Of a stretch of 64,000 bases of DNA, positions 1 through 64,000 are shown in pieces; position 1 is the first letter of the stretch, and each line of letters starts with the position of its first letter. A model generated the notes under the pieces. That model had not been told where the DNA came from. It did no database searches and saw only the letters and a program-made list of their open reading frames with translations. Source of the stretch: Rhodobacteraceae bacterium QY30. GTDB taxonomy: Bacteria > Pseudomonadota > Alphaproteobacteria > Rhodobacterales > Rhodobacteraceae. The position numbers were made by a program, and so were the translations under genes. The stretch is taken from contig CP023454.1 in the NCBI GenBank assembly GCA_002356635.1, positions 2,340,501 through 2,404,500 on the forward strand, written 5' to 3'.

Positions 1-14
1 AGGGGAAGACCGCC

Positions 15-3000
15 ATGCCGATGGAAAAGACGTTCAATGCAGCCGAGGCCGAGGCCCGGCTGTCCCGCCAGTGGATCGACGCCAATGCCTTTGCCGCCGG
101 CGCCAATGCCCGCCGGTCCGAGACGTTCTGTATCATGATCCCGCCGCCGAACGTCACCGGCAGCCTGCACATGGGCCATGCCTTCAACAACACCTTGCAG
201 GACATCCTGGTGCGCTGGCACCGGATGCGCGGGTTCGACACGCTGTGGCAGCCGGGGCAAGACCATGCGGGCATCGCCACGCAGATGGTGGTGGAACGGG
301 AACTTGCCCGGAACCAGCAGCCGTCGCGGCGGGAACTGGGACGCGAGGCCTTCCTGGGCAAGGTCTGGGACTGGAAGGGCAAATCCGGCGACACGATCAT
401 CAACCAGCTGCAACGGCTGGGTGCGTCCTGCGACTGGTCGCGCAACGCCTTTACAATGGACGAACATTTTCAGAAGGCCGTGCTGAAGGTTTTCGTCGAT
501 CTCTTTCACAAAGGCTACATTTACCGCGGCAAGCGGTTGGTGAACTGGGACCCGCATTTCGAAACTGCCATCTCGGATCTGGAGGTCGAACAGACCGAGG
601 TTCAGGGCCATATGTGGCACTTCAAATACCCGCTGGCGGGTGGCGAAACCTACGAATACGTCGAAAAGGACGCGGACGGGAACGTGACGCTGCGCGAGAC
701 GCGGGACTATATCTCGATCGCGACCACCCGGCCGGAAACCATGCTGGGCGACGGGGCCGTGGCGGTTCACCCGTCGGATGAACGCTACGCGCCAATCGTC
801 GGAAAACTTTGCGAAATCCCGGTCGGGCCCAAGGAACATCGCCGGCTGATCCCGATCATCACCGACGAATACCCCGACCCGACCTTCGGATCTGGCGCGG
901 TCAAGATCACCGGCGCGCATGACTTCAACGACTACGGTGTGGCGCAGCGCAACGGCATCCCGCTGTATGTGCTGCTGGACAGCAAGGCGCGGATGCGCAC
1001 GGATGGCCTGTCCTACGAGGAAAGCGCCACCATCGCCGGGGAGATCGCCCGCGGCGAACGCCCGTTGGAAGACGTGTCCGACATCAACCTGGTCCCCGAA
1101 GACCTGCGGGGGCTTGATCGGTATGAGGCCCGCAAGCGCGTGGTCGAGGAGGTGACGGCCGAGGGCCTGGCGGTCACCATCCTGAAGAAGTCCATCGACA
1201 AGGAAACCGGCGCCGAACATCTGGAACGGGTGCCCTTCGTCGAGGCGAAACCGATCATGCAGCCCTTCGGCGACCGCTCGAAGGTGGTGATCGAACCGAT
1301 GCTGACCGACCAATGGTTCGTCGACACTGCGCAGATCGTCGGCCCGGCACTGGACGCCGTGCGCCAGGGCATGGCCGCGCAAGAGGCGGGCACCTTCGAT
1401 CCGAAGGCAGGCTACACCCGCATCCTGCCCGAGCGCGATGCCAAGACTTATTTCCACTGGCTGGAAAACATCGAACCCTGGTGCATTTCCCGCCAGTTGT
1501 GGTGGGGCCACCAGATCCCGGTCTGGTATGGGTTCGACCTGAACTACGAAGCCCCGATCGGGGAGGACGGCGATCTGGACGAGGTCGACGTGCTGAAGCT
1601 GTTCGTGGACGGCCTGATCCAACCCGGAGAGGTGTTCCGGTCGGCGGCGTCCTTCGACGAGGTGATCGAGGGCTTCCGCGATGAAATCGCCGATACCCCC
1701 GGCCCCGTCGCCCACGCCCGGATCATCGAAGTCGCCGACAAGCACGAAGCGATGGAGCGTCTGGCCGAAGGGCTTGCGCTCTATGCCGTCGATCAGGACC
1801 CGCTGCATCTGGTCTACCCGGTCTGGCGCGACCCGGATGTGCTGGACACCTGGTTTTCCTCCGGCCTTTGGCCCATCGGCACGCTTGGCTGGCCCAATGA
1901 CACCGCGGAACTGCGCAAGTATTTCCCGACCGACGTGCTGATCACCGGGTTTGACATCATCTTCTTCTGGGTCGCCCGGATGATGATGATGCAGCTTGCG
2001 GTGGTCGATCAGGTGCCGTTCCACACCGTCTATGTCCACGCCCTTGTCCGCGACGAGAAGGGCAAGAAGATGTCGAAATCCCTGGGCAACGTGCTGGACC
2101 CGCTGGAGCTGATCGACGAATACGGCGCCGACGCGGTGCGCTTCACCCTGACGGCGATGGCCGCCATGGGGCGCGATCTGAAACTGTCGCCGGCGCGGAT
2201 CGCGGGCTACCGCAACTTCGGAACGAAGATCTGGAACGCCACGCGGTTCGCGGAAATGAACGGCGTCTTCGAAGGCCCGGCGGCGGCGGGCATCCCCACC
2301 CCCACGCACACCATCAACCGCTGGATCATCGGCGAAGTCGCCCGCGCCCGCATCGCCGTGGATGAGGCGCTGTCGAACTACCGCTTCAACGATGCGGCCA
2401 ACACCCTTTACGCCTTTGTCTGGGGCAAGGTCTGCGACTGGTACGTGGAATTCGCCAAGCCGCTGTTCGATGGCGACCACGCCGCCGAGACGCGCGCCAC
2501 GATGCGCTGGGTGCTGGATCAGTGCTATCTGCTTCTGCATCCGATCATGCCCTTCGTCACCGAAGAGCTTTGGGCGCTGACCGGCACGCGGCAAAAGATG
2601 CTGGTTCATGGTGACTGGCCGACCTACGGCGCCGAACTGATCGATGCCGAGGCCGACCGCGAAATGAACTGGGTCATCGGCCTGATCGAGGAAATCCGCT
2701 CTGCCCGCGCGCAGATGGGCGTGCCGGTGGGGCTGAAACTGCCGATGGTCCTGACCGAGGCCGACGCCGCCGCCCGCGCCGCCTGGGCGGGGAACGAACC
2801 GATGATCCTGCGTCTGGCGCGGATCGAAAGCCTGAGCGAAGGCCCTGCACCCAAAGGTTCGATCAGCATCGCCGCGCCGGGGGCGTCCTTCGCGCTGCCG
2901 CTGGAAGGCGTGATCGACGTGGCCGCCGAAAAGGCACGGCTGACAAAGGCACGCGACAAGCTGGCGAAGGACATGGGCGGTCTGCGCGGGCGGCTCGATA

Positions 3001-3125
3001 ATCCGCGCTTCATCGCCAATGCTGCCGAAGAGGTGATCGAGGAAGCCCGCGAAAAGCTGGCCGAAGGCGACGAGGAAATCGCCCGAATCGACGTGGCGCT
3101 GAAACGTCTGGCGGAGATGGACTGA
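15..3125 (+). CDS. valS: Valine--tRNA ligase
   Basis: Class I aminoacyl-tRNA synthetase that charges tRNA-Val in the cytoplasm and edits mischarged threonine. The HIGH-type motif is HMGH near residue 53, and KMSKS appears as [11 protein letters not shown] near residue 685. A C-terminal anticodon-binding region is followed by the usual Lys/Glu-rich coiled-coil arm (residues ~970-1036). At 1036 residues it is longer than the roughly 950 typical of enterobacterial ValS. The extra length sits mainly between [10 protein letters not shown] (~residue 496) and DPDVLDTW (~605), where an acidic segment of about 100 residues replaces a much shorter loop. A GGGGA-type ribosome site precedes the ATG. The stop overlaps the next start by one base (TGATG), suggesting translational coupling. 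Identity is secure. Confidence 0.98.
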
Positions 3126-3701
3126 TGGTCTCCTCCGTCACTGTTCTCACTCATGGCCGCCATACGATCCGGGCGGGCAAACTGAACGAACGCTTCGTTG
3201 CGCGGGCGTTCCTGCCCGGCGCCAAGGGAAGCGTACTGGAGTGCGGCGGCACGAACCTTGATGCCGCGATTGCAGCCTTGAAGTCGGCGCTGGACGATAA
3301 GGACCGTCTTCGCCGCAAGGCGCGTCGGCCCTTGCCCGAGCATCAGGCGGAAGTACCGACCCCCGACGAGTTCCTGGAAGCTCTGTCGGTCATGAAGATC
3401 ACCGACGAGCTGCGCACCATGTTAAAGGCGCACCGATCGGCGGGTGCGCGAGGTCTGACAGCCGGAGAGCTTGCACAGGCGGGGGGCTATCAGGGATACG
3501 AAACCGCAAACCTGCATTATGGAAAACTTGCGCGGGCGGTGGCGGAATACCTGTCTGTCCCGGTTCCAAGGTCGTCGATCCAGAAAGACAGGGAAATTCC
3601 GACGCTCCTGTTCGCAATCGACGGAGCCGCGCCCCGATGGGAGTTTTGTCTGGGTCATGCACCCCGAACTGGCCGAAGCTGTGGATAGCGGATTGAATTA
3701 G
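3125..3701 (+). pseudogene. Hypothetical protein with a probable frameshift near its 3' end
   Basis: The frame starting at the ATG that overlaps the valS stop runs 187 codons to 3688. Its core (about residues 95-140, with TAGELAQAGGYQGYETANLHYGKLARAV split over two stretches) looks like a small conserved fold that I have seen attached to restriction-type proteins, but I cannot name it firmly. The last ~17 residues of this frame look like noise. In the next frame, from about 3645, the sequence reads DGSFVWVMHPELAEAVDSGL and stops at 3701, which looks like a natural ending. Removing one C from the CCCC run near 3634-3640 joins the two frames. Either a sequencing error or a genuine frameshift would explain this. 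The gene is coupled to valS and converges on the MFS gene with a 2-base gap. Confidence 0.6.
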
Positions 3702-3703
3702 CC

Positions 3704-5326
3704 TCACACCTCGGGAAGCGGCTTCAGGGGCATGTCGTCGCGCAGGGGCACCGTCTGGCGTTCAATCATGCGATGCACCAGCGGCAGCCCCGGACCGCGG
3801 TGCAGGGCCAGGATCCGTTCGGTCACTTCAAGATCGGCCTTCGTGCGGCGCTGCTGGTGGCGGATGTAGTCCACCCATGTCGGGACATGGTAGCTTTCGA
3901 TCCACTGCTCGGGATTTTCCAGGTCTCTGAGAAGCGACCATTGCCGCGCGCCGTCCCGGATGCGGATGCGGCGGCGGTCCTGCATGACCGACAGGAAGGC
4001 CCCCACGTCCTCTTGCGCGATGCAATAGTCGATCATGATCAGGATCGGTCCGCTGCGGTCGCGCAACTCCAGCCGCAGGGCCGGTTCGGTAAACCGGCCG
4101 CTGGGATCCAGGTCGAGGTCCGAGAAATCGGGCATCGGCAACCACCGCCCGATCAGAACACCCAGGCCAAGCATCGTTCCGGCCGCAATCAGCGCCCGGT
4201 CGGTGCCCCACTGGTCAGCCAGCATCCCCCAGATCCAGCTGCCCGTCGCCATGCCGCCGAAGGTTGCCATCTGGTAGAAGGACAGGGCGCGCCCCACCAC
4301 CCAGCGCGGCGTGGCAAGCTGCACCGACACGTTGAACAGCGACAGCGTCATCACCCAGGCAACCCCGCAAGCCAGAAGCGCCACGACGCTGAGGATCAGG
4401 ACCTTGCTGAGCCCCAGCGTGACCAGCCCCAGCGCGAAGGCAAGCGATGCGGCCTGCACGATGCTTTCGTTCTTCAGCCGTGCCCGCAAGTGCCCGTTCA
4501 GCGACGCTCCGACGATCGCGCCAAAGCCGAAGGCCCCGAGCATCACGCCATAGGTCACGGCCGTGCCCTTCAGGATGTCGCGTGCCAGCGTGGGCATCAG
4601 CGCCAGAACCGCGCAGGCGGCAAAGCCGAACAGCGCACCGCGCAGCATCACCCGAAGCAGCGCCGGCGACATGGCGACATAGCGCAAGCCCGCGCCCAAG
4701 GCCCGGTGCAGGGGTTCGCGCGGCAAGGTGTCCTCGGGGTAGACGGGCCGCCAGGCGAACAGCGCCAGGATCAGCGGCACATAGCTGATGGCGTTGGCGG
4801 CAAAGGCCATGGCCGCGCCGCCCGCCGCCACGATGAAGCCGCCGATTGCAGGGCCGACGCTGCGCATCAGGTTGAAGCCCATGCTGTTCAGGCTGACCGC
4901 ATTCGGCAGGTCCGCGCGCGCGACGATGTCGCCCATCGACGCCTGCCAGGACGGGTTGTAAAGCGCCGTGCCGCAGCCGATCAGGAAGGTGAAGGCCAGA
5001 AGCGTCCAGGGCGTCAGCCAGCCCTGCCAGGCAAAGACGGTCAGCAGGACCGAAATCGCCAGCATGAAGACCTGCGCGACCAGCAGGATCCGGCGGCGAT
5101 TGAAGCTGTCGGCCAAGGCCCCCGCGATCAGGGAAAAGACCATGATCGGCAGGGTGTTCGACGCCTGCACCAGCGCCACAAGGCTTTGCTGCGATGTCAG
5201 GCTGGTCATCAGCCAGCCTGCGCCCACCGTCTGGATCAGCCCGCCCAGGTTCGAGGCCAGCGTGGCCGACCAGAGGTTGCGGAAGGTCGGGTTGCGAAAC
5301 GGCGCATAGGTGGACCGGTGTTCCAT
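3704..5326 (-). CDS. MFS transporter of the EntS-like (MFS_3) family
   Basis: Inner-membrane major facilitator, probably an exporter; the substrate is unknown. Residues 1-400 carry about 11-12 hydrophobic spans, with the typical cytoplasmic-loop signature ADSFNRRRILL between spans 2 and 3. Residues ~410-540 form a hydrophilic C-terminal domain containing IDYCIAQEDVGAFLSVMQD and WIESYHVPTWVDYIRHQQR. That tail is characteristic of the MFS_3 (PF05977) proteins of 520-540 residues, so the length fits. The gene is transcribed divergently from the aminotransferase at 5411, with 84 bases between. Family assignment is strong; transport of a siderophore-like compound is only a family-based guess. Confidence 0.85.
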   Translation of the reverse strand: MEHRSTYAPFRNPTFRNLWSATLASNLGGLIQTVGAGWLMTSLTSQQSLVALVQASNTLPIMVFSLIAGALADSFNRRRILLVAQVFMLAISVLLTVFAWQGWLTPWTLLAFTFLIGCGTALYNPSWQASMGDIVARADLPNAVSLNSMGFNLMRSVGPAIGGFIVAAGGAAMAFAANAISYVPLILALFAWRPVYPEDTLPREPLHRALGAGLRYVAMSPALLRVMLRGALFGFAACAVLALMPTLARDILKGTAVTYGVMLGAFGFGAIVGASLNGHLRARLKNESIVQAASLAFALGLVTLGLSKVLILSVVALLACGVAWVMTLSLFNVSVQLATPRWVVGRALSFYQMATFGGMATGSWIWGMLADQWGTDRALIAAGTMLGLGVLIGRWLPMPDFSDLDLDPSGRFTEPALRLELRDRSGPILIMIDYCIAQEDVGAFLSVMQDRRRIRIRDGARQWSLLRDLENPEQWIESYHVPTWVDYIRHQQRRTKADLEVTERILALHRGPGLPLVHRMIERQTVPLRDDMPLKPLPEV

Positions 5327-5410
5327 GATCGCCTGCCAGATGCCCCGCGCCGCTTGCCGTTTGCGCTAAAATTCCTTGCCCGGCGAAGAGTTTCAAGGTC
5401 ACATCGGCGC

Positions 5411-6529
5411 ATGTCCGGTCCGATCTTCACCCCGCTTGCCACCAGCCTCCCCTCCACCGTTCCCTTCGTGGGGCCGGAAGCGCAGGAACGCAGCCGCGGT
5501 CGCGCCTTTGCCGCACGACTTGGCGCGAATGAAAACGCCTTCGGCCCCTCGCCCCGGGCGGTCGCCGCCATGCAGGCCGCCGCGGCCGAGGTCTGGATGT
5601 ATGGCGATCCGGAAAACCATGACCTGAAGGCCGCGCTGGCCCAGCATCACGGATGTCGGCCCGACAACATCGTCGTGGGCGAGGGCATCGACGGGCTCCT
5701 GGGCTATCTGGTGCGGCTGACCGTGGGTCCGGGCGATCCGGTCGTCACCTCGGACGGGGGCTATCCGACCTTCGCCTTCCACGTCGCGGGATTTGGTGGC
5801 ACACTTCACAAGGTGCCCTACCGCGACGATCACGAAGACATTGACGCACTTCTGGCCGCGGCTGCCCACCGGCGCGCGAAACTTCTCTACTTCGCCAACC
5901 CCGACAATCCGATGGGCAGCTGGCATCCGGCCGAAACGGTCTCGGGGATGGTGGCCCGGGTTCCCGAGGGCTGCCTTCTGGTCCTGGATGAGGCCTATAT
6001 CGAACTGGCGCCCGACGGCACCGCGCCGCGGCTGGATGCGGACGACCCGCGGGTGATCCGGATGCGGACCTTCTCGAAGGGCTACGGCATGGCCGGGGCG
6101 CGAGTGGGCTACGCCATCTGTGCGGCGCCGCTGGCGCGGGCGTTCGACAAGATCCGCAACCATTTCGGGATGTCGCGCATTTCGCAGGCTGGTGCATTGG
6201 CCGCGCTGGCGGATCAGGACTGGCTTGCCCGGGTCCGCGCCCAGGTGGCCGGGGCGCGGGATCGCATCGCGGCTCTGGCCCGCGCGCAGGGCCTGACCCC
6301 GCTGCCCTCGGCGACCAACTTCGTCGCCGTCGACTGCGGCGGCGATGCCCGGTTGTCCCGCGCCGTGCTGGACGGGTTGATCGAACGCGACATCTTCGTG
6401 CGGATGCCCTTTGTCGCGCCGCAGAACCGGGCGATCCGCATCAGCTGCGGGACGCCCGCGATGCTGGACCTGCTGGAGGCAGCCCTGCCAGAGGCGCTGG
6501 CAGAAGCGCGCCGATCCCGTCCTTCATGA
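5411..6529 (+). CDS. PLP-dependent aminotransferase, histidinol-phosphate aminotransferase-like
   Basis: Fold-type I aminotransferase of 372 residues, resembling HisC in length and motifs. Visible marks are LGANENAFGPSPRAV near the N-terminus, YGDPENHDL, ANPDNPMG, LDEAYIEL, and the PLP lysine in TFSKGYGMAG (about K223), followed by ARVGYA. The open frame extends far upstream, but that part is antisense to the MFS gene and lacks domain similarity. ATG 5411 gives a normal HisC-type N-terminus. No his genes are nearby, so a second-copy aminotransferase acting on another amino acid is equally possible. Cytoplasmic. Confidence 0.85.
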   Translation: MSGPIFTPLATSLPSTVPFVGPEAQERSRGRAFAARLGANENAFGPSPRAVAAMQAAAAEVWMYGDPENHDLKAALAQHHGCRPDNIVVGEGIDGLLGYLVRLTVGPGDPVVTSDGGYPTFAFHVAGFGGTLHKVPYRDDHEDIDALLAAAAHRRAKLLYFANPDNPMGSWHPAETVSGMVARVPEGCLLVLDEAYIELAPDGTAPRLDADDPRVIRMRTFSKGYGMAGARVGYAICAAPLARAFDKIRNHFGMSRISQAGALAALADQDWLARVRAQVAGARDRIAALARAQGLTPLPSATNFVAVDCGGDARLSRAVLDGLIERDIFVRMPFVAPQNRAIRISCGTPAMLDLLEAALPEALAEARRSRPS

Positions 6530-6592
6530 AAGCGTGACTTGCCAACCGCTGCCGGATCGGTCGAAAAGACGGCCAATCACAGGAGCATAGCC

Positions 6593-7006
6593 ATGAAGAC
6601 CCCCATCGTCCTGCTGTCCGCCGCCAGTCTTGCGCTGGGTCTGGCCGCCTTTGCGCAAAGCAGCGCCGATACCACGGCCATGAACCACGCGGGCATGGAT
6701 CACGGCACCACGGCCACGGAACAGATGGCGCTGACGCCCGAAGCCGCGGCCGCCCCCTCGACCCTGGCGTTCCAGTCGGCCGCCGACCAGATGCACAAGT
6801 CGATGGTCACCCCCTATACCGGCGATGCGGACGTGGATTTCATCAACGGCATGATTCCGCACCACGAAGGCGCGGTGGCCATGGCGAAGGTCGTGCTGGA
6901 GCACGGCAAGGATCCCGAGGTGCGCCGGCTGGCCGAGGCGGTCATCGCCGCCCAGGAAAGCGAGATTTCCTGGATGAAGGAATGGCTGGCCAGGAACGGC
7001 CACTGA
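6593..7006 (+). CDS. Secreted DUF305 family protein
   Basis: A 137-residue exported protein. A signal peptide (about residues 1-21, ending AFAQS) is followed by a His/Met-rich stretch (MNHAGMDHG) and a DUF305 domain with the hallmark [17 protein letters not shown] and a C-terminal [14 protein letters not shown]305 proteins are ferritin-like helical bundles found in the periplasm, often linked to copper; the His and Met residues seen here fit metal binding, but that role is inference. An AGGAG site at 6581-6585 sets the start at 6593. It lies 63 bases after the aminotransferase gene and converges on the next gene. Confidence 0.85.
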
Positions 7007-7021
7007 TCCCGGGGTCCGCCG

Positions 7022-8215
7022 TCAGGCAAGGGCCGCCACGGCAGCCTCGATCGCGCCACGGCCGTGCGGGATGTCCAGCGCCGTCAGCCCCGCCTCGATC
7101 ACCGACAGGACGCCCAGCGTCATGTGCGCGTTGACATGGCCCATATGGGCCACGCGCAGGAAGTCGCCATAGGCCGGTTCGGACGGCAGCGCCATCCCCA
7201 GACCGATGCCCAGCGTCACGCCTGCCTCGGCCTCGGTCCAGGCGCGCAGGCGGCCCGCCGCGCCGCCGCCCATGCGCGCGGCGGTGACGGAATGGCCGCG
7301 CATGGCGGGATCGGCCACGTTCAGGCCGATGTCCCCTCCCTGCCCCCAGGCGCCGAAAGCCGCCCAGACGGCGCGGGCCAGCCGGGCGTGCCGGTCCCAG
7401 GCATGATCCAGCCCTTCGTCCTCCAGGATCATCGTCAGCGCCTCGCGCAGCGCAAACAGGTGATGTGTCGGCGCGGTGCCGCAGAACAGCTGCCAGTAAT
7501 CCGGCCCGAAAAAGCGCGGCGTCCAGTCCCAGTAGGGCGTCCGGAGGTCCGCGCTCTGCGACAGCCGCACCGCCCGGTCCGAGGCCCAGAGGAACGCCAG
7601 GCCCGGCGGCACCATCAGGCCCTTCTGGCTGGCCGCGATCAGCACGTCGACGCCCCAATCGTCCATTCTCATCGGATCGCAGCCCAGGCTGGCGATGGCG
7701 TCGACAGCCAGGAGCGCCGGATGCCCCACCTTGTCGATCGCGGCCCGGATCGCGGCGATGTCGTTGCGCACGGAACTGGCCGTGTCGGTATGCGTGACCA
7801 GCACCGCGCGGATCGCGGCACCGGTGTCCGCACGCAAGGCCGCCGCGATCCGCTCGGGGTCGGCCGCCGCCTGACGGCCGCAATCCAGCGCCTCGACGAG
7901 GACGCCCATCCGCCGCGCCGCCTCGGCCCAGCCCAGTCCGAAATTTCCGGTGGTGACCACCAGCGCCCGGTCGCCGCGCGAAAAAAGGTTGGCAATCGCC
8001 GCCTCCCACCCGGCATGGCCGTTGCCGATGTAGATGGCGACATGCCCCGTGGTGCGGGCGACCCGGCGCAGGTCCGCCAAGACCGAATGGGTCAGGCCGT
8101 GCAGCGGTCCGTCATAGATGTTGGGTGCGGGCCGCATCATCGCGGCCAGAACCCGGTCGGGCATGACAGAAGGTCCGGGGATGGCCAGATAGGAACGTCC
8201 TTGGGCAAGGCTCAT
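7022..8215 (-). CDS. Alanine/serine--glyoxylate aminotransferase family protein
   Basis: Class V PLP aminotransferase of 397 residues. Features seen: IPGPSVMPDRVLAAM near the N-terminus, the GNGHAGWEAAI loop, VDAIASLGCDPMRMDDWGVD, and the Schiff-base lysine in AASQKGLMVPPG. It is likely to transfer amino groups from alanine or serine to glyoxylate (one-carbon or serine-cycle metabolism) or to act as a pyruvate-linked transaminase. An in-frame ATG upstream would add 13 residues, but ATG 8215 is preceded by AGGAG at a good distance and gives the usual family N-terminus. It is divergent from the ABC exporter. Confidence 0.85.
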   Translation of the reverse strand: MSLAQGRSYLAIPGPSVMPDRVLAAMMRPAPNIYDGPLHGLTHSVLADLRRVARTTGHVAIYIGNGHAGWEAAIANLFSRGDRALVVTTGNFGLGWAEAARRMGVLVEALDCGRQAAADPERIAAALRADTGAAIRAVLVTHTDTASSVRNDIAAIRAAIDKVGHPALLAVDAIASLGCDPMRMDDWGVDVLIAASQKGLMVPPGLAFLWASDRAVRLSQSADLRTPYWDWTPRFFGPDYWQLFCGTAPTHHLFALREALTMILEDEGLDHAWDRHARLARAVWAAFGAWGQGGDIGLNVADPAMRGHSVTAARMGGGAAGRLRAWTEAEAGVTLGIGLGMALPSEPAYGDFLRVAHMGHVNAHMTLGVLSVIEAGLTALDIPHGRGAIEAAVAALA

Positions 8216-8376
8216 GGCGACTCCTGTCAACACATCCGGGGAAGACCTCTGCACCGATGCCTAGGACCGGGCCTGCCTTGCGTCAACGGGGCACGGGCCG
8301 CAAATCCACGGGCGCTTGTGGGACCAGTCGCTTCGGGATAGGCAGGGAACCATCGCAAACAGACGCCCCGGTTCCC

Positions 8377-10134
8377 GTGAACGCATCCCCCGCCGCCGCC
8401 CTGCCCCGCCCGGGATCCCCAAGACTGTTTCCCCGGTTCTGGCGCGACTATCTGTCCGCCCACAAATGGCGGATGGCTGCGGCCTTCCTGCTGATGAGCG
8501 TCGAAGGCGGCTCTCTGGGCGTCCTGTCGTGGATGCTGAAGCCGCTGTTCGACCGCGTCTTCATTGGCGGCGACAGCGATGCCGTCTGGTGGGTCGGCGG
8601 GCTGATCTTCCTCTTGTTTCTGGTGCGGGCGCTGACGACGATCCTGAACCGCGCACTTCTGACACGGGTGGCGCAGGCCACGTCCAGCCAGATGCAGATC
8701 GATCTGGTAGGGCATCTGTTGTCGCTGGACGGCCAGTTCTGGCACAAGAACCCTCCCGGCGCCCTGATCGAGCGGGTGCAGGGCGACACCGCCGCCGTGC
8801 AAGGGGTCTGGAGCCTGCTGATCACCGGGATCGGGCGCGACCTGATTTCGCTGGTCGCGCTGTTCGGCGTGGCGGTCGGCATCGACTGGCGCTGGACCCT
8901 TGCCGCGACGCTGGGCGCGCCGCTGCTCATCCTGCCAACGGTGCTGGTTCAGCGGTACGTCCGGCGCAAGGCCGATCAGGTGCGCACGCAGGCGGCCACC
9001 CGCGCCACCCGGCTGGACGAGATCTTTCACGGCATCACCGCCGTGAAGCTGAACGGGCTTGAGGACTACCAGCTGGGGCGCTTTTCCCGCGTGGTCCGGT
9101 CGATCGTCCGGGCCGAGGTGAAATCGGCCGCCAGCCGCGCCACGGTTCCGGCGCTCATCGACATCGTGACCGGGCTTGGCTTCTTTCTGGTGCTGGTGCT
9201 TGGAGGACGCGAGATCGCCTCGGGCGAACGGACAGTGGGCGACTTCATGGCCTTCTTCACCGCGATGTCGCTGACCTTCCAGCCGCTCCGCCGCCTGGGC
9301 GACATTGCAGGCAGCTGGCAGGTGGCCGCGGCCAGCCTGGCGCGGCTTTACGGCCTCAAGGACACGCAGCCCTCGGTCACCGACGGGCACGAGACGCGCG
9401 CCCCTGCTGCGATGAGTGTCGAGTTCCGGGATGTCTGGCTCAGCTTCGGCAGCCATCCCGCCCTGCGCGGCCTGTCCTTCCGGGCCGAAGCCGGGCAGAC
9501 CACCGCACTGGTCGGCGCGTCGGGCGCGGGGAAGTCCACCGTCTTCAACCTGCTGACCCGTTTGATCGACGCGGACAGGGGCTCCATCACGGTGGGTGGT
9601 ACCGACGTACGCAGGCTGACGCTTGCGACCTTGCGGGATCTGTTTTCGGTGGTGACGCAGGATTCGACCCTGTTTGACGAAACCATCCGGGAAAACATCG
9701 CACCCGGCCGCGCCGATCTTGACGCGGCGACCTTGCGCCAGGCGATGGACGCGGCCCATGTCAGTGAATTCGTGGACGCGCTTCCAGGCGGTTCGGACAC
9801 GCGCGTGGGTCCGCGCGGATCGTCGCTGTCCGGTGGCCAGCGCCAGCGCGTTGCCATTGCCCGCGCGCTGCTGCGTGACCGGCCGATCCTGCTTCTGGAC
9901 GAGGCGACCTCGGCGCTGGATGCGCGAAGCGAACGGCTGGTACAGGAAGCCCTGGAAACCCTGTCCGCCGGCCGCACGACACTGGTGATCGCACACCGGC
10001 TGGCCACGGTCCGCAATGCCGACAAGATCATCGTCATGGACCACGGCCGCGTCATCGAGGAAGGCACCCACGACGCGCTTCTGGCTGCGGGCGGCGCCTA
10101 CGCCCGGCTTTGCGCCTTGCAGTTCACCGAATAG
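8377..10134 (+). CDS. ABC exporter with fused membrane and ATPase domains (MsbA-like)
   Basis: Half-transporter of 585 residues. A six-span exporter domain covers residues ~20-330 and the nucleotide-binding domain ~345-585. Walker A is GASGAGKST (~residue 380), the signature is LSGGQRQRVAIARALL (~484), and Walker B is LLLDEATSALDA; the switch region is IAHRLATV. It probably homodimerises in the inner membrane and flips lipid or drug-like substrates, as MsbA does for lipid A core. I chose GTG 8377; the frame is open upstream to 8257 but that extension has no family similarity. No strong ribosome site is visible, so the start is less sure than the function. Confidence 0.83.
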   Translation: MNASPAAALPRPGSPRLFPRFWRDYLSAHKWRMAAAFLLMSVEGGSLGVLSWMLKPLFDRVFIGGDSDAVWWVGGLIFLLFLVRALTTILNRALLTRVAQATSSQMQIDLVGHLLSLDGQFWHKNPPGALIERVQGDTAAVQGVWSLLITGIGRDLISLVALFGVAVGIDWRWTLAATLGAPLLILPTVLVQRYVRRKADQVRTQAATRATRLDEIFHGITAVKLNGLEDYQLGRFSRVVRSIVRAEVKSAASRATVPALIDIVTGLGFFLVLVLGGREIASGERTVGDFMAFFTAMSLTFQPLRRLGDIAGSWQVAAASLARLYGLKDTQPSVTDGHETRAPAAMSVEFRDVWLSFGSHPALRGLSFRAEAGQTTALVGASGAGKSTVFNLLTRLIDADRGSITVGGTDVRRLTLATLRDLFSVVTQDSTLFDETIRENIAPGRADLDAATLRQAMDAAHVSEFVDALPGGSDTRVGPRGSSLSGGQRQRVAIARALLRDRPILLLDEATSALDARSERLVQEALETLSAGRTTLVIAHRLATVRNADKIIVMDHGRVIEEGTHDALLAAGGAYARLCALQFTE

Positions 10135-10156
10135 CGCCCTTGCGCCGTCCGGGGCA

Positions 10157-10186
10157 TTGAGGTTGCCGCGCTGCCGTTCTTATATG
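10157..10186 (+). promoter_or_regulatory. Candidate sigma-70 type promoter for ygfZ
   Basis: TTGAGG (10157-10162) and TATATG (10181-10186), 18 bases apart, sit about 33 bases before the ygfZ ATG in an otherwise GC-rich gap. Match to consensus is moderate. Confidence 0.35.
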
Positions 10187-10218
10187 TCGGCGGCAAGATC
10201 GCTGGACAGGGGGACGAC

Positions 10219-10998
10219 ATGGCGGGGGAAATCGACCGGAACCGCGCCGTGCTGCGCATCAGCGGGACAGACCGCGAAAGCTTTCTCCAGGGTCTTGTGA
10301 CCAACGACGTGCGCAGGCTCACGAATGGCGCCGTCTATGCCGCGCTGCTGACGCCGCAGGGCAAGTATCTGGCCGACTTCCTTCTGGTCCCCGCACCCGA
10401 GTCCATCCTGCTGGACGTGCGGGCCGATCTGGCAGAGGGGCTGTTGCGGCGCCTGTCGATGTATCGCCTGCGCGCCGACGTCAGCATCGAAAAGACCGAC
10501 TGGATCGTCTGCCGCGGACTGGGCCCCGCGCCTGCCGGGTCGGTGCAAGACCCGCGTCATGCCGCTTTGGGCTGGCGGTCATATGGCCCTGCTCCCGAAA
10601 CCTGCGATCCGTCCGCCATCGACTGGACGGCGCTGCGCGTCGAACACGTGATCCCCGAGACCGGGGTCGAGCTGCGCCCCGATGAAAGCTACATCCTGGA
10701 GTCGGGGTTCGAGCGGCTGCACGGGGTCGATTTCCGCAAGGGTTGCTATGTCGGTCAGGAAGTAACCGCCCGCATGAAGCACAAGACCGACCTGAAGAAG
10801 GGCCTGTTCCGCGTCCACGTCACGGGCGAAGCCGAACCGGGAACCGAGATCACCACGGCCGAGGGCAAGCCGGCGGGCGTTCTGCACACCCGCGCCGGAG
10901 ACCGGGCCATCGCCTTCCTGCGTCTGGATCGCGCCGACGGCGAAATGTCCGCCGGTTCGGCGCGCGTCACCCTCGATGCCCGGATGCCGCAGTCCTGA
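10219..10998 (+). CDS. ygfZ: YgfZ/GcvT-type folate-binding protein
   Basis: A 259-residue member of the YgfZ/IBA57 family, which binds tetrahydrofolate and helps assemble or repair certain iron-sulfur clusters. The family signature KGCYVGQEVTARM is intact in the second half (FRKGCYVGQE), including its cysteine. The N-terminal GcvT-like domain includes LQGLVTNDVRRL and TPQGKYLADFLL. GGGGGAC precedes the ATG. It stands alone between the ABC exporter and the acyltransferase. Cytoplasmic. Confidence 0.9.
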   Translation: MAGEIDRNRAVLRISGTDRESFLQGLVTNDVRRLTNGAVYAALLTPQGKYLADFLLVPAPESILLDVRADLAEGLLRRLSMYRLRADVSIEKTDWIVCRGLGPAPAGSVQDPRHAALGWRSYGPAPETCDPSAIDWTALRVEHVIPETGVELRPDESYILESGFERLHGVDFRKGCYVGQEVTARMKHKTDLKKGLFRVHVTGEAEPGTEITTAEGKPAGVLHTRAGDRAIAFLRLDRADGEMSAGSARVTLDARMPQS

Positions 10999-11135
10999 AG
11001 CGATCCGCCGCGGCGCGGCCCTTCAACCTTGTCGATACCATCCGCGACACCTAGAAATCTGACCGTGGCCCCCGTCCGGGGTGCAGGTGTGGCAGTTGTG
11101 GCGCGGTGGTGCACCGTTCCCCGGGAGGTTGGATC

Positions 11136-12131
11136 ATGGGTTGGGGACCGGGTGCACTGCGTCTTCTGCTTTCGCTTGTCGTCGTCGTCCAGCACCTGTC
11201 CAGTCTCAGGCTTGGGCTGGTGGCGGTGGCGGTCTTCTTCATGCTCAGCGGGTATTGGGTCACCCGCCTTTATGACCAGGACTATCGCCAGGGCGATGCA
11301 CCGGTCTTCCGTTTCTACCTGTCGCGGGTCCTGCGGGTCTGGTTGCCCTTCGTTGCTGCGATCCTCATTGCCATGGCGCTTTATGCGGCCATCGGGCTTG
11401 AGCGCGACCCCGCGCACTGGTGGGCCCTGCCGCTTCTGGGCATCTCGACACACAACCTCGACCCGCTGGGAATTTCCTGGTCTCTGGACCTGGAATTGCA
11501 GTTCTACCTGCTGATGCCACTGCTTCTGCCATTGGTCGCCGCGGTGCCGCCCGTGTGGACAGCCGCGGTAACGGTGGTGCTGTGGCTTGCGGCGATCAGT
11601 CTGGAACGGCAAACGGGCATTTCGCTGGTCTTTGTCGCGCTTCCGGCCTTTGTCGCCGGGATGGCCATGCACCTGGGGCGGCTCAGGGCCGGACGGACCT
11701 GGGCGCTTGGCTCTGTCATCGTGTTTGCCGCCGCCTGCGGCGGGGCGCTGCTGTTCCCCGCCACCCGCGGCGCAGTCATCTACACCCCGTCCGACTCTCC
11801 GGTGATCCCGATCGCGGTGGTGCTGTCCTTGGCCCTGGCGCCCTTCGTCCTGTGGACCATCCAGTGCCGCAGCCGCGGTCTGGATCGGCTGATGGGGGAC
11901 TTTTCCTACGCGCTGTATCTTGTCCACTACCCGCTGATCATTGCCGCAGGTCACCTGCTGGGCCGGGACTTCGGGCCGGTCACGAAATTGGCCCTGATCG
12001 TGCTGAGCCTTGTGCTGTCGGCGGCGTTCTTCGTGCTGGTCGATCGCCCGCTTGAACGGGTGCGTCAGGGCATCATGGCGAAGGTGAACGCAAAACGGCG
12101 GCTCATCCCCGATGAACCGCCGCTTGCTTGA
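11136..12131 (+). CDS. Membrane acyltransferase (OafA/YrhL type)
   Basis: Integral membrane protein of 331 residues and about ten spans, in the acyltransferase-3 family that O-acetylates sugars or peptidoglycan at the cell surface. Typical features are the N-terminal VVVVQHL histidine, VFFMLSGYWVTRL, ISWSLDLELQFYLLMPL, and the C-terminal SYALYLVHYPLI followed by RPLERV. GGGAGG at 11123-11128 supports ATG 11136 over the in-frame ATG at 11106. It has no linked glycan gene, so the substrate is unknown. Its 3' end forms a hairpin shared with the convergent efp gene. Confidence 0.83.
   Translation: MGWGPGALRLLLSLVVVVQHLSSLRLGLVAVAVFFMLSGYWVTRLYDQDYRQGDAPVFRFYLSRVLRVWLPFVAAILIAMALYAAIGLERDPAHWWALPLLGISTHNLDPLGISWSLDLELQFYLLMPLLLPLVAAVPPVWTAAVTVVLWLAAISLERQTGISLVFVALPAFVAGMAMHLGRLRAGRTWALGSVIVFAAACGGALLFPATRGAVIYTPSDSPVIPIAVVLSLALAPFVLWTIQCRSRGLDRLMGDFSYALYLVHYPLIIAAGHLLGRDFGPVTKLALIVLSLVLSAAFFVLVDRPLERVRQGIMAKVNAKRRLIPDEPPLA
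12096..12122. terminator. Candidate bidirectional terminator hairpin
   Basis: Eleven-base arms at 12096-12106 and 12112-12122 pair with one mismatch around a 5-base loop. They lie at the end of the acyltransferase gene, 22 bases before the efp stop. There is no clear U-tract. Confidence 0.35.
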
Positions 12132-12143
12132 AAATCCGAAGCC

Positions 12144-12707
12144 TCAGGCGCGTTCGGAATATTCCATGAATTCCGTGTGCACCCAGATATCTTCGTCCTG
12201 GCCGATGAAGGGCGGAACCATGATCCGCACGCCGTTGTCCAGGATTGCCGGCTTGTAGCTGTTGGCAGCCGTCTGGCCCTTCACGACCGGCTCGGTCTCG
12301 ACCACCTTGCATTTCACCTTCTGCGGCAGCTGCACCGACAGCGCCTCGTCGCCGTAATATTCGACGGTGGCGGTCATGCCATCCTGCAGGAAGGGACGGC
12401 GCTCGCCCAGAAGTTCGGCATCGACTTCGATCTGCTCGAAGGTTTCGGCGTCCATGAACACCAGGCGGCCGTCGGTTTCATAAAGGAACTGCTGGTCCTT
12501 CTGTTCCAGCCGGACCTGTTCGACCTTGTCTTCCGAGCGGAAGCGCTCGTTCAGCTTGCGGCCGTCGCGCAGGTTTTTCAGCTCGACCTGGGCGAAGGCG
12601 CCGCCCTTCCCGGGCTTCACGTGATTGACCTTCACGGCAGCCCAAAGGCCGCCGTCATGCTCCAGCACATTGCCGGGGCGGATTTCGTTACCGTTGATCT
12701 TGGGCAT
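12144..12707 (-). CDS. efp: Elongation factor P
   Basis: EF-P of 187 residues, which rescues ribosomes stalled at proline runs. The three-barrel protein starts [19 protein letters not shown]. The modified lysine is at position 34 in [10 protein letters not shown], as in EF-Ps that receive beta-lysine. Ends [14 protein letters not shown], as usual. The frame is open upstream, but ATG 12707 is the family start and matches a strong promoter just upstream. Divergent from the DUF6280-type gene. Confidence 0.97.
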
Positions 12708-12749
12708 TTGACAAAACCTTGACAAAAGGTTGAACGTAAGTTGGCTGCT

Positions 12750-12778
12750 CCTATATATGGCCAGCGGTGGCATGACAA
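12750..12778 (-). promoter_or_regulatory. Sigma-70 type promoter of efp
   Basis: On the minus strand, TTGTCA (12778-12773) and TATAGG (12755-12750) are separated by exactly 17 bases. The expected transcript would begin near 12743, giving a 5' leader of about 36 bases before the efp ATG. Confidence 0.55.
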
Positions 12779-12921
12779 GCCGACTAGATGATGTGGTCGA
12801 CGCGGACGACAGTTGCATCAGACGCATAGCAGTCATTCGCATAGGACCATACCGAATCAGGGGGCAAAGGGCCTATTCAGGCCAGACCCGGAAACGCAAG
12901 ATCAATAAGCAGGACGAAAAC

Positions 12922-13242
12922 ATGCGCGATTACGTTGACGGAACCGCATTCAACTACGAGCAAGGTCAACGGTCGCGGAAGCTGTTCGCGGCGGTCGTTC
13001 TGGCTGCCCTTGATGATGCGATTGCCGATGACAAGAAATATGGCAACGGCCCGGATCAGATCGCCCGCTGGGCCCGGTCGCGCGATGGTCGCGAGGTGCT
13101 GTCCTGTGCCGGGATCGACCCGAATGAGCGGGTGGTGAAGGGTCTGATGGAATTCGTCTCGAAGGGCATACGCACCTCAGTCGCGCTGTCGCGCGAGGAA
13201 AGCGAACGCCGCCATGCCGCAGAAGAGGCCGAGGCCGCCTGA
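12922..13242 (+). CDS. DUF6280-type conserved hypothetical protein
   Basis: Small cytoplasmic protein of 106 residues beginning MRDYVDGTAFNYEQGQRSRK. It resembles a short family common in Rhodobacterales (DUF6280, from memory). It is mainly helical and charged, with a C-terminal Glu/Ala tail (ESERRHAAEEAEAA); no signal peptide or membrane span. The in-frame extension to 12730 crosses the efp promoter and is unlikely to be translated. Divergent from efp and followed by a clear terminator. Function unknown. Confidence 0.8.
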   Translation: MRDYVDGTAFNYEQGQRSRKLFAAVVLAALDDAIADDKKYGNGPDQIARWARSRDGREVLSCAGIDPNERVVKGLMEFVSKGIRTSVALSREESERRHAAEEAEAA

Positions 13243-13277
13243 GACAGGCCTGCCACTGTCGCAGGACCGGTTCCCAA

Positions 13278-13316
13278 AACGAAAAACGCGCCCCGATGGG
13301 CGCGTTTTTCGTTTTT
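13278..13316. terminator. Strong intrinsic terminator
   Basis: A 13-base perfect stem (13281-13293 with 13298-13310), loop CGAT, flanked by A-rich and T-rich tracts on both sides, so it can work in either direction. It ends the DUF6280-type gene and lies downstream of the convergent PopZ-like gene. Confidence 0.85.
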
Positions 13317-13436
13317 CATGACGTTTGGGCAGCATCCGTTGCTGCCCCCCGGTGCTGCGGCCGTTCTCGCGCAGTTGGTCTGCGGTTGCCCGGGCACAGA
13401 AACGAGCAGGTTCCCGGTTGCCCGGTTTACCGCTGC

Positions 13437-15317
13437 TCAGTCCAGATCGCGATTTTCCAGCGCGCGGCTGATTTCACGACGGACCAGCTTTCGCACGTTG
13501 CGGGTGATGCGTTCCCCCAGCGGGCCCTGCAATTCCTGGCGGATCAGTTCCAGCACCAGACTACGCAGCGCCTCGGGATCCATGGACGGGATGGCACCCG
13601 CCGCAGTACCAGGCTCGGGCGCCGGGTTGACCTGCCAAGGATCGGGTGCCGTAGACAAAGCCGGGGATGCACGCCCCACCTGCACCGTCGGCAATGGCCC
13701 GTCCTCGGCCAGGGGCGCAAGTTCCTCCGCCAGCGCATCGGATACCGCAGCCGTCACCACACCGGCCAGGGCCTGAACCTCGTCAGCGTCAAAAGGAGCC
13801 GACTCGGCCAGCGCTTTGTCCACCACCGGCGCGTCGGTCGGCACATCGACCCGCGGCGCGATGAAGATGCGCCGCGCCGGGGTGGCCACGCCGGTCGAAT
13901 CCCCGTCATCTGCAGCCTTGTCCACCGAAGGCGTTGTTTCCCAAGCGCTTTCGGCGCGGATCAAAGGATCGCCTTCCAGCGCGATCTGCGGCGCGTCGAT
14001 CGCATCACCCAGTCCAAGCAGTGCTTCGTCGCTGGCCTGGTCAAGATCCACCGCTGGCCCGGTCATTGCCAGATCGGCGAAGTCGTCACCGTAGGCGGTC
14101 ACGTCCGCCACGGCCGCGCCGAAGGGGGCCGGATCGGCAGCGGCGTCGGAAACAGCCTCCCTGCGCACGTCATGGTCGTGTTCTGGACCGAAGTCGCCAG
14201 TGGATGCCCCCGCTTCATCAAATCCACCGTCCGTGGCGCCATCCTCAAACGCTTCCTCGGCCGGGAAGGCATCGTTGATGCCGACATAGCCAGCCGGGGC
14301 GGGCGTTTCCTGCACGTTCAGATGGAAGCGATGGCGCCGCATCGGCAACGCCGCTTCGAAACGGGCCTCAAGCGCCTCCCACTCCAGCCGATCGTCGGCC
14401 TCGACCTCGACTTGCCGGGCCGCGCGGTCTTCCTGACCCTCCGCATCCCCGGCCTCCAAGGCCGCAACCGGGGCTAAGTCGTTGGGGAATGTCAGTGTCC
14501 CCGGCAGATCCGTGTCGGGCTCCAGATCCTCTCCAAGATCAGGCTCGAATTCCTCGCTTTGCGCGGCGACGGCCATTTCAAGGTCGGCGATGGTCGCTTC
14601 CAGCGACGGATGCAGGGGAAAGGCGCGCGGCGTGGCGCGCGGCGCCAGATCCGACAGCGCATCGCTGTCCCAAGCGCCGCTGCGGGCAGGGACCGGCCCG
14701 ACGGAGCCGAATGTCGCAAGAAGCGCATCACCCGACACCAGATCGTCCAGCGACAGGTCGGGCCGCGCCGAGGGCTGCACCGGAGAAGCCACCGGACCAT
14801 CCTCCGTCGTCCTGATGTCGGCTACCGCCTCACGGCCCTCCACCGCAGGAGCGGCAATCTGCGCCTCGGGCGCGGGCCTGGCAGAATCGACCAGGAAGTC
14901 CGGCGTCAGGACAAACTGCGCCCCCCTTGCCCCGGCCTGGTGATAGGGCTCCGCCAGCAGATCCGATGTGTCCACCAGTTCGCCTTCCTGGACCGGCTCG
15001 GCAACAGGTTCCGGGGCTTCCGCTTCGACCTGCGCAAGGATCGGGCCGGTTTCCGCGTTCAACGCCACGATGGCCGCATCGACCCGCGTTTCGGCCGACG
15101 CCGGCTCGGTCAGGCGGGGCCGGTCATGGCCCGGACCGCGCGGTTGCAGCTGGGTAACAGTCGCCGACTCCAGCATCACCGGAGCTTCGACCATCGGAGC
15201 CGGGGCGACGGGTTCGGCCAGACGGGAGGCTTTGGCCCCGGCCCGGTCCTCCGATACAAGTCGCCTGATGGAGGACAATACATCCTCGATTTCGACATTT
15301 GTATTGGAGTCCGACAT
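13437..15317 (-). CDS. Long acidic protein with PopZ-like (DUF2497) ends
   Basis: A 626-residue protein that is mostly Ala/Asp/Glu/Pro-rich low-complexity sequence, with short conserved ends. The N-terminus contains IEDVLSSIRRLVSEDR, close to the (E)EILxSIRRIIxED motif of the polar organiser PopZ. The C-terminus contains DPEALRSLVLELIRQELQ, then ITRNVRKLVRREISRAL, matching the helical oligomerisation tail of that family. PopZ from other alphaproteobacteria is usually 180-330 residues, so this linker is unusually long. It lies directly downstream of pcm and tolC, the neighbourhood where popZ is found elsewhere. ATG 15317 has GAGGG upstream; an in-frame ATG at 15335 is an alternative. A role in pole organisation or chromosome anchoring is inference. 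Confidence 0.65.
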   Translation of the reverse strand: MSDSNTNVEIEDVLSSIRRLVSEDRAGAKASRLAEPVAPAPMVEAPVMLESATVTQLQPRGPGHDRPRLTEPASAETRVDAAIVALNAETGPILAQVEAEAPEPVAEPVQEGELVDTSDLLAEPYHQAGARGAQFVLTPDFLVDSARPAPEAQIAAPAVEGREAVADIRTTEDGPVASPVQPSARPDLSLDDLVSGDALLATFGSVGPVPARSGAWDSDALSDLAPRATPRAFPLHPSLEATIADLEMAVAAQSEEFEPDLGEDLEPDTDLPGTLTFPNDLAPVAALEAGDAEGQEDRAARQVEVEADDRLEWEALEARFEAALPMRRHRFHLNVQETPAPAGYVGINDAFPAEEAFEDGATDGGFDEAGASTGDFGPEHDHDVRREAVSDAAADPAPFGAAVADVTAYGDDFADLAMTGPAVDLDQASDEALLGLGDAIDAPQIALEGDPLIRAESAWETTPSVDKAADDGDSTGVATPARRIFIAPRVDVPTDAPVVDKALAESAPFDADEVQALAGVVTAAVSDALAEELAPLAEDGPLPTVQVGRASPALSTAPDPWQVNPAPEPGTAAGAIPSMDPEALRSLVLELIRQELQGPLGERITRNVRKLVRREISRALENRDLD

Positions 15318-15388
15318 AGCCGCGCCCTCAGTCATCAATTTCGCGATTGTAGGCGGGGTCGCGGCCGGCTTCAACCGGCCTGCTAATA

Positions 15389-16762
15389 TCAGTTCTTGCC
15401 GATGGCGCGCAGGACACTGTCCAGACGCTTGCCTTGCGCGCTGTGCACCGGCGCATTCTTGACCGCATTGTAATAGGCCGCCGGGTCATAGGTCGGGATC
15501 CCAAGGTTCAGGTGTTCTACCGTCAGAAGACCCATAGCTGCCAGAAGTGAATAATTCGCTACCTGCAATGTGTTCACGGCAGCTACCCGGCTGCTTTCCG
15601 CATCCAGAAGCGCCTGTTCGGCGTCCAGGACATCCAGCGTGGTGCGCGCGCCCAGCGTCGCCTCTTCCTTCACGCCGTTGTAGGCGGCGCGGGCGGCGGT
15701 GATCTGCTGCTCGACGGCGGTGATCTGTGCGCGCGCCACGGCGATGTTGGCCCAGGCATTGCCCACCGCCTGCGACACGTTCACACTGGTCTGAAGCAGC
15801 GCCGCGCGGGCAGCATCGCGGCCGGCGATGGCCTTGCGCTGCGCCGAAGCCAGCTTGCCGCCCGTGTAGATCGGCCCCGTCACCTGAAGCCCCAGGGCCG
15901 AGGTGTCGCGGCCGTTGTCATCCACCGCGACCTGCCCCTGCAAGCCCAGCGAGGGGTTCCGTTCCGCCACCGCGGCGCTGATCCGCAGCTCGCCCACGGT
16001 TGCCTGACGCTGCGCCTGGCGGATGGCGGGATGGTTGCGTTGCGCGATGCCCTGCGCTTCCTCCAGGGTCCTGGGCAGGACAGGCGGGCGCGGCGCGCCG
16101 GCCAGGGGGCCCGGATAATGCCCTGTCGCGGCCTTGTACGCCTCGCGCGCGACCGCCAGCGAGCCGCTGGCCGCGACCAGTTGCGCCCGGGCGGCGGCCT
16201 GGCGGGCCTCGGCCTGCGACACGTCGGTGCGCGTCACCTCACCCACGTCGAAACGGTCCTGCGCGGCCTTCAGCGCCTCACCGATCACGCGGACGGAATT
16301 CTGGTTGAGCGAGACGTTCTCACTGGCGCTTTTCACATCGAAATAGGCCTGGACTGCGGCAAGAAGCACCTGCTGCTCGACCCCGACCAGCGCTTCCCGG
16401 GTGGCCAAGACGGTTTCCCGCGCGATGTCGATGGCGAACTTGCTGCGCCCGAAGTCGAACAGGGTCATCTGCGTGGTCAGGCCCAGCGAGGTGCTAACCC
16501 CCTCGCCCAGCCGGGTCTTGGCATAGCCGCTGTCCACCACCCAGCCGATCACCGGGCGCAACGCGGCGATCGCCGCGGCAGCATCTTCGTCCGCGGCACG
16601 CAGGACGGCACGGTTCTGCGCCAGCAGGTTCGAGTGGCGATAGGCCGAGACAAGGGCATCGGCCAGCGTTTCGGCCCGCGCCGGAAGCGCCGCGGCCGCC
16701 AGCACAACCACCACACCCGCGCGCCGCGCCCAAGCGATGAATCCACGGATCGTGACAGTCAT
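15389..16762 (-). CDS. tolC: TolC family outer membrane efflux protein
   Basis: Outer-membrane channel of 457 residues for type I secretion and tripartite efflux. A signal peptide (cleavage near LPARAE) is followed by two outer-membrane-efflux repeats of long helices, with the typical starts SYRHSNLLAQNRAVLRAADE-like and VSQAVGNAWANIAVARAQI. The second repeat ends in DVLDAEQALLDAESSRV. AGGA upstream favours ATG 16762; ATG 16780 would add six residues. It lies between pcm and the PopZ-like gene on the same strand. No inner-membrane partner lies next to it, so it may serve several systems. Confidence 0.88.
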   Translation of the reverse strand: MTVTIRGFIAWARRAGVVVVLAAAALPARAETLADALVSAYRHSNLLAQNRAVLRAADEDAAAAIAALRPVIGWVVDSGYAKTRLGEGVSTSLGLTTQMTLFDFGRSKFAIDIARETVLATREALVGVEQQVLLAAVQAYFDVKSASENVSLNQNSVRVIGEALKAAQDRFDVGEVTRTDVSQAEARQAAARAQLVAASGSLAVAREAYKAATGHYPGPLAGAPRPPVLPRTLEEAQGIAQRNHPAIRQAQRQATVGELRISAAVAERNPSLGLQGQVAVDDNGRDTSALGLQVTGPIYTGGKLASAQRKAIAGRDAARAALLQTSVNVSQAVGNAWANIAVARAQITAVEQQITAARAAYNGVKEEATLGARTTLDVLDAEQALLDAESSRVAAVNTLQVANYSLLAAMGLLTVEHLNLGIPTYDPAAYYNAVKNAPVHSAQGKRLDSVLRAIGKN

Positions 16763-16840
16763 CCTGCTCTTCCTTGCCATTGGCGGCGTCTTTGCGCCAC
16801 GCTTGTCATCAGGCGTCCGGCTTCGACGGCACCCGCCGGA

Positions 16841-17494
16841 TCAGAAAACGAATTCGGCCTTGCGCGCAAATCCCGGCAGCACCGGTGCGGTCGCGTTGAA
16901 GATGTTGCGCCAGGCGATCGCACCATCGGCCTTGCGGCCCAGCCGGCAGACGCCCAGGGCGCCTTCCATGAACAGGCAGACGATCGTTCCGCCGTCCTTC
17001 AGTTGCGCTGCGATGGCCTCAGGCAGCACTTCCGCCGCACCCTGAACAAGAATGGCATCGAAGGGCGCAAGCGCGGGCGCGCCGGCGGCGATGGGTCCGC
17101 ACTGGACCGTGGCATTCGTCACGCCATGCCCTGCCAGGACCGCCTGCGCCTCGGCCGCCCAGGCGGCGTCTTCCTCGACCCCGACAACCCGTCCGGTCAT
17201 CCGGCCGACCACGGCCGTCGAATAGCCAAGCCCGCAGCCCAGATCCAGAACCGACTGGCCGGGTTCCAGTGCCAGCGCATCCAGCATCTTGGCCAGCGTC
17301 CGCGGCTCCAGTACGACGCGCCCGCCGCCCAGATCCAGGTTTTCGCCGACATAGGCCGCCTCGCGCAGGGTCTCGGGAACGAAATCCTCGCGCGGGATGG
17401 CCAGCATCGCCTCGATGATGGGGAATTTGGTCACATCGTTGGGGCGGACCTGGGTGTCCACCATGGTCACGCGGCGCGCGCTGAAATCGGTCAT
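16841..17494 (-). CDS. pcm: Protein-L-isoaspartate O-methyltransferase
   Basis: SAM-dependent methyltransferase of 217 residues that methylates isoaspartyl residues to start repair of aged proteins. N-terminus [20 protein letters not shown]-binding motif [18 protein letters not shown]; later [14 protein letters not shown]. In alphaproteobacteria this subtype is commonly found in front of tolC, as here (78 bases between the coding regions). Cytoplasmic. Confidence 0.9.
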
Positions 17495-17572
17495 GAACGG
17501 GACTCTTGCTCGGGTTTCAGTCGCTTATGCTCTTGCCACAGTTCCGTGGCAAGGACAACCGCAGGCGGGACG

Positions 17573-17821
17573 TTACAGGCCACCACGCCCTTCAAGCGCG
17601 TCGATGCGTGCTTTCAGCGCCTCATTTTCCTCGCGCGCCTTCTGCGCCATGGCCCGCACGGCATCGAATTCCTCACGCGTGACGAAATCGCGGTCGGCCA
17701 GCCAGCGGTCCATCCAGCCCTTGAGGGCGGTCTCGGCCTCGGTCCGGGCCCCCTGGGCCACGCCCATGGCATTGGTCATCAGCTTGGACAGATCGTCGAA
17801 AAGGCGGTTCGGCCCCTGCAT
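17573..17821 (-). CDS. ubiK: Ubiquinone biosynthesis accessory factor UbiK (BMFP domain)
   Basis: Small 82-residue protein. An amphipathic N-terminal half (LFDDLSKLMTNAMGVAQGAR) is followed by FVTREEFDAVRAMAQKAREEN and a coiled coil ending IDALEGR, the fusogenic BMFP pattern. In Enterobacteria UbiK works with UbiJ in a cytosolic ubiquinone-synthesis complex. It starts 126 bases from the divergent lgt gene. Size and motif order match the family well. Confidence 0.85.
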   Translation of the reverse strand: MQGPNRLFDDLSKLMTNAMGVAQGARTEAETALKGWMDRWLADRDFVTREEFDAVRAMAQKAREENEALKARIDALEGRGGL

Positions 17822-17947
17822 GGCGCGCTCCTCGGGGAAAAGGGTTTTGCCCTATATGTGAAACGGCGCCGGAAACCGCAAGGTTGACTTCGCCCGTCCA
17901 AGCGGGTCCAAGAACGCCATCCCCCGTTCCGCCCGCCCGAGGACATC

Positions 17948-18841
17948 ATGCTGGCCGCCATCCCCTTTCCCGACATCCCGCGCGAGATCCTGATCCCGCT
18001 GCCCTGGGGCGGCGGGCTGCCGCTGCGCTTCTACGCGCTGGCCTACCTGATCGGGCTGGTCGGCGGCTGGGCGGCCGTCGTGGCGCTGATGCGCCGACCG
18101 CGCCTTTGGCCGCAGGACCGGGCGCCGATGACCCCGAAGATGGTGGAGGACCTGCTGACGGCGATCATCCTGGGCGTGATCCTGGGGGGGCGGCTGGGCT
18201 ATGTCCTCTTCTACGATCTTGCGCATTTCCTGTCGCAACCGCTTGACATCGTGAAGGTCTGGGAAGGCGGCATGTCTTTCCACGGCGGTTTTCTGGGTGT
18301 CGTCGCGGCGGGGCTGTGGTTCTGCCGCCGCCACGGCATCGCGCCGCTCAGCCTGGGCGACGCGCTGGCGGTGGTGGCGCCGCTGGGACTGTTCCTCGGC
18401 CGGATCGCCAATTTCATCAACGCCGAGCTTTGGGGCCGCCCGACCGACCTGCCCTGGGGGGTGATCTTCCCCGGTGAGGCCGCGCAGACCTGTCCCGGCG
18501 TGCTGCCAGGGGCCTGCGCCCGTCACCCCAGCCAGCTTTACGAGGCCGGGCTGGAGGGGCTGCTGCTGGGGTTGGTGCTTCTGGTCCTTCTGCGGCTGGG
18601 GGCGCTGAAGCGGCCGGGCACGCTGATGGGGGTGTTCCTGATCGGCTATGGCCTGTCGCGGATGTTCGTCGAGCTGTTCCGGCAGGCTGACGCGCAGTTC
18701 ATCTCGGCCGACGACCCGGCGGGCAACGTGCTGGCGTTCGGGGACTGGGGGCTTCACATGGGGCAGCTCCTGTCGCTGCCGATGGTGCTGGCGGGCCTGT
18801 GGTTCCTGCTTCGCGCCCGCACGGCACGGGCCACCGCCTGA
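17948..18841 (+). CDS. lgt: Prolipoprotein diacylglyceryl transferase
   Basis: Inner-membrane enzyme of 297 residues and about seven spans that moves diacylglycerol from phosphatidylglycerol to the lipobox cysteine of prolipoproteins. Hallmarks: FYALAYLIGLVGGW, GGRLGYVLFYDL, FHGGFLGV, the signature GRIANFINAELWGR, and HPSQLYEA. GAGGA precedes the ATG. The stop overlaps the methyltransferase start (TGATG), making an operon with the next two genes. It would process the several lipoproteins encoded at 51.4-53 kb. Confidence 0.97.
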   Translation: MLAAIPFPDIPREILIPLPWGGGLPLRFYALAYLIGLVGGWAAVVALMRRPRLWPQDRAPMTPKMVEDLLTAIILGVILGGRLGYVLFYDLAHFLSQPLDIVKVWEGGMSFHGGFLGVVAAGLWFCRRHGIAPLSLGDALAVVAPLGLFLGRIANFINAELWGRPTDLPWGVIFPGEAAQTCPGVLPGACARHPSQLYEAGLEGLLLGLVLLVLLRLGALKRPGTLMGVFLIGYGLSRMFVELFRQADAQFISADDPAGNVLAFGDWGLHMGQLLSLPMVLAGLWFLLRARTARATA

Positions 18842-19929
18842 TGTCCGCGGCAGAGACGCCGCTGGCCGGGATCCTGAAGGCGCGGATCGCGGCGCAGGGG
18901 CCGATGCCGCTCTCGGATTACATGGCCGAATGCCTTCTTCACCCGCGCCACGGCTACTATTCCACCCGCGACCCCTTCGGCGCTGCGGGCGATTTCATCA
19001 CCGCCCCCGAAATCAGCCAGATGTTCGGCGAGATGATCGGTGTCTGCCTGGCGCAGGCCTGGCTGGACCAGGGTGAACCCGGCCACTTCGTCCTGGCCGA
19101 GCTGGGCCCGGGGCGTGGAACCCTGATGGCCGATGTCCTGCGCAGCTTCCGCAAGCTGCCCGCCCTGCACGCCGCCGCCCGGCCTATCCTGGTCGAGGCG
19201 TCAGCCACGCTGAGGGCCCGTCAGGCCGAAACGCTGGCGGGTGAACGGGCGGAATGGCGCGACAGCATCGCCGACCTGCCGGAAGGGCCGCTGTTCCTGG
19301 TCGCCAACGAATTCTTCGACGCGCTGCCGATCCGGCAGTTCCAGCGCGATGCCGCCGGCTGGCGCGAGGTGCAGGTGGGCCTGACGGATGGACGCCTGAC
19401 ACCAGGCCTGACGGCGCCCTCGCCGATCGCGGAACTGGACCACCGCCTGTCCGACACGCGGCCCGGAGAGGTGGTCGAGCTTTGCCCCGCCCTCCCCGCC
19501 ATCGCGGCCGAGGCCGCGCGCCGCATCGGAGCCCAGGGGGGTGTTGCGCTGGTCATCGACTATGGCGGTTGGCATTCGCGGGGCGACACGCTCCAGGCGC
19601 TGTCGGGCCATGCCCCGGCGGATTCCTTCGCAGCCCCCGGCACGGCGGACCTGACCGCCCACGTCGATTTCGAGGCGATTGCCCGGGCCTGGTCCCTTGC
19701 CGACGTGGCCGTGACGGACATTATCCCTCAGGGCGTGTTTCTGGAACGGCTGGGGATTACCGCGCGGGCCGAGGCGCTGGCGGCGCGGCTTTCGGGCACG
19801 GCGCAAAGCGCGCACATCGCCGCGCATCGCCGCTTGACCCATCCTGAAGAAATGGGAAACCTCTTCAAGGTGATCGGCTGCCATCCGGCCGGCACCGCGA
19901 TTCCCGCCGGGCTCTGGCCTGTTTCCTGA
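18841..19929 (+). CDS. SAM-dependent methyltransferase, MidA/NDUFAF7 family
   Basis: Soluble 362-residue protein of the family whose mitochondrial member NDUFAF7 methylates an arginine of complex I subunit NDUFS2. Motifs: MPLSDYMAECLLHPRHGYYS, GDFITAPEISQMFGE, the SAM motif LAELGPGRGTLMADVLR, ANEFFDALPIRQF and DYGGWHSRGDTLQA. ATG 18841 overlaps the lgt stop. The in-frame start at 18799 lies inside lgt and is less likely. A role in complex I assembly here is inferred from family only. Confidence 0.88.
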   Translation: MSAAETPLAGILKARIAAQGPMPLSDYMAECLLHPRHGYYSTRDPFGAAGDFITAPEISQMFGEMIGVCLAQAWLDQGEPGHFVLAELGPGRGTLMADVLRSFRKLPALHAAARPILVEASATLRARQAETLAGERAEWRDSIADLPEGPLFLVANEFFDALPIRQFQRDAAGWREVQVGLTDGRLTPGLTAPSPIAELDHRLSDTRPGEVVELCPALPAIAAEAARRIGAQGGVALVIDYGGWHSRGDTLQALSGHAPADSFAAPGTADLTAHVDFEAIARAWSLADVAVTDIIPQGVFLERLGITARAEALAARLSGTAQSAHIAAHRRLTHPEEMGNLFKVIGCHPAGTAIPAGLWPVS

Positions 19930-19947
19930 ACCGAACCTGACCGAAGA

Positions 19948-20712
19948 ATGTCCCACAGCGTGCCAGCCCTGACCCACTCCGATCTTGCCGCCGTGCGGCA
20001 TGGCTTCTTCACCCGCGCAGGCGGAGCGTCGTCGGGAATTTTCCACGGGCTGAACTGCGGGCCGGGATCGTCGGATCAAGCCGATGCGGTTGCGGTGAAC
20101 CGCGCCCGGGTGGCGGCTGCGATGCAGGTCGCGCCCGAGGCGCTGGTCAGCGTGTCGCAGGTGCATTCGCCCGATGTGGTCACCGTCACCGGACCGATTG
20201 CCGGCCCGCTGCCACGGGCCGATGCGCTGGTGACGGCAACGCCGGGCCTGGCGCTGGCGGTCCTGACGGCCGACTGCCAGCCGGTGCTTTTTGCCGATCC
20301 GCAGGCTGGGGTCGTCGGCGCGGCCCACGCCGGTTGGCGCGGCGCGCTGTCGGGGGTTCTGGAAGCCACGGTCGATGCGATGGAAGCGCTGGGGGCCGAC
20401 CGGGAACGGATCACCGCAATCATCGGCCCGACGATCAGCCAGCGCGCCTATGAGGTGGGGCCCGAATTCATGGATGCCTTCCTGGCCGAGGACAGTGGCT
20501 ACGACCGGTTCTTCGCCGGGGGCACGGGCGACCGGGTGCATTTCGACCTGCCCTCCTTCGGGCTTTTCCGCCTGCGCGAAGCGGGCGTGGGCCAGGCGGC
20601 CTGGACCGGCCATTGCACCTATTCGGACCCCGAGCGGTTCTTCTCCTACCGCAGGTCCGTCCACAGGAAAGAGGCCGATTACGGGCGCCTGATCTCGGCC
20701 ATCCGGCTTTGA
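19948..20712 (+). CDS. pgeF: Peptidoglycan editing factor PgeF (YfiH, laccase-domain)
   Basis: A 254-residue multicopper-oxidase-type domain protein; family members remove wrongly inserted amino acids from peptidoglycan precursors and may act on purine nucleosides. Metal-site residues are seen in QVHSPDVV, TADCQPVLF, AAHAGWRG and GHCTYSDPERFFSYRR. It is the third gene of the lgt operon, 18 bases after the methyltransferase stop. Confidence 0.93.
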   Translation: MSHSVPALTHSDLAAVRHGFFTRAGGASSGIFHGLNCGPGSSDQADAVAVNRARVAAAMQVAPEALVSVSQVHSPDVVTVTGPIAGPLPRADALVTATPGLALAVLTADCQPVLFADPQAGVVGAAHAGWRGALSGVLEATVDAMEALGADRERITAIIGPTISQRAYEVGPEFMDAFLAEDSGYDRFFAGGTGDRVHFDLPSFGLFRLREAGVGQAAWTGHCTYSDPERFFSYRRSVHRKEADYGRLISAIRL

Positions 20713-20875
20713 CCGCGGCGGTCTCAGGACCGCCCGAGACCTTCCCCTCAAATACCCATTGCCTGCCCCAGACCTGCCTCATTCCGCCACCATACCCGGA
20801 TCAAAGAGGAATGGGCGGCGCATCCGTTTCGCCAGGGCGAACCCCGGAAAGCGCCGTAGTGGACGGAGCCCGAAG
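20713..20875. other. Intergenic region with no recognised element
   Basis: Between pgeF and the small ORF at 20876. I see no terminator with a U-tract and no promoter I would defend; overlapping frames here lack coding character. Confidence 0.5.
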
Positions 20876-21019
20876 ATGATCTCGCAGAACCGCTGGATTG
20901 AGACCGCAAGACACCAGGCCCGGTGCGAGGTGCCCCCCCTGCCCTGGGCGCGCCGCAAGACGCTGCGTCCCGTCCTTGTCCTGCGCGCGGTCACCCCGTC
21001 GCGTCGCCAAGCCCGCTGA
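20876..21019 (+). CDS. Possible 47-residue basic small protein
   Basis: Starts MISQNRWIETARHQARCEVP and continues with PPLPWARRKTLRPV, ending in a very basic tail. GGAG lies about 8 bases before the ATG, and the stop is only 16 bases before the Hint-domain gene, which has its own AAGGAGG. It is too short to be sure. The spacing suggests either a small protein translated with the Hint gene or a leader peptide. No domain recognised. Confidence 0.4.
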   Translation: MISQNRWIETARHQARCEVPPLPWARRKTLRPVLVLRAVTPSRRQAR

Positions 21020-21035
21020 CGCGCAAGGAGGACCG

Positions 21036-21836
21036 ATGAACGCCCAACGCCCCCCCCTGCGCCAGACCGCTACGCCGCCCTCCGGCGGAATCGTCCGCGC
21101 CTCGATCTGGTCGCCTTCGCCCGCGCCGGTCATCCCGGCCCAGGTCCGGGCGCCGCTGGTGACGCGGCGCTACGACATCTCCTGGCTGACCAGCACCGGT
21201 GAGGTCGATGCCGCCACGCGCATCGCCCCTGCGACACCGGACTTCGAAGAAACCGCCGCGGCCTTTGCCCGGGGGACGCTGATCGCCACCCAAGGCGGGC
21301 CGGTCGCTGTCGAGGATCTGGTTCCCGGCATGATCGCCGCGACCGCGGAGGGGCGGATGGAGCCGATCACCTGGATCGGCTCGATCAACCTGTTCGCGCC
21401 CCGCGGGACGGGCGACACAAAGCCGGTGACGCTGACGCGGATCACGGCGGAATCCTTCGGCATGGCCCGCCCGATGACCGATGTGGTGCTGGGGCCGCGC
21501 GCGCGGCTTCTGTTGCGCGATGCACGCTGCCGGCCCGTGGCCCACAGCGACACGGCCTTTGCCCCGGCGCGGGCCTTCGTCGATGGCATCAGCGTGATCG
21601 AGGTGCGGCCCGCCGCGCCGGTCACCATGTTCCACATCGCGCTGCGCCGTCACGGCACGCTGCGCGCCGCCGGGCTCGAGGTCGAGGCGTTCCATCCAGG
21701 GCCGGCGCGGGCCGAACTGACGGACCCGCAACTGTCCGGTTACTTCCTGTCGCTTTTCCCCCAGATCTCGAACCTGGGTGACTTCGGCCCGATGATCCAC
21801 CCGCGGCTGTCCGCGGCGGATGTGGCGGCGATGTAG
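21036..21836 (+). CDS. Hint-domain protein (Hint_2 type)
   Basis: A 266-residue protein with a Hint fold (residues ~75-230): FARGTLIATQGGPVAVEDL, VPGMIAATAEGRMEPITWIG, PVTLTRITAESFG, VVLGPRARLLLRD and a late VTMFHIALRRHG. Roseobacter-type Hint_2 domains normally open with CF; here the position before F (residue 76) is Ala, so autocatalytic cleavage by a cysteine is unlikely. The N-terminal ~70 residues are Pro/Arg-rich with no signal peptide. Such domains often occur in large Ca-binding secreted proteins, but this one stands alone. Function unknown. Confidence 0.75.
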   Translation: MNAQRPPLRQTATPPSGGIVRASIWSPSPAPVIPAQVRAPLVTRRYDISWLTSTGEVDAATRIAPATPDFEETAAAFARGTLIATQGGPVAVEDLVPGMIAATAEGRMEPITWIGSINLFAPRGTGDTKPVTLTRITAESFGMARPMTDVVLGPRARLLLRDARCRPVAHSDTAFAPARAFVDGISVIEVRPAAPVTMFHIALRRHGTLRAAGLEVEAFHPGPARAELTDPQLSGYFLSLFPQISNLGDFGPMIHPRLSAADVAAM

Positions 21837-21845
21837 CACGCAGGA

Positions 21846-21863
21846 AGGGCCTGAAAAGGCCCC
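21846..21863. terminator. Weak hairpin between convergent genes
   Basis: GGGCC (21847-21851) pairs with GGCCC (21858-21862) around six bases, in the 42-base gap between the Hint gene and bztD. No U-tract. Confidence 0.25.
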
Positions 21864-21878
21864 TCCCCCCGGCCCGGA

Positions 21879-22667
21879 TCAGTGGCCCAGGATCTGGCTC
21901 AGGAACAGCTTGGTCCGCTCGGATTTCGGGTGGTTGAAGAACTCCTGCGGGGAATTCTGTTCGACGATCTGGCCTTGGTCCATGAAGACCACGCGGTTTG
22001 CCACCGCCTGGGCAAAGCCCATTTCATGGGTGACGCAGATCATCGTCATGCCTTCCTGCGCAAGCTCGATCATCGTATCCAGCACCTCCTTGATCATCTC
22101 GGGGTCCAGGGCGCTGGTCGGTTCGTCAAACAGCATGATCCGGGGCTTCATGCAAAGCGACCGCGCAATGGCGACCCGCTGCTGCTGTCCGCCCGATAAC
22201 TGGCCGGGATACTTGTGCGCCTGCTCGGGGATCCTGACCTTGCGCAGGAAGTGCATGGCGGTGTCCTCGGCCTCTTTCTTCGGCACCTTGCGCACCCAGA
22301 TCGGCGCCAGGGTGCAGTTTTCCAGGATCGTCAGGTGCGGGAACAGGTTGAAGTGCTGGAACACCATTCCGACATCCGAACGCACCTTGTCGATGTTCTT
22401 CAGGTCACTCGTCAGTTCGGTGCCATCGACGACGATCCGGCCCTGTTGATGCTCTTCCAGCCGGTTGATACAGCGGATCAGCGTCGACTTCCCCGAACCG
22501 GACGGTCCGCAGACGACGATCCTTTCGCCCTTGTGCACGGTCAGGTCGATGTCGCGCAGCACATGGAAATTGCCGTACCACTTGTTCATCGCCGTGATCT
22601 GGATCGCGATTTCATCGCTGACCCGCATCTGGCTGCGGTCGATCCGGCGTTGCGTTCCCTCGGACAT
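21879..22667 (-). CDS. bztD: Amino acid ABC transporter ATP-binding protein BztD
   Basis: ATPase of 262 residues powering glutamate/glutamine/aspartate/asparagine uptake. Walker A is GPSGSGKST (54-62); the Q-loop is [16 protein letters not shown]; the signature is [15 protein letters not shown]; Walker B is [14 protein letters not shown]. It is the last gene of bztABCD, eight bases after bztC. The frame is open upstream into bztC, but ATG 22667 gives the family N-terminus. Confidence 0.95.
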
Positions 22668-22675
22668 GGTGCCCC

Positions 22676-23995
22676 CTAGCGGTGGTCGCGCTTCAGCCTG
22701 CGTTCGAGATACATCGAGTACCGCGACATGCCGAAGCAGATGAGGAAGAAGATCGCCCCGACAAAGACATAGGGCTCCCAGTAGATGCCCTTCCAATTGA
22801 TGTCGGAACGCACGATCTGCGTGATCCCCTTCAACGGATCGTTCAGGGCGACGAAGGCCACCAGCGTGGTGTCCTTGAACAGGCCGATGAAGGACGACAC
22901 GATGCCCGGGATCGAGATTTTCAGGGCCTGCGGCATGATGATCAGCCGCTGCGCCTGCCAGTAATCCATCCCAAGCGAATCCGCCGCCTCGTACTGGCCG
23001 CGCGGCAGGGCCGCCAGACCGCCGCGGATGACCTCGGCGATATAGGCGGCGGCGAACAGCGTCGCCATGATGATGACCCGCAGGATGATGTCGAACTGCA
23101 CCCGGGGCGGCAGGAAATACTGCAAAAGAAGCGAGGCTGTGAACAGCACCGTGATCAGCGGCACGCCCCGGACCACCTCGATGAAGCCGACCGCCAGCGA
23201 CTTGACCAGCGGCATGTCCGACCGCCGCCCCAGCGCCAGGAGGATGCCCAGCGGCAGCGAGCCGCCGATCGCCGTGACGCCGATCGTGATGGACAGAAGA
23301 AAGCCGCCGAACCGGTCCGAGGCAACGGGGGTGATGGCGGCCGGAATGACCTGATCGAGCCGCCCGGACAGGGGGGCCACGGCATAAACGCTCCAGGCCG
23401 CCAGCAGAACCACCGCCAGCGTCCCCGCGACAATGGCGCCAAGGCGCAGCACCGCAAGACGGAAGACGGCATAGGTCAGTGCCAGGCCGGCAATCACCAT
23501 GACCCACCACCACACCGAGCCGCCCCACAGCAGCCAGAATGCCAGCATCGGATAGACGGCCGAAAACCACAGCAACGGTCGCGGCACGCCCGAGAACAGC
23601 ACCGGCGCCAGGGCCACGAACAACAGGGCGAAGGCCAGCGTCGGCCGCCAGTAAAGGTCGGCCGGGTAGAAGCCGAACAGGTATTGCGGCCAGCGTTCGC
23701 GGATCATCGCCCAACAGGCGCCCGACGCGTCCGGTCCCCAGGTCCGCGCAACGATCTCGCGGCATTCGCCCAGCGACGTCGCGTTCCAGACGCTGTGCAG
23801 AAGCCAGGGTAGGACGGCCTGAAAGACCACATAAAGGATCATCAGGCCAAGGACCGTCAGCGCGATGTTCATCGGCCCGGAAAAGAGGTTGTCGCGCAGC
23901 CAGCGCACCGCACCCGCCTCGGACCGGGGCGGGGCCGAGGGGGGCAGCATCGTTTCACGGACGAAAGGCACGGTCTGGGCGTGGATCTCGCTCAT
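22676..23995 (-). CDS. bztC: Amino acid ABC transporter permease BztC
   Basis: Inner-membrane permease of 439 residues. Compared with simple polar amino acid permeases it has an extra N-terminal region with several spans (residues ~30-220). The His/Glu/Gln/Arg/opine-type permease domain follows, with the EAA loop [21 protein letters not shown]. This enlarged form is characteristic of BztC/AapM. It probably forms a heterodimer with BztB. The start is one base after the bztB stop. Confidence 0.94.
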
Positions 23996-23996
23996 C

Positions 23997-25259
23997 TCAC
24001 CGCTCCTTCAACCGGACGGCGTTGTTGTAGATGTTCATCACCGACGAGATGATCAGGCTGATCACCAGGTAGATCCCCATCAGCAGAAGCATCGCCTCCA
24101 GTTCGCGCCCGGTCTGGTTCAGGGTGATGCCGCCCAGGGTGCCGCGCAGGTCCATGTAGCTGACCGCGATGGCAAGCGAGGTGTTCTTCGTCAGGTTCAG
24201 GTATTGCGAGATGAGGGGCGGGATGATGACCCGCAGCGCCTGCGGCAGGATCACCAGCCGCATCGTCCGGCCCGCGGGCAGGCCCAGCGCATAGGCGGCC
24301 TCGGTCTGCCCGCGGGAAATGGCCTGCACGCCCGCGCGCACGGCTTCGGCGATGAAGGCGCCGGTGTAGATCGTCAGCGCGATCAGAAGCGCGGTAAACG
24401 AATGCAGCACCTGTATGCCGCCCTGGAAGTTGAAGCCCTTGAACACCGGGTAGGCCAGGTGGAAGCCCAAGGCATAAAGCAGGGCCACGACCGGCAGCAC
24501 CCAGATCAGCACCGACTTCCACCAGGTCGCGGGACGGATTCCGGTAGCCTCTTGCCGGACGGCCGCCGCGCGGACCACCAGACGGTTGAGGAAGAACGAC
24601 CCGGCCAGCACCGCGATGATGGCCAGCAGGTCCAGGCTGACCAGGAAGATGCCAAGGTCGATGTTGCCCAGACTGCGGGAAAACAGCGGCTCGGGGATGT
24701 TCGTGCCGCGGTTCGTCACGGCAACCGACCCGTCCAGCCACATGCGCGCCAGTGGTTCTTTCCCCTCGACCACCTTGAAGGCGTTGGGGGGAGGCGTCAC
24801 CTCGGTCAGTATCACGTAGACCAGAAGGATCCACAGCAGCACAGGGATGTTGCGGAACACCTCGACATAGACGGTCATCAGCCGGCCGATCAGCCAGTTC
24901 CGTGACAACCTGAGGATGCCCACCACAACGCCCAGAATGGTGGCCAGGGCACAACCGATCGATGCGACAAGCAGCGTGTTCAGCAGTCCGATCAGCAGCG
25001 CGCGGGCATGGGTGCTGTCGTTCGTATAGGCCACCAGCCGCTGGTTGATGTCATAGCCGGCCCGGGTCCAGAGAAAGCCGAAGTCGATGTCCTTGCCCTT
25101 GGCGGCCAGGTTGGTCACCAGGTTGTGGACCAGCCAGGAAAAGGCCAGCGCCACCAGCACCAGCACGACGATCTGGATCGTCCACGACCGGAACCGCGTG
25201 TCGTAGACCAGCATGCTCAGACGGAATGCGTCTCTCGTTTGCTCGGAAGCAAGCGCCAT
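23997..25259 (-). CDS. bztB: Amino acid ABC transporter permease BztB
   Basis: Permease of 420 residues with about eight spans, including a long periplasmic insert between the first span and the permease core. EAA loop TEAAYALGLPAGRTMRLVIL. Family BztB/AapQ. GGGGA precedes ATG 25259. It is separated from bztA by 142 bases carrying a GC-rich hairpin, as is usual after a highly expressed binding-protein gene. Confidence 0.94.
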   Translation of the reverse strand: MALASEQTRDAFRLSMLVYDTRFRSWTIQIVVLVLVALAFSWLVHNLVTNLAAKGKDIDFGFLWTRAGYDINQRLVAYTNDSTHARALLIGLLNTLLVASIGCALATILGVVVGILRLSRNWLIGRLMTVYVEVFRNIPVLLWILLVYVILTEVTPPPNAFKVVEGKEPLARMWLDGSVAVTNRGTNIPEPLFSRSLGNIDLGIFLVSLDLLAIIAVLAGSFFLNRLVVRAAAVRQEATGIRPATWWKSVLIWVLPVVALLYALGFHLAYPVFKGFNFQGGIQVLHSFTALLIALTIYTGAFIAEAVRAGVQAISRGQTEAAYALGLPAGRTMRLVILPQALRVIIPPLISQYLNLTKNTSLAIAVSYMDLRGTLGGITLNQTGRELEAMLLLMGIYLVISLIISSVMNIYNNAVRLKER

Positions 25260-25355
25260 TGTGGTTTCCCCCTGTCCCGCGGTGCAGGTCCGGATTGGCC
25301 CGGAACCCGCATGGGGTCTGTTGCCCCTTCACCCGCGGTTGTTCGTGCTGTCGAT

Positions 25356-25394
25356 CCGGGGCGGGGCGCGCCATGTCGGACGGCCCCGCCCCGG
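25356..25394 (-). terminator. Intercistronic hairpin between bztA and bztB
   Basis: Perfect 12-base inverted repeat (25356-25367 with 25383-25394), all G/C, with a 15-base loop and no U-tract. It begins seven bases beyond the end of the bztA stop codon. It probably protects the bztA mRNA 3' end or partly attenuates read-through into bztBCD. Confidence 0.7.
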
Positions 25395-25401
25395 AAAGCG
25401 G

Positions 25402-26418
25402 TCAGCGGAAGGGCGGCGCGTAAAGCAGGCCGCCTTGCGTCCATTGCGCGTTCAGGCCCCGCGCCAGACCGATCGGCGTGGCCGCGCCGATGTTGGCCTC
25501 GAAGATCTCGCCATAGTTGCCGCTGGCCGCGATGGCGCGCTTGGCCCAGTCCTTGTCCAGGCCCATCATCGCGCCCAGGTCACCCTCGACGCCCAGAAGG
25601 CGCTTCACCTCGGGGTTTTGCGTGCTGCTTGCTGTCTCTTCGACATTGGCCGATGTGACGCCATATTCCTCGGCGGCGACCAGTGCGTAGAAGGTCCAGC
25701 GGACGATGTCGCCCCAGTTGTTGTCGCCGTGGCGCACCAGCGGACCCAGAGGTTCTTTCGAGACGATCTCGGGCAGGATGATGTGGTTGTCGCGGTCGGG
25801 CAGCGTGGCGCGGATCGCCGCAAGTCCCGAGGCGTCGGTGGTGTAGGCGTCGCAGCCTCCGGCGACATACTGGCGCTGGCCCTCGGCGTCGTCCTGGATG
25901 GTGACGGGGGTATAGGTCATGTTGTTGCCCTTGAAGTAATCGGCCAGGTTCAGTTCCGTCGTGGTGCCGGTCTGGATGCAGATCGTCGCGCCGTTCAGTT
26001 CCTTGGCCGAGCTGACGCCCAGCTCTTTCTTCACCATGAAGCCCTGGCCATCGTAGTAGTTGACGGCGGCAAAATCGAACTTCAGGTCGGTGTCGCGCGA
26101 ATAGGTCCAGGTCGAGTTGCGGATCAGCACGTCGACCTCGCCCGAGGCAAGCGCGGTGAACCGCGTCTCGCCGCTGGTGCCCACGTACTTCACCTTGTTC
26201 GCGTCCTTCAGGATCGCCGCCGCCAATGCCTTGCACAGCGCCACGTCAAAGCCCTGGTAATTGCCGTTGGCGTCCGGTGCGCCGAAGCCGGTCAGGCCGA
26301 TGTTCACCCCGCAGATCAGCTGATCGCGCGCCTTCACATCGTCAAGCGTCCCGGCACCGGCATATCCGGCGACCAGTCCGGCCGCCGCCACCGTGCCAAG
26401 GAATACGGATCTTTTCAT
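25402..26418 (-). CDS. bztA: Periplasmic amino acid-binding protein BztA
   Basis: Solute-binding protein of 338 residues for acidic amino acids and their amides. Signal peptide MKRSVFLGTVAAAGLVAGYA; then VKARDQLICGVNIGLTGFG, the family signature GFDVALCKALAAAI, and NSTWTYSRDTDLKFDF. The 30-residue in-frame extension upstream has no signal-peptide character, so ATG 26418 is chosen. First gene of the bzt operon. An inverted repeat at 26512-26526 lies in its upstream region. Confidence 0.95.
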   Translation of the reverse strand: MKRSVFLGTVAAAGLVAGYAGAGTLDDVKARDQLICGVNIGLTGFGAPDANGNYQGFDVALCKALAAAILKDANKVKYVGTSGETRFTALASGEVDVLIRNSTWTYSRDTDLKFDFAAVNYYDGQGFMVKKELGVSSAKELNGATICIQTGTTTELNLADYFKGNNMTYTPVTIQDDAEGQRQYVAGGCDAYTTDASGLAAIRATLPDRDNHIILPEIVSKEPLGPLVRHGDNNWGDIVRWTFYALVAAEEYGVTSANVEETASSTQNPEVKRLLGVEGDLGAMMGLDKDWAKRAIAASGNYGEIFEANIGAATPIGLARGLNAQWTQGGLLYAPPFR

Positions 26419-26502
26419 GCTATACCTCTTCCTGAGTCCACACCTCTGCCGGGTGTGACGCGCGGATCGTGACGTCCGCTGCCCTATTGGGTGAGGTCCT
26501 GT

Positions 26503-26526
26503 CCCCACTGGGGATCAGTCTGATCC
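26503..26526. promoter_or_regulatory. Palindromic candidate operator upstream of bztA
   Basis: GGATCAG-T-CTGATCC is a perfect 7-base inverted repeat (26512-26526), directly preceded by CCCC-ACT-GGGG (26503-26513). About 94 bases upstream of the bztA ATG. The cognate regulator is unknown. Confidence 0.4.
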
Positions 26527-26618
26527 AAAGACGACGCAAGCGTCAAGTCCGCAACAGGAAAGGCTTTTCCGCAGGGTCGCAGGGCCGGATGTGGCCCGGG
26601 CGGTGGGGGCGGGGGGCG

Positions 26619-27335
26619 TTATCCCTGCGCTGTCGCGAGTTGGTGGAAACGGCAGGAATCCAGCAATGCCAGACGCTTGCGCGCCGCCATTTCAGCGGCT
26701 TCCTCATCCTCGCCCCACTGGCTGATCTGCCAGTCCTCGTCGATGCGCGACAGATCCCAGGCTTCTTCCCCGGTCAGGTTCCCTTGCGTCACCGCCAGCC
26801 CCAGAAGCAGCGAGCCGGTGATCGCGACCAGATCATGCAGCGCGGTCAGTTCGAAGGGCGACATCGCCGCGACCATGCCGCGCAGGCGCAGCAGGCTGGC
26901 GTCCGGTTGGTCCACCGGGATCACGCCCGAGGTGACGTTGAGGGGCGCCTTCAGCACGGCCGCCGCCCAGAACACCAGCGGATCCCATCCCTGCGCCTGA
27001 CGCCGGATCAGTTCGGCCGGCTCCAGCGCGCGGTAGCACAGCAGGTCGGTCGCGCCATAACCGGCCACTTCGCCCACCACGGCGTCAAACAGCGGGATCA
27101 CCTTGTCGATGGCCGAATTCGCGGCCCGGGTCAGCGGCATCTGTCCCGGATCGACAGCGCCTTCCTGCGCGCCCCATTCGCCAGCAATGGCTTCGGCCAG
27201 GGCACGAGTGGGGACGATCAGTTCGGCCTTCGCGGGGGTGCGGACCTTCCGCCCGTCCAGTGCAATGCCGAAGCCGCCGGGGACGTCGATCGCCTCGGCC
27301 GTCTTCCAGAACCGCTTGACTGTCCATCCGCTCAT
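26619..27335 (-). CDS. ATP12 family F1-ATPase assembly chaperone
   Basis: Soluble 238-residue protein of the ATP12 family, which in mitochondria binds the F1 alpha subunit before assembly. Features: KRFWKTAEAIDVPGGFGIALDGR-type start, then LDGRKVRTPAKAELIVPT, AIAGEWGAQEGAVDPGQMP, CYRALEPAELIRRQ and WDPLVFWA. ATG 27335 overlaps the HAD gene stop by four bases (ATGA). Last gene of the crcB operon. Family assignment is firm. Confidence 0.9.
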   Translation of the reverse strand: MSGWTVKRFWKTAEAIDVPGGFGIALDGRKVRTPAKAELIVPTRALAEAIAGEWGAQEGAVDPGQMPLTRAANSAIDKVIPLFDAVVGEVAGYGATDLLCYRALEPAELIRRQAQGWDPLVFWAAAVLKAPLNVTSGVIPVDQPDASLLRLRGMVAAMSPFELTALHDLVAITGSLLLGLAVTQGNLTGEEAWDLSRIDEDWQISQWGEDEEAAEMAARKRLALLDSCRFHQLATAQG

Positions 27336-28006
27336 GCCGTCCTCCACAGATCCTCAAGCGCGGGCAGAAGCTGGGTGTAATCCGTCACCACCCGCGCCGC
27401 CCCCGCCGCCCAAAGCGCATCCTGCGGGTGATAGCCCCAACCGACGCCGATGGCCTGCACCCCGGCTGCCCGGGCCATTTCCATGTCATAGGTGGTGTCG
27501 CCCACCATGATCGCCCGCCCCGCCCCCACGCCGGTTTCGGCCAGCGCCGCCAGGATCATCGCCGGATGCGGCTTGGACGGGTGGTTGTCGGCCACCTGGA
27601 GCGTCTGGAAAACTCCCTCCAGCCGGTGCGCGGCCAGCAGGTGCCGCAGCCCGCGCATGGACTTGCCTGTCGCCACCCCCAGCAGCAGGTCGTCCCGCCC
27701 TGCCAATCCCGCCAGCGCCGCGGCCGCGCCGGGATACAGCGGCGCGGGGCCGTGGATGCGACTGGCGCCGAAGCTGTCCTTGTAGTTGTCGACGATCCGG
27801 GCCTGCACCGCCTCGGTCTGGTCGGGCGCCAGCCGCGCGATGGCCTGCGGCAAGGACAGGCCGACGATCGACCGGGTCTGGTCCAGCGCCGGCGGCGGCA
27901 GATGGAGCGCGCCGAAGGCGTGGCTCATGGCCGCCTGGATGTGGTTCTGACTGTCGACAAGCGTGCCGTCGACATCGAAGATCACCAGCCGCAGATCATT
28001 CCCCAC
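27332..28006 (-). CDS. HAD family hydrolase, phosphoglycolate phosphatase-like
   Basis: Cytoplasmic phosphatase of 224 residues. Motif I is IFDVDGTLVDSQNH (nucleophile and acid Asp), motif II lies near GVATGKS, the lysine is in KPHPAMIL, and motif IV is VGDTTYDMEMA. The helical cap between (HAFGALHLPPPALDQTRSIV...) is of the Gph/subfamily IA type. It lies six bases after the pseudouridine synthase gene and overlaps the ATP12 gene by four bases. Substrate not assigned. Confidence 0.87.
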   Translation of the reverse strand: MGNDLRLVIFDVDGTLVDSQNHIQAAMSHAFGALHLPPPALDQTRSIVGLSLPQAIARLAPDQTEAVQARIVDNYKDSFGASRIHGPAPLYPGAAAALAGLAGRDDLLLGVATGKSMRGLRHLLAAHRLEGVFQTLQVADNHPSKPHPAMILAALAETGVGAGRAIMVGDTTYDMEMARAAGVQAIGVGWGYHPQDALWAAGAARVVTDYTQLLPALEDLWRTA

Positions 28007-28012
28007 GCCCGC

Positions 28013-29059
28013 TTACTCCTCGGCGAAGGGATCGGCGGGCACGTCGTCTTCTGACCAGCCGAAGGTCTTCCAGGTACGAGCCATGTGGTCGGGCAAGGGT
28101 GCGGTCAGGGTGATGCGCTTGCCGGTGATCGGATGGTCGAAGCTGATCGAGCGGGCATGCAGGTGCAGCTTGCGGCTGATGTCGCCGCCCAGTTGCGCGC
28201 CCCAGCCGTCGCCCAGGTTTTCCTGGCCCGACCCGCCGTATTTGCCATCGCCGATGATCGGGTGGCCCAGTTCCGCCATATGGGCGCGCAGCTGGTGCGT
28301 CCGGCCCGTCACCGGCACCATCGCGACCCAGGCCGCCCGGCTGCCCAGCGCATCCAGGACGGCATAATCCGTGGTGGCGCGTTTCGCGCCCTCGGTCGTT
28401 TCGACCTTGTTCGGGTGGATGGCGATCATCTTTTCGCCCTCGCCCCCGCCGCCGCGGCCCGGCGCCTTCACAAGGCCGTAGCGGATCGTGCCCATCTTCG
28501 GGCTGGGCACACCGGCGACGACGGCCCAGTAGATCTTGCGCGTGGTGCGGGACCGGAACGCCTCGGACAGCGCGCGCGCGATGCGGTCGGTGCGGGCCAG
28601 CAGCAGCACGCCCGACGTGTCCTTGTCCAGCCGGTGGACCAGCTTCGGGCGATCCTTGTAGCCGAACATCAGCGCACGGGTCAGGCCATCGACATGGCGG
28701 CTGCCCTGCCCCGAGCCGCCCTGCGACGGCAGGCCTGGCGGCTTGTTCAGCGCGATGATGTGTTCGTCCTTCCACAGGACCGCGGCCTGGATCATGCGGG
28801 TGTCGGCATCGCTGACCGCCTCGGGTTCGCGCGCCGGGCGGGGCGCGGTTTCCTTCGGCAGCGGCGGCACGCGCACCTGCATCCCCGGACCGACCCGGTC
28901 GGAGGCCTTGACGCGCCCGCCATCGACGCGGATCTGCCCGGTGCGGCACAGCTTTTCCACGGCGCCTTGCGTCATTTCCGGGAAACGCTTCTTCAGGAAC
29001 CGGTCAAGGCGGCTTTCGCCCTCAGCCTCGCCCACGGTCAGGATGCGAACCCCACTCAT
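28013..29059 (-). CDS. RluC/RluD-type ribosomal pseudouridine synthase
   Basis: Enzyme of 348 residues converting uridine to pseudouridine in 23S rRNA. An S4 RNA-binding domain at the N-terminus (SRLDRFLKKRFPEMTQGAVE, GQIRVDGGRV) is followed by the catalytic domain with the active-site Asp in HRLDKDTSGVLLLAR, then GRTHQLRAHMAELGHPI. A Gly/Glu loop (GRGGGGEGEK) interrupts the domain. The frame is open far upstream over crcB, but ATG 29059 overlaps the crcB stop (ATGA) and gives the right N-terminus. Confidence 0.9.
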   Translation of the reverse strand: MSGVRILTVGEAEGESRLDRFLKKRFPEMTQGAVEKLCRTGQIRVDGGRVKASDRVGPGMQVRVPPLPKETAPRPAREPEAVSDADTRMIQAAVLWKDEHIIALNKPPGLPSQGGSGQGSRHVDGLTRALMFGYKDRPKLVHRLDKDTSGVLLLARTDRIARALSEAFRSRTTRKIYWAVVAGVPSPKMGTIRYGLVKAPGRGGGGEGEKMIAIHPNKVETTEGAKRATTDYAVLDALGSRAAWVAMVPVTGRTHQLRAHMAELGHPIIGDGKYGGSGQENLGDGWGAQLGGDISRKLHLHARSISFDHPITGKRITLTAPLPDHMARTWKTFGWSEDDVPADPFAEE

Positions 29060-29427
29060 GCGAAACTCCGTGCCAGCATCATTCCGGCGACCAGGGCGGC
29101 CAGCGCCACCAGAACCGATCCCGCGACATAGGCGCCCGCCAGACCGGCGGTGCCGCGCTGGAACAGCGTCACCGCATCCAGCGAAAAGGCCGAGAAGGTG
29201 GTGAAACCGCCCAGAATGCCGGTCATGAAGAACGGCACCGTCCGCGCCCCCCGTTCCAGAAGCAAGACCATCAGCATCCCCATGACGAAGGATCCCAGGA
29301 CATTGACGATGATCGTCCCCCAGGGAAAGCCGAAGCCCAGAAGGCGGCCGGCGCCCACATTGACAAGGAACCGCGCCGCGGAACCGAGGGCGCCGCCAAG
29401 CGCAACCTGAAGAAGGGTCTGAAACAT
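29056..29427 (-). CDS. crcB: Fluoride channel CrcB/Fluc
   Basis: Small four-span membrane protein of 123 residues that exports fluoride as a dual-topology dimer. GSAARFLVNVGAGRLLG and the central GGFTTFSAFSLDAVTL (pore threonine/phenylalanine region) are typical. First gene of a four-gene minus-strand operon (crcB, pseudouridine synthase, HAD, ATP12). I see no fluoride riboswitch in the 105 bases upstream. Confidence 0.93.
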   Translation of the reverse strand: MFQTLLQVALGGALGSAARFLVNVGAGRLLGFGFPWGTIIVNVLGSFVMGMLMVLLLERGARTVPFFMTGILGGFTTFSAFSLDAVTLFQRGTAGLAGAYVAGSVLVALAALVAGMMLARSFA

Positions 29428-29532
29428 CGCCGTCCCGCCGGCGGACCCCGCGCCCGCCTGAAACCCGCCCTTTAGCGGCGATCGGGGGAAAACACCAGAA
29501 CATCATCCCCTGCGGCACGGGGACGCCCGCCG

Positions 29533-29994
29533 TCAGGCGCTGGTGTCGTACAGCTGTTTCGCCCGCGCCTCGAACGCGCCCACGATGCGGCGCATGGCTT
29601 CGGTGAAGACGACGCCGATCACCCCTTGCAGGATCGCATTGCGAAACTCGAAATCGACGCTGAACCCCACTTCGCAACCGCCTTCCGGCAGGTTGCGGAA
29701 GGTCCATTCCGACCGGAGATGCCTGAAGGGGCCGTCGATGTATTCGGTCAGGATCCGGCCTTCGCCGGGCAGAAGCGTCACCCGGCTGCCGAAGCGCTCG
29801 CGGAACACCTTGAACGAGATGACGAGATCGGCCTCCATCACCTCGCCCCGGGCGTCGGGCAAGGGAGTGCGGGAACGGATGCGCGCCGCCGCCGTCCAGG
29901 GCAGGAATTCCGGATAGCGCGCCACATCGGCCACCAGGTCGAACATCTGCGCGGCCCGGTAGGGAAGGATGCGGCGATCGGAATGGGTGGTCAT
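29533..29994 (-). CDS. RatA/Coq10-like START-domain protein
   Basis: Soluble 153-residue SRPBCC-fold protein. Features: [48 protein letters not shown] and the C-terminal amphipathic helix [20 protein letters not shown]. Mitochondrial Coq10 binds ubiquinone and supports respiration; E. coli RatA is the bacterial relative, sometimes annotated as a toxin. In alphaproteobacteria the Coq10-like role is more likely. ATG 29994 is preferred over upstream in-frame starts because it begins the family domain. Divergent from hpt. Confidence 0.85.
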
Positions 29995-30062
29995 CGGAGC
30001 CCCCTTGGTGTCAAGCCCGCCCCATGTCATACGGGACTGGCGAATTTGCAAGGGGACCCGCA

Positions 30063-30605
30063 ATGCCGGACCGCGCCTACGTGATCGACAGGATGATCTC
30101 GGCCAAGGAGATCGCGGCCCGCGTCGAGGCGCTGGCGCGCGAGATCACCGCGACCTTCGCCGGGACCGACCGGCTGATCGTCGTCGGGCTGTTGCGCGGC
30201 TCGTTCATCTTCATCGCCGACCTCGTGCGCGAAATCGACCTGCCGGTCGAGGTCGACTTCCTGGAAGCCTCGTCCTACGGCAGCGGCACTGTCTCCAGCC
30301 GCGAGGTGCGGATCCTGAAGGACCTGCGCGGCGAGATCGCGGGTCGCGACGTGCTGGTGGTCGAGGACATCGTCGACACCGGGTTCACGCTGAGCCACGT
30401 CCTGCGGCTGCTGAAATCACGCGAGCCGCGGCGGCTGATGACCTGCGCGCTTCTGGACAAGCCGTCCCGACGCGAGGTGGAGATCAAGGCGGATTGGACA
30501 GGTTTCGTGATCCCGGACGAATTCGTGGTGGGATACGGGATCGACTTTGCGCAGCGCAACCGGAACCTGCCCTATATCGGCAAGGTGCGGTTCACGGAAG
30601 GCTGA
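30063..30605 (+). CDS. hpt: Hypoxanthine phosphoribosyltransferase
   Basis: Purine salvage enzyme of 180 residues making IMP (and possibly GMP) from PRPP. The PRPP motif is [17 protein letters not shown]; the flexible-loop and dimer region [16 protein letters not shown] and the C-terminal [20 protein letters not shown] are typical of bacterial Hpt. AAGGGGA precedes ATG 30063; the in-frame start at 30024 overlaps the ribosome site region and is less likely. Monocistronic, convergent with miaB. Confidence 0.93.
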
Positions 30606-30613
30606 GGGCGGAC

Positions 30614-30660
30614 GGGGGGCTGTCTGCCCCCCGGACCCCCCGAGGATATTTCGGCCAAGA
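30614..30660. terminator. Hairpin plus conserved extragenic tail between hpt and miaB
   Basis: A 7-base perfect stem (30614-30620 with 30626-30632, loop TGTCT) is followed by CCCCCCGAGGATATTT. From memory, this GC hairpin with a GAGGATATTT tail recurs downstream of genes across Rhodobacterales. It probably ends both convergent transcripts. Confidence 0.55.
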
Positions 30661-30675
30661 TGAAAGCAGGCGCCT

Positions 30676-31998
30676 TCAGGGAAGGAATTCGCCGGAAAGC
30701 GAGTTCGCCGCGGCGGAGGTGATGCGGACGCGCGCGATCTGGCCGGGGCGGGCATCGGGGGCCTGGACGTGGACCGCGTGGAGGTAGTCGGACTTGCCGC
30801 CCATCTGTCCGGGCAGGCGGCCGGGTTTTTCGAACAGGACCGAGACCTCGCGCCCGACCATGGCTTGCTGGGCGGCGTGCTGCTGGCGGGTGATCAGGGC
30901 CTGAAGTTCCTGCAGGCGGGCGTCGGCCTCGGCCGGATCGACGGGGGTCCGGTCGGCCGCCGGGGTGCCGGGGCGGGCGGAGTACTTGAAGGAATAGGCC
31001 ATGCCGTAGTTGACCGTGGCGATCAGGTCCATGGTGGCGCGGAAATCGGCATCGCTTTCGCCGGGGAAGCCCACGATGAAATCGCCCGACATCATCATGT
31101 CGGGCCGCGCGGCGCGAATGCGTTCGACCAGGCGCAGGTAGTCATCCGCCGTGTGGCGGCGGTTCATGGCCTTCAGGATCTTGTCCGATCCCGACTGCAC
31201 CGGCAGATGCAGGTAGGGCATGAGTTTCGGTTCTTCGGCATGGGCGGCGATCAGGTCGTCGGTCATGTCATTGGGGTGAGAGGTGGTGTAGCGGATGCGG
31301 GCGAGCCCGTCGATCCGCGCCAGTTCGCGCACGAGGCGCCCGAGGCCCCAGTCGCCGTCGGGACCCGCGCCGTGGTAGCCGTTGACGTTCTGGCCCAGCA
31401 GGGTGATTTCGCGCACGCCGCGATCGACGAGTTTCCGCGCCTCGTCAAGGATGCGCGTCGCGGGGCGGCTGACTTCGGCGCCGCGGGTGTAGGGCACCAC
31501 GCAGAAGGCGCAGAACTTGTCGCAGCCTTCCTGCACGGTCAGGAAGGCCGTGGGCCGGCCGGTGGCGGGGCGTTCGGGCAGGTGGTCGAACTTGTCCTCG
31601 GGCGGGAAGTCGGTGTCGACGGTCTTCTTCCCCTCGACCGCGGCCTTCGCCATTGCGGGCAGGCGGTGGTAGCTTTGCGGGCCCACCACCAGGTCGACCA
31701 GCGGCATCCGGCGCAGGATCTCTTCGCCTTCGGCCTGCGCGACACAGCCCGCGACGCCGATCTTCAGATCGGGGTTCGCGGTCTTGATGGCCCGCAGTCG
31801 CCCGAGATCGGAGTAAAGCTTTTCCGAGGCCTTCTCGCGGATGTGGCAGGTGTTCAGCAGCACCATGTCGGCATCCTCGGCGCTCTCGGCCGGGATGTAG
31901 CCTTCTGCGCCCAGCGCCTCGGCCATGCGTTCGCTGTCGTAGACGTTCATCTGGCAGCCGTAGGTCTTGATGAAGAGCTTCCTGGGCGCGGACGTCAT
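30676..31998 (-). CDS. miaB: tRNA-2-methylthio-N6-dimethylallyladenosine synthase
   Basis: Radical-SAM methylthiotransferase of 440 residues that adds a methylthio group to i6A37 of tRNA. The N-terminal methylthiotransferase domain carries cluster cysteines C15, C51 and C85; the radical-SAM motif GCDKFCAFC gives C159, C163 and C166. The C-terminal TRAM domain lies at ~375-440. Further marks are [14 protein letters not shown] and [18 protein letters not shown]. Cytoplasmic and alone in its unit. Confidence 0.96.
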
Positions 31999-32155
31999 GG
32001 CGGGGCCTTTCGGGGCGGAGAACGGAAGGGCAGTTGGTCGGGAGTGCTGGAAATGCGGGCTTACCTACAGCAGATGGCCGCCGGATGCAAAGAGACGGCG
32101 CGGGCACGGATCGGATCTTGCCAAATCGGACTTCGGTAGTGAAACCTGCGCGACG

Positions 32156-33082
32156 ATGAACCGCCCGCTGCCGCCCCAGACCATGCCCCTTGTGGGGCTG
32201 CCAGTCCCGCGCCGCCCCGTGCCGCCATTGGCGGAGGTGCTGGGCCGCCATGCGGGCGCGCTGGCTGGTCCGATGGCGCTGATCTTCGTGGAGGACGGCG
32301 TAGAGGTCGCCTCGACCATCCGGCATCACCTGGACGGGGGGTTCCGCACGGTCCTGCTGTGCCTGGCCGACACGACGGAGCTGCCGGCTGAAGTGGAGGA
32401 TCTAAAGGGCGTGGTGCCTGCGCGGCATGATCCGCGCCCCGCGGGTGCGGTCATGGCGGCGGTCAACGCCGTTCTGGCCGTGGTGGCCGATGGCACCTGG
32501 ATCTACCACGGCTACAATGGCGAATACCTTTTCCACCCCTTCTGCGAGACCCGCAGCATCCGGGAGATGCTGGCCTTTCACGCCGAGGAGCGGCGGCCGT
32601 CGCTGTTCACGACGGTGATCGACCTGTATCCCGCGGGCCCGGCGGTCGCGGTCGACATGTCCGACCGGTCGAACCTGTTTCTGGACAGCCGCGGCTATTA
32701 CAGCCTGCCACGGACGGACGCCCAGGGACAGGCCTTGGACAGGCAGGTCGAGGTGTTCGGGGGACTTCGCTGGCGCTTTGACGATCACGTCCCGCCGGAC
32801 CGGCGCCGGATCGACCGGATCGCGCTGTTTCAGGCGCGCAAGGGGTTGCGGATGCTGCCCGACCACCGGTTCTCCGACGCGGAATACAACACCTGTGCCT
32901 GCCCCTGGCACCACAACCTGACCGGATGCGTGATGTCCCTGCGAGCGGCGAAGGCGCTGCGCGCGAACCCCGGCAGCCTGGCGGCGATCGAACGGCTGGA
33001 CTGGGCAGGATCGGTCCGGTTCGAAGGGACGTCGCAGCAACTGATGGATCTGGGGCTGATGGAACCGGGGCAGTGGTTCTGA
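32156..33082 (+). CDS. Divergent glycosyltransferase-like hypothetical protein
   Basis: A 308-residue soluble protein that I cannot place firmly. It resembles the Rhodobacterales GT2-like group: HHLDGGFRTVLLCLADTTE early, then GTWIYHGYNGEYLFHPF and ETRSIREMLAFHAEERR, where the usual GT2 'DxDEF' acceptor loop stands as NGEYL. The second half has conserved aromatic/His residues (DHRFSDAEYNTCACPWHHNL). The expected metal-binding acidic pair is not obvious, so activity is uncertain. It opens the glycan region and is divergent from miaB. ATG 32156 follows a 157-base gap; the upstream extension lies in the intergenic region. Confidence 0.55.
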   Translation: MNRPLPPQTMPLVGLPVPRRPVPPLAEVLGRHAGALAGPMALIFVEDGVEVASTIRHHLDGGFRTVLLCLADTTELPAEVEDLKGVVPARHDPRPAGAVMAAVNAVLAVVADGTWIYHGYNGEYLFHPFCETRSIREMLAFHAEERRPSLFTTVIDLYPAGPAVAVDMSDRSNLFLDSRGYYSLPRTDAQGQALDRQVEVFGGLRWRFDDHVPPDRRRIDRIALFQARKGLRMLPDHRFSDAEYNTCACPWHHNLTGCVMSLRAAKALRANPGSLAAIERLDWAGSVRFEGTSQQLMDLGLMEPGQWF

Positions 33083-33319
33083 AGGCCCTGCCCGACGGAA
33101 CCGGCGCTCCAGGATGCCCCGCGTCAGGCCAAGGCGCGATGGGCGAATTTGCGTCCGGCCGTCGGCTTCCGGGTAGAAAGCGGTTCCAAGTCCCGGATCT
33201 TGCCGTTAGCCTTGGCAGACGTGTGTGTGTGGTGTCGCGCCGAACGGATCGGCGTGATCTGGCGTGTCTGCCTCTGGTGACGTGAATGCGCCGGGGGCCT
33301 TGAGTCAAAGAGGTCATCC

Positions 33320-34249
33320 GTGCGGTATCTGGTTACGGGAAGCGAAGGCCTGGTGGGCGCGTCCTTGTCCGAAACCCTTCGACAGGCGGGTCACGAGGTC
33401 GTGGAGTTCGACCTTCGCAAGGATGGGCGCGACATCCGCGATCCTGCCACGGTTTCGGCGGCGGCGAAGGACTGCGACGGCATCATCCATCTGGCGGCGG
33501 TCTCGCGGGTGGCCTGGGGCGAGGCCGATCCCGCGCTTTGCGACGAAATCAACATCACCGGCACCTCGGTCATCCTTGACGCGGCGCTGCGGGCCGAGCC
33601 GCGCCCCTGGGTCTTGTTCGCCAGTTCGCGTGAGGTTTACGGCGACCCGGACGCCTTCCCCGTGTCCGAGGAGGCGCATGTGGCGCCGGTCAACACCTAC
33701 GGCCGTTCGAAGGCCGAAGGCGAAAGGCTGGTCCATGCGGCGGCGGACCAGGGGTTGCGCTCCGCCATCATCCGGCTGTCCAACGTCTACGGCAACCGCA
33801 ACGATCATCCCGACCGGGCGGTCCCGTCGCTTTTGTGGCGGGCGGTGCAGGGGCTGGACCTGCGCATTTCCGGCGAGGATCATTTCTTCGACTTCGTCCA
33901 TGTCGATGATTGCGTGCGCGGCCTGATGAAGGTCATGGATCGGCTTTCCGCCGGGATCGAGACGCCGCCCCTTCATCTGGCCACCGGGGTGCGCACCACA
34001 CTGGGCGAGCTGGCCCGCGCGGCCATCGCCATCGCGCAATCCGAATCTCCCCTGACGGTCCTGCCCTCGCGCAGTTTTGACGTGGCCGGGTTCGTGGGCG
34101 ATCCCACTCGCGCCGCCCAGGTTCTGGGCTGGCGGGCCGCGATTCCGCTGGACGAAGGATTGCGACAATTGCGCGTGCAGATGCTGGCGGCCGGACAGCC
34201 GATGGACCCGGTCGAGATGCCGCCGCGGATCGCACCGTCGAAGGGTTGA
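33320..34249 (+). CDS. NAD-dependent epimerase/dehydratase (extended SDR)
   Basis: Sugar-nucleotide modifying enzyme of 309 residues. Rossmann motif VTGSEGLVGASLSETL (GxxGxxG), then GIIHLAAVSRVAWGE, the catalytic Ser/Tyr/Lys set in FASSREVYG and NTYGRSKAEGERL, and FDFVHVDDCVRGLM. Starts at GTG 33320 with AGAGG just upstream. Most likely it supplies a modified NDP-sugar for the glycosyltransferases downstream; which sugar cannot be read from sequence. Confidence 0.85.
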   Translation: MRYLVTGSEGLVGASLSETLRQAGHEVVEFDLRKDGRDIRDPATVSAAAKDCDGIIHLAAVSRVAWGEADPALCDEINITGTSVILDAALRAEPRPWVLFASSREVYGDPDAFPVSEEAHVAPVNTYGRSKAEGERLVHAAADQGLRSAIIRLSNVYGNRNDHPDRAVPSLLWRAVQGLDLRISGEDHFFDFVHVDDCVRGLMKVMDRLSAGIETPPLHLATGVRTTLGELARAAIAIAQSESPLTVLPSRSFDVAGFVGDPTRAAQVLGWRAAIPLDEGLRQLRVQMLAAGQPMDPVEMPPRIAPSKG

Positions 34250-34314
34250 CCCGATCTGGCCGCTGGCGGCCCCCGGCCGCCGCCCCGTCAAGCAAAAGGC
34301 CCGAAGGACCACGA

Positions 34315-35493
34315 ATGGCAACCCGGATCCTTGACATTCCACTGCACGACGCCGCCCGCGACCTGGCGGGGCTGGATGGCTATGACCATGCGCTCGTTCT
34401 TCTCCGGATGGGAGAGCGGCCGGTGGGCCAGGTGACGGTGCGGGTCCATGACGGGCAGGTCCGGGGGGCGGTGCTGGCCCGTGCCATCGACCGCAAGACG
34501 CTGGATCTGGCGGCCGCCGTCGCCGCCGGGGCCGAGGTCCTTGCCGCCCCCCCGACCCCGGACCTGACCATCGTCGCAGCAATCTGCACCCGCGAACGCC
34601 CCGATGACCTGCGCCGCGCCCTGTCTGCCCTGCTGCGGATGGAGTTCCGGGGCGCGGGCGTTCTGGTGATCGACAATTGCCCGGCGACGGATGCGACCCG
34701 GGCTGTCGTGGCCGAGTTTCCGGGCGTGCGCTACATCCTTGAGCCGAAGAAGGGCCTGAACAACGCCCGAAACCGCGCCCTGCGTGAAGCGGGGACCGAC
34801 ATCGTGGCCTTCATCGATGATGACGCGGTGGCCGACCGCTTCTGGCTGAAGGCGATCCTGCGCCGCTTTGCCGATGACGTGGTGGCGGCGGTGACGGGGC
34901 TGACCATGCCCTATGAGTTGGAAAACCGCGCGCAAGAGGATTTCGAGGCGCTGGCCGGCTTCTCGAAGCGGGGTTTCCTCTCGCGGAGCTTCCAGGTCCC
35001 GGTGACGCATCCCCTTGCGACGGGCCAGATCGGTGCGGGGGCGAACATGGCGGTCCGTGCGTCCCTGCTGGAGGAAATCGGACCGTTCGATCCGGCGCTG
35101 GATGCGGGAACCGCCACCCAGTCGGGGGGGGACCACGAATATTTCACAAGGATCCTGCGCGCCGGGCACCGAATCGTCTATGAACCCGCCGCGCTGAACT
35201 GGCACCGGCATCGCCGCACCCGGGCCGAGTTGTGCGCCGCCGTCCACGGCTATGGCGTCGGCGTCTACGCCGCCTGGACGCGCAGCTTCCTGACCGAGCG
35301 GGAATGGGGGGTGTTCCGCCGCGCGTTCGGCTGGTTCGTCCACGACCAGCTTCCCGCGCTGCTACGGTCCTGGATCCGCCCGTCGGCCCGGCATCCGCGG
35401 GACGTGGTCTGGGCCGAACTGACGGGATGTGCGAAGGGCCCCTACGCCTATCTGAAGGCCAGACGGGTGGCGCGAAAGGCGGGGCACATCTGA
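34315..35493 (+). CDS. Glycosyltransferase family 2 with an N-terminal accessory domain
   Basis: Cytoplasmic or membrane-associated enzyme of 392 residues. Residues 1-~85 form a small domain (LDGYDHALVLLRMGERPVGQ); a GT2 (GT-A) domain follows, with AAICTRERPDDLRRAL, the donor/metal motif FIDDDAVADRFWL, GAGANMAVRASLL and the acceptor motif SGGDHEYFTRIL. The same accessory domain and GT2 recur as the second half of the next gene, so these are paralogues. ATG 34315 is preferred; the frame is open upstream to 34246. Two bases separate its stop from the next ATG. Confidence 0.85.
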   Translation: MATRILDIPLHDAARDLAGLDGYDHALVLLRMGERPVGQVTVRVHDGQVRGAVLARAIDRKTLDLAAAVAAGAEVLAAPPTPDLTIVAAICTRERPDDLRRALSALLRMEFRGAGVLVIDNCPATDATRAVVAEFPGVRYILEPKKGLNNARNRALREAGTDIVAFIDDDAVADRFWLKAILRRFADDVVAAVTGLTMPYELENRAQEDFEALAGFSKRGFLSRSFQVPVTHPLATGQIGAGANMAVRASLLEEIGPFDPALDAGTATQSGGDHEYFTRILRAGHRIVYEPAALNWHRHRRTRAELCAAVHGYGVGVYAAWTRSFLTEREWGVFRRAFGWFVHDQLPALLRSWIRPSARHPRDVVWAELTGCAKGPYAYLKARRVARKAGHI

Positions 35494-35495
35494 TC

Positions 35496-37982
35496 ATGAC
35501 CGGAACCGCGCCTGACCTCAGCGTGATCATCCCCACCCACAACCGCCGCGCTGCGCTGATCCGCGCGCTGGAGGCGTTGGCGGCGCAGACCCTGGTCCCC
35601 ACCCGGTTCGAGGTCGTGGTCGTTATGGACGCCGTCACCGACGACACGCCCGCCGCCCTTGCGGCCAGGACCTGGCCCTTTGATCTCAGCGCCATCGTGC
35701 CGCCCGGCCGCGGCGCTGCGGGTGCACGCAACGCGGGGGCCGGCCAGGCGCGGGGGGACCGCATCGTTTTCATGGATGACGACATGGTTCCCGCACCGGG
35801 TTTCCTGGCGGCGCATCTTCATGCTGCAGAAGGCGGCACGAAAGTGGTGGTGATTGGCCACTCCGCGCCCAGGATGGTGGATCGCGGCTGGTCGGGTCAA
35901 TTGCTGGAGCGGTGGTGGACGGCCCAGTTCCAGGCGATGACCGCGCCGGATCACCGGTTCAGCCACCTGGACGTGATGAGCGGCAATCTGTCCTTGCCGC
36001 GCGCGCTGTTCCTGGCGGCGGGCGGCTTTGACGAAACCCTGCCGGTGCGCGAGGATTACGAACTGGGCTACCGGCTTCTTTGCGCAGGTGCGACGTTGCG
36101 GTTCGCGGCCGGGGCGCTGGCCTGGCATCATGACGCCAGCACCGCATCGCGCAACCTCATGCGGGCCGGAACCGAAGGCCGGGCCGATGTCATGGTCGCC
36201 CGCAAACACCCCGAGCTGTTCGACGACCTGAAGGCCGCCGGCATGTCGCGCCCCACGGTGGGGGGACGGATGCTGCGCCGGATGCTGTTCGGCGCCCCGT
36301 TGCTGGGGAATGCGCTTTTCGGGCTGACGGGCGCACTGCTGCCGGTGCTGCGCGGGTTGGGCCTGCGCACGCGCTGGCAACAGCTGAACGATTACCGGCG
36401 CGCCTTCGCCTACCATCGCGGCGTGGCGCGGGAAGCCGGCAGTCCCGCCGCCTTTGACCGGCTGGCGGCCGAAGCGCGCCGCGTGCGGCCGGATCCCGCG
36501 CCTTTTGCCGTGGACGTGCTGGGCGATCTGGAGGCCGCGCGGGCAGAGGTGGACCGGCGCGCGCCCTCGGGCATCCGGCTTTGCTGCGGCGCGGCCGTGA
36601 TCGGGCACCTCCCCGACGATCCCGGCGCCGAGCCGCTGGCACGGCGGCATCTGGACGGGCTTCTGGACCGCACGCTTTACCGCTGGGCGCCGGCCCGACG
36701 GCTGTCTGCGGATCTGCCGCCCCTGCCCCGCGACCTGCCCGACTGGATCGGCGCCCTGCCCGTCCGCGCGCCGGAGCACACCGCCTCGCTGGCGGAACTG
36801 GACCTGGCCGACTGGAACCTGACTGCGAAAGAGGTCCGTGGTGGCTATCCGCTGCGGATCCTGGTCCGGCGCGGTGCCACGCCGCTGGGCTGGGTAACGC
36901 TGGCGGAACGGCTTGAGCCGGGCACCTTCTGGGACACCCTGCGCGATCATGTCCTGGGTGACGCTGACATCAGTTCCCGCGCGCTCCGCGCCCTGCTGGT
37001 GCCGGAGCAGGATCCGGCGCCCATGCCGCCGATCAGCGTCGTGGTCTGCACCCGCGACCGGACCGACAACCTGGCCCGCTGCCTGACGGCGCTTCGGGCG
37101 CTGGAATATCCCGACTACCAGATCCTTGTCGTCGACAACGCCCCCGCTACCAATGCGACGCGCGCCCTTGTCGCTTCGCTGCCCGGCGTGGACTACACCT
37201 GCGAGCCGCGACCGGGGCTGGACTGGGCACGCAATCACGGGCTGGCCCAGGCCGCCCACGACATCGTCGCCTTCACCGATGACGACACGATGGCCGACCG
37301 TCACTGGCTGCGCGGCATCGCCGGGGCCTTCGCGGACCCGGATGTGGGTCTGGTGACGGGGCTTGTCGCGCCGATGAAGCTGGACACGCCGGCGCGGACC
37401 TATTTCGAGGATGTCTACGGCGGCATGGGCAAGGGCTTCGACGCGTTCCTGCGCACCAACGACCGCCGCGCCACCGACCTGCTTTGGGCCAGCGAATACG
37501 GCGTGGGCGCGAACATGGCCTTTCGCCGCGCGGTGCTGGCGCGGACGGGACCGTTCGATCCGGGGCTGGATGTGGGCACTCCCACGCGGGGCGGCGGCGA
37601 CATCGAGATGTTCCATCGCGCGGTGGCGCGCGGCGTGACCCTTGCCTATCAGCCCGCCGCCTTCGTCTGGCACGAACATCGCGCCGATGTGGCGGGGCTG
37701 CACCGGCAACTGGCGGACAACGGCAGCGGTTTCGGTGCCTATCTGCTGACCTGCGCGCGCAACCGCACCGTGCCGCTGCCCGCCATCCTGGTCTTTGCGC
37801 TGCGCGACTGGGTCGGCCGCTGGATGGTGCGGCGGATGGTCCGGCCCGGGGGCCACAGTCGCGGGCTGGTTGCCGCCGAGGTCACGGGTCTGCTAAAAGC
37901 CGTTCACGGTTACAGAAAAGCGCGCACCCTGGCGGCCCGGTCCGCCCGCGGGGCGCCCGATCAGGCCACGCCCGTGAAATGA
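35496..37982 (+). CDS. Double glycosyltransferase: two GT2 domains in one chain
   Basis: An 828-residue protein. The first GT2 domain (residues ~5-300) has SVIIPTHNRRAALIRALEAL, FMDDDMVPAPGFL and VREDYELGYRLL. A linker (~300-500) includes an accessory domain related to the start of the previous protein (GGYPLRILVRRGATPLGWVT). The second GT2 domain (~508-800) has SVVVCTRDRTDNLARCLTAL, FTDDDTMADRHWL, GVGANMAFRRAVL and GGGDIEMFHRAV. Both domains keep their acidic metal and catalytic residues, so both may be active, for example adding two sugars in turn. Its stop overlaps the permease start (ATGA). Confidence 0.88.
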   Translation: MTGTAPDLSVIIPTHNRRAALIRALEALAAQTLVPTRFEVVVVMDAVTDDTPAALAARTWPFDLSAIVPPGRGAAGARNAGAGQARGDRIVFMDDDMVPAPGFLAAHLHAAEGGTKVVVIGHSAPRMVDRGWSGQLLERWWTAQFQAMTAPDHRFSHLDVMSGNLSLPRALFLAAGGFDETLPVREDYELGYRLLCAGATLRFAAGALAWHHDASTASRNLMRAGTEGRADVMVARKHPELFDDLKAAGMSRPTVGGRMLRRMLFGAPLLGNALFGLTGALLPVLRGLGLRTRWQQLNDYRRAFAYHRGVAREAGSPAAFDRLAAEARRVRPDPAPFAVDVLGDLEAARAEVDRRAPSGIRLCCGAAVIGHLPDDPGAEPLARRHLDGLLDRTLYRWAPARRLSADLPPLPRDLPDWIGALPVRAPEHTASLAELDLADWNLTAKEVRGGYPLRILVRRGATPLGWVTLAERLEPGTFWDTLRDHVLGDADISSRALRALLVPEQDPAPMPPISVVVCTRDRTDNLARCLTALRALEYPDYQILVVDNAPATNATRALVASLPGVDYTCEPRPGLDWARNHGLAQAAHDIVAFTDDDTMADRHWLRGIAGAFADPDVGLVTGLVAPMKLDTPARTYFEDVYGGMGKGFDAFLRTNDRRATDLLWASEYGVGANMAFRRAVLARTGPFDPGLDVGTPTRGGGDIEMFHRAVARGVTLAYQPAAFVWHEHRADVAGLHRQLADNGSGFGAYLLTCARNRTVPLPAILVFALRDWVGRWMVRRMVRPGGHSRGLVAAEVTGLLKAVHGYRKARTLAARSARGAPDQATPVK

Positions 37983-38758
37983 CTGCGCTCCGCCTTCGAT
38001 CACTTCGACACGTCGTGGACGTGATTTCGGTGCTGGTCTGGCGCGACCAGAAATCGCGCTACAAAAGCACGGGGATGGGCGTGGTCTGGGCCATTGCCAG
38101 CCCGGTGCTGTTCCTTCTGACCTTCTACCTGCTGTTCCGCGTCGTCCTGCCGCTGAACATCCCGAACTATGCCTCGCATCTATTCATCGGACTGGTGTTC
38201 TGGACCTGGCTCCAGACCACGACGATGGAGGCCGTGACCTGCATCGTCCAGAACCCGGGCCTGGTGAACCAGCCGCGCTTTCCGACGGTGGCCCTGCCGC
38301 TGGCGGCGACGACCTCGAACCTGGTCACGCTGCTTCTGACCTTGCCGCTTTTGCTGGTGATCCTCTGGTTCGAAGGCGCCCGGATCGGGCCCTCGGTCGT
38401 GCTGCTGCCTTTGCTGGTGGCCTGCCAGTTCGTCTTTGTCCTGGCCGTCGCCTATTTTGTGGCGGCGCTGAACGTGGTGTTCCGCGACATGCAGTATATC
38501 GTGCCGATCCTGCTGCAACTGGGCTACTTCACCACGCCGATCTTCTACGACGCCGCGTCGATTCCGGACCGCGCGCGGTTCATCCTGGGCTTCAACCCGA
38601 TGATGCAGCTGATCGAGGCGCACCGCCGGATCCTGATCCACGGCGAATGGCCGGCGCTGGCCCCCATCGCCGCCGTGATGGCGGGAAGCCTTCTTGCGCT
38701 TTGGTTTGCATTCCGGTTCTTCCGCCTCGCTTCGCTGCGGTTTCTGGAGGAAATCTGA
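37979..38758 (+). CDS. Polysaccharide ABC exporter permease (Wzm/TagG type)
   Basis: Inner-membrane protein of 259 residues with about six spans, of the ABC-2 polysaccharide export group. N-terminal amphipathic part WRDQKSRYKSTGMGVVW, then LTFYLLFRVVLPLNIPNYASHL, FWTWLQTTTMEA, and the late VVFRDMQYIVPILLQLGYFTTPIFY, which is the typical signature. It partners the ATPase encoded directly downstream, with no gap. ATG 37979 overlaps the glycosyltransferase stop by four bases; the frame open upstream is a shadow within that gene. Confidence 0.92.
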   Translation: MTALRLRSLRHVVDVISVLVWRDQKSRYKSTGMGVVWAIASPVLFLLTFYLLFRVVLPLNIPNYASHLFIGLVFWTWLQTTTMEAVTCIVQNPGLVNQPRFPTVALPLAATTSNLVTLLLTLPLLLVILWFEGARIGPSVVLLPLLVACQFVFVLAVAYFVAALNVVFRDMQYIVPILLQLGYFTTPIFYDAASIPDRARFILGFNPMMQLIEAHRRILIHGEWPALAPIAAVMAGSLLALWFAFRFFRLASLRFLEEI

Positions 38759-40015
38759 ATGGAGGTCATGCTGCGGGCCGAGGGCTTGGGAAAATCCTTC
38801 CGTCACACCGTCGCCGATGGTCCGCGCACCTTTCGCCAGTGGGTCGAGGGCGGCTTCCTGAAGCGCCGCGGCCGGGCCAGGGGCCGCTTCTGGGCGCTGC
38901 GCGATGTCGGTTTCACCGTGGAACGCGGCGAGATGGTCGGCGTGATCGGGCACAATGGTTCGGGCAAGTCGACACTCCTGCGGCTTCTGGGCGGGGTGAT
39001 GCAGCCCGACGAAGGCCGCGTGACCACCGCCGCGCCGATCCACGGGCTTCTGGAGTTGAACACAGGTATGCACCCGGACCTGAGCGGGCGCGAAAACATC
39101 CTGATCAATGGCGTCCTGGGCGGCCTTCTGAAGGGCGAAGTGCAGGCCCGGATGGAGGCGATCATCGCCTTTGCGGAACTGGAGGACCATATCGACGACC
39201 CGGTGCGGACCTATAGCAGCGGGATGAAACTGCGACTGGGCTTTGCCATCGCGGTCCATGTCGACCCGGAAGTCCTGTTGATCGACGAAGTGCTTGCGGT
39301 GGGGGACATGGCTTTCCAGCAGAAGTGCCTGGACCGGATTGCGGCCTTCAAGGCGCAGGGCTGCGCGATCGTGCTGATCAGTCACGACATCGGCCAGGTA
39401 AAGACCTTCTGCGACAAGGTGCTCTGGATGGATCACGGCCGGGTGCGGGCCATGGGTCCGGCAGAGGAGGTGGTCCACGCCTACACCACCGCCATGACGC
39501 GGGAAACCAGGCGGCGCACGCCATCCGACCTGCCCGATGCCTTCACGGCGCAAGGCGTCCGGCTTCGGTCAGGCGAAAACCGGCTTGGCTCGCAAGAGAT
39601 AACGCTTTCCGATGTCGTGCTGCTGGACGCCCAGGGACAGGCCACCAACCGCATCGCCGTCGGCGCGCCACTGACGTTGCGCGCGGTGCTGAATGCCGAC
39701 CGGCGGATCGAGACCGCGCAGGTCAGCGTGTCGATCGCGAATGCGGACGGCACGCCCTGCCTGGACGTGAACACCGAAAACGACGCGGTCGCCCTGCCGC
39801 CCCTTCACGGGTCACTCTCGGTGACGCTGGACCTGGCGCGCCTGGACCTGGCGCCGGGGCTTTACCGGGCCAGCGTCGGCGTCTGGGAAAAGGGCTGGAG
39901 CCATGCCTACGACTTCCACGTCGACGCCTATCGGCTGGAGGTGACGGACGGGCGGAAGGTCAGCGGCGTGCTGTCGCCGCCGCGTCACTGGGTGATCAGC
40001 GGCGCGGTCTCCTGA
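38759..40015 (+). CDS. Polysaccharide ABC exporter ATPase with C-terminal domain (Wzt type)
   Basis: ATPase of 418 residues. Nucleotide-binding domain 1-~250: Walker A GHNGSGKST (~64-72), signature YSSGMKLRLGFA (~151), Walker B LLIDEVLAVGDMAF. Residues ~275-418 form an extra beta-rich domain (LTLRAVLNADRRIETAQVSV, LDVNTENDAVALP, LYRASVGVWEKGWSHAYDFH) like the Wzt carbohydrate-binding domain that recognises the finished O-antigen end. This implies export of a complete glycan with a recognised terminus. Its 3' end overlaps the convergent GT2 gene by 31 bases. Confidence 0.92.
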   Translation: MEVMLRAEGLGKSFRHTVADGPRTFRQWVEGGFLKRRGRARGRFWALRDVGFTVERGEMVGVIGHNGSGKSTLLRLLGGVMQPDEGRVTTAAPIHGLLELNTGMHPDLSGRENILINGVLGGLLKGEVQARMEAIIAFAELEDHIDDPVRTYSSGMKLRLGFAIAVHVDPEVLLIDEVLAVGDMAFQQKCLDRIAAFKAQGCAIVLISHDIGQVKTFCDKVLWMDHGRVRAMGPAEEVVHAYTTAMTRETRRRTPSDLPDAFTAQGVRLRSGENRLGSQEITLSDVVLLDAQGQATNRIAVGAPLTLRAVLNADRRIETAQVSVSIANADGTPCLDVNTENDAVALPPLHGSLSVTLDLARLDLAPGLYRASVGVWEKGWSHAYDFHVDAYRLEVTDGRKVSGVLSPPRHWVISGAVS

Positions 40016-41022
40016 GCGGGCAGCGACTCGTCCGGGCCCTGGGGCCGCGCGAGATAGGCGAAGGGCCGGCCACCGTCGCGCACCCAGTCCGACAGGCACA
40101 CCTTTTCCGCCCCCCCGTCCCGGATGGATCTGAGCTTCATCGCGTGCAGCGTCCTCAGTTCCGGGGTCAGGAACCAGAGCGGGTTCAGCACGTAGGCTTC
40201 GAACAACAGGCGCAGCACGGTGCGATAGTGACCGTGACGCCGGAAGCTGGGCAGGAGCCAGCCGTTCAGCACCGTCCGGCCATTCGCAAAGCATCGGCCG
40301 GGTGTGGCGGGGAATTCCTCGCGGATGTCGGCCATCACGGTGCGCACGGCGCGGAGTTGGTTCTGCGGATTGCCCTGCGACATGCCTTCGTGCACCAGGC
40401 GGTAGCCGACCAGCACCTGAGGCACCAGCACCGGGGCGGCGGCGGCGGCCATGCGCAGGCACATCTTCCAGTCCTCGGCCCCTTCGGCGCGCCGGGCGCG
40501 GAGAGAGGCGTCATAGCCCCCCACCCGCTCCAGCGCGGAGCGCCGGAACATCGCCGCGCTGCCGTTCCCGACAGAATTCAGCGACAAGAGGCCCTGGAAG
40601 TCGTGGCGTGGCACATAGGGCCATTCGGGGCCGGGAATCAGGCGGTTCTGCGTATCGAACCGGAAGGAATAGGCATAGGCAAACGGCGCTTCGGGCGTTT
40701 CATCAAGGGCCTGCGACACGATCCGCAGGTAATCCGGGTGCCAGATGTCATCGGAATCAAGGAAGGCCACATAATCTCCCCTGGCCTGCCGGAAACCGGC
40801 ATTCCGGGCCGCCGCAAGGCCCACGTTCCGCTGCCGGACAACCTTGATGCGCGGGTCGCGAACGGCAAAGCGCCGGATAAGCGCGGCGGTGCCATCGGTT
40901 GATCCGTCATCGACGATGATGACTTCGAAATCGGAAAGTGTCTGGGCCCGGACCGATGCCAGCGTATCGGCAAGGGACCAGGCGGCATTGTAAGCCGGGA
41001 TGACCACGGAAATGTCGGTCAT
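39985..41022 (-). CDS. Glycosyltransferase family 2
   Basis: GT2 enzyme of 345 residues. Features: ISVVIPAYNAAWSLADTLAS, VDDGSTDGTAALIRRF, NVGLAAARNAGFRQARGDYV-type region, the DxD motif FLDSDDIWHPDYLRI, and AEDWKMCLRMA as the catalytic segment. The C-terminal ~100 residues contain an amphipathic, Arg-rich segment (FRRHGHYRTVLRLLFEAYVL) that may associate with the membrane. It faces the Wzm/Wzt operon and overlaps wzt at the 3' end, so it probably serves the same glycan but is separately expressed. ATG 41022 gives the usual GT2 start. Confidence 0.88.
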   Translation of the reverse strand: MTDISVVIPAYNAAWSLADTLASVRAQTLSDFEVIIVDDGSTDGTAALIRRFAVRDPRIKVVRQRNVGLAAARNAGFRQARGDYVAFLDSDDIWHPDYLRIVSQALDETPEAPFAYAYSFRFDTQNRLIPGPEWPYVPRHDFQGLLSLNSVGNGSAAMFRRSALERVGGYDASLRARRAEGAEDWKMCLRMAAAAAPVLVPQVLVGYRLVHEGMSQGNPQNQLRAVRTVMADIREEFPATPGRCFANGRTVLNGWLLPSFRRHGHYRTVLRLLFEAYVLNPLWFLTPELRTLHAMKLRSIRDGGAEKVCLSDWVRDGGRPFAYLARPQGPDESLPAQETAPLITQ

Positions 41023-41138
41023 GCTGTTACCCCCTTCGAACACCCACACCGCACAACGCCAAGGGGCGTCGGGCGGGTCCATACTCTCTACCAACGGAAG
41101 GCTCAGGTGCCTGCTGACAACTGCGTGTCCGGGGAGTC

Positions 41139-41178
41139 AAACGGCCGTTTACAGCTCATTGTTTAGCCCCGTGGGGCG
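41139..41178. promoter_or_regulatory. Palindrome and hairpin between two minus-strand genes
   Basis: AAACGGCCGTTT (41139-41150) is a perfect 12-base palindrome. GCCCC-GT-GGGGC (41167-41178) lies right next to the stop of the endonuclease-family gene and could end its transcript. The palindrome is about 117 bases upstream of the GT2 start and could be an operator for it. Confidence 0.35.
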
Positions 41179-42204
41179 TCAAAGTTCCAGGTCGATGGAA
41201 ACGGGAAAGTGATCCGAAGCGGTCAGCAGCGCCTCGCGCAGCCGGGCGTCGCGGTAGCAGGCCGGATCGTCGAACGGATGCCAGATCCGCCAGCGCGGCT
41301 TCGTCGACCGCAGATCGGGCGAAACCATGATGTAATCCAGCATCGCCGAAAAGAACTGGTCCTGCTCGGGCAGGAAGAAGCGCGCCGTGGCGGGCGCGGC
41401 GGCCAGCTTGCGGCCCAGCGCCGCGCGGGCATGGGGGTCGAACAGGCGTTCGGCCTTGGGTTCGTCCCAACCCATCACGATCTCTACGGCTGAACGGCCG
41501 AACAGCTTTTCATATTCGTCCAGCCCCGGACCATCGTTCAGATCGCCCATCACCAGCAGGCTTTCCCCCGCCCGCAGATGTTCCAGGATCCGTTCGCGCA
41601 GCCACAGGCATTGGGCCAGCTGTTCGCGCCGGTTGGCAATGGCCAGCCGCTGAACCTCGGCGTCGGTGGTGGCATCGCGGGGCGCCTTGGATTTCAGGTG
41701 GACGCCGATCATGCGGAACTCGCGCCCCTTGGCGGTGCGGGCCGCGATCTCCAGCGGGGGCTTGTTGAACCGGATCGTATCGACCTTGCCATCGATGTTC
41801 AGGTCGATCCGCGTCTGGGTATCAAAGCGCGGCGCCCGCCCGTCGCCCGGAACGCCCCCCTGCGGATCGTGGAACACCGCCAGCCGGTCGGGATCGTAGA
41901 GGAAGGCGATTTCCTGCTGCGTTTCATTGGCATAGCCGATCAGACAACTGCGGGCGCGCAGGTGAAAGCGTTCGGCAAAGGCTTCCAGCATCGCCGGGGT
42001 CGGATGACGCCGGGGGTCGTGGTCCGGGGCCTCGACGATCATCACCCCGTCGGCATCCATCGCGCGGAAGACGGCCCCCAGGGCGTGCAACTGCTCGTGC
42101 CGCGTCACCTCATACCGCGATGAGGGCATGTCGTCGTCCAGAATACGCCCCCGGCGGTCGAACAGACCGATGAACCATTCGATGTTATAGGTCGCGATCC
42201 GCAT
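41179..42204 (-). CDS. Endonuclease/exonuclease/phosphatase family protein
   Basis: A 341-residue protein with the metal-dependent EEP phosphodiesterase fold. Motifs: MRIATYNIEWF at the start, MIGVHLKSKAPRDA, VMGDLNDGPGLDEYE and the terminal LTASDHFPVSIDL. No signal peptide, so probably cytoplasmic. The substrate may be nucleic acid or a phospho-compound. ATG 42204 lies inside the end of the J-domain gene (20-base overlap), suggesting coupled expression; the upstream in-frame extension lacks similarity. Confidence 0.83.
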   Translation of the reverse strand: MRIATYNIEWFIGLFDRRGRILDDDMPSSRYEVTRHEQLHALGAVFRAMDADGVMIVEAPDHDPRRHPTPAMLEAFAERFHLRARSCLIGYANETQQEIAFLYDPDRLAVFHDPQGGVPGDGRAPRFDTQTRIDLNIDGKVDTIRFNKPPLEIAARTAKGREFRMIGVHLKSKAPRDATTDAEVQRLAIANRREQLAQCLWLRERILEHLRAGESLLVMGDLNDGPGLDEYEKLFGRSAVEIVMGWDEPKAERLFDPHARAALGRKLAAAPATARFFLPEQDQFFSAMLDYIMVSPDLRSTKPRWRIWHPFDDPACYRDARLREALLTASDHFPVSIDLEL

Positions 42205-42928
42205 TCGCCGCCTCTTTTGCCTGCCGTTCGGCGCGGATATCCTCCCAGGCCTTGTTGATATCGACAAGCCGCCGTTCCGCCAACCGCAGCGCCTCGGGCG
42301 GCAACCCCCGAGAGATCAGACGGTCCGGGTGCGTTTCGCGGACCGCCTTGGCCCAGGCAGCCCGGACCACGTCGTCCGGGGCATCTGGCGCAACGCCCAG
42401 GATGTCATAGGGATCGGGCGGCGCTTCGGGGACGAAGCGGGACATCATGCCGCGGAAACAGCCATCCGACAGGCCGAAGATCCGTGCGACGTCGCGCAGG
42501 AAAGCGTCTTCGTGGGGGTGGTATTCGCCGTCCGCCGTGGCAATGTGAAACAGCCCTTCCAGCACGTCGACCAGCGCCGGATCGCCCGATCCGAACAGCG
42601 CACCGATCTTGCGGGCATAGGCGTCATAGCCCGCCACGTCCTGCCGGGCCAGGTTGAAGACCCGGGCGGCATTCTGTTCCTCGGACGGGGCAATCGCGAA
42701 GACCTCACGGAAGGCCGCCACCTCGTCCCGCGTCACCAGCCCATCGGCCTTGGCCATCTTGGCGCCCAGTGCGATGACGGCAATGGTGAAACCGACCGAT
42801 CGTTCCGGCGCCGACTGCAGCCGGTCGAACACCACCGACAGCCCCTGCCCTCGCGCAAGCGCGGCAAGCGCATCGCCGATGCGGGTCCAGATCGACCTGG
42901 GCGGAGTGGGTGTTTCGGTCACGGCCAT
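42185..42928 (-). CDS. TerB-like plus J-domain protein (DjlA-like)
   Basis: A 247-residue protein. A TerB-type helical domain (~45-165: GFTIAVIALGAKMAKADGLV, ATADGEYHPHEDAFLRDVAR) is followed by a C-terminal J domain (~170-235) with DPYDILGVAPDAPDDVV and the HPD tripeptide in ETHPDRL, needed to stimulate DnaK. DjlA of enteric bacteria has the same order but also an N-terminal membrane span, absent here, so this form is probably soluble. Overlaps the next gene by 20 bases. Confidence 0.87.
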   Translation of the reverse strand: MAVTETPTPPRSIWTRIGDALAALARGQGLSVVFDRLQSAPERSVGFTIAVIALGAKMAKADGLVTRDEVAAFREVFAIAPSEEQNAARVFNLARQDVAGYDAYARKIGALFGSGDPALVDVLEGLFHIATADGEYHPHEDAFLRDVARIFGLSDGCFRGMMSRFVPEAPPDPYDILGVAPDAPDDVVRAAWAKAVRETHPDRLISRGLPPEALRLAERRLVDINKAWEDIRAERQAKEAANADRDL

Positions 42929-42971
42929 GCGGCCAACCTATCGCGCTGCCCTGCAGAATGTCAGCAGGGTG

Positions 42972-43460
42972 TCAGAGGATTTTCTGCAAAAATACGAGAT
43001 CGAGCCAGCGGTCGAACTTGCGCCCCTGTTCGGGCAGAAGACCCACATCGACATAGCCAAGCGCCCGGTGGAACGACAGCGCACGGGTGTTTTCGCCGGT
43101 CACGGCGGCGACCATCGTGTGACCGCCGGCGGCACGCGCGTGATCCTCGACCGCGGTCATCAAGGCGCGCCCAACGCCGCGGCCCCAGGCATCGGGACCG
43201 ATGACGATCGTATGTTCCATCGAATGGGCGTAGCCGTTGCCCAGGCGGAACTGCCGGTAGGTCGCCAGGCCCAGAAGCGCCGCGCCCTCAACCGCCACGA
43301 AGAACTCCTGTCCCGCCTGGCGGCGGGTGGCGATCATTTCAGCCAGGCTCTCGGCGGTCTTTTCCTCGGACGAAAAGGTGATCGTCGTGTCCCGGATCTG
43401 CGGGTTCCATAGCCCAAGGATCGCGGCGCTGTCGGCATCTGTGGCGGGACGGACGATCAT
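42972..43460 (-). CDS. GNAT family N-acetyltransferase
   Basis: A 162-residue acetyltransferase of the phosphinothricin/Pat-like GNAT group. Features: MIVRPATDADSAAILGLWN, then the acetyl-CoA loop GPDAWGRGVGRALMTAVEDH and ENTRALSFHRALGYVDVGLL. The natural substrate is not predictable; members acetylate amino acids, antibiotics or herbicide analogues. It starts within the stop of the glyoxalase-like gene (ATGA). Confidence 0.87.
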   Translation of the reverse strand: MIVRPATDADSAAILGLWNPQIRDTTITFSSEEKTAESLAEMIATRRQAGQEFFVAVEGAALLGLATYRQFRLGNGYAHSMEHTIVIGPDAWGRGVGRALMTAVEDHARAAGGHTMVAAVTGENTRALSFHRALGYVDVGLLPEQGRKFDRWLDLVFLQKIL

Positions 43461-44065
43461 TCGAGGATCCGCAGTCCGGCAGGCGTTTCGATCACTGCCC
43501 GCATTCGTGGTTCCCCCTCACCGATCAGAACATGCGGATCATCCATCTCGACCGCGCGGCGCAGCCCGGCCGCGTCGGGGTGAAAGACCTCCAGCCGGGT
43601 CAGGCGGCAGCCGCTGTCGGGCAGGCGGTCGGCGGGGTGCAAGGTGTCCTGCCACTGGATCAGCGCGGGGTAAAGGTTGTCGAAGGGCAGCTTGCCGTCC
43701 GCCGGTATCCCCATCCGCCAGCGGAAATCGCCCCGCGCCAGCGACACCGGCCGCCCCGTCCCTTCGGGTGCCTGCGCCAGCGCCGCGTCCAGATCGGGAA
43801 CGCGCAGGATCCAGTTGGTCAGGCGCGGGCGTCCCTGGAAATGGTCCAGGTCGAACCAGCGCGGATGGGCCGGTCGGGGCGCGGTCGGGTCGATGGCGAT
43901 CACCTCAAGGTAGAAGCCCGGGCCCATCCCCAGAAGCGCATTGTGCGTGCCCATGTAACTGTGCTTGCCGCCCGGTTGCAGCGGGACGCCCAGCGCGGCT
44001 TCCACCGCCGCGATCCCCTCCTCCAGCGTCATGGCCGAAACGGCGATGTGGTCCAAGGCGCGCAT
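43457..44065 (-). CDS. VOC superfamily glyoxalase-like domain protein
   Basis: A 202-residue protein beginning MRALDHIAVSAMTLEEGIAA, with a glyoxalase-like (Glyoxalase_3 type) fold: LGVPLQPGGKHSYMGTHNAL, LEVIAIDPTAPRP and FDLDHFQGRPRLTNWIL. Metal-ligand His and Glu residues are in place at the expected strands. It is translationally coupled to the GNAT gene. It is not the usual methylmalonyl-CoA epimerase (which is shorter, ~135 residues), despite the propionyl-CoA block nearby. Confidence 0.8.
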   Translation of the reverse strand: MRALDHIAVSAMTLEEGIAAVEAALGVPLQPGGKHSYMGTHNALLGMGPGFYLEVIAIDPTAPRPAHPRWFDLDHFQGRPRLTNWILRVPDLDAALAQAPEGTGRPVSLARGDFRWRMGIPADGKLPFDNLYPALIQWQDTLHPADRLPDSGCRLTRLEVFHPDAAGLRRAVEMDDPHVLIGEGEPRMRAVIETPAGLRILE

Positions 44066-44128
44066 GAAACCGCTCCGTCAGCCGGGGTGCCCATCAGCAA
44101 GGTCACGCGAAGTCTAACCCCCGGCAGC

Positions 44129-44154
44129 CGTCCAAGCCAAGATCGGATTGGACG
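44129..44154 (+). promoter_or_regulatory. Inverted repeat in the nhaA upstream region
   Basis: CGTCCAA (44129-44135) and TTGGACG (44148-44154) form a perfect 7-base inverted repeat with 12 bases between, about 79 bases before the nhaA start. Operator or leader hairpin; the role is unknown. Confidence 0.3.
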
Positions 44155-44232
44155 AATTCGGCCCCGCTCCGGTTTGACCGCGCCGCCGAAGTGCCTATCT
44201 GCCCCTCAGGAAACAGCGAAGGGGAGAGGTGC

Positions 44233-45423
44233 ATGGATTGGACGGACAGGATGGGGCGGCTGCTTCGGCATGAGGCGGCGGGGGGCGTCCTGCTGATCCT
44301 CGCGGCCATTCTGGCGCTGATCGTGGCCAATTCGGGCTTGGCGGCCACCTATGATGCGGTGCTGAACACGCGACTTTCGATCCTGATCGGAGAGACGGGC
44401 CTGTCGAAACCCCTGATCCTGTGGATCAACGATGGCCTGATGGCGGTGTTCTTCCTGCTGATCGGGCTGGAACTGAAGAAGGAGATGGTGGAAGGCAAGC
44501 TGCGCAACCCGCGCGACGTGGTGCTGCCGGGCGTCGCGGCACTGGGGGGGATGGTGGTGCCGGCGCTGGTGTTCCTGGCCCTCAATCACGACAATCCGGC
44601 GACCCTTGGCGGCTGGGCCATCCCCACCGCGACCGACATCGCCTTTGCGCTGGGAGTGCTGGCGCTGGTCGGTCGCGGGGTTCCGGCAGCGCTGAAGCTG
44701 TTCCTGCTGACCCTGGCGATCCTTGATGACCTGGGCGCGATCATCATCATCGCGCTGTTCTACACGGCCGAGTTGAAAGCCCATTACCTGCTGATGGCGC
44801 TGGTGCCGCTGGCGGGAATGTGGGCGCTGAACCGGCGCGGCACGCACCGGGTGGCGCCGGTGCTGCTGCTGGGCGTCGTGCTGTGGGTGCTGGTGCTGAA
44901 ATCCGGCGTCCATGCGACGCTGGCGGGGGTGGTGACGGCCTTCCTCATCCCGCTGAAGGATCGCTTCGGGAAATCGCCGCTTCATGCGATGGAACACGCG
45001 CTGGCGCCTTACGTCACCTTCCTGATCGTGCCGCTGTTCGCCTTTGCCAATGCCGGCGTGGTGCTGGACGGGCTGACGCTGGACGATGTCCTGTCTCCTC
45101 TGGCGCTCGGGATCGCGCTGGGGCTGATCCTGGGCAAGCAGCTGGGCGTTTTCGGGGCGACCTGGCTTCTGGTGAAGGCAGGTCTGGCCGGAAAACCCGG
45201 GGGGGCAAGCTGGTTGCAGGTCTACGGGATTGCCTGCCTGGCGGGCATCGGCTTTACCATGTCGCTTTTCATCGGCGGGCTCAGTTTTGCTGATCCGGGA
45301 CTGATGAACGAGGTCCGGGTGGGCGTGCTTGCGGCATCGGTCCTGTCCGCCTGCCTTGGCTTTGCGGTGCTGCGGTTTGCCGCCGTGCCGTCCACCGCCA
45401 CGAAGGTGACCGCGTCAGCGTAG
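44233..45423 (+). CDS. nhaA: Na+/H+ antiporter NhaA
   Basis: Inner-membrane antiporter of 396 residues and about 12 spans that exchanges sodium for protons to hold internal pH and sodium. The paired ion-binding aspartates are in LAILDDLGAIIIIALF; GWAIPTATDIAFALGVLAL (the unwound span 4 region), FFLLIGLELKKEMVEG and GIGFTMSLFIGGLSF are characteristic. GGGGAG precedes ATG 44233; the in-frame start 14 codons upstream is less likely. Single-gene unit. Confidence 0.96.
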   Translation: MDWTDRMGRLLRHEAAGGVLLILAAILALIVANSGLAATYDAVLNTRLSILIGETGLSKPLILWINDGLMAVFFLLIGLELKKEMVEGKLRNPRDVVLPGVAALGGMVVPALVFLALNHDNPATLGGWAIPTATDIAFALGVLALVGRGVPAALKLFLLTLAILDDLGAIIIIALFYTAELKAHYLLMALVPLAGMWALNRRGTHRVAPVLLLGVVLWVLVLKSGVHATLAGVVTAFLIPLKDRFGKSPLHAMEHALAPYVTFLIVPLFAFANAGVVLDGLTLDDVLSPLALGIALGLILGKQLGVFGATWLLVKAGLAGKPGGASWLQVYGIACLAGIGFTMSLFIGGLSFADPGLMNEVRVGVLAASVLSACLGFAVLRFAAVPSTATKVTASA

Positions 45424-45427
45424 CCAA

Positions 45428-45453
45428 GGTCCGCCCCCGAGGGGGGGCGGACC
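45428..45453. terminator. GC-rich terminator hairpin between nhaA and scpA
   Basis: Perfect 11-base stem (45428-45438 with 45443-45453) and 4-base loop between convergent genes; no clear U-tract, so it may act with a factor or as a 3' end stabiliser. Confidence 0.55.
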
Positions 45454-45465
45454 GATCGGTCTTGA

Positions 45466-47598
45466 TCAGTGCTTCCGGGCTTCGCGGATCAGGCCAAGGA
45501 TATCCTTCGCCGCCGCCGGGATATTGGTCCCGGGGCCGAAGATCGCCTTCACACCCGCCGCCTTCAGGAAATCATAGTCCTGCTGCGGGATCACGCCGCC
45601 GCAGATCACCAGGATGTCCCCGGCGCCCTGCGCCTTCAGCGCCTCGATCAGCTTCGGCGCCAGCGTCTTGTGGCCCGCCGCCTGGGACGAGATGCCGATG
45701 ACATGCACGTCGTTGTCGATGGCGTCCTGCGCCGCTTCTTCCGGGGTCTGGAACAGCGGACCGACATCCACGTCGAACCCGATATCGGCAAAGGCCGTTG
45801 CAATGACCTTGGCGCCGCGGTCATGTCCGTCCTGGCCCATCTTCACCACCAGCATGCGCGGGCGACGGCCTTCTTCGGCGGCGAAGGCTTCAACGTCCTT
45901 CTGGATCTGGGCGAAACCCTCATCCCCTTCGTAGGCCGAGCCGTAGACACCGGCCAGCGTCTTCACCTCGGCCCGGTGGCGGCCGAACACCTTTTCCATC
46001 GCCATGCTGATTTCCCCTACGCTCGCGCGGGCGCGGGCCGCTTCCACCGCCGCTTCCAGAAGGTTGCCACCTTCAGAGGCACGGCGCGTCAGTTCGGCCA
46101 GCGCGCTTTCCACCTTCGCCGCGTCACGGCTGGCCCGAATGGCGGCCAGTCGGGCGACCTGGGCCTCGCGCACCTTGACGTTGTCGATGTCGAGGATGTC
46201 GAGGTGGTCTTCCTTCGCCAGGCGATACTTGTTGACGCCCACCACCACTTCGTCGCCGCGGTCGATCATCGCCTGCCGGCGCGCGGCGGATTCCTCGATC
46301 CGCAGCTTCGGCATGCCCGAGGCCACGGCCTTGGTCATGCCGCCCAGCTCCTCGACCTCCTGGATCAGGGCCCAGGCCTTTTCGGCCAGTTCCGCCGTCA
46401 GGCTTTCAACGTAGAAGCTGCCCGCCAGCGGATCGATGACCTTGGTGATCCCGGTTTCTTCCTGAAGGATCAGCTGGGTGTTCCGGGCGATCCGGGCCGA
46501 GAAATCGGTGGGCAGCGCAATGGCTTCGTCCAGCGCGTTGGTGTGCAGCGACTGCGTGCCGCCCAGCGCCGCAGCCATCGCCTCGTACGCGGTGCGGATG
46601 ACGTTGTTGTAGGGGTCCTGTTCCTGCAAGGACACGCCCGAGGTCTGGCAATGGGTGCGCAGCATCAGGCTGCCCTGCTTCTTCGGGTTGAATTCCGACA
46701 TGATGCGGTGCCACAGCAGCCGCGCAGCGCGCAGTTTCGCGGCCTCCATGAAGAAGTTCATGCCGATGGCGAAGAAGAACGACAGGCGCCCTGCGAAGTC
46801 ATCGACGTTCATTCCCCGGGCCAACGCGGCGCGGACGTATTCGCGCCCGTCGGCCAGCGTGAAGGCCAGTTCCTGCACCAGGTTCGCGCCCGCTTCCTGC
46901 ATGTGGTAGCCGGAGATCGAGATCGAGTTGAACTTCGGCATCTGGGCCGAGGTGTATTCGATGATGTCCGCGATGATCCGCATCGAAGGTTCGGGCGGAT
47001 AGATGTAGGTGTTGCGGACCATGAACTCCTTCAGGATGTCGTTCTGGATCGTGCCCGACAGAAGGCTGCGGTCGACGCCCTGTTCTTCCCCGGTGACGAT
47101 GAAGTTCGCCAGGATCGGGATCACCGCGCCGTTCATCGTCATCGACACCGACACCTTGTCCAGCGGGATGCCGTCGAACAGGATCTTCATGTCCTCGACG
47201 CTGTCGATGGCCACGCCGGCCTTGCCGACATCGCCCACCACGCGCGGGTGGTCGCTGTCATAGCCGCGGTGCGTGGCCAGGTCGAAGGCCACCGACACGC
47301 CCTGCTGCCCGGCGGCAAGCCCGCGGCGGTAAAAGGCGTTCGATTCTTCGGCGGTGGAAAAGCCGGCGTATTGCCGGATCGTCCAGGGACGGCCCGCATA
47401 CATCGTGGCGCGCACGCCGCGGGTGAAGGGCGCAAGGCCCGGAACGGATCCCATGTGCGGCAGCCCTGCTGTATCCGCTTCGGTATACAGCGGTTTGACC
47501 GGGATGCCTTCCAGCGTGTTCCAGGTCAGACTGTCGGGATCGGCGCCCTTCAGCTCCTTGGCGGCCAGCGCGCGCCAGTCTGCAAGTTTGTCGGTCAT
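45466..47598 (-). CDS. scpA: Methylmalonyl-CoA mutase
   Basis: Adenosylcobalamin-dependent mutase of 710 residues that turns (R)-methylmalonyl-CoA into succinyl-CoA, the last step of propionyl-CoA assimilation. The N-terminal TIM-barrel includes [20 protein letters not shown] and [20 protein letters not shown]. The C-terminal B12-binding domain has [14 protein letters not shown], with the cobalt-ligand histidine at ~592. The length fits the single-chain or large-subunit form, and no small subunit lies next to it. Last gene of the pccB-pccA-scpA block. Confidence 0.97.
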
Positions 47599-47674
47599 GG
47601 CCAGGTCCTTTCTCGTCTTTCGTTCGGGGTCGGCCCCGGGGGCGACCTGCGATCCTTGATGGGTTTAGGCGCCG

Positions 47675-49267
47675 TCAGGGCGCGGGAAAAAGGGTGATGC
47701 GCGCCTCGGCCGGAAGCGTCGGGGCGAAGTCCTTGATGTTCTGACGTAGCTTCGGTGCGGCTTGCGGATCGGTGGCGTAGAAGGTGACTTCGTAGCCACC
47801 CAGAACACCTCGGGGGTTGGACATCGTCAGCGTGGCCAGCCGCTGCCAGTCGGCGCCAAGGCCACGGTCGATCCAGCGGTCGTAGACCATCGCCAGCCGC
47901 ACGCCGCGTTCGCGGGTCAGCGTTCCAGCCCATTCCGGGGGAAAGCCTCCGTCGATCCGCAGGCGGCGGGCACGGTCGGACGCCAGGCCCCACAGGTCCA
48001 GGACGTAATCCGGGTTCTGCCACACGACACGGCCCAGATCGTTGACGGCCACCGGCTCGCGCGCGAAGTCCTGCGCAAAGCGCGCCATCTGGGCCTGTTG
48101 CAGGTGGATGGCACGCGGATTCCAGATGTATCGCGTCAGGAGTCCGGGCAGCCAGACGGCCCCCGCCGCCACCGTTGCGGCCCCGCCAAGCCCCAGGATC
48201 ACCGGCCGCAAGCCGCGGGGCGCCTCGGCCGAGGCCAGCAGAAGCCCCGCGACCAGCGTCACGATGATGTAGTGTTCGTAGCGGTGCAGCCAGCCAATCT
48301 GGCCCTGCAACAGGTGGGCCGCGGCCGCCAGAGCCAGCACCAAGAGCACCCGAACTGCCGCGTTGGGTGACCGTCCGGTCTGCGCCCGGGTCATCGCCAG
48401 CGCCGCCGCCAGCGCCACCGTCACCACCAGCAGCACCAAGAGAAGGACACCGGCGGGATGTTTCAGGTTGGCCACTGCCTGCACCAGCAGCCGCTCGACC
48501 GGCCCCAGGGCTTCGGTCGAGATGGTCAGCTTGGTCAGGACCGAACTGGGCAGCGGCGGCAGACCCAGCGCCATCAGCCCCAGGGCGTAGGCCGCGACGG
48601 GCGCGACGATGGCAACCATCAGAACGGTTCCGGCAGTCCAACGGCCGGACGCGGCGATGGCCCCCGCCGTGGCCAGCGCCAGCGCCAGCCCCTCCAGCCG
48701 GAACAGCGGCGCCAGGATCAATGCCGCGACCAGCCAGGGACGGATGCGCCCGTCCTGCAGGAACAGCCACAGGCCGAAAAGGAGGGCAAGACTTGCCGCC
48801 GCATGAAGCGCGTGTTCCATCCCCAGGAAGGCCACGCCGGGCATGTTCAGCGTCACCGGTCCCAGGATGGCCAGCGTCCCGCCCAACCAGCGCGGCGGGC
48901 GGGCGTGGGTCAGGATCGCGCCCCAAAGCCCCGCCGCCAGGCAAAGCCCGCCCAGGTTCCACAAAAGCGGCAACATCCGCTGCGCCTCGGTCCCCGCGAG
49001 GGGCATCAGCAGCACCGGATAAAGGATCGACGAGGCTGCCGAGGCCGCTTCGCCGGGGTTCACGCCGTAGGTTCCCCCCGCCATGCCCGAGGCCATGGCA
49101 AGGTGGATATAGACATCGTCCAGCGGGTATTCGAAGACCCCCGCAAGCCGCAGCGCCACCGCCTGCAACGCCACGAACCCCAGGACCGCCCCCGCCACCG
49201 CCAGAAGCGGCAGCCGAAGGGAAAGGCCTATGGTCGGAACCGGGGCGCTGGTTGCGGTCGCGGTCAT
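47675..49267 (-). CDS. Multi-spanning membrane protein, possible GT-C type glycosyltransferase
   Basis: A 530-residue protein with about ten hydrophobic spans in residues 20-390 and a soluble C-terminal domain (~395-530: AVNDLGRVVWQNPDYVLDLW, GVRLAMVYDRWIDRGL). The first extracytoplasmic loop has YPLDDVYIHLAMASGM, an acidic pair like that of GT-C enzymes using polyprenyl-phosphate sugars. That assignment is inference; I do not recognise the exact family. It sits between pccA (12-base gap) and scpA (76-base gap) in the same orientation, although membrane glycosylation has no evident link to propionyl-CoA. Confidence 0.65.
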   Translation of the reverse strand: MTATATSAPVPTIGLSLRLPLLAVAGAVLGFVALQAVALRLAGVFEYPLDDVYIHLAMASGMAGGTYGVNPGEAASAASSILYPVLLMPLAGTEAQRMLPLLWNLGGLCLAAGLWGAILTHARPPRWLGGTLAILGPVTLNMPGVAFLGMEHALHAAASLALLFGLWLFLQDGRIRPWLVAALILAPLFRLEGLALALATAGAIAASGRWTAGTVLMVAIVAPVAAYALGLMALGLPPLPSSVLTKLTISTEALGPVERLLVQAVANLKHPAGVLLLVLLVVTVALAAALAMTRAQTGRSPNAAVRVLLVLALAAAAHLLQGQIGWLHRYEHYIIVTLVAGLLLASAEAPRGLRPVILGLGGAATVAAGAVWLPGLLTRYIWNPRAIHLQQAQMARFAQDFAREPVAVNDLGRVVWQNPDYVLDLWGLASDRARRLRIDGGFPPEWAGTLTRERGVRLAMVYDRWIDRGLGADWQRLATLTMSNPRGVLGGYEVTFYATDPQAAPKLRQNIKDFAPTLPAEARITLFPAP

Positions 49268-49279
49268 TCCGTCACGGCC

Positions 49280-51280
49280 TCATTCGAACTCAAGGATGAT
49301 GTCGTCGACCTTCAGGCTGTCGCCCGGCTTGGCGTTGACCTTCCTGACGATGCCTTTCCGTTCGGCGCGCAGGATGTTTTCCATCTTCATCGCCTCGACC
49401 GTGGCCAGCGCCTGTCCGTCCTGCACCTCGTCCCCTTCGGCCACGTTGATCTTCACGATCAGGCCCGGCATCGGGCACAGCAGGAAGCGCGAGGTGTCGG
49501 GCGGCAGCTTTTCCGGCATCAGCCGGGCCAGTTCCGCCTGGCGCGGACTGCGGACATGGACCTTCAGATCCGCGCCGCGGGTGCGCAGCCGGAAGCCCGA
49601 GGGCAGTTTGCCGACCTTCAGCACAACCCGCTCGCCGTCGACCGACAGCACCGCCAGCGACTGCCCCGGCACCCAGTCCGACACGACGCGCTTGTGTTCG
49701 CCGTCCGCGAAGGTAACCGTCGCGCCTTCGCGGTCGGCGGCGATCCGTACCGGATAGTCGTGACCTTGCAGCGAAACGACCCAGTCATCGCCGACGTGGC
49801 GTTCATGGTTGCCCAACCGCCCCGAGATACGGGTGCGGCGGATTTCGGCCACGCGGTTCATCGCCGCCGCCGACGCCGCCACCTTGCGCAAAAGCGCCTG
49901 ATCCAGCGTGGCGCCCGCGAAGCCTTCCGGATATTCCTCGGCGATGAAGGCCGTGGTGATGTCGCCCGTGACAAAGCGTTCGTGGTCCATCACGGCCGAC
50001 AGGAACGGCAGGTTGTGACCGATCCCTTCGACCTCGAAGGTGTCCAGAGCCTGGCGCATCTGCTCGATCGCCTCGCTGCGGGTGGGCGCCCAGGTGCACA
50101 GCTTGGCGATCATCGGATCGTAGAACATGCTGATCTCGCCACCCTCGAAAACGCCGGTATCGTTGCGCACGACGGTCTTGTCGCTGACGAACTCGACCGG
50201 CGGGCGGTAACGGGTCAGCCGCCCGATCGACGGCAGGAAGTTGCGGTAAGGGTCTTCGGCGTAAAGCCGGCTTTCGATGGCCCAGCCGTTGATGCCGATG
50301 TCGGACTGCGCGAAGGGCAGCGGTTCGCCCGCCGCGACGCGGATCATCTGTTCCACAAGGTCGATGCCGGTGATCAGTTCGGTCACCGGATGTTCGACCT
50401 GCAGACGGGTATTCATTTCAAGGAAGTAGAAGTTGCGGTTGCCATCGACGATGAACTCGACGGTGCCGGCGCTGGTGTAGCCCACGGCGCGGGCCAGCGC
50501 GCAGGCCTGTTCACCCATGGCCTTGCGGGTGGCTTCGTCCAGGAAGGGCGACGGCGCTTCCTCGATGACCTTCTGGTTGCGGCGCTGGATCGAACATTCG
50601 CGTTCGTTCAGATACAGGACGTTGCCGTGCTTGTCGGCCAGCACCTGAATCTCGATGTGGCGCGGCTGGGTCACGAATTTCTCGATGAAGATCCGGTCGT
50701 CGCCAAAGCTTGCCGCCGCTTCGTTCTTCGAGGATTCGAAGCCTTCGCGTGCCTCTTGGTCGTTCCAGGCGATCCGCATGCCCTTGCCGCCGCCGCCCGC
50801 GCTGGCCTTGATCATCACCGGATAGCCGATCTGGCCGCTGATCTTCACCGCCTCGTCCGCATCGGCGATCAGCCCCATGTAGCCCGGAACGGTCGACACG
50901 CCCGCTTCCTGCGCCAGTTTTTTCGAGGTGATCTTGTCGCCCATCGCCTCGATGGCAGAAGAAGGCGGCCCGACGAAGACCACGCCTTCCGCTTCCAGCG
51001 CGGCGGCGAAGGCGCGGTTTTCCGACAGGAAGCCGTAGCCGGGATGCACAGCCTCGGCGCCGGTCTGGCGGATGGCGTCCATGATCTTGTCGATCACGAT
51101 GTAGGACTGCGCGGCGGGGGACGGGCCGATATGGACCGCCTCATCCGCCATGCGGACATGCAGTGCATTGCGGTCGGCATCGGAATAGACCGCAACCGTC
51201 TTGATGCCCATCTTCTTGGCCGACTTGATGACGCGGCAGGCAATTTCGCCGCGGTTGGCGATCAGGATTTTCTTGAACAT
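49280..51280 (-). CDS. pccA: Propionyl-CoA carboxylase alpha subunit (biotin carboxylase + BCCP)
   Basis: A 666-residue subunit. Biotin carboxylase domain at 1-~450 (FKKILIANRGEIACRVIKSA, ATP-grasp loop KASAGGGGKGMRIAW, FLEMNTRLQVEHPVTE), a linking BT domain, and a C-terminal biotinyl domain with the biotinylated lysine in VEAMKMENIL (K632). With PccB it carboxylates propionyl-CoA to (S)-methylmalonyl-CoA. ATG 51280 is the family start; the 18-residue upstream extension is unlikely. Confidence 0.96.
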   Translation of the reverse strand: MFKKILIANRGEIACRVIKSAKKMGIKTVAVYSDADRNALHVRMADEAVHIGPSPAAQSYIVIDKIMDAIRQTGAEAVHPGYGFLSENRAFAAALEAEGVVFVGPPSSAIEAMGDKITSKKLAQEAGVSTVPGYMGLIADADEAVKISGQIGYPVMIKASAGGGGKGMRIAWNDQEAREGFESSKNEAAASFGDDRIFIEKFVTQPRHIEIQVLADKHGNVLYLNERECSIQRRNQKVIEEAPSPFLDEATRKAMGEQACALARAVGYTSAGTVEFIVDGNRNFYFLEMNTRLQVEHPVTELITGIDLVEQMIRVAAGEPLPFAQSDIGINGWAIESRLYAEDPYRNFLPSIGRLTRYRPPVEFVSDKTVVRNDTGVFEGGEISMFYDPMIAKLCTWAPTRSEAIEQMRQALDTFEVEGIGHNLPFLSAVMDHERFVTGDITTAFIAEEYPEGFAGATLDQALLRKVAASAAAMNRVAEIRRTRISGRLGNHERHVGDDWVVSLQGHDYPVRIAADREGATVTFADGEHKRVVSDWVPGQSLAVLSVDGERVVLKVGKLPSGFRLRTRGADLKVHVRSPRQAELARLMPEKLPPDTSRFLLCPMPGLIVKINVAEGDEVQDGQALATVEAMKMENILRAERKGIVRKVNAKPGDSLKVDDIILEFE

Positions 51281-51427
51281 GTCCGTCCCTTCATTCGCTC
51301 CGGGGCCGATGCGCCCCGGCTGGTCCAAATGCAAAAGCCACCGCGGCGCAACGGCGCCCCGGTGGCTTTCATCTCTGCCTGGTCCGCCGCTTTTCGGGCA
51401 GCGCCAGGAATCATGCGGTGACGACCG

Positions 51428-51652
51428 TCAGCGGTGCCGGCAGCCGGGCACGTTGAGCTGGTCGCAGAAATACCCTGCCGCACCGCCGATGACGGCGCCT
51501 GTGACAGCATTGCCGCCAACCGCTTCGGCGACGACAGCGCCGCCCACGGCGCCGACCGCCGTGCGTTCGGCGCGTGTCTCCATGCAGCCGGCAAGGCCAA
51601 GCGCAAGGACGGGGACAAGGAAAAGGGTTCGGAAAGTCGGATATGCTGACAT
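51428..51652 (-). CDS. Small glycine-rich lipoprotein, copy A
   Basis: A 74-residue lipoprotein. Signal peptide with lipobox LAGC (lipidated Cys at ~23), then a glycine-zipper-like stretch (AVGAVGGAVVAEAVGGNAV, TGAVIGGAAGY) and a conserved end CDQLNVPGCRHR. Copy B at 51818 shares this order and the CDxLNVPGCR end. CAGGAG lies upstream of the ATG. Gly-zipper lipoproteins usually sit in the outer membrane facing the periplasm; function unknown. Confidence 0.8.
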   Translation of the reverse strand: MSAYPTFRTLFLVPVLALGLAGCMETRAERTAVGAVGGAVVAEAVGGNAVTGAVIGGAAGYFCDQLNVPGCRHR

Positions 51653-51817
51653 CTGGACGCAACTCCTGCAGGTTCAAAGGGATGCGGTATCAGGTCAAGT
51701 CCGTGGGGGGCGACCGGGTTCCAAAGCGGATGGCGCGCCGCACCCCCGATCAGCCGGAAAGCGCCACCGGACCGAAGCCCGGCGGCCGATTTTTCATCAG
51801 GCCCGGAGGCCCGGCGA

Positions 51818-52033
51818 TCAGTAGCCGCGGCGGCAGCCCGGAACGTTGAGGTCGTCGCAGGTTGCGCCCGCCAGCCCGCCGATCGCTGCGCCGGTAAGGG
51901 CGTTGTTGTCGGTTGCGTCGGCAATGATGGCACCCGCGGCAGCACCCGCCAGGGCGCGTTCGCCGTCGGTCTGCATGCAGCCGGCCACGGATGCGACCAG
52001 GGCGACAGCGGTGAAGAGTTTGACAATGGACAT
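51818..52033 (-). CDS. Small glycine-rich lipoprotein, copy B
   Basis: A 71-residue paralogue of copy A: signal peptide with lipobox VAGC, a zipper stretch (ALAGAAAGAIIADATDNNAL, TGAAIGGLAGA) and the end CDDLNVPGCRRGY. GGAGG precedes ATG 52033. The two copies are 165 bases apart and probably arose by tandem duplication. The paired Cys in the CDDLNVPGC end could form a disulfide in the periplasm (inference). Confidence 0.82.
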   Translation of the reverse strand: MSIVKLFTAVALVASVAGCMQTDGERALAGAAAGAIIADATDNNALTGAAIGGLAGATCDDLNVPGCRRGY

Positions 52034-52361
52034 GCTCGGCCTCCAGAAAGCTTGGTTTTATGGGCGGACCATAGCCGATCCGCCTGGCCAGCAAAATGGA
52101 AATCTCTGGAATGCCGGGGGCTTCGGGCAGCAAGCCGCCGAAGGCCAACACGGACAGACGACCCGGCGGGTGTTACTCCGGGCCGCCTGCAACGCAACTT
52201 GGTACAAGTGGTGTGCAATCCGATCCAAGGCTGGGTGAGACCTCGGACCGCCCGGATATCATGCGCCGATTCCCGACCGGAGGCAAAGCCAAAGTTTCCA
52301 TCCGGGAAACAACGAGCCCGTCCTTGCCGGTAATGAATGGTCCCTGCCCCGGTCATGCCGA
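52034..52361. other. 328-base gap without a recognised gene
   Basis: Contains a 13-base inverted repeat ACTTG-GTA-CAAGT (52197-52209), about 165 bases upstream of lipoprotein copy B on the transcribed side. Otherwise I see no promoter, terminator or convincing ORF; plus-strand frames here look non-coding. It may carry a separate promoter for the lipoprotein genes. Confidence 0.4.
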
Positions 52362-52709
52362 TCATCTTTCGAACACGTCCGGAAAGGACGCGCGCGCCTT
52401 CGCCACGTCGATGCGCAGAAGCGCCTCATAGCTTTCCGGATCGAAAGGATCGGTGGCGGGCACCACTTCACGGCCGAATAACCAGGACAGGCGCCCAGCA
52501 TCCAGATTGCCACGCTCAAACGTCTCTTCGCCGAAATGCTCCCAAAGGGCGGCCATGAAGCCTTCGTCCGCCTGGCGGTCGGGCAAGGCGCGGTCGCGGT
52601 AGCGTTCCCGCGAAATCAACTTCGAGGCGCCCTTGTCATTGGCGCGGCGAATGACGAACTGGAAATCGGTCCCGGGAAGGCGACCGGGAAAGCCACGGTG
52701 TTTCAGCAT
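52362..52709 (-). CDS. Conserved hypothetical protein, 115 residues
   Basis: Soluble, charged protein starting MLKHRGFPGRLPGTDFQFVI and including RERYRDRALPDRQADEGFMA, with a C-terminal half of short helices (DPFDPESYEALLRIDVAKAR). No signal peptide, membrane span or metal motif. AGGAG precedes ATG 52709. It lies inside the pccB-pccA interval in the same direction. Codon use resembles its neighbours. Function unknown. Confidence 0.75.
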   Translation of the reverse strand: MLKHRGFPGRLPGTDFQFVIRRANDKGASKLISRERYRDRALPDRQADEGFMAALWEHFGEETFERGNLDAGRLSWLFGREVVPATDPFDPESYEALLRIDVAKARASFPDVFER

Positions 52710-52865
52710 CGGAAAGTCTCCTGGCGGCAGGTGGGGGCGCGGCGCCCCGACCGGGCGGCAGGCCCGAAATGCAAACGGCCGACCGGTCCGTCGCGCAGGG
52801 CGCAGCTGGACCGATCGGCCGAGGATTCCATGATCGCGGCAGGGTTGGACCCTGCCGGCCGGAAA

Positions 52866-52994
52866 TCAGAGTTTGCCGGTGTAAACGGGCTCTTGCGAGA
52901 CGGGAGCCGGCTCGGTGTAGACCGTTTCAGTTTTCTTGGCGCAAGCCGCGACAACGGCGACGAGGGCGATAGCGAAAAGCGCTGCCTTGGACAT
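52866..52994 (-). CDS. Very small lipoprotein, 42 residues
   Basis: Signal peptide MSKAALFAIALVAVV followed by lipobox AAC (Cys18), then Lys-Lys and a short Thr/Pro/Glu-rich tail with two near-repeats (VYTEPAP and PVYTGKL). AGGAG lies 6 bases before the ATG on the minus strand, strong support for translation. The mature part of about 25 residues is too small for an enzyme; it resembles tiny envelope lipoproteins. Located between the secreted protein and the 115-residue protein in the pcc block. Confidence 0.75.
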   Translation of the reverse strand: MSKAALFAIALVAVVAACAKKTETVYTEPAPVSQEPVYTGKL

Positions 52995-53100
52995 ATCTTT
53001 CTCCTGCTCGTGGGGAAGGTCACGGCCGGAAAGGTCCGCGCCTCCTTGGTGGTGGCGACCGCAAAGCGACCGTCGCGGAAGACGTTAGCCTGTTTTCCAG

Positions 53101-53119
53101 CGGCAGGACAGACCTGCCG
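53101..53119. other. Hairpin downstream of the secreted DUF6497-type gene
   Basis: CGGCAGG (53101-53107) and CCTGCCG (53113-53119) form a perfect 7-base stem with a 5-base loop, 78 bases beyond the stop at 53197 on the minus strand. No U-tract. It could partly end the upstream transcript or shape the leader of the tiny lipoprotein gene. Confidence 0.35.
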
Positions 53120-53196
53120 GGGATGCGCCCCACCGAGTTGCAAAAATGCACCAGCGGCAGCGGCGTTTTTCCGCGACCCGGAAAGCAGGCAAGGCA

Positions 53197-53718
53197 TCAG
53201 AATGCCTCCCAGATGCAACGGCCGTTTTCGGGGCGGAAGGATTCGAAGAACTGGGTGGCATCGGGGTTGGCCTCGCCGAAGACGACGGGGCGGTCAGCCA
53301 GACTGATGACGATCTGGGCCGGACCGGCATCGGCAAGGCGTGGCAGGGCATAGCCATCGCACAGCGCCTGCATGTCGGACTGCGCCTGTTCGGCCGATAC
53401 CGTGCCACCCTTGCGGGCAATCGCCGGGGCAAGAAAGCGGAAGCGCACCGTCTGCCCATCGGGCCCGGCCTCATCGCGGACGGTGTCCACAAAGGTTACC
53501 ACCTGACCTGAGGGCGCCGTGATGGCGCCATCCGCACCGATGGTCAGCGGCATCAGGGGCGGCGGCACCCCGTCACCGTTCGGAAGCGCCTCGTCCATCG
53601 CGGCTTCAGGATCGGTTTCGGGATCGCCACCGGTGCCCTGGGCCCACGCCGGATCGACGGCGGCGCCGGCCACGAAGGCCAGCACCGCCACGGTCGCGAT
53701 GATACCTCCCAGTTTCAT
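53197..53718 (-). CDS. Secreted DUF6497-type hypothetical protein
   Basis: A 173-residue exported protein. Signal peptide with cleavage near AWAQG, then an acidic Pro/Gly linker (GGDPETDPEAAMDEALPNGD) and a domain (~65-173) with TAPSGQVVTFVDTVRDEAG, RFRFLAPAIAR and ending FESFRPENGRCIWEAF; two cysteines may pair. From memory it matches a Rhodobacterales family (DUF6497), but I am not certain. GAGGG precedes the ATG, 10 bases after the pccB stop, so it is cotranscribed with pccB. Confidence 0.75.
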   Translation of the reverse strand: MKLGGIIATVAVLAFVAGAAVDPAWAQGTGGDPETDPEAAMDEALPNGDGVPPPLMPLTIGADGAITAPSGQVVTFVDTVRDEAGPDGQTVRFRFLAPAIARKGGTVSAEQAQSDMQALCDGYALPRLADAGPAQIVISLADRPVVFGEANPDATQFFESFRPENGRCIWEAF

Positions 53719-53728
53719 CGCGTCACCC

Positions 53729-55261
53729 TCAAAGCGGGATGTTGTCGTGTTTCTTCCACGGGTTCGTCAGCCGCTTGCCCCGGAGCGAAGCGAAGGCCCG
53801 TGCCACGCGGCGGCGGGTCGAATGCGGCTGGATCACCTCGTCGATGAAGCCCTTTTCGGCGGCGACGAAGGGATTGGCGAAGCGGTCTTCGTAATCCTTG
53901 GTGCGCTGCGCGATCTTGTCCTTGTCGGCCAGTTCGCTGCGATACAGGATCTCGACCGCACCCTTGGCGCCCATCACCGCGATTTCCGCCGTGGGCCAGG
54001 CATAGTTGAAATCACCGCGCAGGTGCTTGGACGCCATGACGTCATAGGCCCCGCCGTAGGCTTTCCGGGTGATGACGGTGACTTTCGGAACTGTCGCTTC
54101 GCCATAGGCAAACAGCAGCTTCGCGCCGTGCTTGATGACGCCGCCGTATTCCTGGCTGGTGCCCGGCAGGAAGCCCGGAACGTCGACGAAGGTCAGGATC
54201 GGAATTTCGAAGGCATCGCAGAAGCGCACGAAGCGCGCGGCTTTGCGCGAGCTGTCGATGTCCAGGCAGCCCGCCAGCACCATCGGCTGGTTGGCGACCA
54301 CGCCCACGGTCTGGCCTTCGATGCGGATGAATCCGGTGATGATGTTGGCGGCGAAATCCTTCTGGATTTCGTAGAAATCACCTTCATCCGCGACCTTCAG
54401 GATCAGTTCCTTCATGTCATAGGGCTGGTTCGGGTTGTCGGGGATCAGCGTGTCCAGGCTGTTTTCCACCCGCGCCACATCGTCGAAGAAGGGCCGCACC
54501 GGCGCCTTTTCGCGGTTGTTCAGCGGTAGGAAATCAAACAGCCGCCGCACTTCGGCCAGGGCCTCGACGTCGTTTTCGAACGCGCCGTCCGCGACCGAGG
54601 ATTTCTTGGTGTGGGTGGACGCGCCTCCCAGTTCCTCGGCGGTCACGACCTCGTTCGTGACGGTTTTCACAACATCGGGGCCGGTCACGAACATGTAGGA
54701 GGTGTCCTTCACCATGAAGATGAAGTCGGTCATCGCGGGGCTGTAGACCGCGCCGCCGGCGCAGGGCCCCATGATGACGGAAATCTGCGGCACCACGCCC
54801 GACGCCATGATGTTGCGCTGGAACACGTCGGCATAGCCGGCGAGCGAGGCTACGCCTTCCTGGATCCGCGCGCCGCCCGAATCGTTCAGCCCGATCACCG
54901 GCGCGCCGTTCTGCACCGCCATGTCCATGATCTTGCAGATCTTCTGGGCATGGGTTTCCGAAAGGGATCCGCCAAAAACGGTGAAATCCTGGCTGAACAC
55001 ATAGACCATGCGACCGTTGATCGTGCCCCATCCGGTGACGACGCCATCGCCTGCGGGCCGTTCGGCCTGCATGTTGAAATCCACCGCCCGGTGGGTGACG
55101 AACATGTCGAATTCCTCGAACGAGCCTTCGTCGAGCAAAAGCTCGATCCGTTCGCGCGCCGTCAGTTTTCCGCGCGCATGTTGCGCGTCGATCCGGCGCT
55201 GACCGCCGCCCAGACGTGCTTCGGCACGACGGACTTCAAGCTCGTGAAGAATGTCTTTCAT
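53729..55261 (-). CDS. pccB: Propionyl-CoA carboxylase beta subunit (carboxyltransferase)
   Basis: A 510-residue subunit that transfers carboxyl from biotin to propionyl-CoA. Features: [74 protein letters not shown] and [17 protein letters not shown]. Length is typical of the hexameric core subunit. GGGGA precedes ATG 55261. It leads the propionyl-CoA block; TTTGCAAA-type sites lie upstream. Confidence 0.97.
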
Positions 55262-55287
55262 GGACTCCCCCTATAGGCACGGCGGGC

Positions 55288-55380
55288 AATCTAGCGGCTG
55301 GGCGAAAGCGGCAAAAGCACTAAAAAGAAAATTTGCAAACCGTTGCAGAGACATTTCCAGCAAACTGCAATAGTGCAAAT
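55288..55380 (-). promoter_or_regulatory. pccB control region with TTTGCAAA-type sites
   Basis: TTTGCAAA at 55332-55339 is followed by GTTGCAG (55342-55348); on the opposite strand TTTGCAC-TATTGCAG covers 55379-55365. Rhodobacter PccR (ScfR family) is known to bind TTTGCAAA pairs before pccB, and these resemble that pattern without matching the published spacing exactly. A possible promoter TTTTGC-N17-TAGATT lies at 55316-55288 on the minus strand, placing the sites just upstream, as for an activator. Confidence 0.55.
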
Positions 55381-55442
55381 TAACCGGGCTTTTCTCGCAC
55401 TCCGGCCCCGTCTACCAAGGGCGCAGCCATTCGGAGAGCCCC

Positions 55443-55796
55443 ATGCCCACCCTGCCCGTTCCGCTTGCCACCATCGGCCTTCTGGTCGCGTCGAACGTCT
55501 TCATGACCTTCGCCTGGTATGGCCATCTGAAGTTCAAGTCCGCGCCGCTTCTGGTGGTGATCCTGGTCAGCTGGGGAATCGCGTTTTTTGAATACCTGCT
55601 TCAGGTTCCCGCGAACCGCATCGGGCACGGCACCTTCACCGCCGCGCAACTGAAGACCATCCAGGAGGTCATCACGCTCAGCGTCTTTGCGCTGTTCTCC
55701 TGGGCCTATCTGGGCGAACGGCTGACATGGCAGCACGGAATCGGCTTCGGCCTGATCGCCCTTGGCGCATGGTTCGTCTTTCAGGCCAAGGGCTGA
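55443..55796 (+). CDS. DMT-type membrane protein (DUF486)
   Basis: A 117-residue protein with four spans, of the DUF486 family related to small drug/metabolite transporters. Features: TIGLLVASNVFMTFAWYGHL, LVSWGIAFFEYLLQVPANRI, the conserved FTAAQLKTIQEVITLSVFALF and a final WLGERL-like YLGERLTWQ. GGAGAG precedes the ATG. Divergent from pccB. Substrate unknown. Confidence 0.88.
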   Translation: MPTLPVPLATIGLLVASNVFMTFAWYGHLKFKSAPLLVVILVSWGIAFFEYLLQVPANRIGHGTFTAAQLKTIQEVITLSVFALFSWAYLGERLTWQHGIGFGLIALGAWFVFQAKG

Positions 55797-55820
55797 CTGC
55801 GGATTTCTTCTTTGTCCAAA

Positions 55821-55872
55821 TACTCCCGCCGGAGGCATCCGACGGCAACCGCAGGCGCCTCCGGCGGGAGTA
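55821..55872. terminator. Perfect 16-base inverted repeat between convergent genes
   Basis: TACTCCCGCCGGAGGC (55821-55836) is exactly complementary to 55857-55872, with a 20-base loop. T-rich sequence precedes it and A-rich sequence follows. It probably terminates both the DUF486 gene and ychF. From memory, this CTCCCGCCGGAG element recurs in Rhodobacterales intergenic DNA. Confidence 0.7.
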
Positions 55873-55896
55873 ATTTAGGCAAAAGAGAAGGAAGGG

Positions 55897-56994
55897 TCAG
55901 GCGTTGAACAGGAAATGCAGGACGTCGCCGTCCTTGACCTCGTAAGTCTTGCCCTCGACGCGGAACTTGCCGGCCTCGCGTGCGCCGGCTTCGCCCTTGC
56001 CCGCGACATAGTCATCATAGGCGATGGTTTCGGCGCGGATGAAGCCGCGTTCGAAATCGCCGTGGATGACGCCAGCCGCCTGAGGCGCGAGCGTGCCCTT
56101 GGTGATCGTCCAGGCGCGGGCCTCTTTCGGGCCGACGGTGAAATAGGTCTGCAGGCCCAGCAGGTCGTAGCCCGCGCGGATCAGCCGGTCGAGGCCAGCC
56201 TCGTGCAGGCCCATTTCTTCCAGGAACATCGCGGCTTCCTCGGCGGGAAGCTGGCTGATCTCTTCCTCGATCCGGGCAGAGATCACGACCGAGGCTGCGC
56301 CCTGGGCCTTGGCCATTTCAGCCACGCGGGCCGATTGGCTGTTGCCGGTTGCGGCGGCGGATTCTTCCACGTTGCAGACATACAGCACCGGTTTCGAGGT
56401 CAGGAGCTGCAGCATGTCCCAGGCGCGGCGGTCGTCCTCCGCGACTTTCAGCGTCCGCGCGGGCTTGCCATCGTTCAGCACCGCCTGCGCCGCTTTCAGA
56501 AGGCGTTCCTGATCCACGGCTTCCTTGTCGCCGCCCTTCACCTTGCGCGACAGGTTCGCAAGGCGGCGTTCGATCGATTCCATATCGGCGATCATCAGTT
56601 CTGTCTCGATCGTCTCGGCATCAGCCAGCGGGTCGATCCGGCCTTCGACATGGGTGATATCGCCGTCTTCAAAGCAGCGCAGCACATGGGCGATGGCGTC
56701 CACTTCGCGGATATTGGCCAGGAACTGGTTGCCCAGCCCTTCGCCCTTGGACGCGCCCTTCACCAGGCCCGCGATGTCGACGAAGGTGATCCGCGTCGGG
56801 ATGATCTGTTTCGATCCGGCAATCTCGGCCAGCTTGTCCAGACGCGGGTCCGGAACGGCGACTTCGCCCACGTTGGGTTCGATCGTGCAGAAGGGAAAGT
56901 TCGCCGCCTGCGCCGCGGCAGTGCGGGTCAGCGCGTTGAAAAGCGTCGATTTGCCCACGTTCGGCAATCCGACGATGCCCATCTTGAAACCCAT
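55897..56994 (-). CDS. ychF: Redox-regulated ATPase YchF (OLA1 family)
   Basis: Universally conserved P-loop protein of 365 residues that prefers ATP over GTP and binds ribosomes. G1 motif [17 protein letters not shown], the hydrophobic switch [21 protein letters not shown]4 replaced by VLYVCNVEE, and the C-terminal TGS domain ending [18 protein letters not shown] lies six bases before ATG 56994; GTG 57000 is too close to the ribosome site. Cytoplasmic. Confidence 0.97.
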
Positions 56995-57143
56995 GATCAC
57001 CCTCCTTCGGCGTTGGCCCGCTCATAAGCAAGGCGGGGACGCATGGCAAGCTGTGCGCCGGGCGAGTTCCGTGACAGTCTGGAATGCCGGTCCGGAAACT
57101 CCATGCCCCCGGCGGCGTTTCCCCTGTTTGGCGGGAGGTTGCG

Positions 57144-57578
57144 ATGCCCCTTGTTCCCTATCTGCATTTCTGCGGCGACTGCGCCGAGGCGATGGCGTTC
57201 TACGCCAAGCTGCTGGGCGCCCCTGCCCCGACGATGATGCTGTACCGCGATGCGCCCGGTATGGCCGTCGATCCCGAAGACAGCACGCTGGTCATGCATG
57301 CGGAGATCCACGCGCCGGGCGGAACGCTGATGGCCTCGGACTATCCGCCGGGGGTCACGGGGGATCCTCAGAAGGGCGTTTCGGTCATGTATGGCGTGGC
57401 CGATGCCGAAACCGGACGACAGCTTTTCGAGGCGCTGGAGGGCGGGCACGGCGGGTCGGTCATGGCCTTCGGCCCCACGTTCTGGTCCAGCGGTTTCGGG
57501 ATGGTGCGGGACCGGTTCGGCACGCACTGGATGATCGCCGCGCCCCCCGCCGCGGCAGGCAACGGCGCGGCGGCGTGA
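57144..57578 (+). CDS. VOC family protein (PhnB-like)
   Basis: A 144-residue protein beginning [20 protein letters not shown], with the typical PhnB-like glyoxalase/bleomycin-resistance fold: [40 protein letters not shown] and the ending [13 protein letters not shown]. Such proteins often lack known activity. GGGAGG precedes the ATG; the in-frame start at 57084 is less likely. Monocistronic, 77 bases before trpA. Confidence 0.87.
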
Positions 57579-57655
57579 TCGGCTTTCCTGGTTCGGGGCA
57601 TTGATTTCGGCGGCTGTTCAAGGCAGACCGGGCCACAAGCCGCGAAGGAGCCGCC

Positions 57656-58459
57656 ATGACCCGCCCGATGACCCGCATCGACCAGACGTTCGCCCGCCTG
57701 CGCGCCGAAGGGCGCAAGGCCTTCGTGTCCTACATCATGGCGGGCGATCCCGATCTGGACACGTCGCTGCAGGTGATGAAGGGCCTGCCGGGCGCGGGCG
57801 TCGACATCATCGAGCTGGGCGTGCCCTTCACCGATCCGATGGCGGATGGCCAGACGATCCAGCTGGCCGGGCAGCGGGCGCTTGAAGGCGGGCAGACCCT
57901 GCAAAGGACGCTCGACATGGTGGCGGCGTTCCGCAAGGGCGATGATGCCACGCCGATCGTGCTGATGGGCTATTACAACCCGATCTATTCGCGCGGTGTG
58001 GACCGCTTCCTGGCCGACGCGAAGGCTGCCGGGATCGACGGCCTGATCGTCGTCGACCTGCCGCCCGAGGAAGATGCCGAACTGTGCCTGCCCGCGCAGG
58101 CAGCGGGGCTGAATTTCATCCGTCTCGCCACTCCCACGACCGATGACCGCCGGCTGCCGAAGGTGCTGACCAATACCAGCGGCTTTGTCTATTACGTCTC
58201 GATCACGGGGATCACCGGCGCGGCCGCCGCGCAGGCCGCGGATGTCGGCCCCGAGGTGGCGCGCATCAAGGCGCAGACGGAACTGCCGGTGATCGTGGGG
58301 TTCGGGATCAACACGCCCGAAGCGGCCCAGGCCATCGCGGGCGTGGCCGATGGCTGCGTCGTCGGATCGGCCATCGTGAAGGAGATCGGCGCCGGCAAGT
58401 CCGTGGACGACGTGCTGGCGTTTGTCCGGGGCCTGGCGGACGGTGCGCACCGCGCCTGA
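57656..58459 (+). CDS. trpA: Tryptophan synthase alpha chain
   Basis: TIM-barrel subunit of 267 residues that cleaves indole-3-glycerol phosphate and channels indole to TrpB. Catalytic Glu and Asp are in [50 protein letters not shown] and [16 protein letters not shown] are typical. AAGGAG precedes ATG 57656. No trpB, trpC or trpF is adjacent, so the trp genes are split, as in many alphaproteobacteria. Confidence 0.97.
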
Positions 58460-58464
58460 GAGCG

Positions 58465-59910
58465 TCAGCCGAAGGGAATGTCCGAGGCGGCTTCGTCCGT
58501 GCTGTCGGGCCTTTTCGCGGCAGGGGCCACGGGCCTCGTGCGGGCCAGGGCCGCGATGAAACGTGCGGCGATCCAGCCCGCGCCGATCCCCGCGACCACA
58601 TTCGCGGCCGCCTGCGCCCAGATTACCCCTTCGGCGCCGAAGGCCCGGCCCATCATTACCGCCAACGGCCAGAGAAGAACCGCGTCACGGGTCCAGTTGG
58701 CCACCGTGCTCCAGAGCGGGCGGCCAAGGTTGTTGAAGGTGGCGTTGGCAACGAACAGAACCCCGGTGAACACGAAGGAACCGGCCGCGACATGGGTAAA
58801 GGCGCGCAGGACATCGGCGCCCGCCGTCGACAGGCCGAATGACGCGATGACCGGTCCGGTCAGCGCCGCCATGACCGCCCAGGCGACCAGCGTGTAGACG
58901 AACGCATAGATCAGGGCCGCCCGGAAGGCTTCGGCCACACGATCGGGACGACCTGCGCCGTGGTTCTGGCCGATGATGCCGCCGATCGCCCCCGAAAGGG
59001 CGAAGATGCCGCCAAAGGCCAGCACCGTTAGTCGCCCGACCACACCCAGCCCCGCGATGGCGCTGTCGCCATGTTCGGCGATGGCGCGGGTCATCGCCCA
59101 GGATCCGAAGGGCGGTGACAGTTGCGTGGCGATGGCGGGCAGCGCGATGGCGAAATAGGGGGCGGCCAACATCCGCGCCTCGGACAGGTCGGGCGCGGCC
59201 AGCATCCGGTGCTTGCGGATCGCGTACCACAGGCCCGCTGCCGCCATCACCCCCCGCGCCAGCAGGATCGAGATGGCCGCGCCCGTGATCCCGCCCTCGG
59301 CCCAGACGATCAGCAGCGGGTCAAGCACCGCCGCCACCACTCCGGCCAGGATCGTGACCAGCATCGACCGCCAGGCATCGCCCACGGCCCGCAGGATGCC
59401 CGACGTGAGGATGCCCACCGCGATCAGCGGCATCGATGGCAGCGACACCGCCAGGAAGTGATCGGCCAGGTCCAGCACGTCGCCCTCCGCCCCGGACAGC
59501 ACAAGGATCGGGCGGCGGAACACATGGACCAGCAGCGTCAGCCCGCCCTGCACCGCGACTGTCAGCAGAAGCGAGGCGGTGGCGATGTGGCGGGCGCGTT
59601 CGCGATTGCCCATGCCCAGCGCGCGCGACACCATCGCCACGCAGGCGATCATCAGGCCGATCGAGATCGACATGATCGTGAACTGGATCGTGCCGCCGAT
59701 GCCCACGGCGGCGATCAGGCGTTCATCCTTGAGCCGGCTGATCCACCAGAGCGCGAGGAAGTCGATCAGGAAGGTGAAGGTCAGCGCCAGCGTCCCCGAC
59801 AGCGCCATCACCACCACATGCCGCATCAGACTGCCGGTGACGAACTTCGCGCCTTCGGCCTTCAACTCCGGCGCGCCTTGTTGCCCTTGTGTCCCGGTTG
59901 CCGGTCGCAT
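58465..59910 (-). CDS. MATE family efflux transporter
   Basis: Inner-membrane multidrug and toxic compound extruder of 481 residues with 12 spans in two homologous halves. First half: TFTFLIDFLALWWISRLKDE, MVSRALGMGNRERARH, VSLPSMPLIAVGILTSGILR. Second half: ALPAIATQLSPPFGSWAMTR, IGGIIGQNHGAGRPDRVAEA. The C-terminal tail is hydrophilic. ATG 59910 is chosen because the upstream extension is Gly/Arg-rich and non-conserved. Converges on trpA with a 5-base gap. Drug or cation efflux is inferred from family. Confidence 0.88.
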   Translation of the reverse strand: MRPATGTQGQQGAPELKAEGAKFVTGSLMRHVVVMALSGTLALTFTFLIDFLALWWISRLKDERLIAAVGIGGTIQFTIMSISIGLMIACVAMVSRALGMGNRERARHIATASLLLTVAVQGGLTLLVHVFRRPILVLSGAEGDVLDLADHFLAVSLPSMPLIAVGILTSGILRAVGDAWRSMLVTILAGVVAAVLDPLLIVWAEGGITGAAISILLARGVMAAAGLWYAIRKHRMLAAPDLSEARMLAAPYFAIALPAIATQLSPPFGSWAMTRAIAEHGDSAIAGLGVVGRLTVLAFGGIFALSGAIGGIIGQNHGAGRPDRVAEAFRAALIYAFVYTLVAWAVMAALTGPVIASFGLSTAGADVLRAFTHVAAGSFVFTGVLFVANATFNNLGRPLWSTVANWTRDAVLLWPLAVMMGRAFGAEGVIWAQAAANVVAGIGAGWIAARFIAALARTRPVAPAAKRPDSTDEAASDIPFG

Positions 59911-60098
59911 CCCTGCCCATCCCTGTTGCGGCCTGCCCTGGCGACCTGCCCCGAAGATAGGCCAGCGCATCGGCAAGGAACAGCCGCGCCCCGCCCCGGC
60001 AGCGCATTTCCGCACCGGTGCCGTGGATGGAAAGGCGCAGCCATCCGTCCATCCTTCAGCGGACCGAAATTCCTCGGCCCCTGAACGGAGGATCGACG

Positions 60099-60485
60099 AT
60101 GATGTTACGCAGGATCACGACCCTTGCCGCCACAGCGGCGCTTCTGGCCTTTTCGGGGCCGGTCCTTGCCGCCACCGGTCTGAAGGAAGTCACCGTCGGA
60201 AGCACCAAGGTGCTGGCCGATGCCAAGGGAATGACCCTTTACACCTTCGACAAGGACAAGGATGGCGTTTCGGCCTGCTATGACGATTGCGCGAAGAAGT
60301 GGCCACCGGCGGCCGCCCCCGACGGGGCCAAGGCCGAAGGCGATTACGGCGTGACCGAGCGCAAGGACAAGACCTACCAGTGGACCTACAAGAAGATGCC
60401 GCTGTACACCTATTACGAGGATCAGAAGTCCGGTGACATGAAGGGTGACGGCGTCGGCGGCGTCTGGCACACTGCGCATCCGTGA
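60099..60485 (+). CDS. Secreted COG4315-type repeat protein
   Basis: A 128-residue exported protein. Signal peptide with cleavage near VLAATG, then the secreted-repeat motif of unknown function twice: GMTLYTFDKDKDGVSACYDD (with CAKKWPP) and PLYTYYEDQKSGDMKGDGVG (with VWHTAHP). The two cysteines CYDDC are typical. CGGAGG precedes ATG 60099. It lies 30 bases ahead of an ECF sigma factor gene and may be part of its operon or regulon. Confidence 0.88.
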   Translation: MMLRRITTLAATAALLAFSGPVLAATGLKEVTVGSTKVLADAKGMTLYTFDKDKDGVSACYDDCAKKWPPAAAPDGAKAEGDYGVTERKDKTYQWTYKKMPLYTYYEDQKSGDMKGDGVGGVWHTAHP

Positions 60486-60515
60486 CATGACACGCGGTCC
60501 GTCCGGGCAGGGCAC

Positions 60516-61022
60516 ATGACCTTTCTGCGCGATGTCGAAGGCGCGATCCCGGCGCTTCGGCGGTATGCGATGGCGCTTGTCCGCGATCCGGACCGCGCCG
60601 ATGACCTTGTGCAGGACTGCCTGGAACGGGCGCTGGCCCGCCGCCACCTCTGGCGCGGCGACGGGCCGGTCCGGGCCTGGATGTTCACCATCCTGCTCAA
60701 CCGTCTGCGGGACGAGGAACGCAAGGCGCCCCGGCCCGGTCACCTGGTGCCGATCGAGGCGCTGGCCGACACTGGCACCCCAGGCGCGCAGGAACATCAC
60801 ATGGCGCTGGCCGAGGTGGCCCGCGCGCTGGACCGCCTGCCGCCCGACCAGCGGCGGGCGTTGCTGCTGGTCACGGTCGCCGGCCAAAGCCTGGGCGAGG
60901 CGGCCCGCATTCTTGACATCCCCGAAGGCACGCTGGTGTCGCGGCTGGGCCGGGCGCGCGAAACGCTTCGCAGCCTGGTCGGGCGCGACGCCCCGCGTCC
61001 CCGCACAAAAGGACAGACATGA
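60516..61022 (+). CDS. ECF-type RNA polymerase sigma factor
   Basis: A 168-residue sigma-70 family factor with region 2 (ALVRDPDRADDLVQDCLERA, VRAWMFTILLNRLRDEER) and region 4 (LDRLPPDQRRALLLVTVAGQ, IPEGTLVSRLGRARETLRSL), and no region 3. It directs RNA polymerase to stress promoters. Its stop overlaps the anti-sigma start by four bases (ATGA), the common arrangement for such pairs. The stimulus is unknown; the upstream secreted protein is a plausible target. Confidence 0.92.
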   Translation: MTFLRDVEGAIPALRRYAMALVRDPDRADDLVQDCLERALARRHLWRGDGPVRAWMFTILLNRLRDEERKAPRPGHLVPIEALADTGTPGAQEHHMALAEVARALDRLPPDQRRALLLVTVAGQSLGEAARILDIPEGTLVSRLGRARETLRSLVGRDAPRPRTKGQT

Positions 61023-61774
61023 CGCCGCCGCGCCCCCCCTTCCCTGCGGATCTGCTTCTACGCCACCATCACGGCGCCGGGGATGCCCCGGCACGGCAAG
61101 AGATCGCGGCCCTGCTCGCCGCGGATCCGGCCGCCCGGGCGACACTAGCGGAATGGCAGGCGCAGGACCGGGCCCTGGCGGAGCTGTTTCCCGATCCGGG
61201 GCCGGACCTTCCGCCCGCGATGCGGCGGCTTCTGGATCAGGCTGCGCATCCGGCGCGCTTCATTCCCTGGCGCGGCATTGCGGCGGGGATCGCGCTTTTT
61301 GCCGCTGGGACGGCGACGGGGTGGCTTGGCCGGCCCACGCCGCAGCCCGGCACCTTCGATCTGGCGCGCACGGCGCTGAGCGCCCACCTGACCTATGCGG
61401 CCGAAGTCGCGCATCCGGTGGAGGTTCCGGTCAGCGACCGGGACCATCTGGTGCGCTGGCTGTCCCGGCGCCTGGGTCAGACCATTCACGCGCCCGACCT
61501 TGATGCGCAAGGCTTCCGGCTTCTGGGCGGGCGGCTCCTGCCGGGCGATCCGCGGCCCGCGGCGCTGTTCATGTACGAAGACGATGCAGGACAGCGGCTG
61601 ACGATCTATGTCATCCCCGACAATGGGGCGAACACCGCCTTTCGGCATCTGGAACAGGCGGGCCAACAGGGCATCTGGTGGACGGATGATGGCCTTGGCT
61701 GCGCGATCATCGGGCCCCTGGACCGTGCGACGCTGCAGGAGGTGGCGCAGGTGGCCTATGAACAGCTGATCTGA
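61019..61774 (+). CDS. Membrane anti-sigma factor
   Basis: A 251-residue protein with a cytoplasmic N-terminal ~80 residues (helical, QEIAALLAADPAARATLAEW), one membrane span (~82-103) and a periplasmic domain (~105-251, VSDRDHLVRWLSRRLGQTIH, LYVIPDNG-like ending region). The N-terminal HxxxCxxC zinc motif of many anti-sigmas is missing, although a His cluster (HHH at 16-18) is present. Position and overlap with the sigma gene are the strongest evidence for the role. Confidence 0.82.
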   Translation: MTPPRPPFPADLLLRHHHGAGDAPARQEIAALLAADPAARATLAEWQAQDRALAELFPDPGPDLPPAMRRLLDQAAHPARFIPWRGIAAGIALFAAGTATGWLGRPTPQPGTFDLARTALSAHLTYAAEVAHPVEVPVSDRDHLVRWLSRRLGQTIHAPDLDAQGFRLLGGRLLPGDPRPAALFMYEDDAGQRLTIYVIPDNGANTAFRHLEQAGQQGIWWTDDGLGCAIIGPLDRATLQEVAQVAYEQLI

Positions 61775-61783
61775 GGGCGCGCG

Positions 61784-63979
61784 TCAGTAGAAACTTTGCG
61801 GGTCGATGTCGATGGCCAGGCGCAGGTTGGCGGGGCGCCGGACCTGCGCGACCCAGGCCGCCAGCGCTGCCTGCAACGCCACGCCGCGCGGCGCCTTCAC
61901 CAGAAGCCGCACCCGGTGCCGCCCCCGGACCCTGGCGATCGGCGCCGGGGCCGGGCCGAACACCTGCGCGCCGATGGCAGTCAGGGGACCTGTTCGGCGG
62001 GCCAGGTCGGTGCCCAGATCGAAAACCGCCTGAAGGTCGGGCGAAGACAGGATGATCCCCGCCAGTCGCCCGAAGGGCGGCACGCCCGCCGCCTGGCGCT
62101 GCGCCGCCTCTTCCCGCCAAAAGGCTTCCTCGTCCCCCGACAGGATCGCGCGGATCACCGGATGGTCGGGCTGCCAGGTCTGGAGCATCGCAACCCCCTT
62201 CCGTTCGGACCGCCCGGCGCGCCCGGCCACCTGCCGCATCAGCTGGAAGGTCCGTTCCGCCGCCCGCAGGTCTGACCCCTGCAATCCAAGGTCGGCGTCG
62301 ATCACGCCCACCAGCGTCAGAAGGGGAAAGTTGTGGCCCTTGGCGACCAGCTGCGTGCCGATGATGATGTCAGCCTCGCCGCGGCCGATTTCCGCGATCC
62401 GTGCCTTCAGCGCCCGGGCCGAGCCGAACAGGTCGGACGACAGCACCGCGACCCGGGCTTCGGGGAAGACCGCCGCGACTTCTTCGGCCAGCCGTTCGAC
62501 GCCGGGGCCGACGGGGGCCAGGCGCCCTTCGACTCCGCAAGAGGGGCAGACCGTGGGGATTGGTTTCGTTTCGCCGCACTGGTGGCAGACAAGACGCTTC
62601 TGGAAGCGGTGTTCGACCATTCGTGCGTCGCAATGATCGCAGCCGATCTGGTGGCCGCAGGCGCGGCAGACCGTCACCGGCGCATAGCCGCGGCGATTAA
62701 GGAACAGAAGCGACTGTTCCCCCCGCTCGATCCGTTCGGTGATCGCGGCCTGCAGCGTCGGGCTGATCCAGCGGCCGGGGGCCAGGGTTTCAGACCGCAT
62801 GTCGATGGCGCGCATCTCGGGCATCTCTGCCTCGCCAAAGCGGGTGGTCAGATCCAGCCGCGCGTATTTGCCGCTTTCGGCGTTGACCCAGGTTTCAAGG
62901 CTGGGCGTGGCCGAGGCCAGCACCACCTGCGCATCGCAGCCCGCAGCGCGCAGCACCGCCATGTCGCGGGCGTTGTAAAGAACACCGTCTTCCTGCTTGT
63001 AAGAGGTGTCGTGTTCCTCATCCACCACGACCAGACCAAGGTCACGGTAAGGCAGGAACAGCGCCGACCGCGCGCCAACGACCAGGCCCACGCCCCCCTC
63101 GCCCGCCATGCGCCACAGCCGGCGCCGTTCGGTTTGCGTGACGCCAGAATGCCATTCGCCGGGCTGCGCGCCAAAACGCGCCTCGACCCGGGTGAGGAAA
63201 TCGGCGGTCAGCGCGATTTCCGGCAGCAGCACCAATGCCTGCCGCCTTTGCCGCAGACATTCGGCCACGGCTTCCAGATAGACCTCGGTCTTGCCAGAAC
63301 CGGTGACGCCTTTCAAAAGCGTCGTGCCATAGCGGCCCGACCGGACAGCGCCGCGCAAAGCCTCGGCGGCGGTTTCCTGATCGGGGGCCAGGGGCTTGCC
63401 GGGGCGGTCGGGGTCCAGCATCGGGTAGGGCAGATCGCGGGGGGCGTCCTCTTCGGTCACGGCGCCGGTCTTGACCAGCCCCTTGACAACCGAAGTGGTG
63501 ACGCCCGCCAGAGCCGCCAGTTCGCCCAGCTGGAAGGCCGCCCCGCCATAATCGTCCAGCACCGCGAGCACCTTTTCGCGCGCCTCGGTCAGTCGACCGG
63601 GGGTTTGGGAACCGCGGCGGTAGACCCGCAGGTGACCCGGCGCCTCGCCCAGACCGGGGGAACGGGTGGCCAGGCGCAGCATGGCATCCAGCGGCGTCAG
63701 CGTGTAATCCGCCGCGCGGCCGAGGAAGGTCCGCAATTCGTCGCGCATTGGGGCCACGTCCAGCACGCGGGTGACGGGGCGGAGCTTCGCACGGTCGAAC
63801 GCGCCCTCGCCCGGCCCCCAGACAACACCCAGCACGCGGCGGGGGCCAAGCGGAACCTCGACGAAATCGCCCAGGGCGCAGCCGGTTTCGGGGGCAAGGT
63901 AGTCCAGCACCCGGCCCAGTGGCTCGGTCGTCAGGATGCCCACCCGATGGGCGGCGGGGAAGTAGTCGGGATCAGACAT
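61784..63979 (-). CDS. priA: Primosomal protein N' (replication restart helicase)
   Basis: 3'-5' DNA helicase of 731 residues that reloads DnaB at stalled forks. N-terminal 3'-DNA-binding domain, then Walker A GVTGSGKTEVYLEAV, the DEEH box VVVDEEHDTSYKQ, and a zinc region with CxxC pairs (CRACGHQIGCDHCDARM, CHQCGETKPIPTVCPSC). Motif V/VI VAKGHNFPLLTLVGVIDAD and QVAGRAGRSERKG are intact. The first codon lies 21 bases from the window end. No partner gene is near. Confidence 0.96.
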   Translation of the reverse strand: MSDPDYFPAAHRVGILTTEPLGRVLDYLAPETGCALGDFVEVPLGPRRVLGVVWGPGEGAFDRAKLRPVTRVLDVAPMRDELRTFLGRAADYTLTPLDAMLRLATRSPGLGEAPGHLRVYRRGSQTPGRLTEAREKVLAVLDDYGGAAFQLGELAALAGVTTSVVKGLVKTGAVTEEDAPRDLPYPMLDPDRPGKPLAPDQETAAEALRGAVRSGRYGTTLLKGVTGSGKTEVYLEAVAECLRQRRQALVLLPEIALTADFLTRVEARFGAQPGEWHSGVTQTERRRLWRMAGEGGVGLVVGARSALFLPYRDLGLVVVDEEHDTSYKQEDGVLYNARDMAVLRAAGCDAQVVLASATPSLETWVNAESGKYARLDLTTRFGEAEMPEMRAIDMRSETLAPGRWISPTLQAAITERIERGEQSLLFLNRRGYAPVTVCRACGHQIGCDHCDARMVEHRFQKRLVCHQCGETKPIPTVCPSCGVEGRLAPVGPGVERLAEEVAAVFPEARVAVLSSDLFGSARALKARIAEIGRGEADIIIGTQLVAKGHNFPLLTLVGVIDADLGLQGSDLRAAERTFQLMRQVAGRAGRSERKGVAMLQTWQPDHPVIRAILSGDEEAFWREEAAQRQAAGVPPFGRLAGIILSSPDLQAVFDLGTDLARRTGPLTAIGAQVFGPAPAPIARVRGRHRVRLLVKAPRGVALQAALAAWVAQVRRPANLRLAIDIDPQSFY

Positions 63980-64000
63980 GAGGCCCTTCTGCCCACGTTG

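Follow-up and report, generated by a model that had tools for sequence, protein, structure and literature searches.

A double glycosyltransferase with a linker of two small domains, encoded beside Wzm/Wzt-type exporter genes in Rhodobacteraceae bacterium QY30

A single open reading frame of 828 amino acids (35496..37982, forward strand) in Rhodobacteraceae bacterium QY30 carries two glycosyltransferase domains of the GT2 type separated by a linker of about 200 residues. The frame starts 2 bases past the stop of another GT2 gene. This arrangement raises the question of how two transferases came to share a chain, what the stretch between them is, and whether the chain acts alone or as part of a larger set of enzymes. 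Throughout, the window denotes the whole stretch of 64,000 nucleotides that was analysed; N denotes the standalone upstream transferase, D1 and D2 the first and second transferase parts of the fused chain, and sm the small domain found in the linker.

The Pfam family Glycos_transf_2 (PF00535) matches the fused chain in two separate stretches, with 157 bits for the chain. D1 comprises the first GT2 domain and its C-terminal helices (35496..36461, forward strand, residues 1-322), and D2 is the second GT2 domain (37017..37979, forward strand, residues 508-828). D1 displays the motifs DDD at residues 94-96 and ED at 186-187, and D2 displays DDD at 595-597 and GGGD with Asp 702. Residues D45, D94-D96, E186 and D187 of D1 are invariant in all nine aligned rows, as are DNAP, DDD and GGGD in the nine rows of D2. 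Judged by these conserved positions, each half carries a complete predicted GT-A donor site and a catalytic acidic residue. The first-pass annotation, which had described two complete GT2 domains on one chain, is borne out in this respect, with neither half found to be without a donor site. The AlphaFold model likewise consists of two GT-A domains, helices after each, and two small mixed domains in between; the full-chain AF2 model has a mean pLDDT of 86.9 and a modest pTM of 0.60, with the mutual placement of the domains not fixed by the model. The top-scoring named families in NCBIfam are EpsD (NF041875; 267.9 bits for the whole chain against a cut-off of 370, best stretch 8-322 in D1) and MftF (TIGR03965; 208.9 bits against 280, best stretch in D2), and both curated cut-offs are missed even with the two halves counted together.

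Codon-position GC is coding-like across all four modules of the gene, with third-position values of 0.80-0.86. The same fused frame is present in two further genomes (locus L001, with an open frame of 871 aa, and L006, with 840 aa), and is therefore not an assembly error. In L001 the fused gene begins with a short tandem repeat (8941-9018) that contains six ATG codons in frame. Residues 455-816 align by blastp with nearly the full length of the 34315 product at 39% identity over 378 columns (E 1e-64), which agrees with the earlier proposal that the second half, together with the small domain before it, is homologous to the whole neighbouring protein. The first half matches that product at 27% only (E 3e-8), a level that would be expected for distant GT2s.

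The linker proposed earlier is real, and itself consists of two domains: two copies of one domain of about 80 residues, of which the first is divergent and forms D1's own C-terminal domain (D1C; 36504..36713, forward strand, about residues 337-406), and the second is D2's own N-terminal domain (sm; 36783..36998, forward strand, residues 430-501). The D2 copy matches the sm profile A4 with E 5.9e-20, being itself among the 20 rows of that profile. The same domain also stands at the start of N and of those D2 genes that are not fused, and profile-profile comparison relates D2's sm to N's sm with a probability of 97. The relationship of D1C to sm is more distant. With few sequences the two gave only a weak match (P about 0.008, probability about 5%), and the larger comparison, of 11 D1C and 46 sm sequences, gives a score of 27.7 (P 9.8e-5, probability 58) over 72 colinear columns, against 14.7 for the best of 60 shuffled controls and at most 13.2 for unrelated glycosyltransferase blocks. 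The larger set, with a score above 60 of 60 shuffles and above those blocks, argues against a chance match, and the resemblance is best described as a moderate sequence match supported by similar predicted topology. The isolated linker is modelled with a mean pLDDT of 90 as two units with the order strand-(helix or strand)-hairpin-helix, the models differing in the element after strand 1, which is a helix in D1C and a strand in sm. Among the 46 sm sequences, restricted to matches at E 0.001 or better that cover at least 47 profile positions, 41 have a glycine after the hairpin turn and 42 an acidic residue in strand 1.

The domain has few counterparts in the collections searched. Seven of eight sm/D1C stretches have no Pfam match at E 10, the eighth, from a relative, having a match below the cut-off; three stretches from the window have no match in NCBIfam; PHROGs returns a single weak match, to N's sm (E 0.033); and the sm profile matches nothing among PDB sequences below E 0.77. 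Among titles and the beginnings of abstracts, the literature yielded no report on the N-D1-D2 gene set or the sm domain. Fold matches of the linker are weak (best E 0.41, best Z 2.9), involve mostly the D1C half and are mainly to CBS proteins, which prompted consideration of a CBS/Bateman module. Profile comparison does not support this assignment: the CBS profile, built from 18 of 19 hits after one with an internal stop was left out, scores 10.1 against D1C (shuffles up to 12.5) and 18.5 against sm over only 9 columns (80 shuffles up to 12.6), compared with 78.6 for a split CBS control. Pfam CBS has no match in the eight stretches.

The organisation of related loci bears on the origin of the fused chain. 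Short peptide patterns scanned over one genome per species returned 12 loci, ten of which hold relatives and two of which, both clostridial, match a GT2 stretch only. Among the loci read, those holding all three of N, D1 and D2 also number 12 (the window, L001-L009, L066 and L070), and in every one the order is N-D1-D2, beside ABC-exporter genes. D1 and D2 are separate genes in eight of these loci and fused in four (the window, L001, L006 and L008). The named hosts belong to Rhodobacteraceae, to Chitinophagaceae/Sphingobacteriales of the Bacteroidota, and to cyanobacteria. A methyltransferase gene sits between D1 and D2 in L005, and two copies of N flank a short D1-like fragment in Microcoleus vaginatus (L004:3592-7808). 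The D2 of L009 is split over two frames (2502-3768) on a contig of a metagenome-assembled genome (MAG) at low coverage (2.4x), probably through an assembly error. The fused chain of L008, from Sphingobacteriales, has neither sm nor D1C detected, and sm is present on N of the same locus; the two small domains are therefore not needed in every fused chain. L008 is also a MAG contig, and its D1 forms a long branch (0.99).

Wider sampling points to a patchy distribution. Of 394 genomes from the window's family, 3 match the D1 profile, its own included, all with long open frames (932, 871 and 840 aa); two of these genomes are not new cases, since their positions and sizes equal those of L001 and L006. 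In the phylum, 2 of 398 genomes match, again counting its own, and the other has D1 in a frame of 335 aa that lacks the C-terminal part. Other queries found related GT2s in 2 of 149 family and 4 of 385 class genomes, own included. This distribution fits horizontal transfer followed by rapid divergence.

A tree of 66 glycosyltransferase domains, restricted to rows with at least 75% profile coverage and 60 bits, recovers clades of D1 (n=12, 100/99), D2 (n=11, 99/99) and N (n=13, 100/100); L009, with its split frame, and the partial L010 have no D2 row. Every clade includes Rhodobacteraceae, Bacteroidota and cyanobacteria, and in each the three Rhodobacteraceae rows make up a clade of their own, as do the three Bacteroidota rows, at a support never below 91/83. 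As the three clades hold the same lineages, the cassette moved together. D1 represents a GT2 subgroup different from that of N and D2, and the N-like and D2-like rows are united in a larger clade of 33 rows (93/99, below star level, with its inner order not settled). The D2 of the fused chain is nearest other D2s and not its own N, and the tree speaks against a recent duplication before the fusion. The separation of N from D2 is older than the dispersal of the cassette and has no connection to the fusion, because both clades span the same three lineages. The first-pass annotation had suggested gene duplication followed by fusion with another GT2. The term paralogue stands, since D2 and N share the larger clade; the recent duplication tied to the fusion does not, both clades being old, and the supposed partner, D1, was already a gene between N and D2. 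The joining of D1 and D2 was probably a loss of the boundary between neighbouring genes that took place once in this Rhodobacteraceae lineage, and the three Rhodobacteraceae fusions fit one event. The fusion in L008 is best read as a separate event, because its nearest relatives, L007 and L005, are unfused.

The surroundings of the fused gene are those of an ABC-dependent polysaccharide locus. N (34315..35493, forward strand) is a standalone sm-GT2 transferase and, by Pfam, blastp and the tree, an old paralogue of D2. Before it lies a gene for an NAD-dependent sugar epimerase/dehydratase (33320..34249, forward strand; Pfam Epimerase, 146 bits), which likely supplies a sugar donor and is 75% identical at the same place in L001 but only 29% in L006. 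A Wzm-type ABC-2 permease (37979..38758, forward strand; Pfam ABC2_membrane) overlaps the stop of the fused gene and is followed by a Wzt-type ATPase with a C-terminal carbohydrate-binding domain (38759..40015, forward strand; Pfam ABC_tran and Wzt_C), which is the single Wzt_C match in a search of its own genome. The transferases are thus directly adjoined by a Wzm permease and a Wzt_C-bearing ATPase. Convergent with the Wzt gene is a further GT2 (39985..41022, reverse strand; Pfam; 71% identical at the same place in L001), which the tree joins to GT2 modules from sm-bearing proteins (100/97) and which is probably a fourth transferase of the locus. A Glyco_tranf_2_4-like protein at the edge (32186..33082, forward strand; Pfam E 1.5e-6) possibly belongs to the locus as well; it is 62% identical at the same place in L001 and was not found in L006. 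Pfam recognised no chain terminator among the seven locus proteins scanned. In L001, which is of the same genus, the whole locus lies between the same flanking genes, with locus genes 62-84% and flanks 79-97% identical. Polysaccharide-export and Wzy-type genes of the QY30 genome are sited elsewhere (1.15 and 3.39-3.41 Mb).

We consider it probable that the fused chain represents two of the three core transferases of a Wzm/Wzt-exported surface polysaccharide, joined from neighbouring genes with their sm domains kept. N, D1 and D2 are proposed to build the exported glycan because both halves of the chain look active and N adjoins them in 12 of 12 loci. Each would add one sugar to a lipid-linked glycan at the cytoplasmic face of the membrane, and the product would then be exported by Wzm/Wzt. 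The loss of the boundary between D1 and D2 would have retained both small domains, giving the order GT2-sm-sm-GT2. Beyond the observed anatomy, intact donor sites, gene order, history and shared domain, we infer that both halves are active and work in succession, and that N, D1 and D2 form a complex; the literature yielded no biochemistry of any family member. Given the presence of N beside D1-D2 in all 12 loci, a disaccharide is no more likely than a repeat unit made by three modules, and one of the three could be an adapter or side-chain transferase.

It is improbable that the neighbour was duplicated, its copy fused to another GT2, and that the resulting chain alone polymerises a repeating disaccharide. 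The homology of D2 and N over nearly their full length would suit such an origin, and K4 chondroitin polymerase, the best structural match, offers a precedent for disaccharide polymerisation by one chain; the three separate adjacent genes in eight of the 12 loci, the age and support of the N and D2 clades, and the presence of N as a third transferase in all 12 argue against this account. Somewhat less doubtful, though still unlikely, is a division of labour in which the lipid-linked acceptor is primed by an adapter, D1 (or N), only D2 with one partner extends the glycan, and the fusion does no more than couple two successive early steps. D1 does fall in another GT2 subgroup than N and D2, its nearest named model, EpsD, belongs to an exopolysaccharide pathway (below the cut-off), and the available passages of PMC11231755 describe adapter transferases as a known requirement in such pathways. 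The present data are compatible with an adapter and with a polymerase role, and the GT2 at 39985-41022 could be the adapter instead.

In six chosen genomes all sm matches at E 0.01 fall within the locus, except one weak match (L041, E 0.0035), which appears GAF-like by eye and was set aside. At E 0.001, sm occurs in 9 of 194 sampled cyanobacterial genomes, the reference included, and in 1 of 247 of Bacteroidota, which is the reference itself. An ABC permease or ATPase gene is nearby in all 19 sm-bearing loci read, counting the window, with only the permease recognised in L003, whose contig ends there, and only the ATPase in L005 and L069; three loci with weak sm matches (L074-L076) have an ABC exporter of another, fused type (by Pfam in L074 and by similarity in L075 and L076). 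Architectures comprise sm-GT2, GT2-D1C, sulfotransferase-sm-sm-deacetylase, and GT2-sm-sm-deacetylase with or without a methyltransferase, where Pfam was used to assign domains in proteins of L002 and L005, and similarity in those of other loci; the second sm is weak (E 0.07) in the GT2-(methyltransferase)-deacetylase protein of L005. Proteins of about 1160 aa combine GT2, sm, a NodS-like methyltransferase and a polysaccharide deacetylase (L005:11846-15313, L066:8321-11839). Among cyanobacterial double chains, L069 has the order sm-GT2-sm-GT2, the second sm is weak in L068 and L067:10334 (E 0.022 and 0.002), and none was found at that place in L067:13040. L069 also encodes, on the reverse strand (2403-3608), a methyltransferase domain fused to Wzt_C, and its nearby Wzt gene has a Wzt_C of its own. 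Cyanobacterial versions of the locus encode a 690-aa Wzt ATPase with Wzt_C and a C-terminal sulfotransferase (L002:11605-13674, L004:11615-13684, L010:1332-3401, L070:10428-12497; domains by Pfam in L002 and by similarity in the others), which may be a chain terminator that sulfates and is linked to the exporter.

What sm does in these proteins is a matter of weighing several roles. It might act as a glycan-binding module, present once or twice per enzyme on the same polymer, and this is a tentative possibility, less likely than not: the enzyme types that bear it, GT2, sulfotransferase, deacetylase and methyltransferase, could all act on one glycan. Carbohydrate-binding modules usually have aromatic stacking platforms, whereas no well-filled column exceeds 57% aromatic residues among the 46 sm sequences; the L008 chain, fused without detected sm although its N carries one, also speaks against binding. 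With lower probability, sm would be a new family of docking domains organising the transferases together with sulfotransferase, deacetylase and methyltransferase into an assembly line, much as docking domains arrange the assembly line of polyketide synthases. The C-terminal sm of D1 would then pair with the N-terminal sm of D2 in the unfused cyanobacterial and Bacteroidota systems; fusion in Rhodobacteraceae would have frozen the pair as a tandem, and fusion in Sphingobacteriales, where the pair was no longer needed, would have dropped sm. Docking suits a domain that occurs on enzymes of varied chemistry, lies between catalytic modules and is absent from the fused chain of L008; the retention of sm in three Rhodobacteraceae fusions and in cyanobacterial double chains argues against it. 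The remaining probability falls to structural or other roles.

The ordering of separate-chain transferases during ABC-transporter-dependent polysaccharide synthesis is understood only in part. Here the same three transferases are available unfused, fused with the linker and fused without it, and because the family offers these three forms together with a small shared domain that has no Pfam match over the cut-off, the role of sm is directly testable. The domain may normally hold neighbouring sugar-adding enzymes together.

Two GT-A (GT2) domains in one chain are also found in the class II hyaluronan synthase PmHAS and in the E. coli K4 chondroitin polymerase KfoC/K4CP (2z86, 2z87), where one such chain can make a disaccharide polymer. 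Among solved structures K4CP matches the full model best (Foldseek E 1.3e-18; Z 25.1 over 445 residues, covering both halves), with an rmsd of 27 because of which the domain arrangement is taken to differ; by sequence the K4CP chain matches with E 6.6e-10, the best stretch being a short one, 162-228, in D1, with no single stretch passing E 0.001 by itself. Unlike K4CP, the chain in the window has two sm domains between its GT2s and a third GT2 as a partner. According to the passages available of PMC11231755, Klebsiella pneumoniae O7 makes its ABC-exported O antigen with a chain of two GT2 modules and one standalone transferase, the C-terminal part of ORF6 and ORF7, each GT2 having its own donor-site motif. 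Two-hybrid tests show interaction of the polymerase proteins, the scaffold in Klebsiella is a coiled-coil protein, and to the authors it is unclear what governs the distribution of modules (PMC11231755, same passages). In that account ORF6, unlike the chain in the window, adds a coiled coil and a methyltransferase-kinase terminator, and the third enzyme of O7 is a ribofuranosyltransferase where N is a GT2; the same passages of PMC11231755 make no mention of sm domains for O7. In function, the fused chain is best read by analogy as resembling O7 ORF6 or K4 chondroitin polymerase; double-GT2 chains are already known, and the sm-sm linker is the new element.
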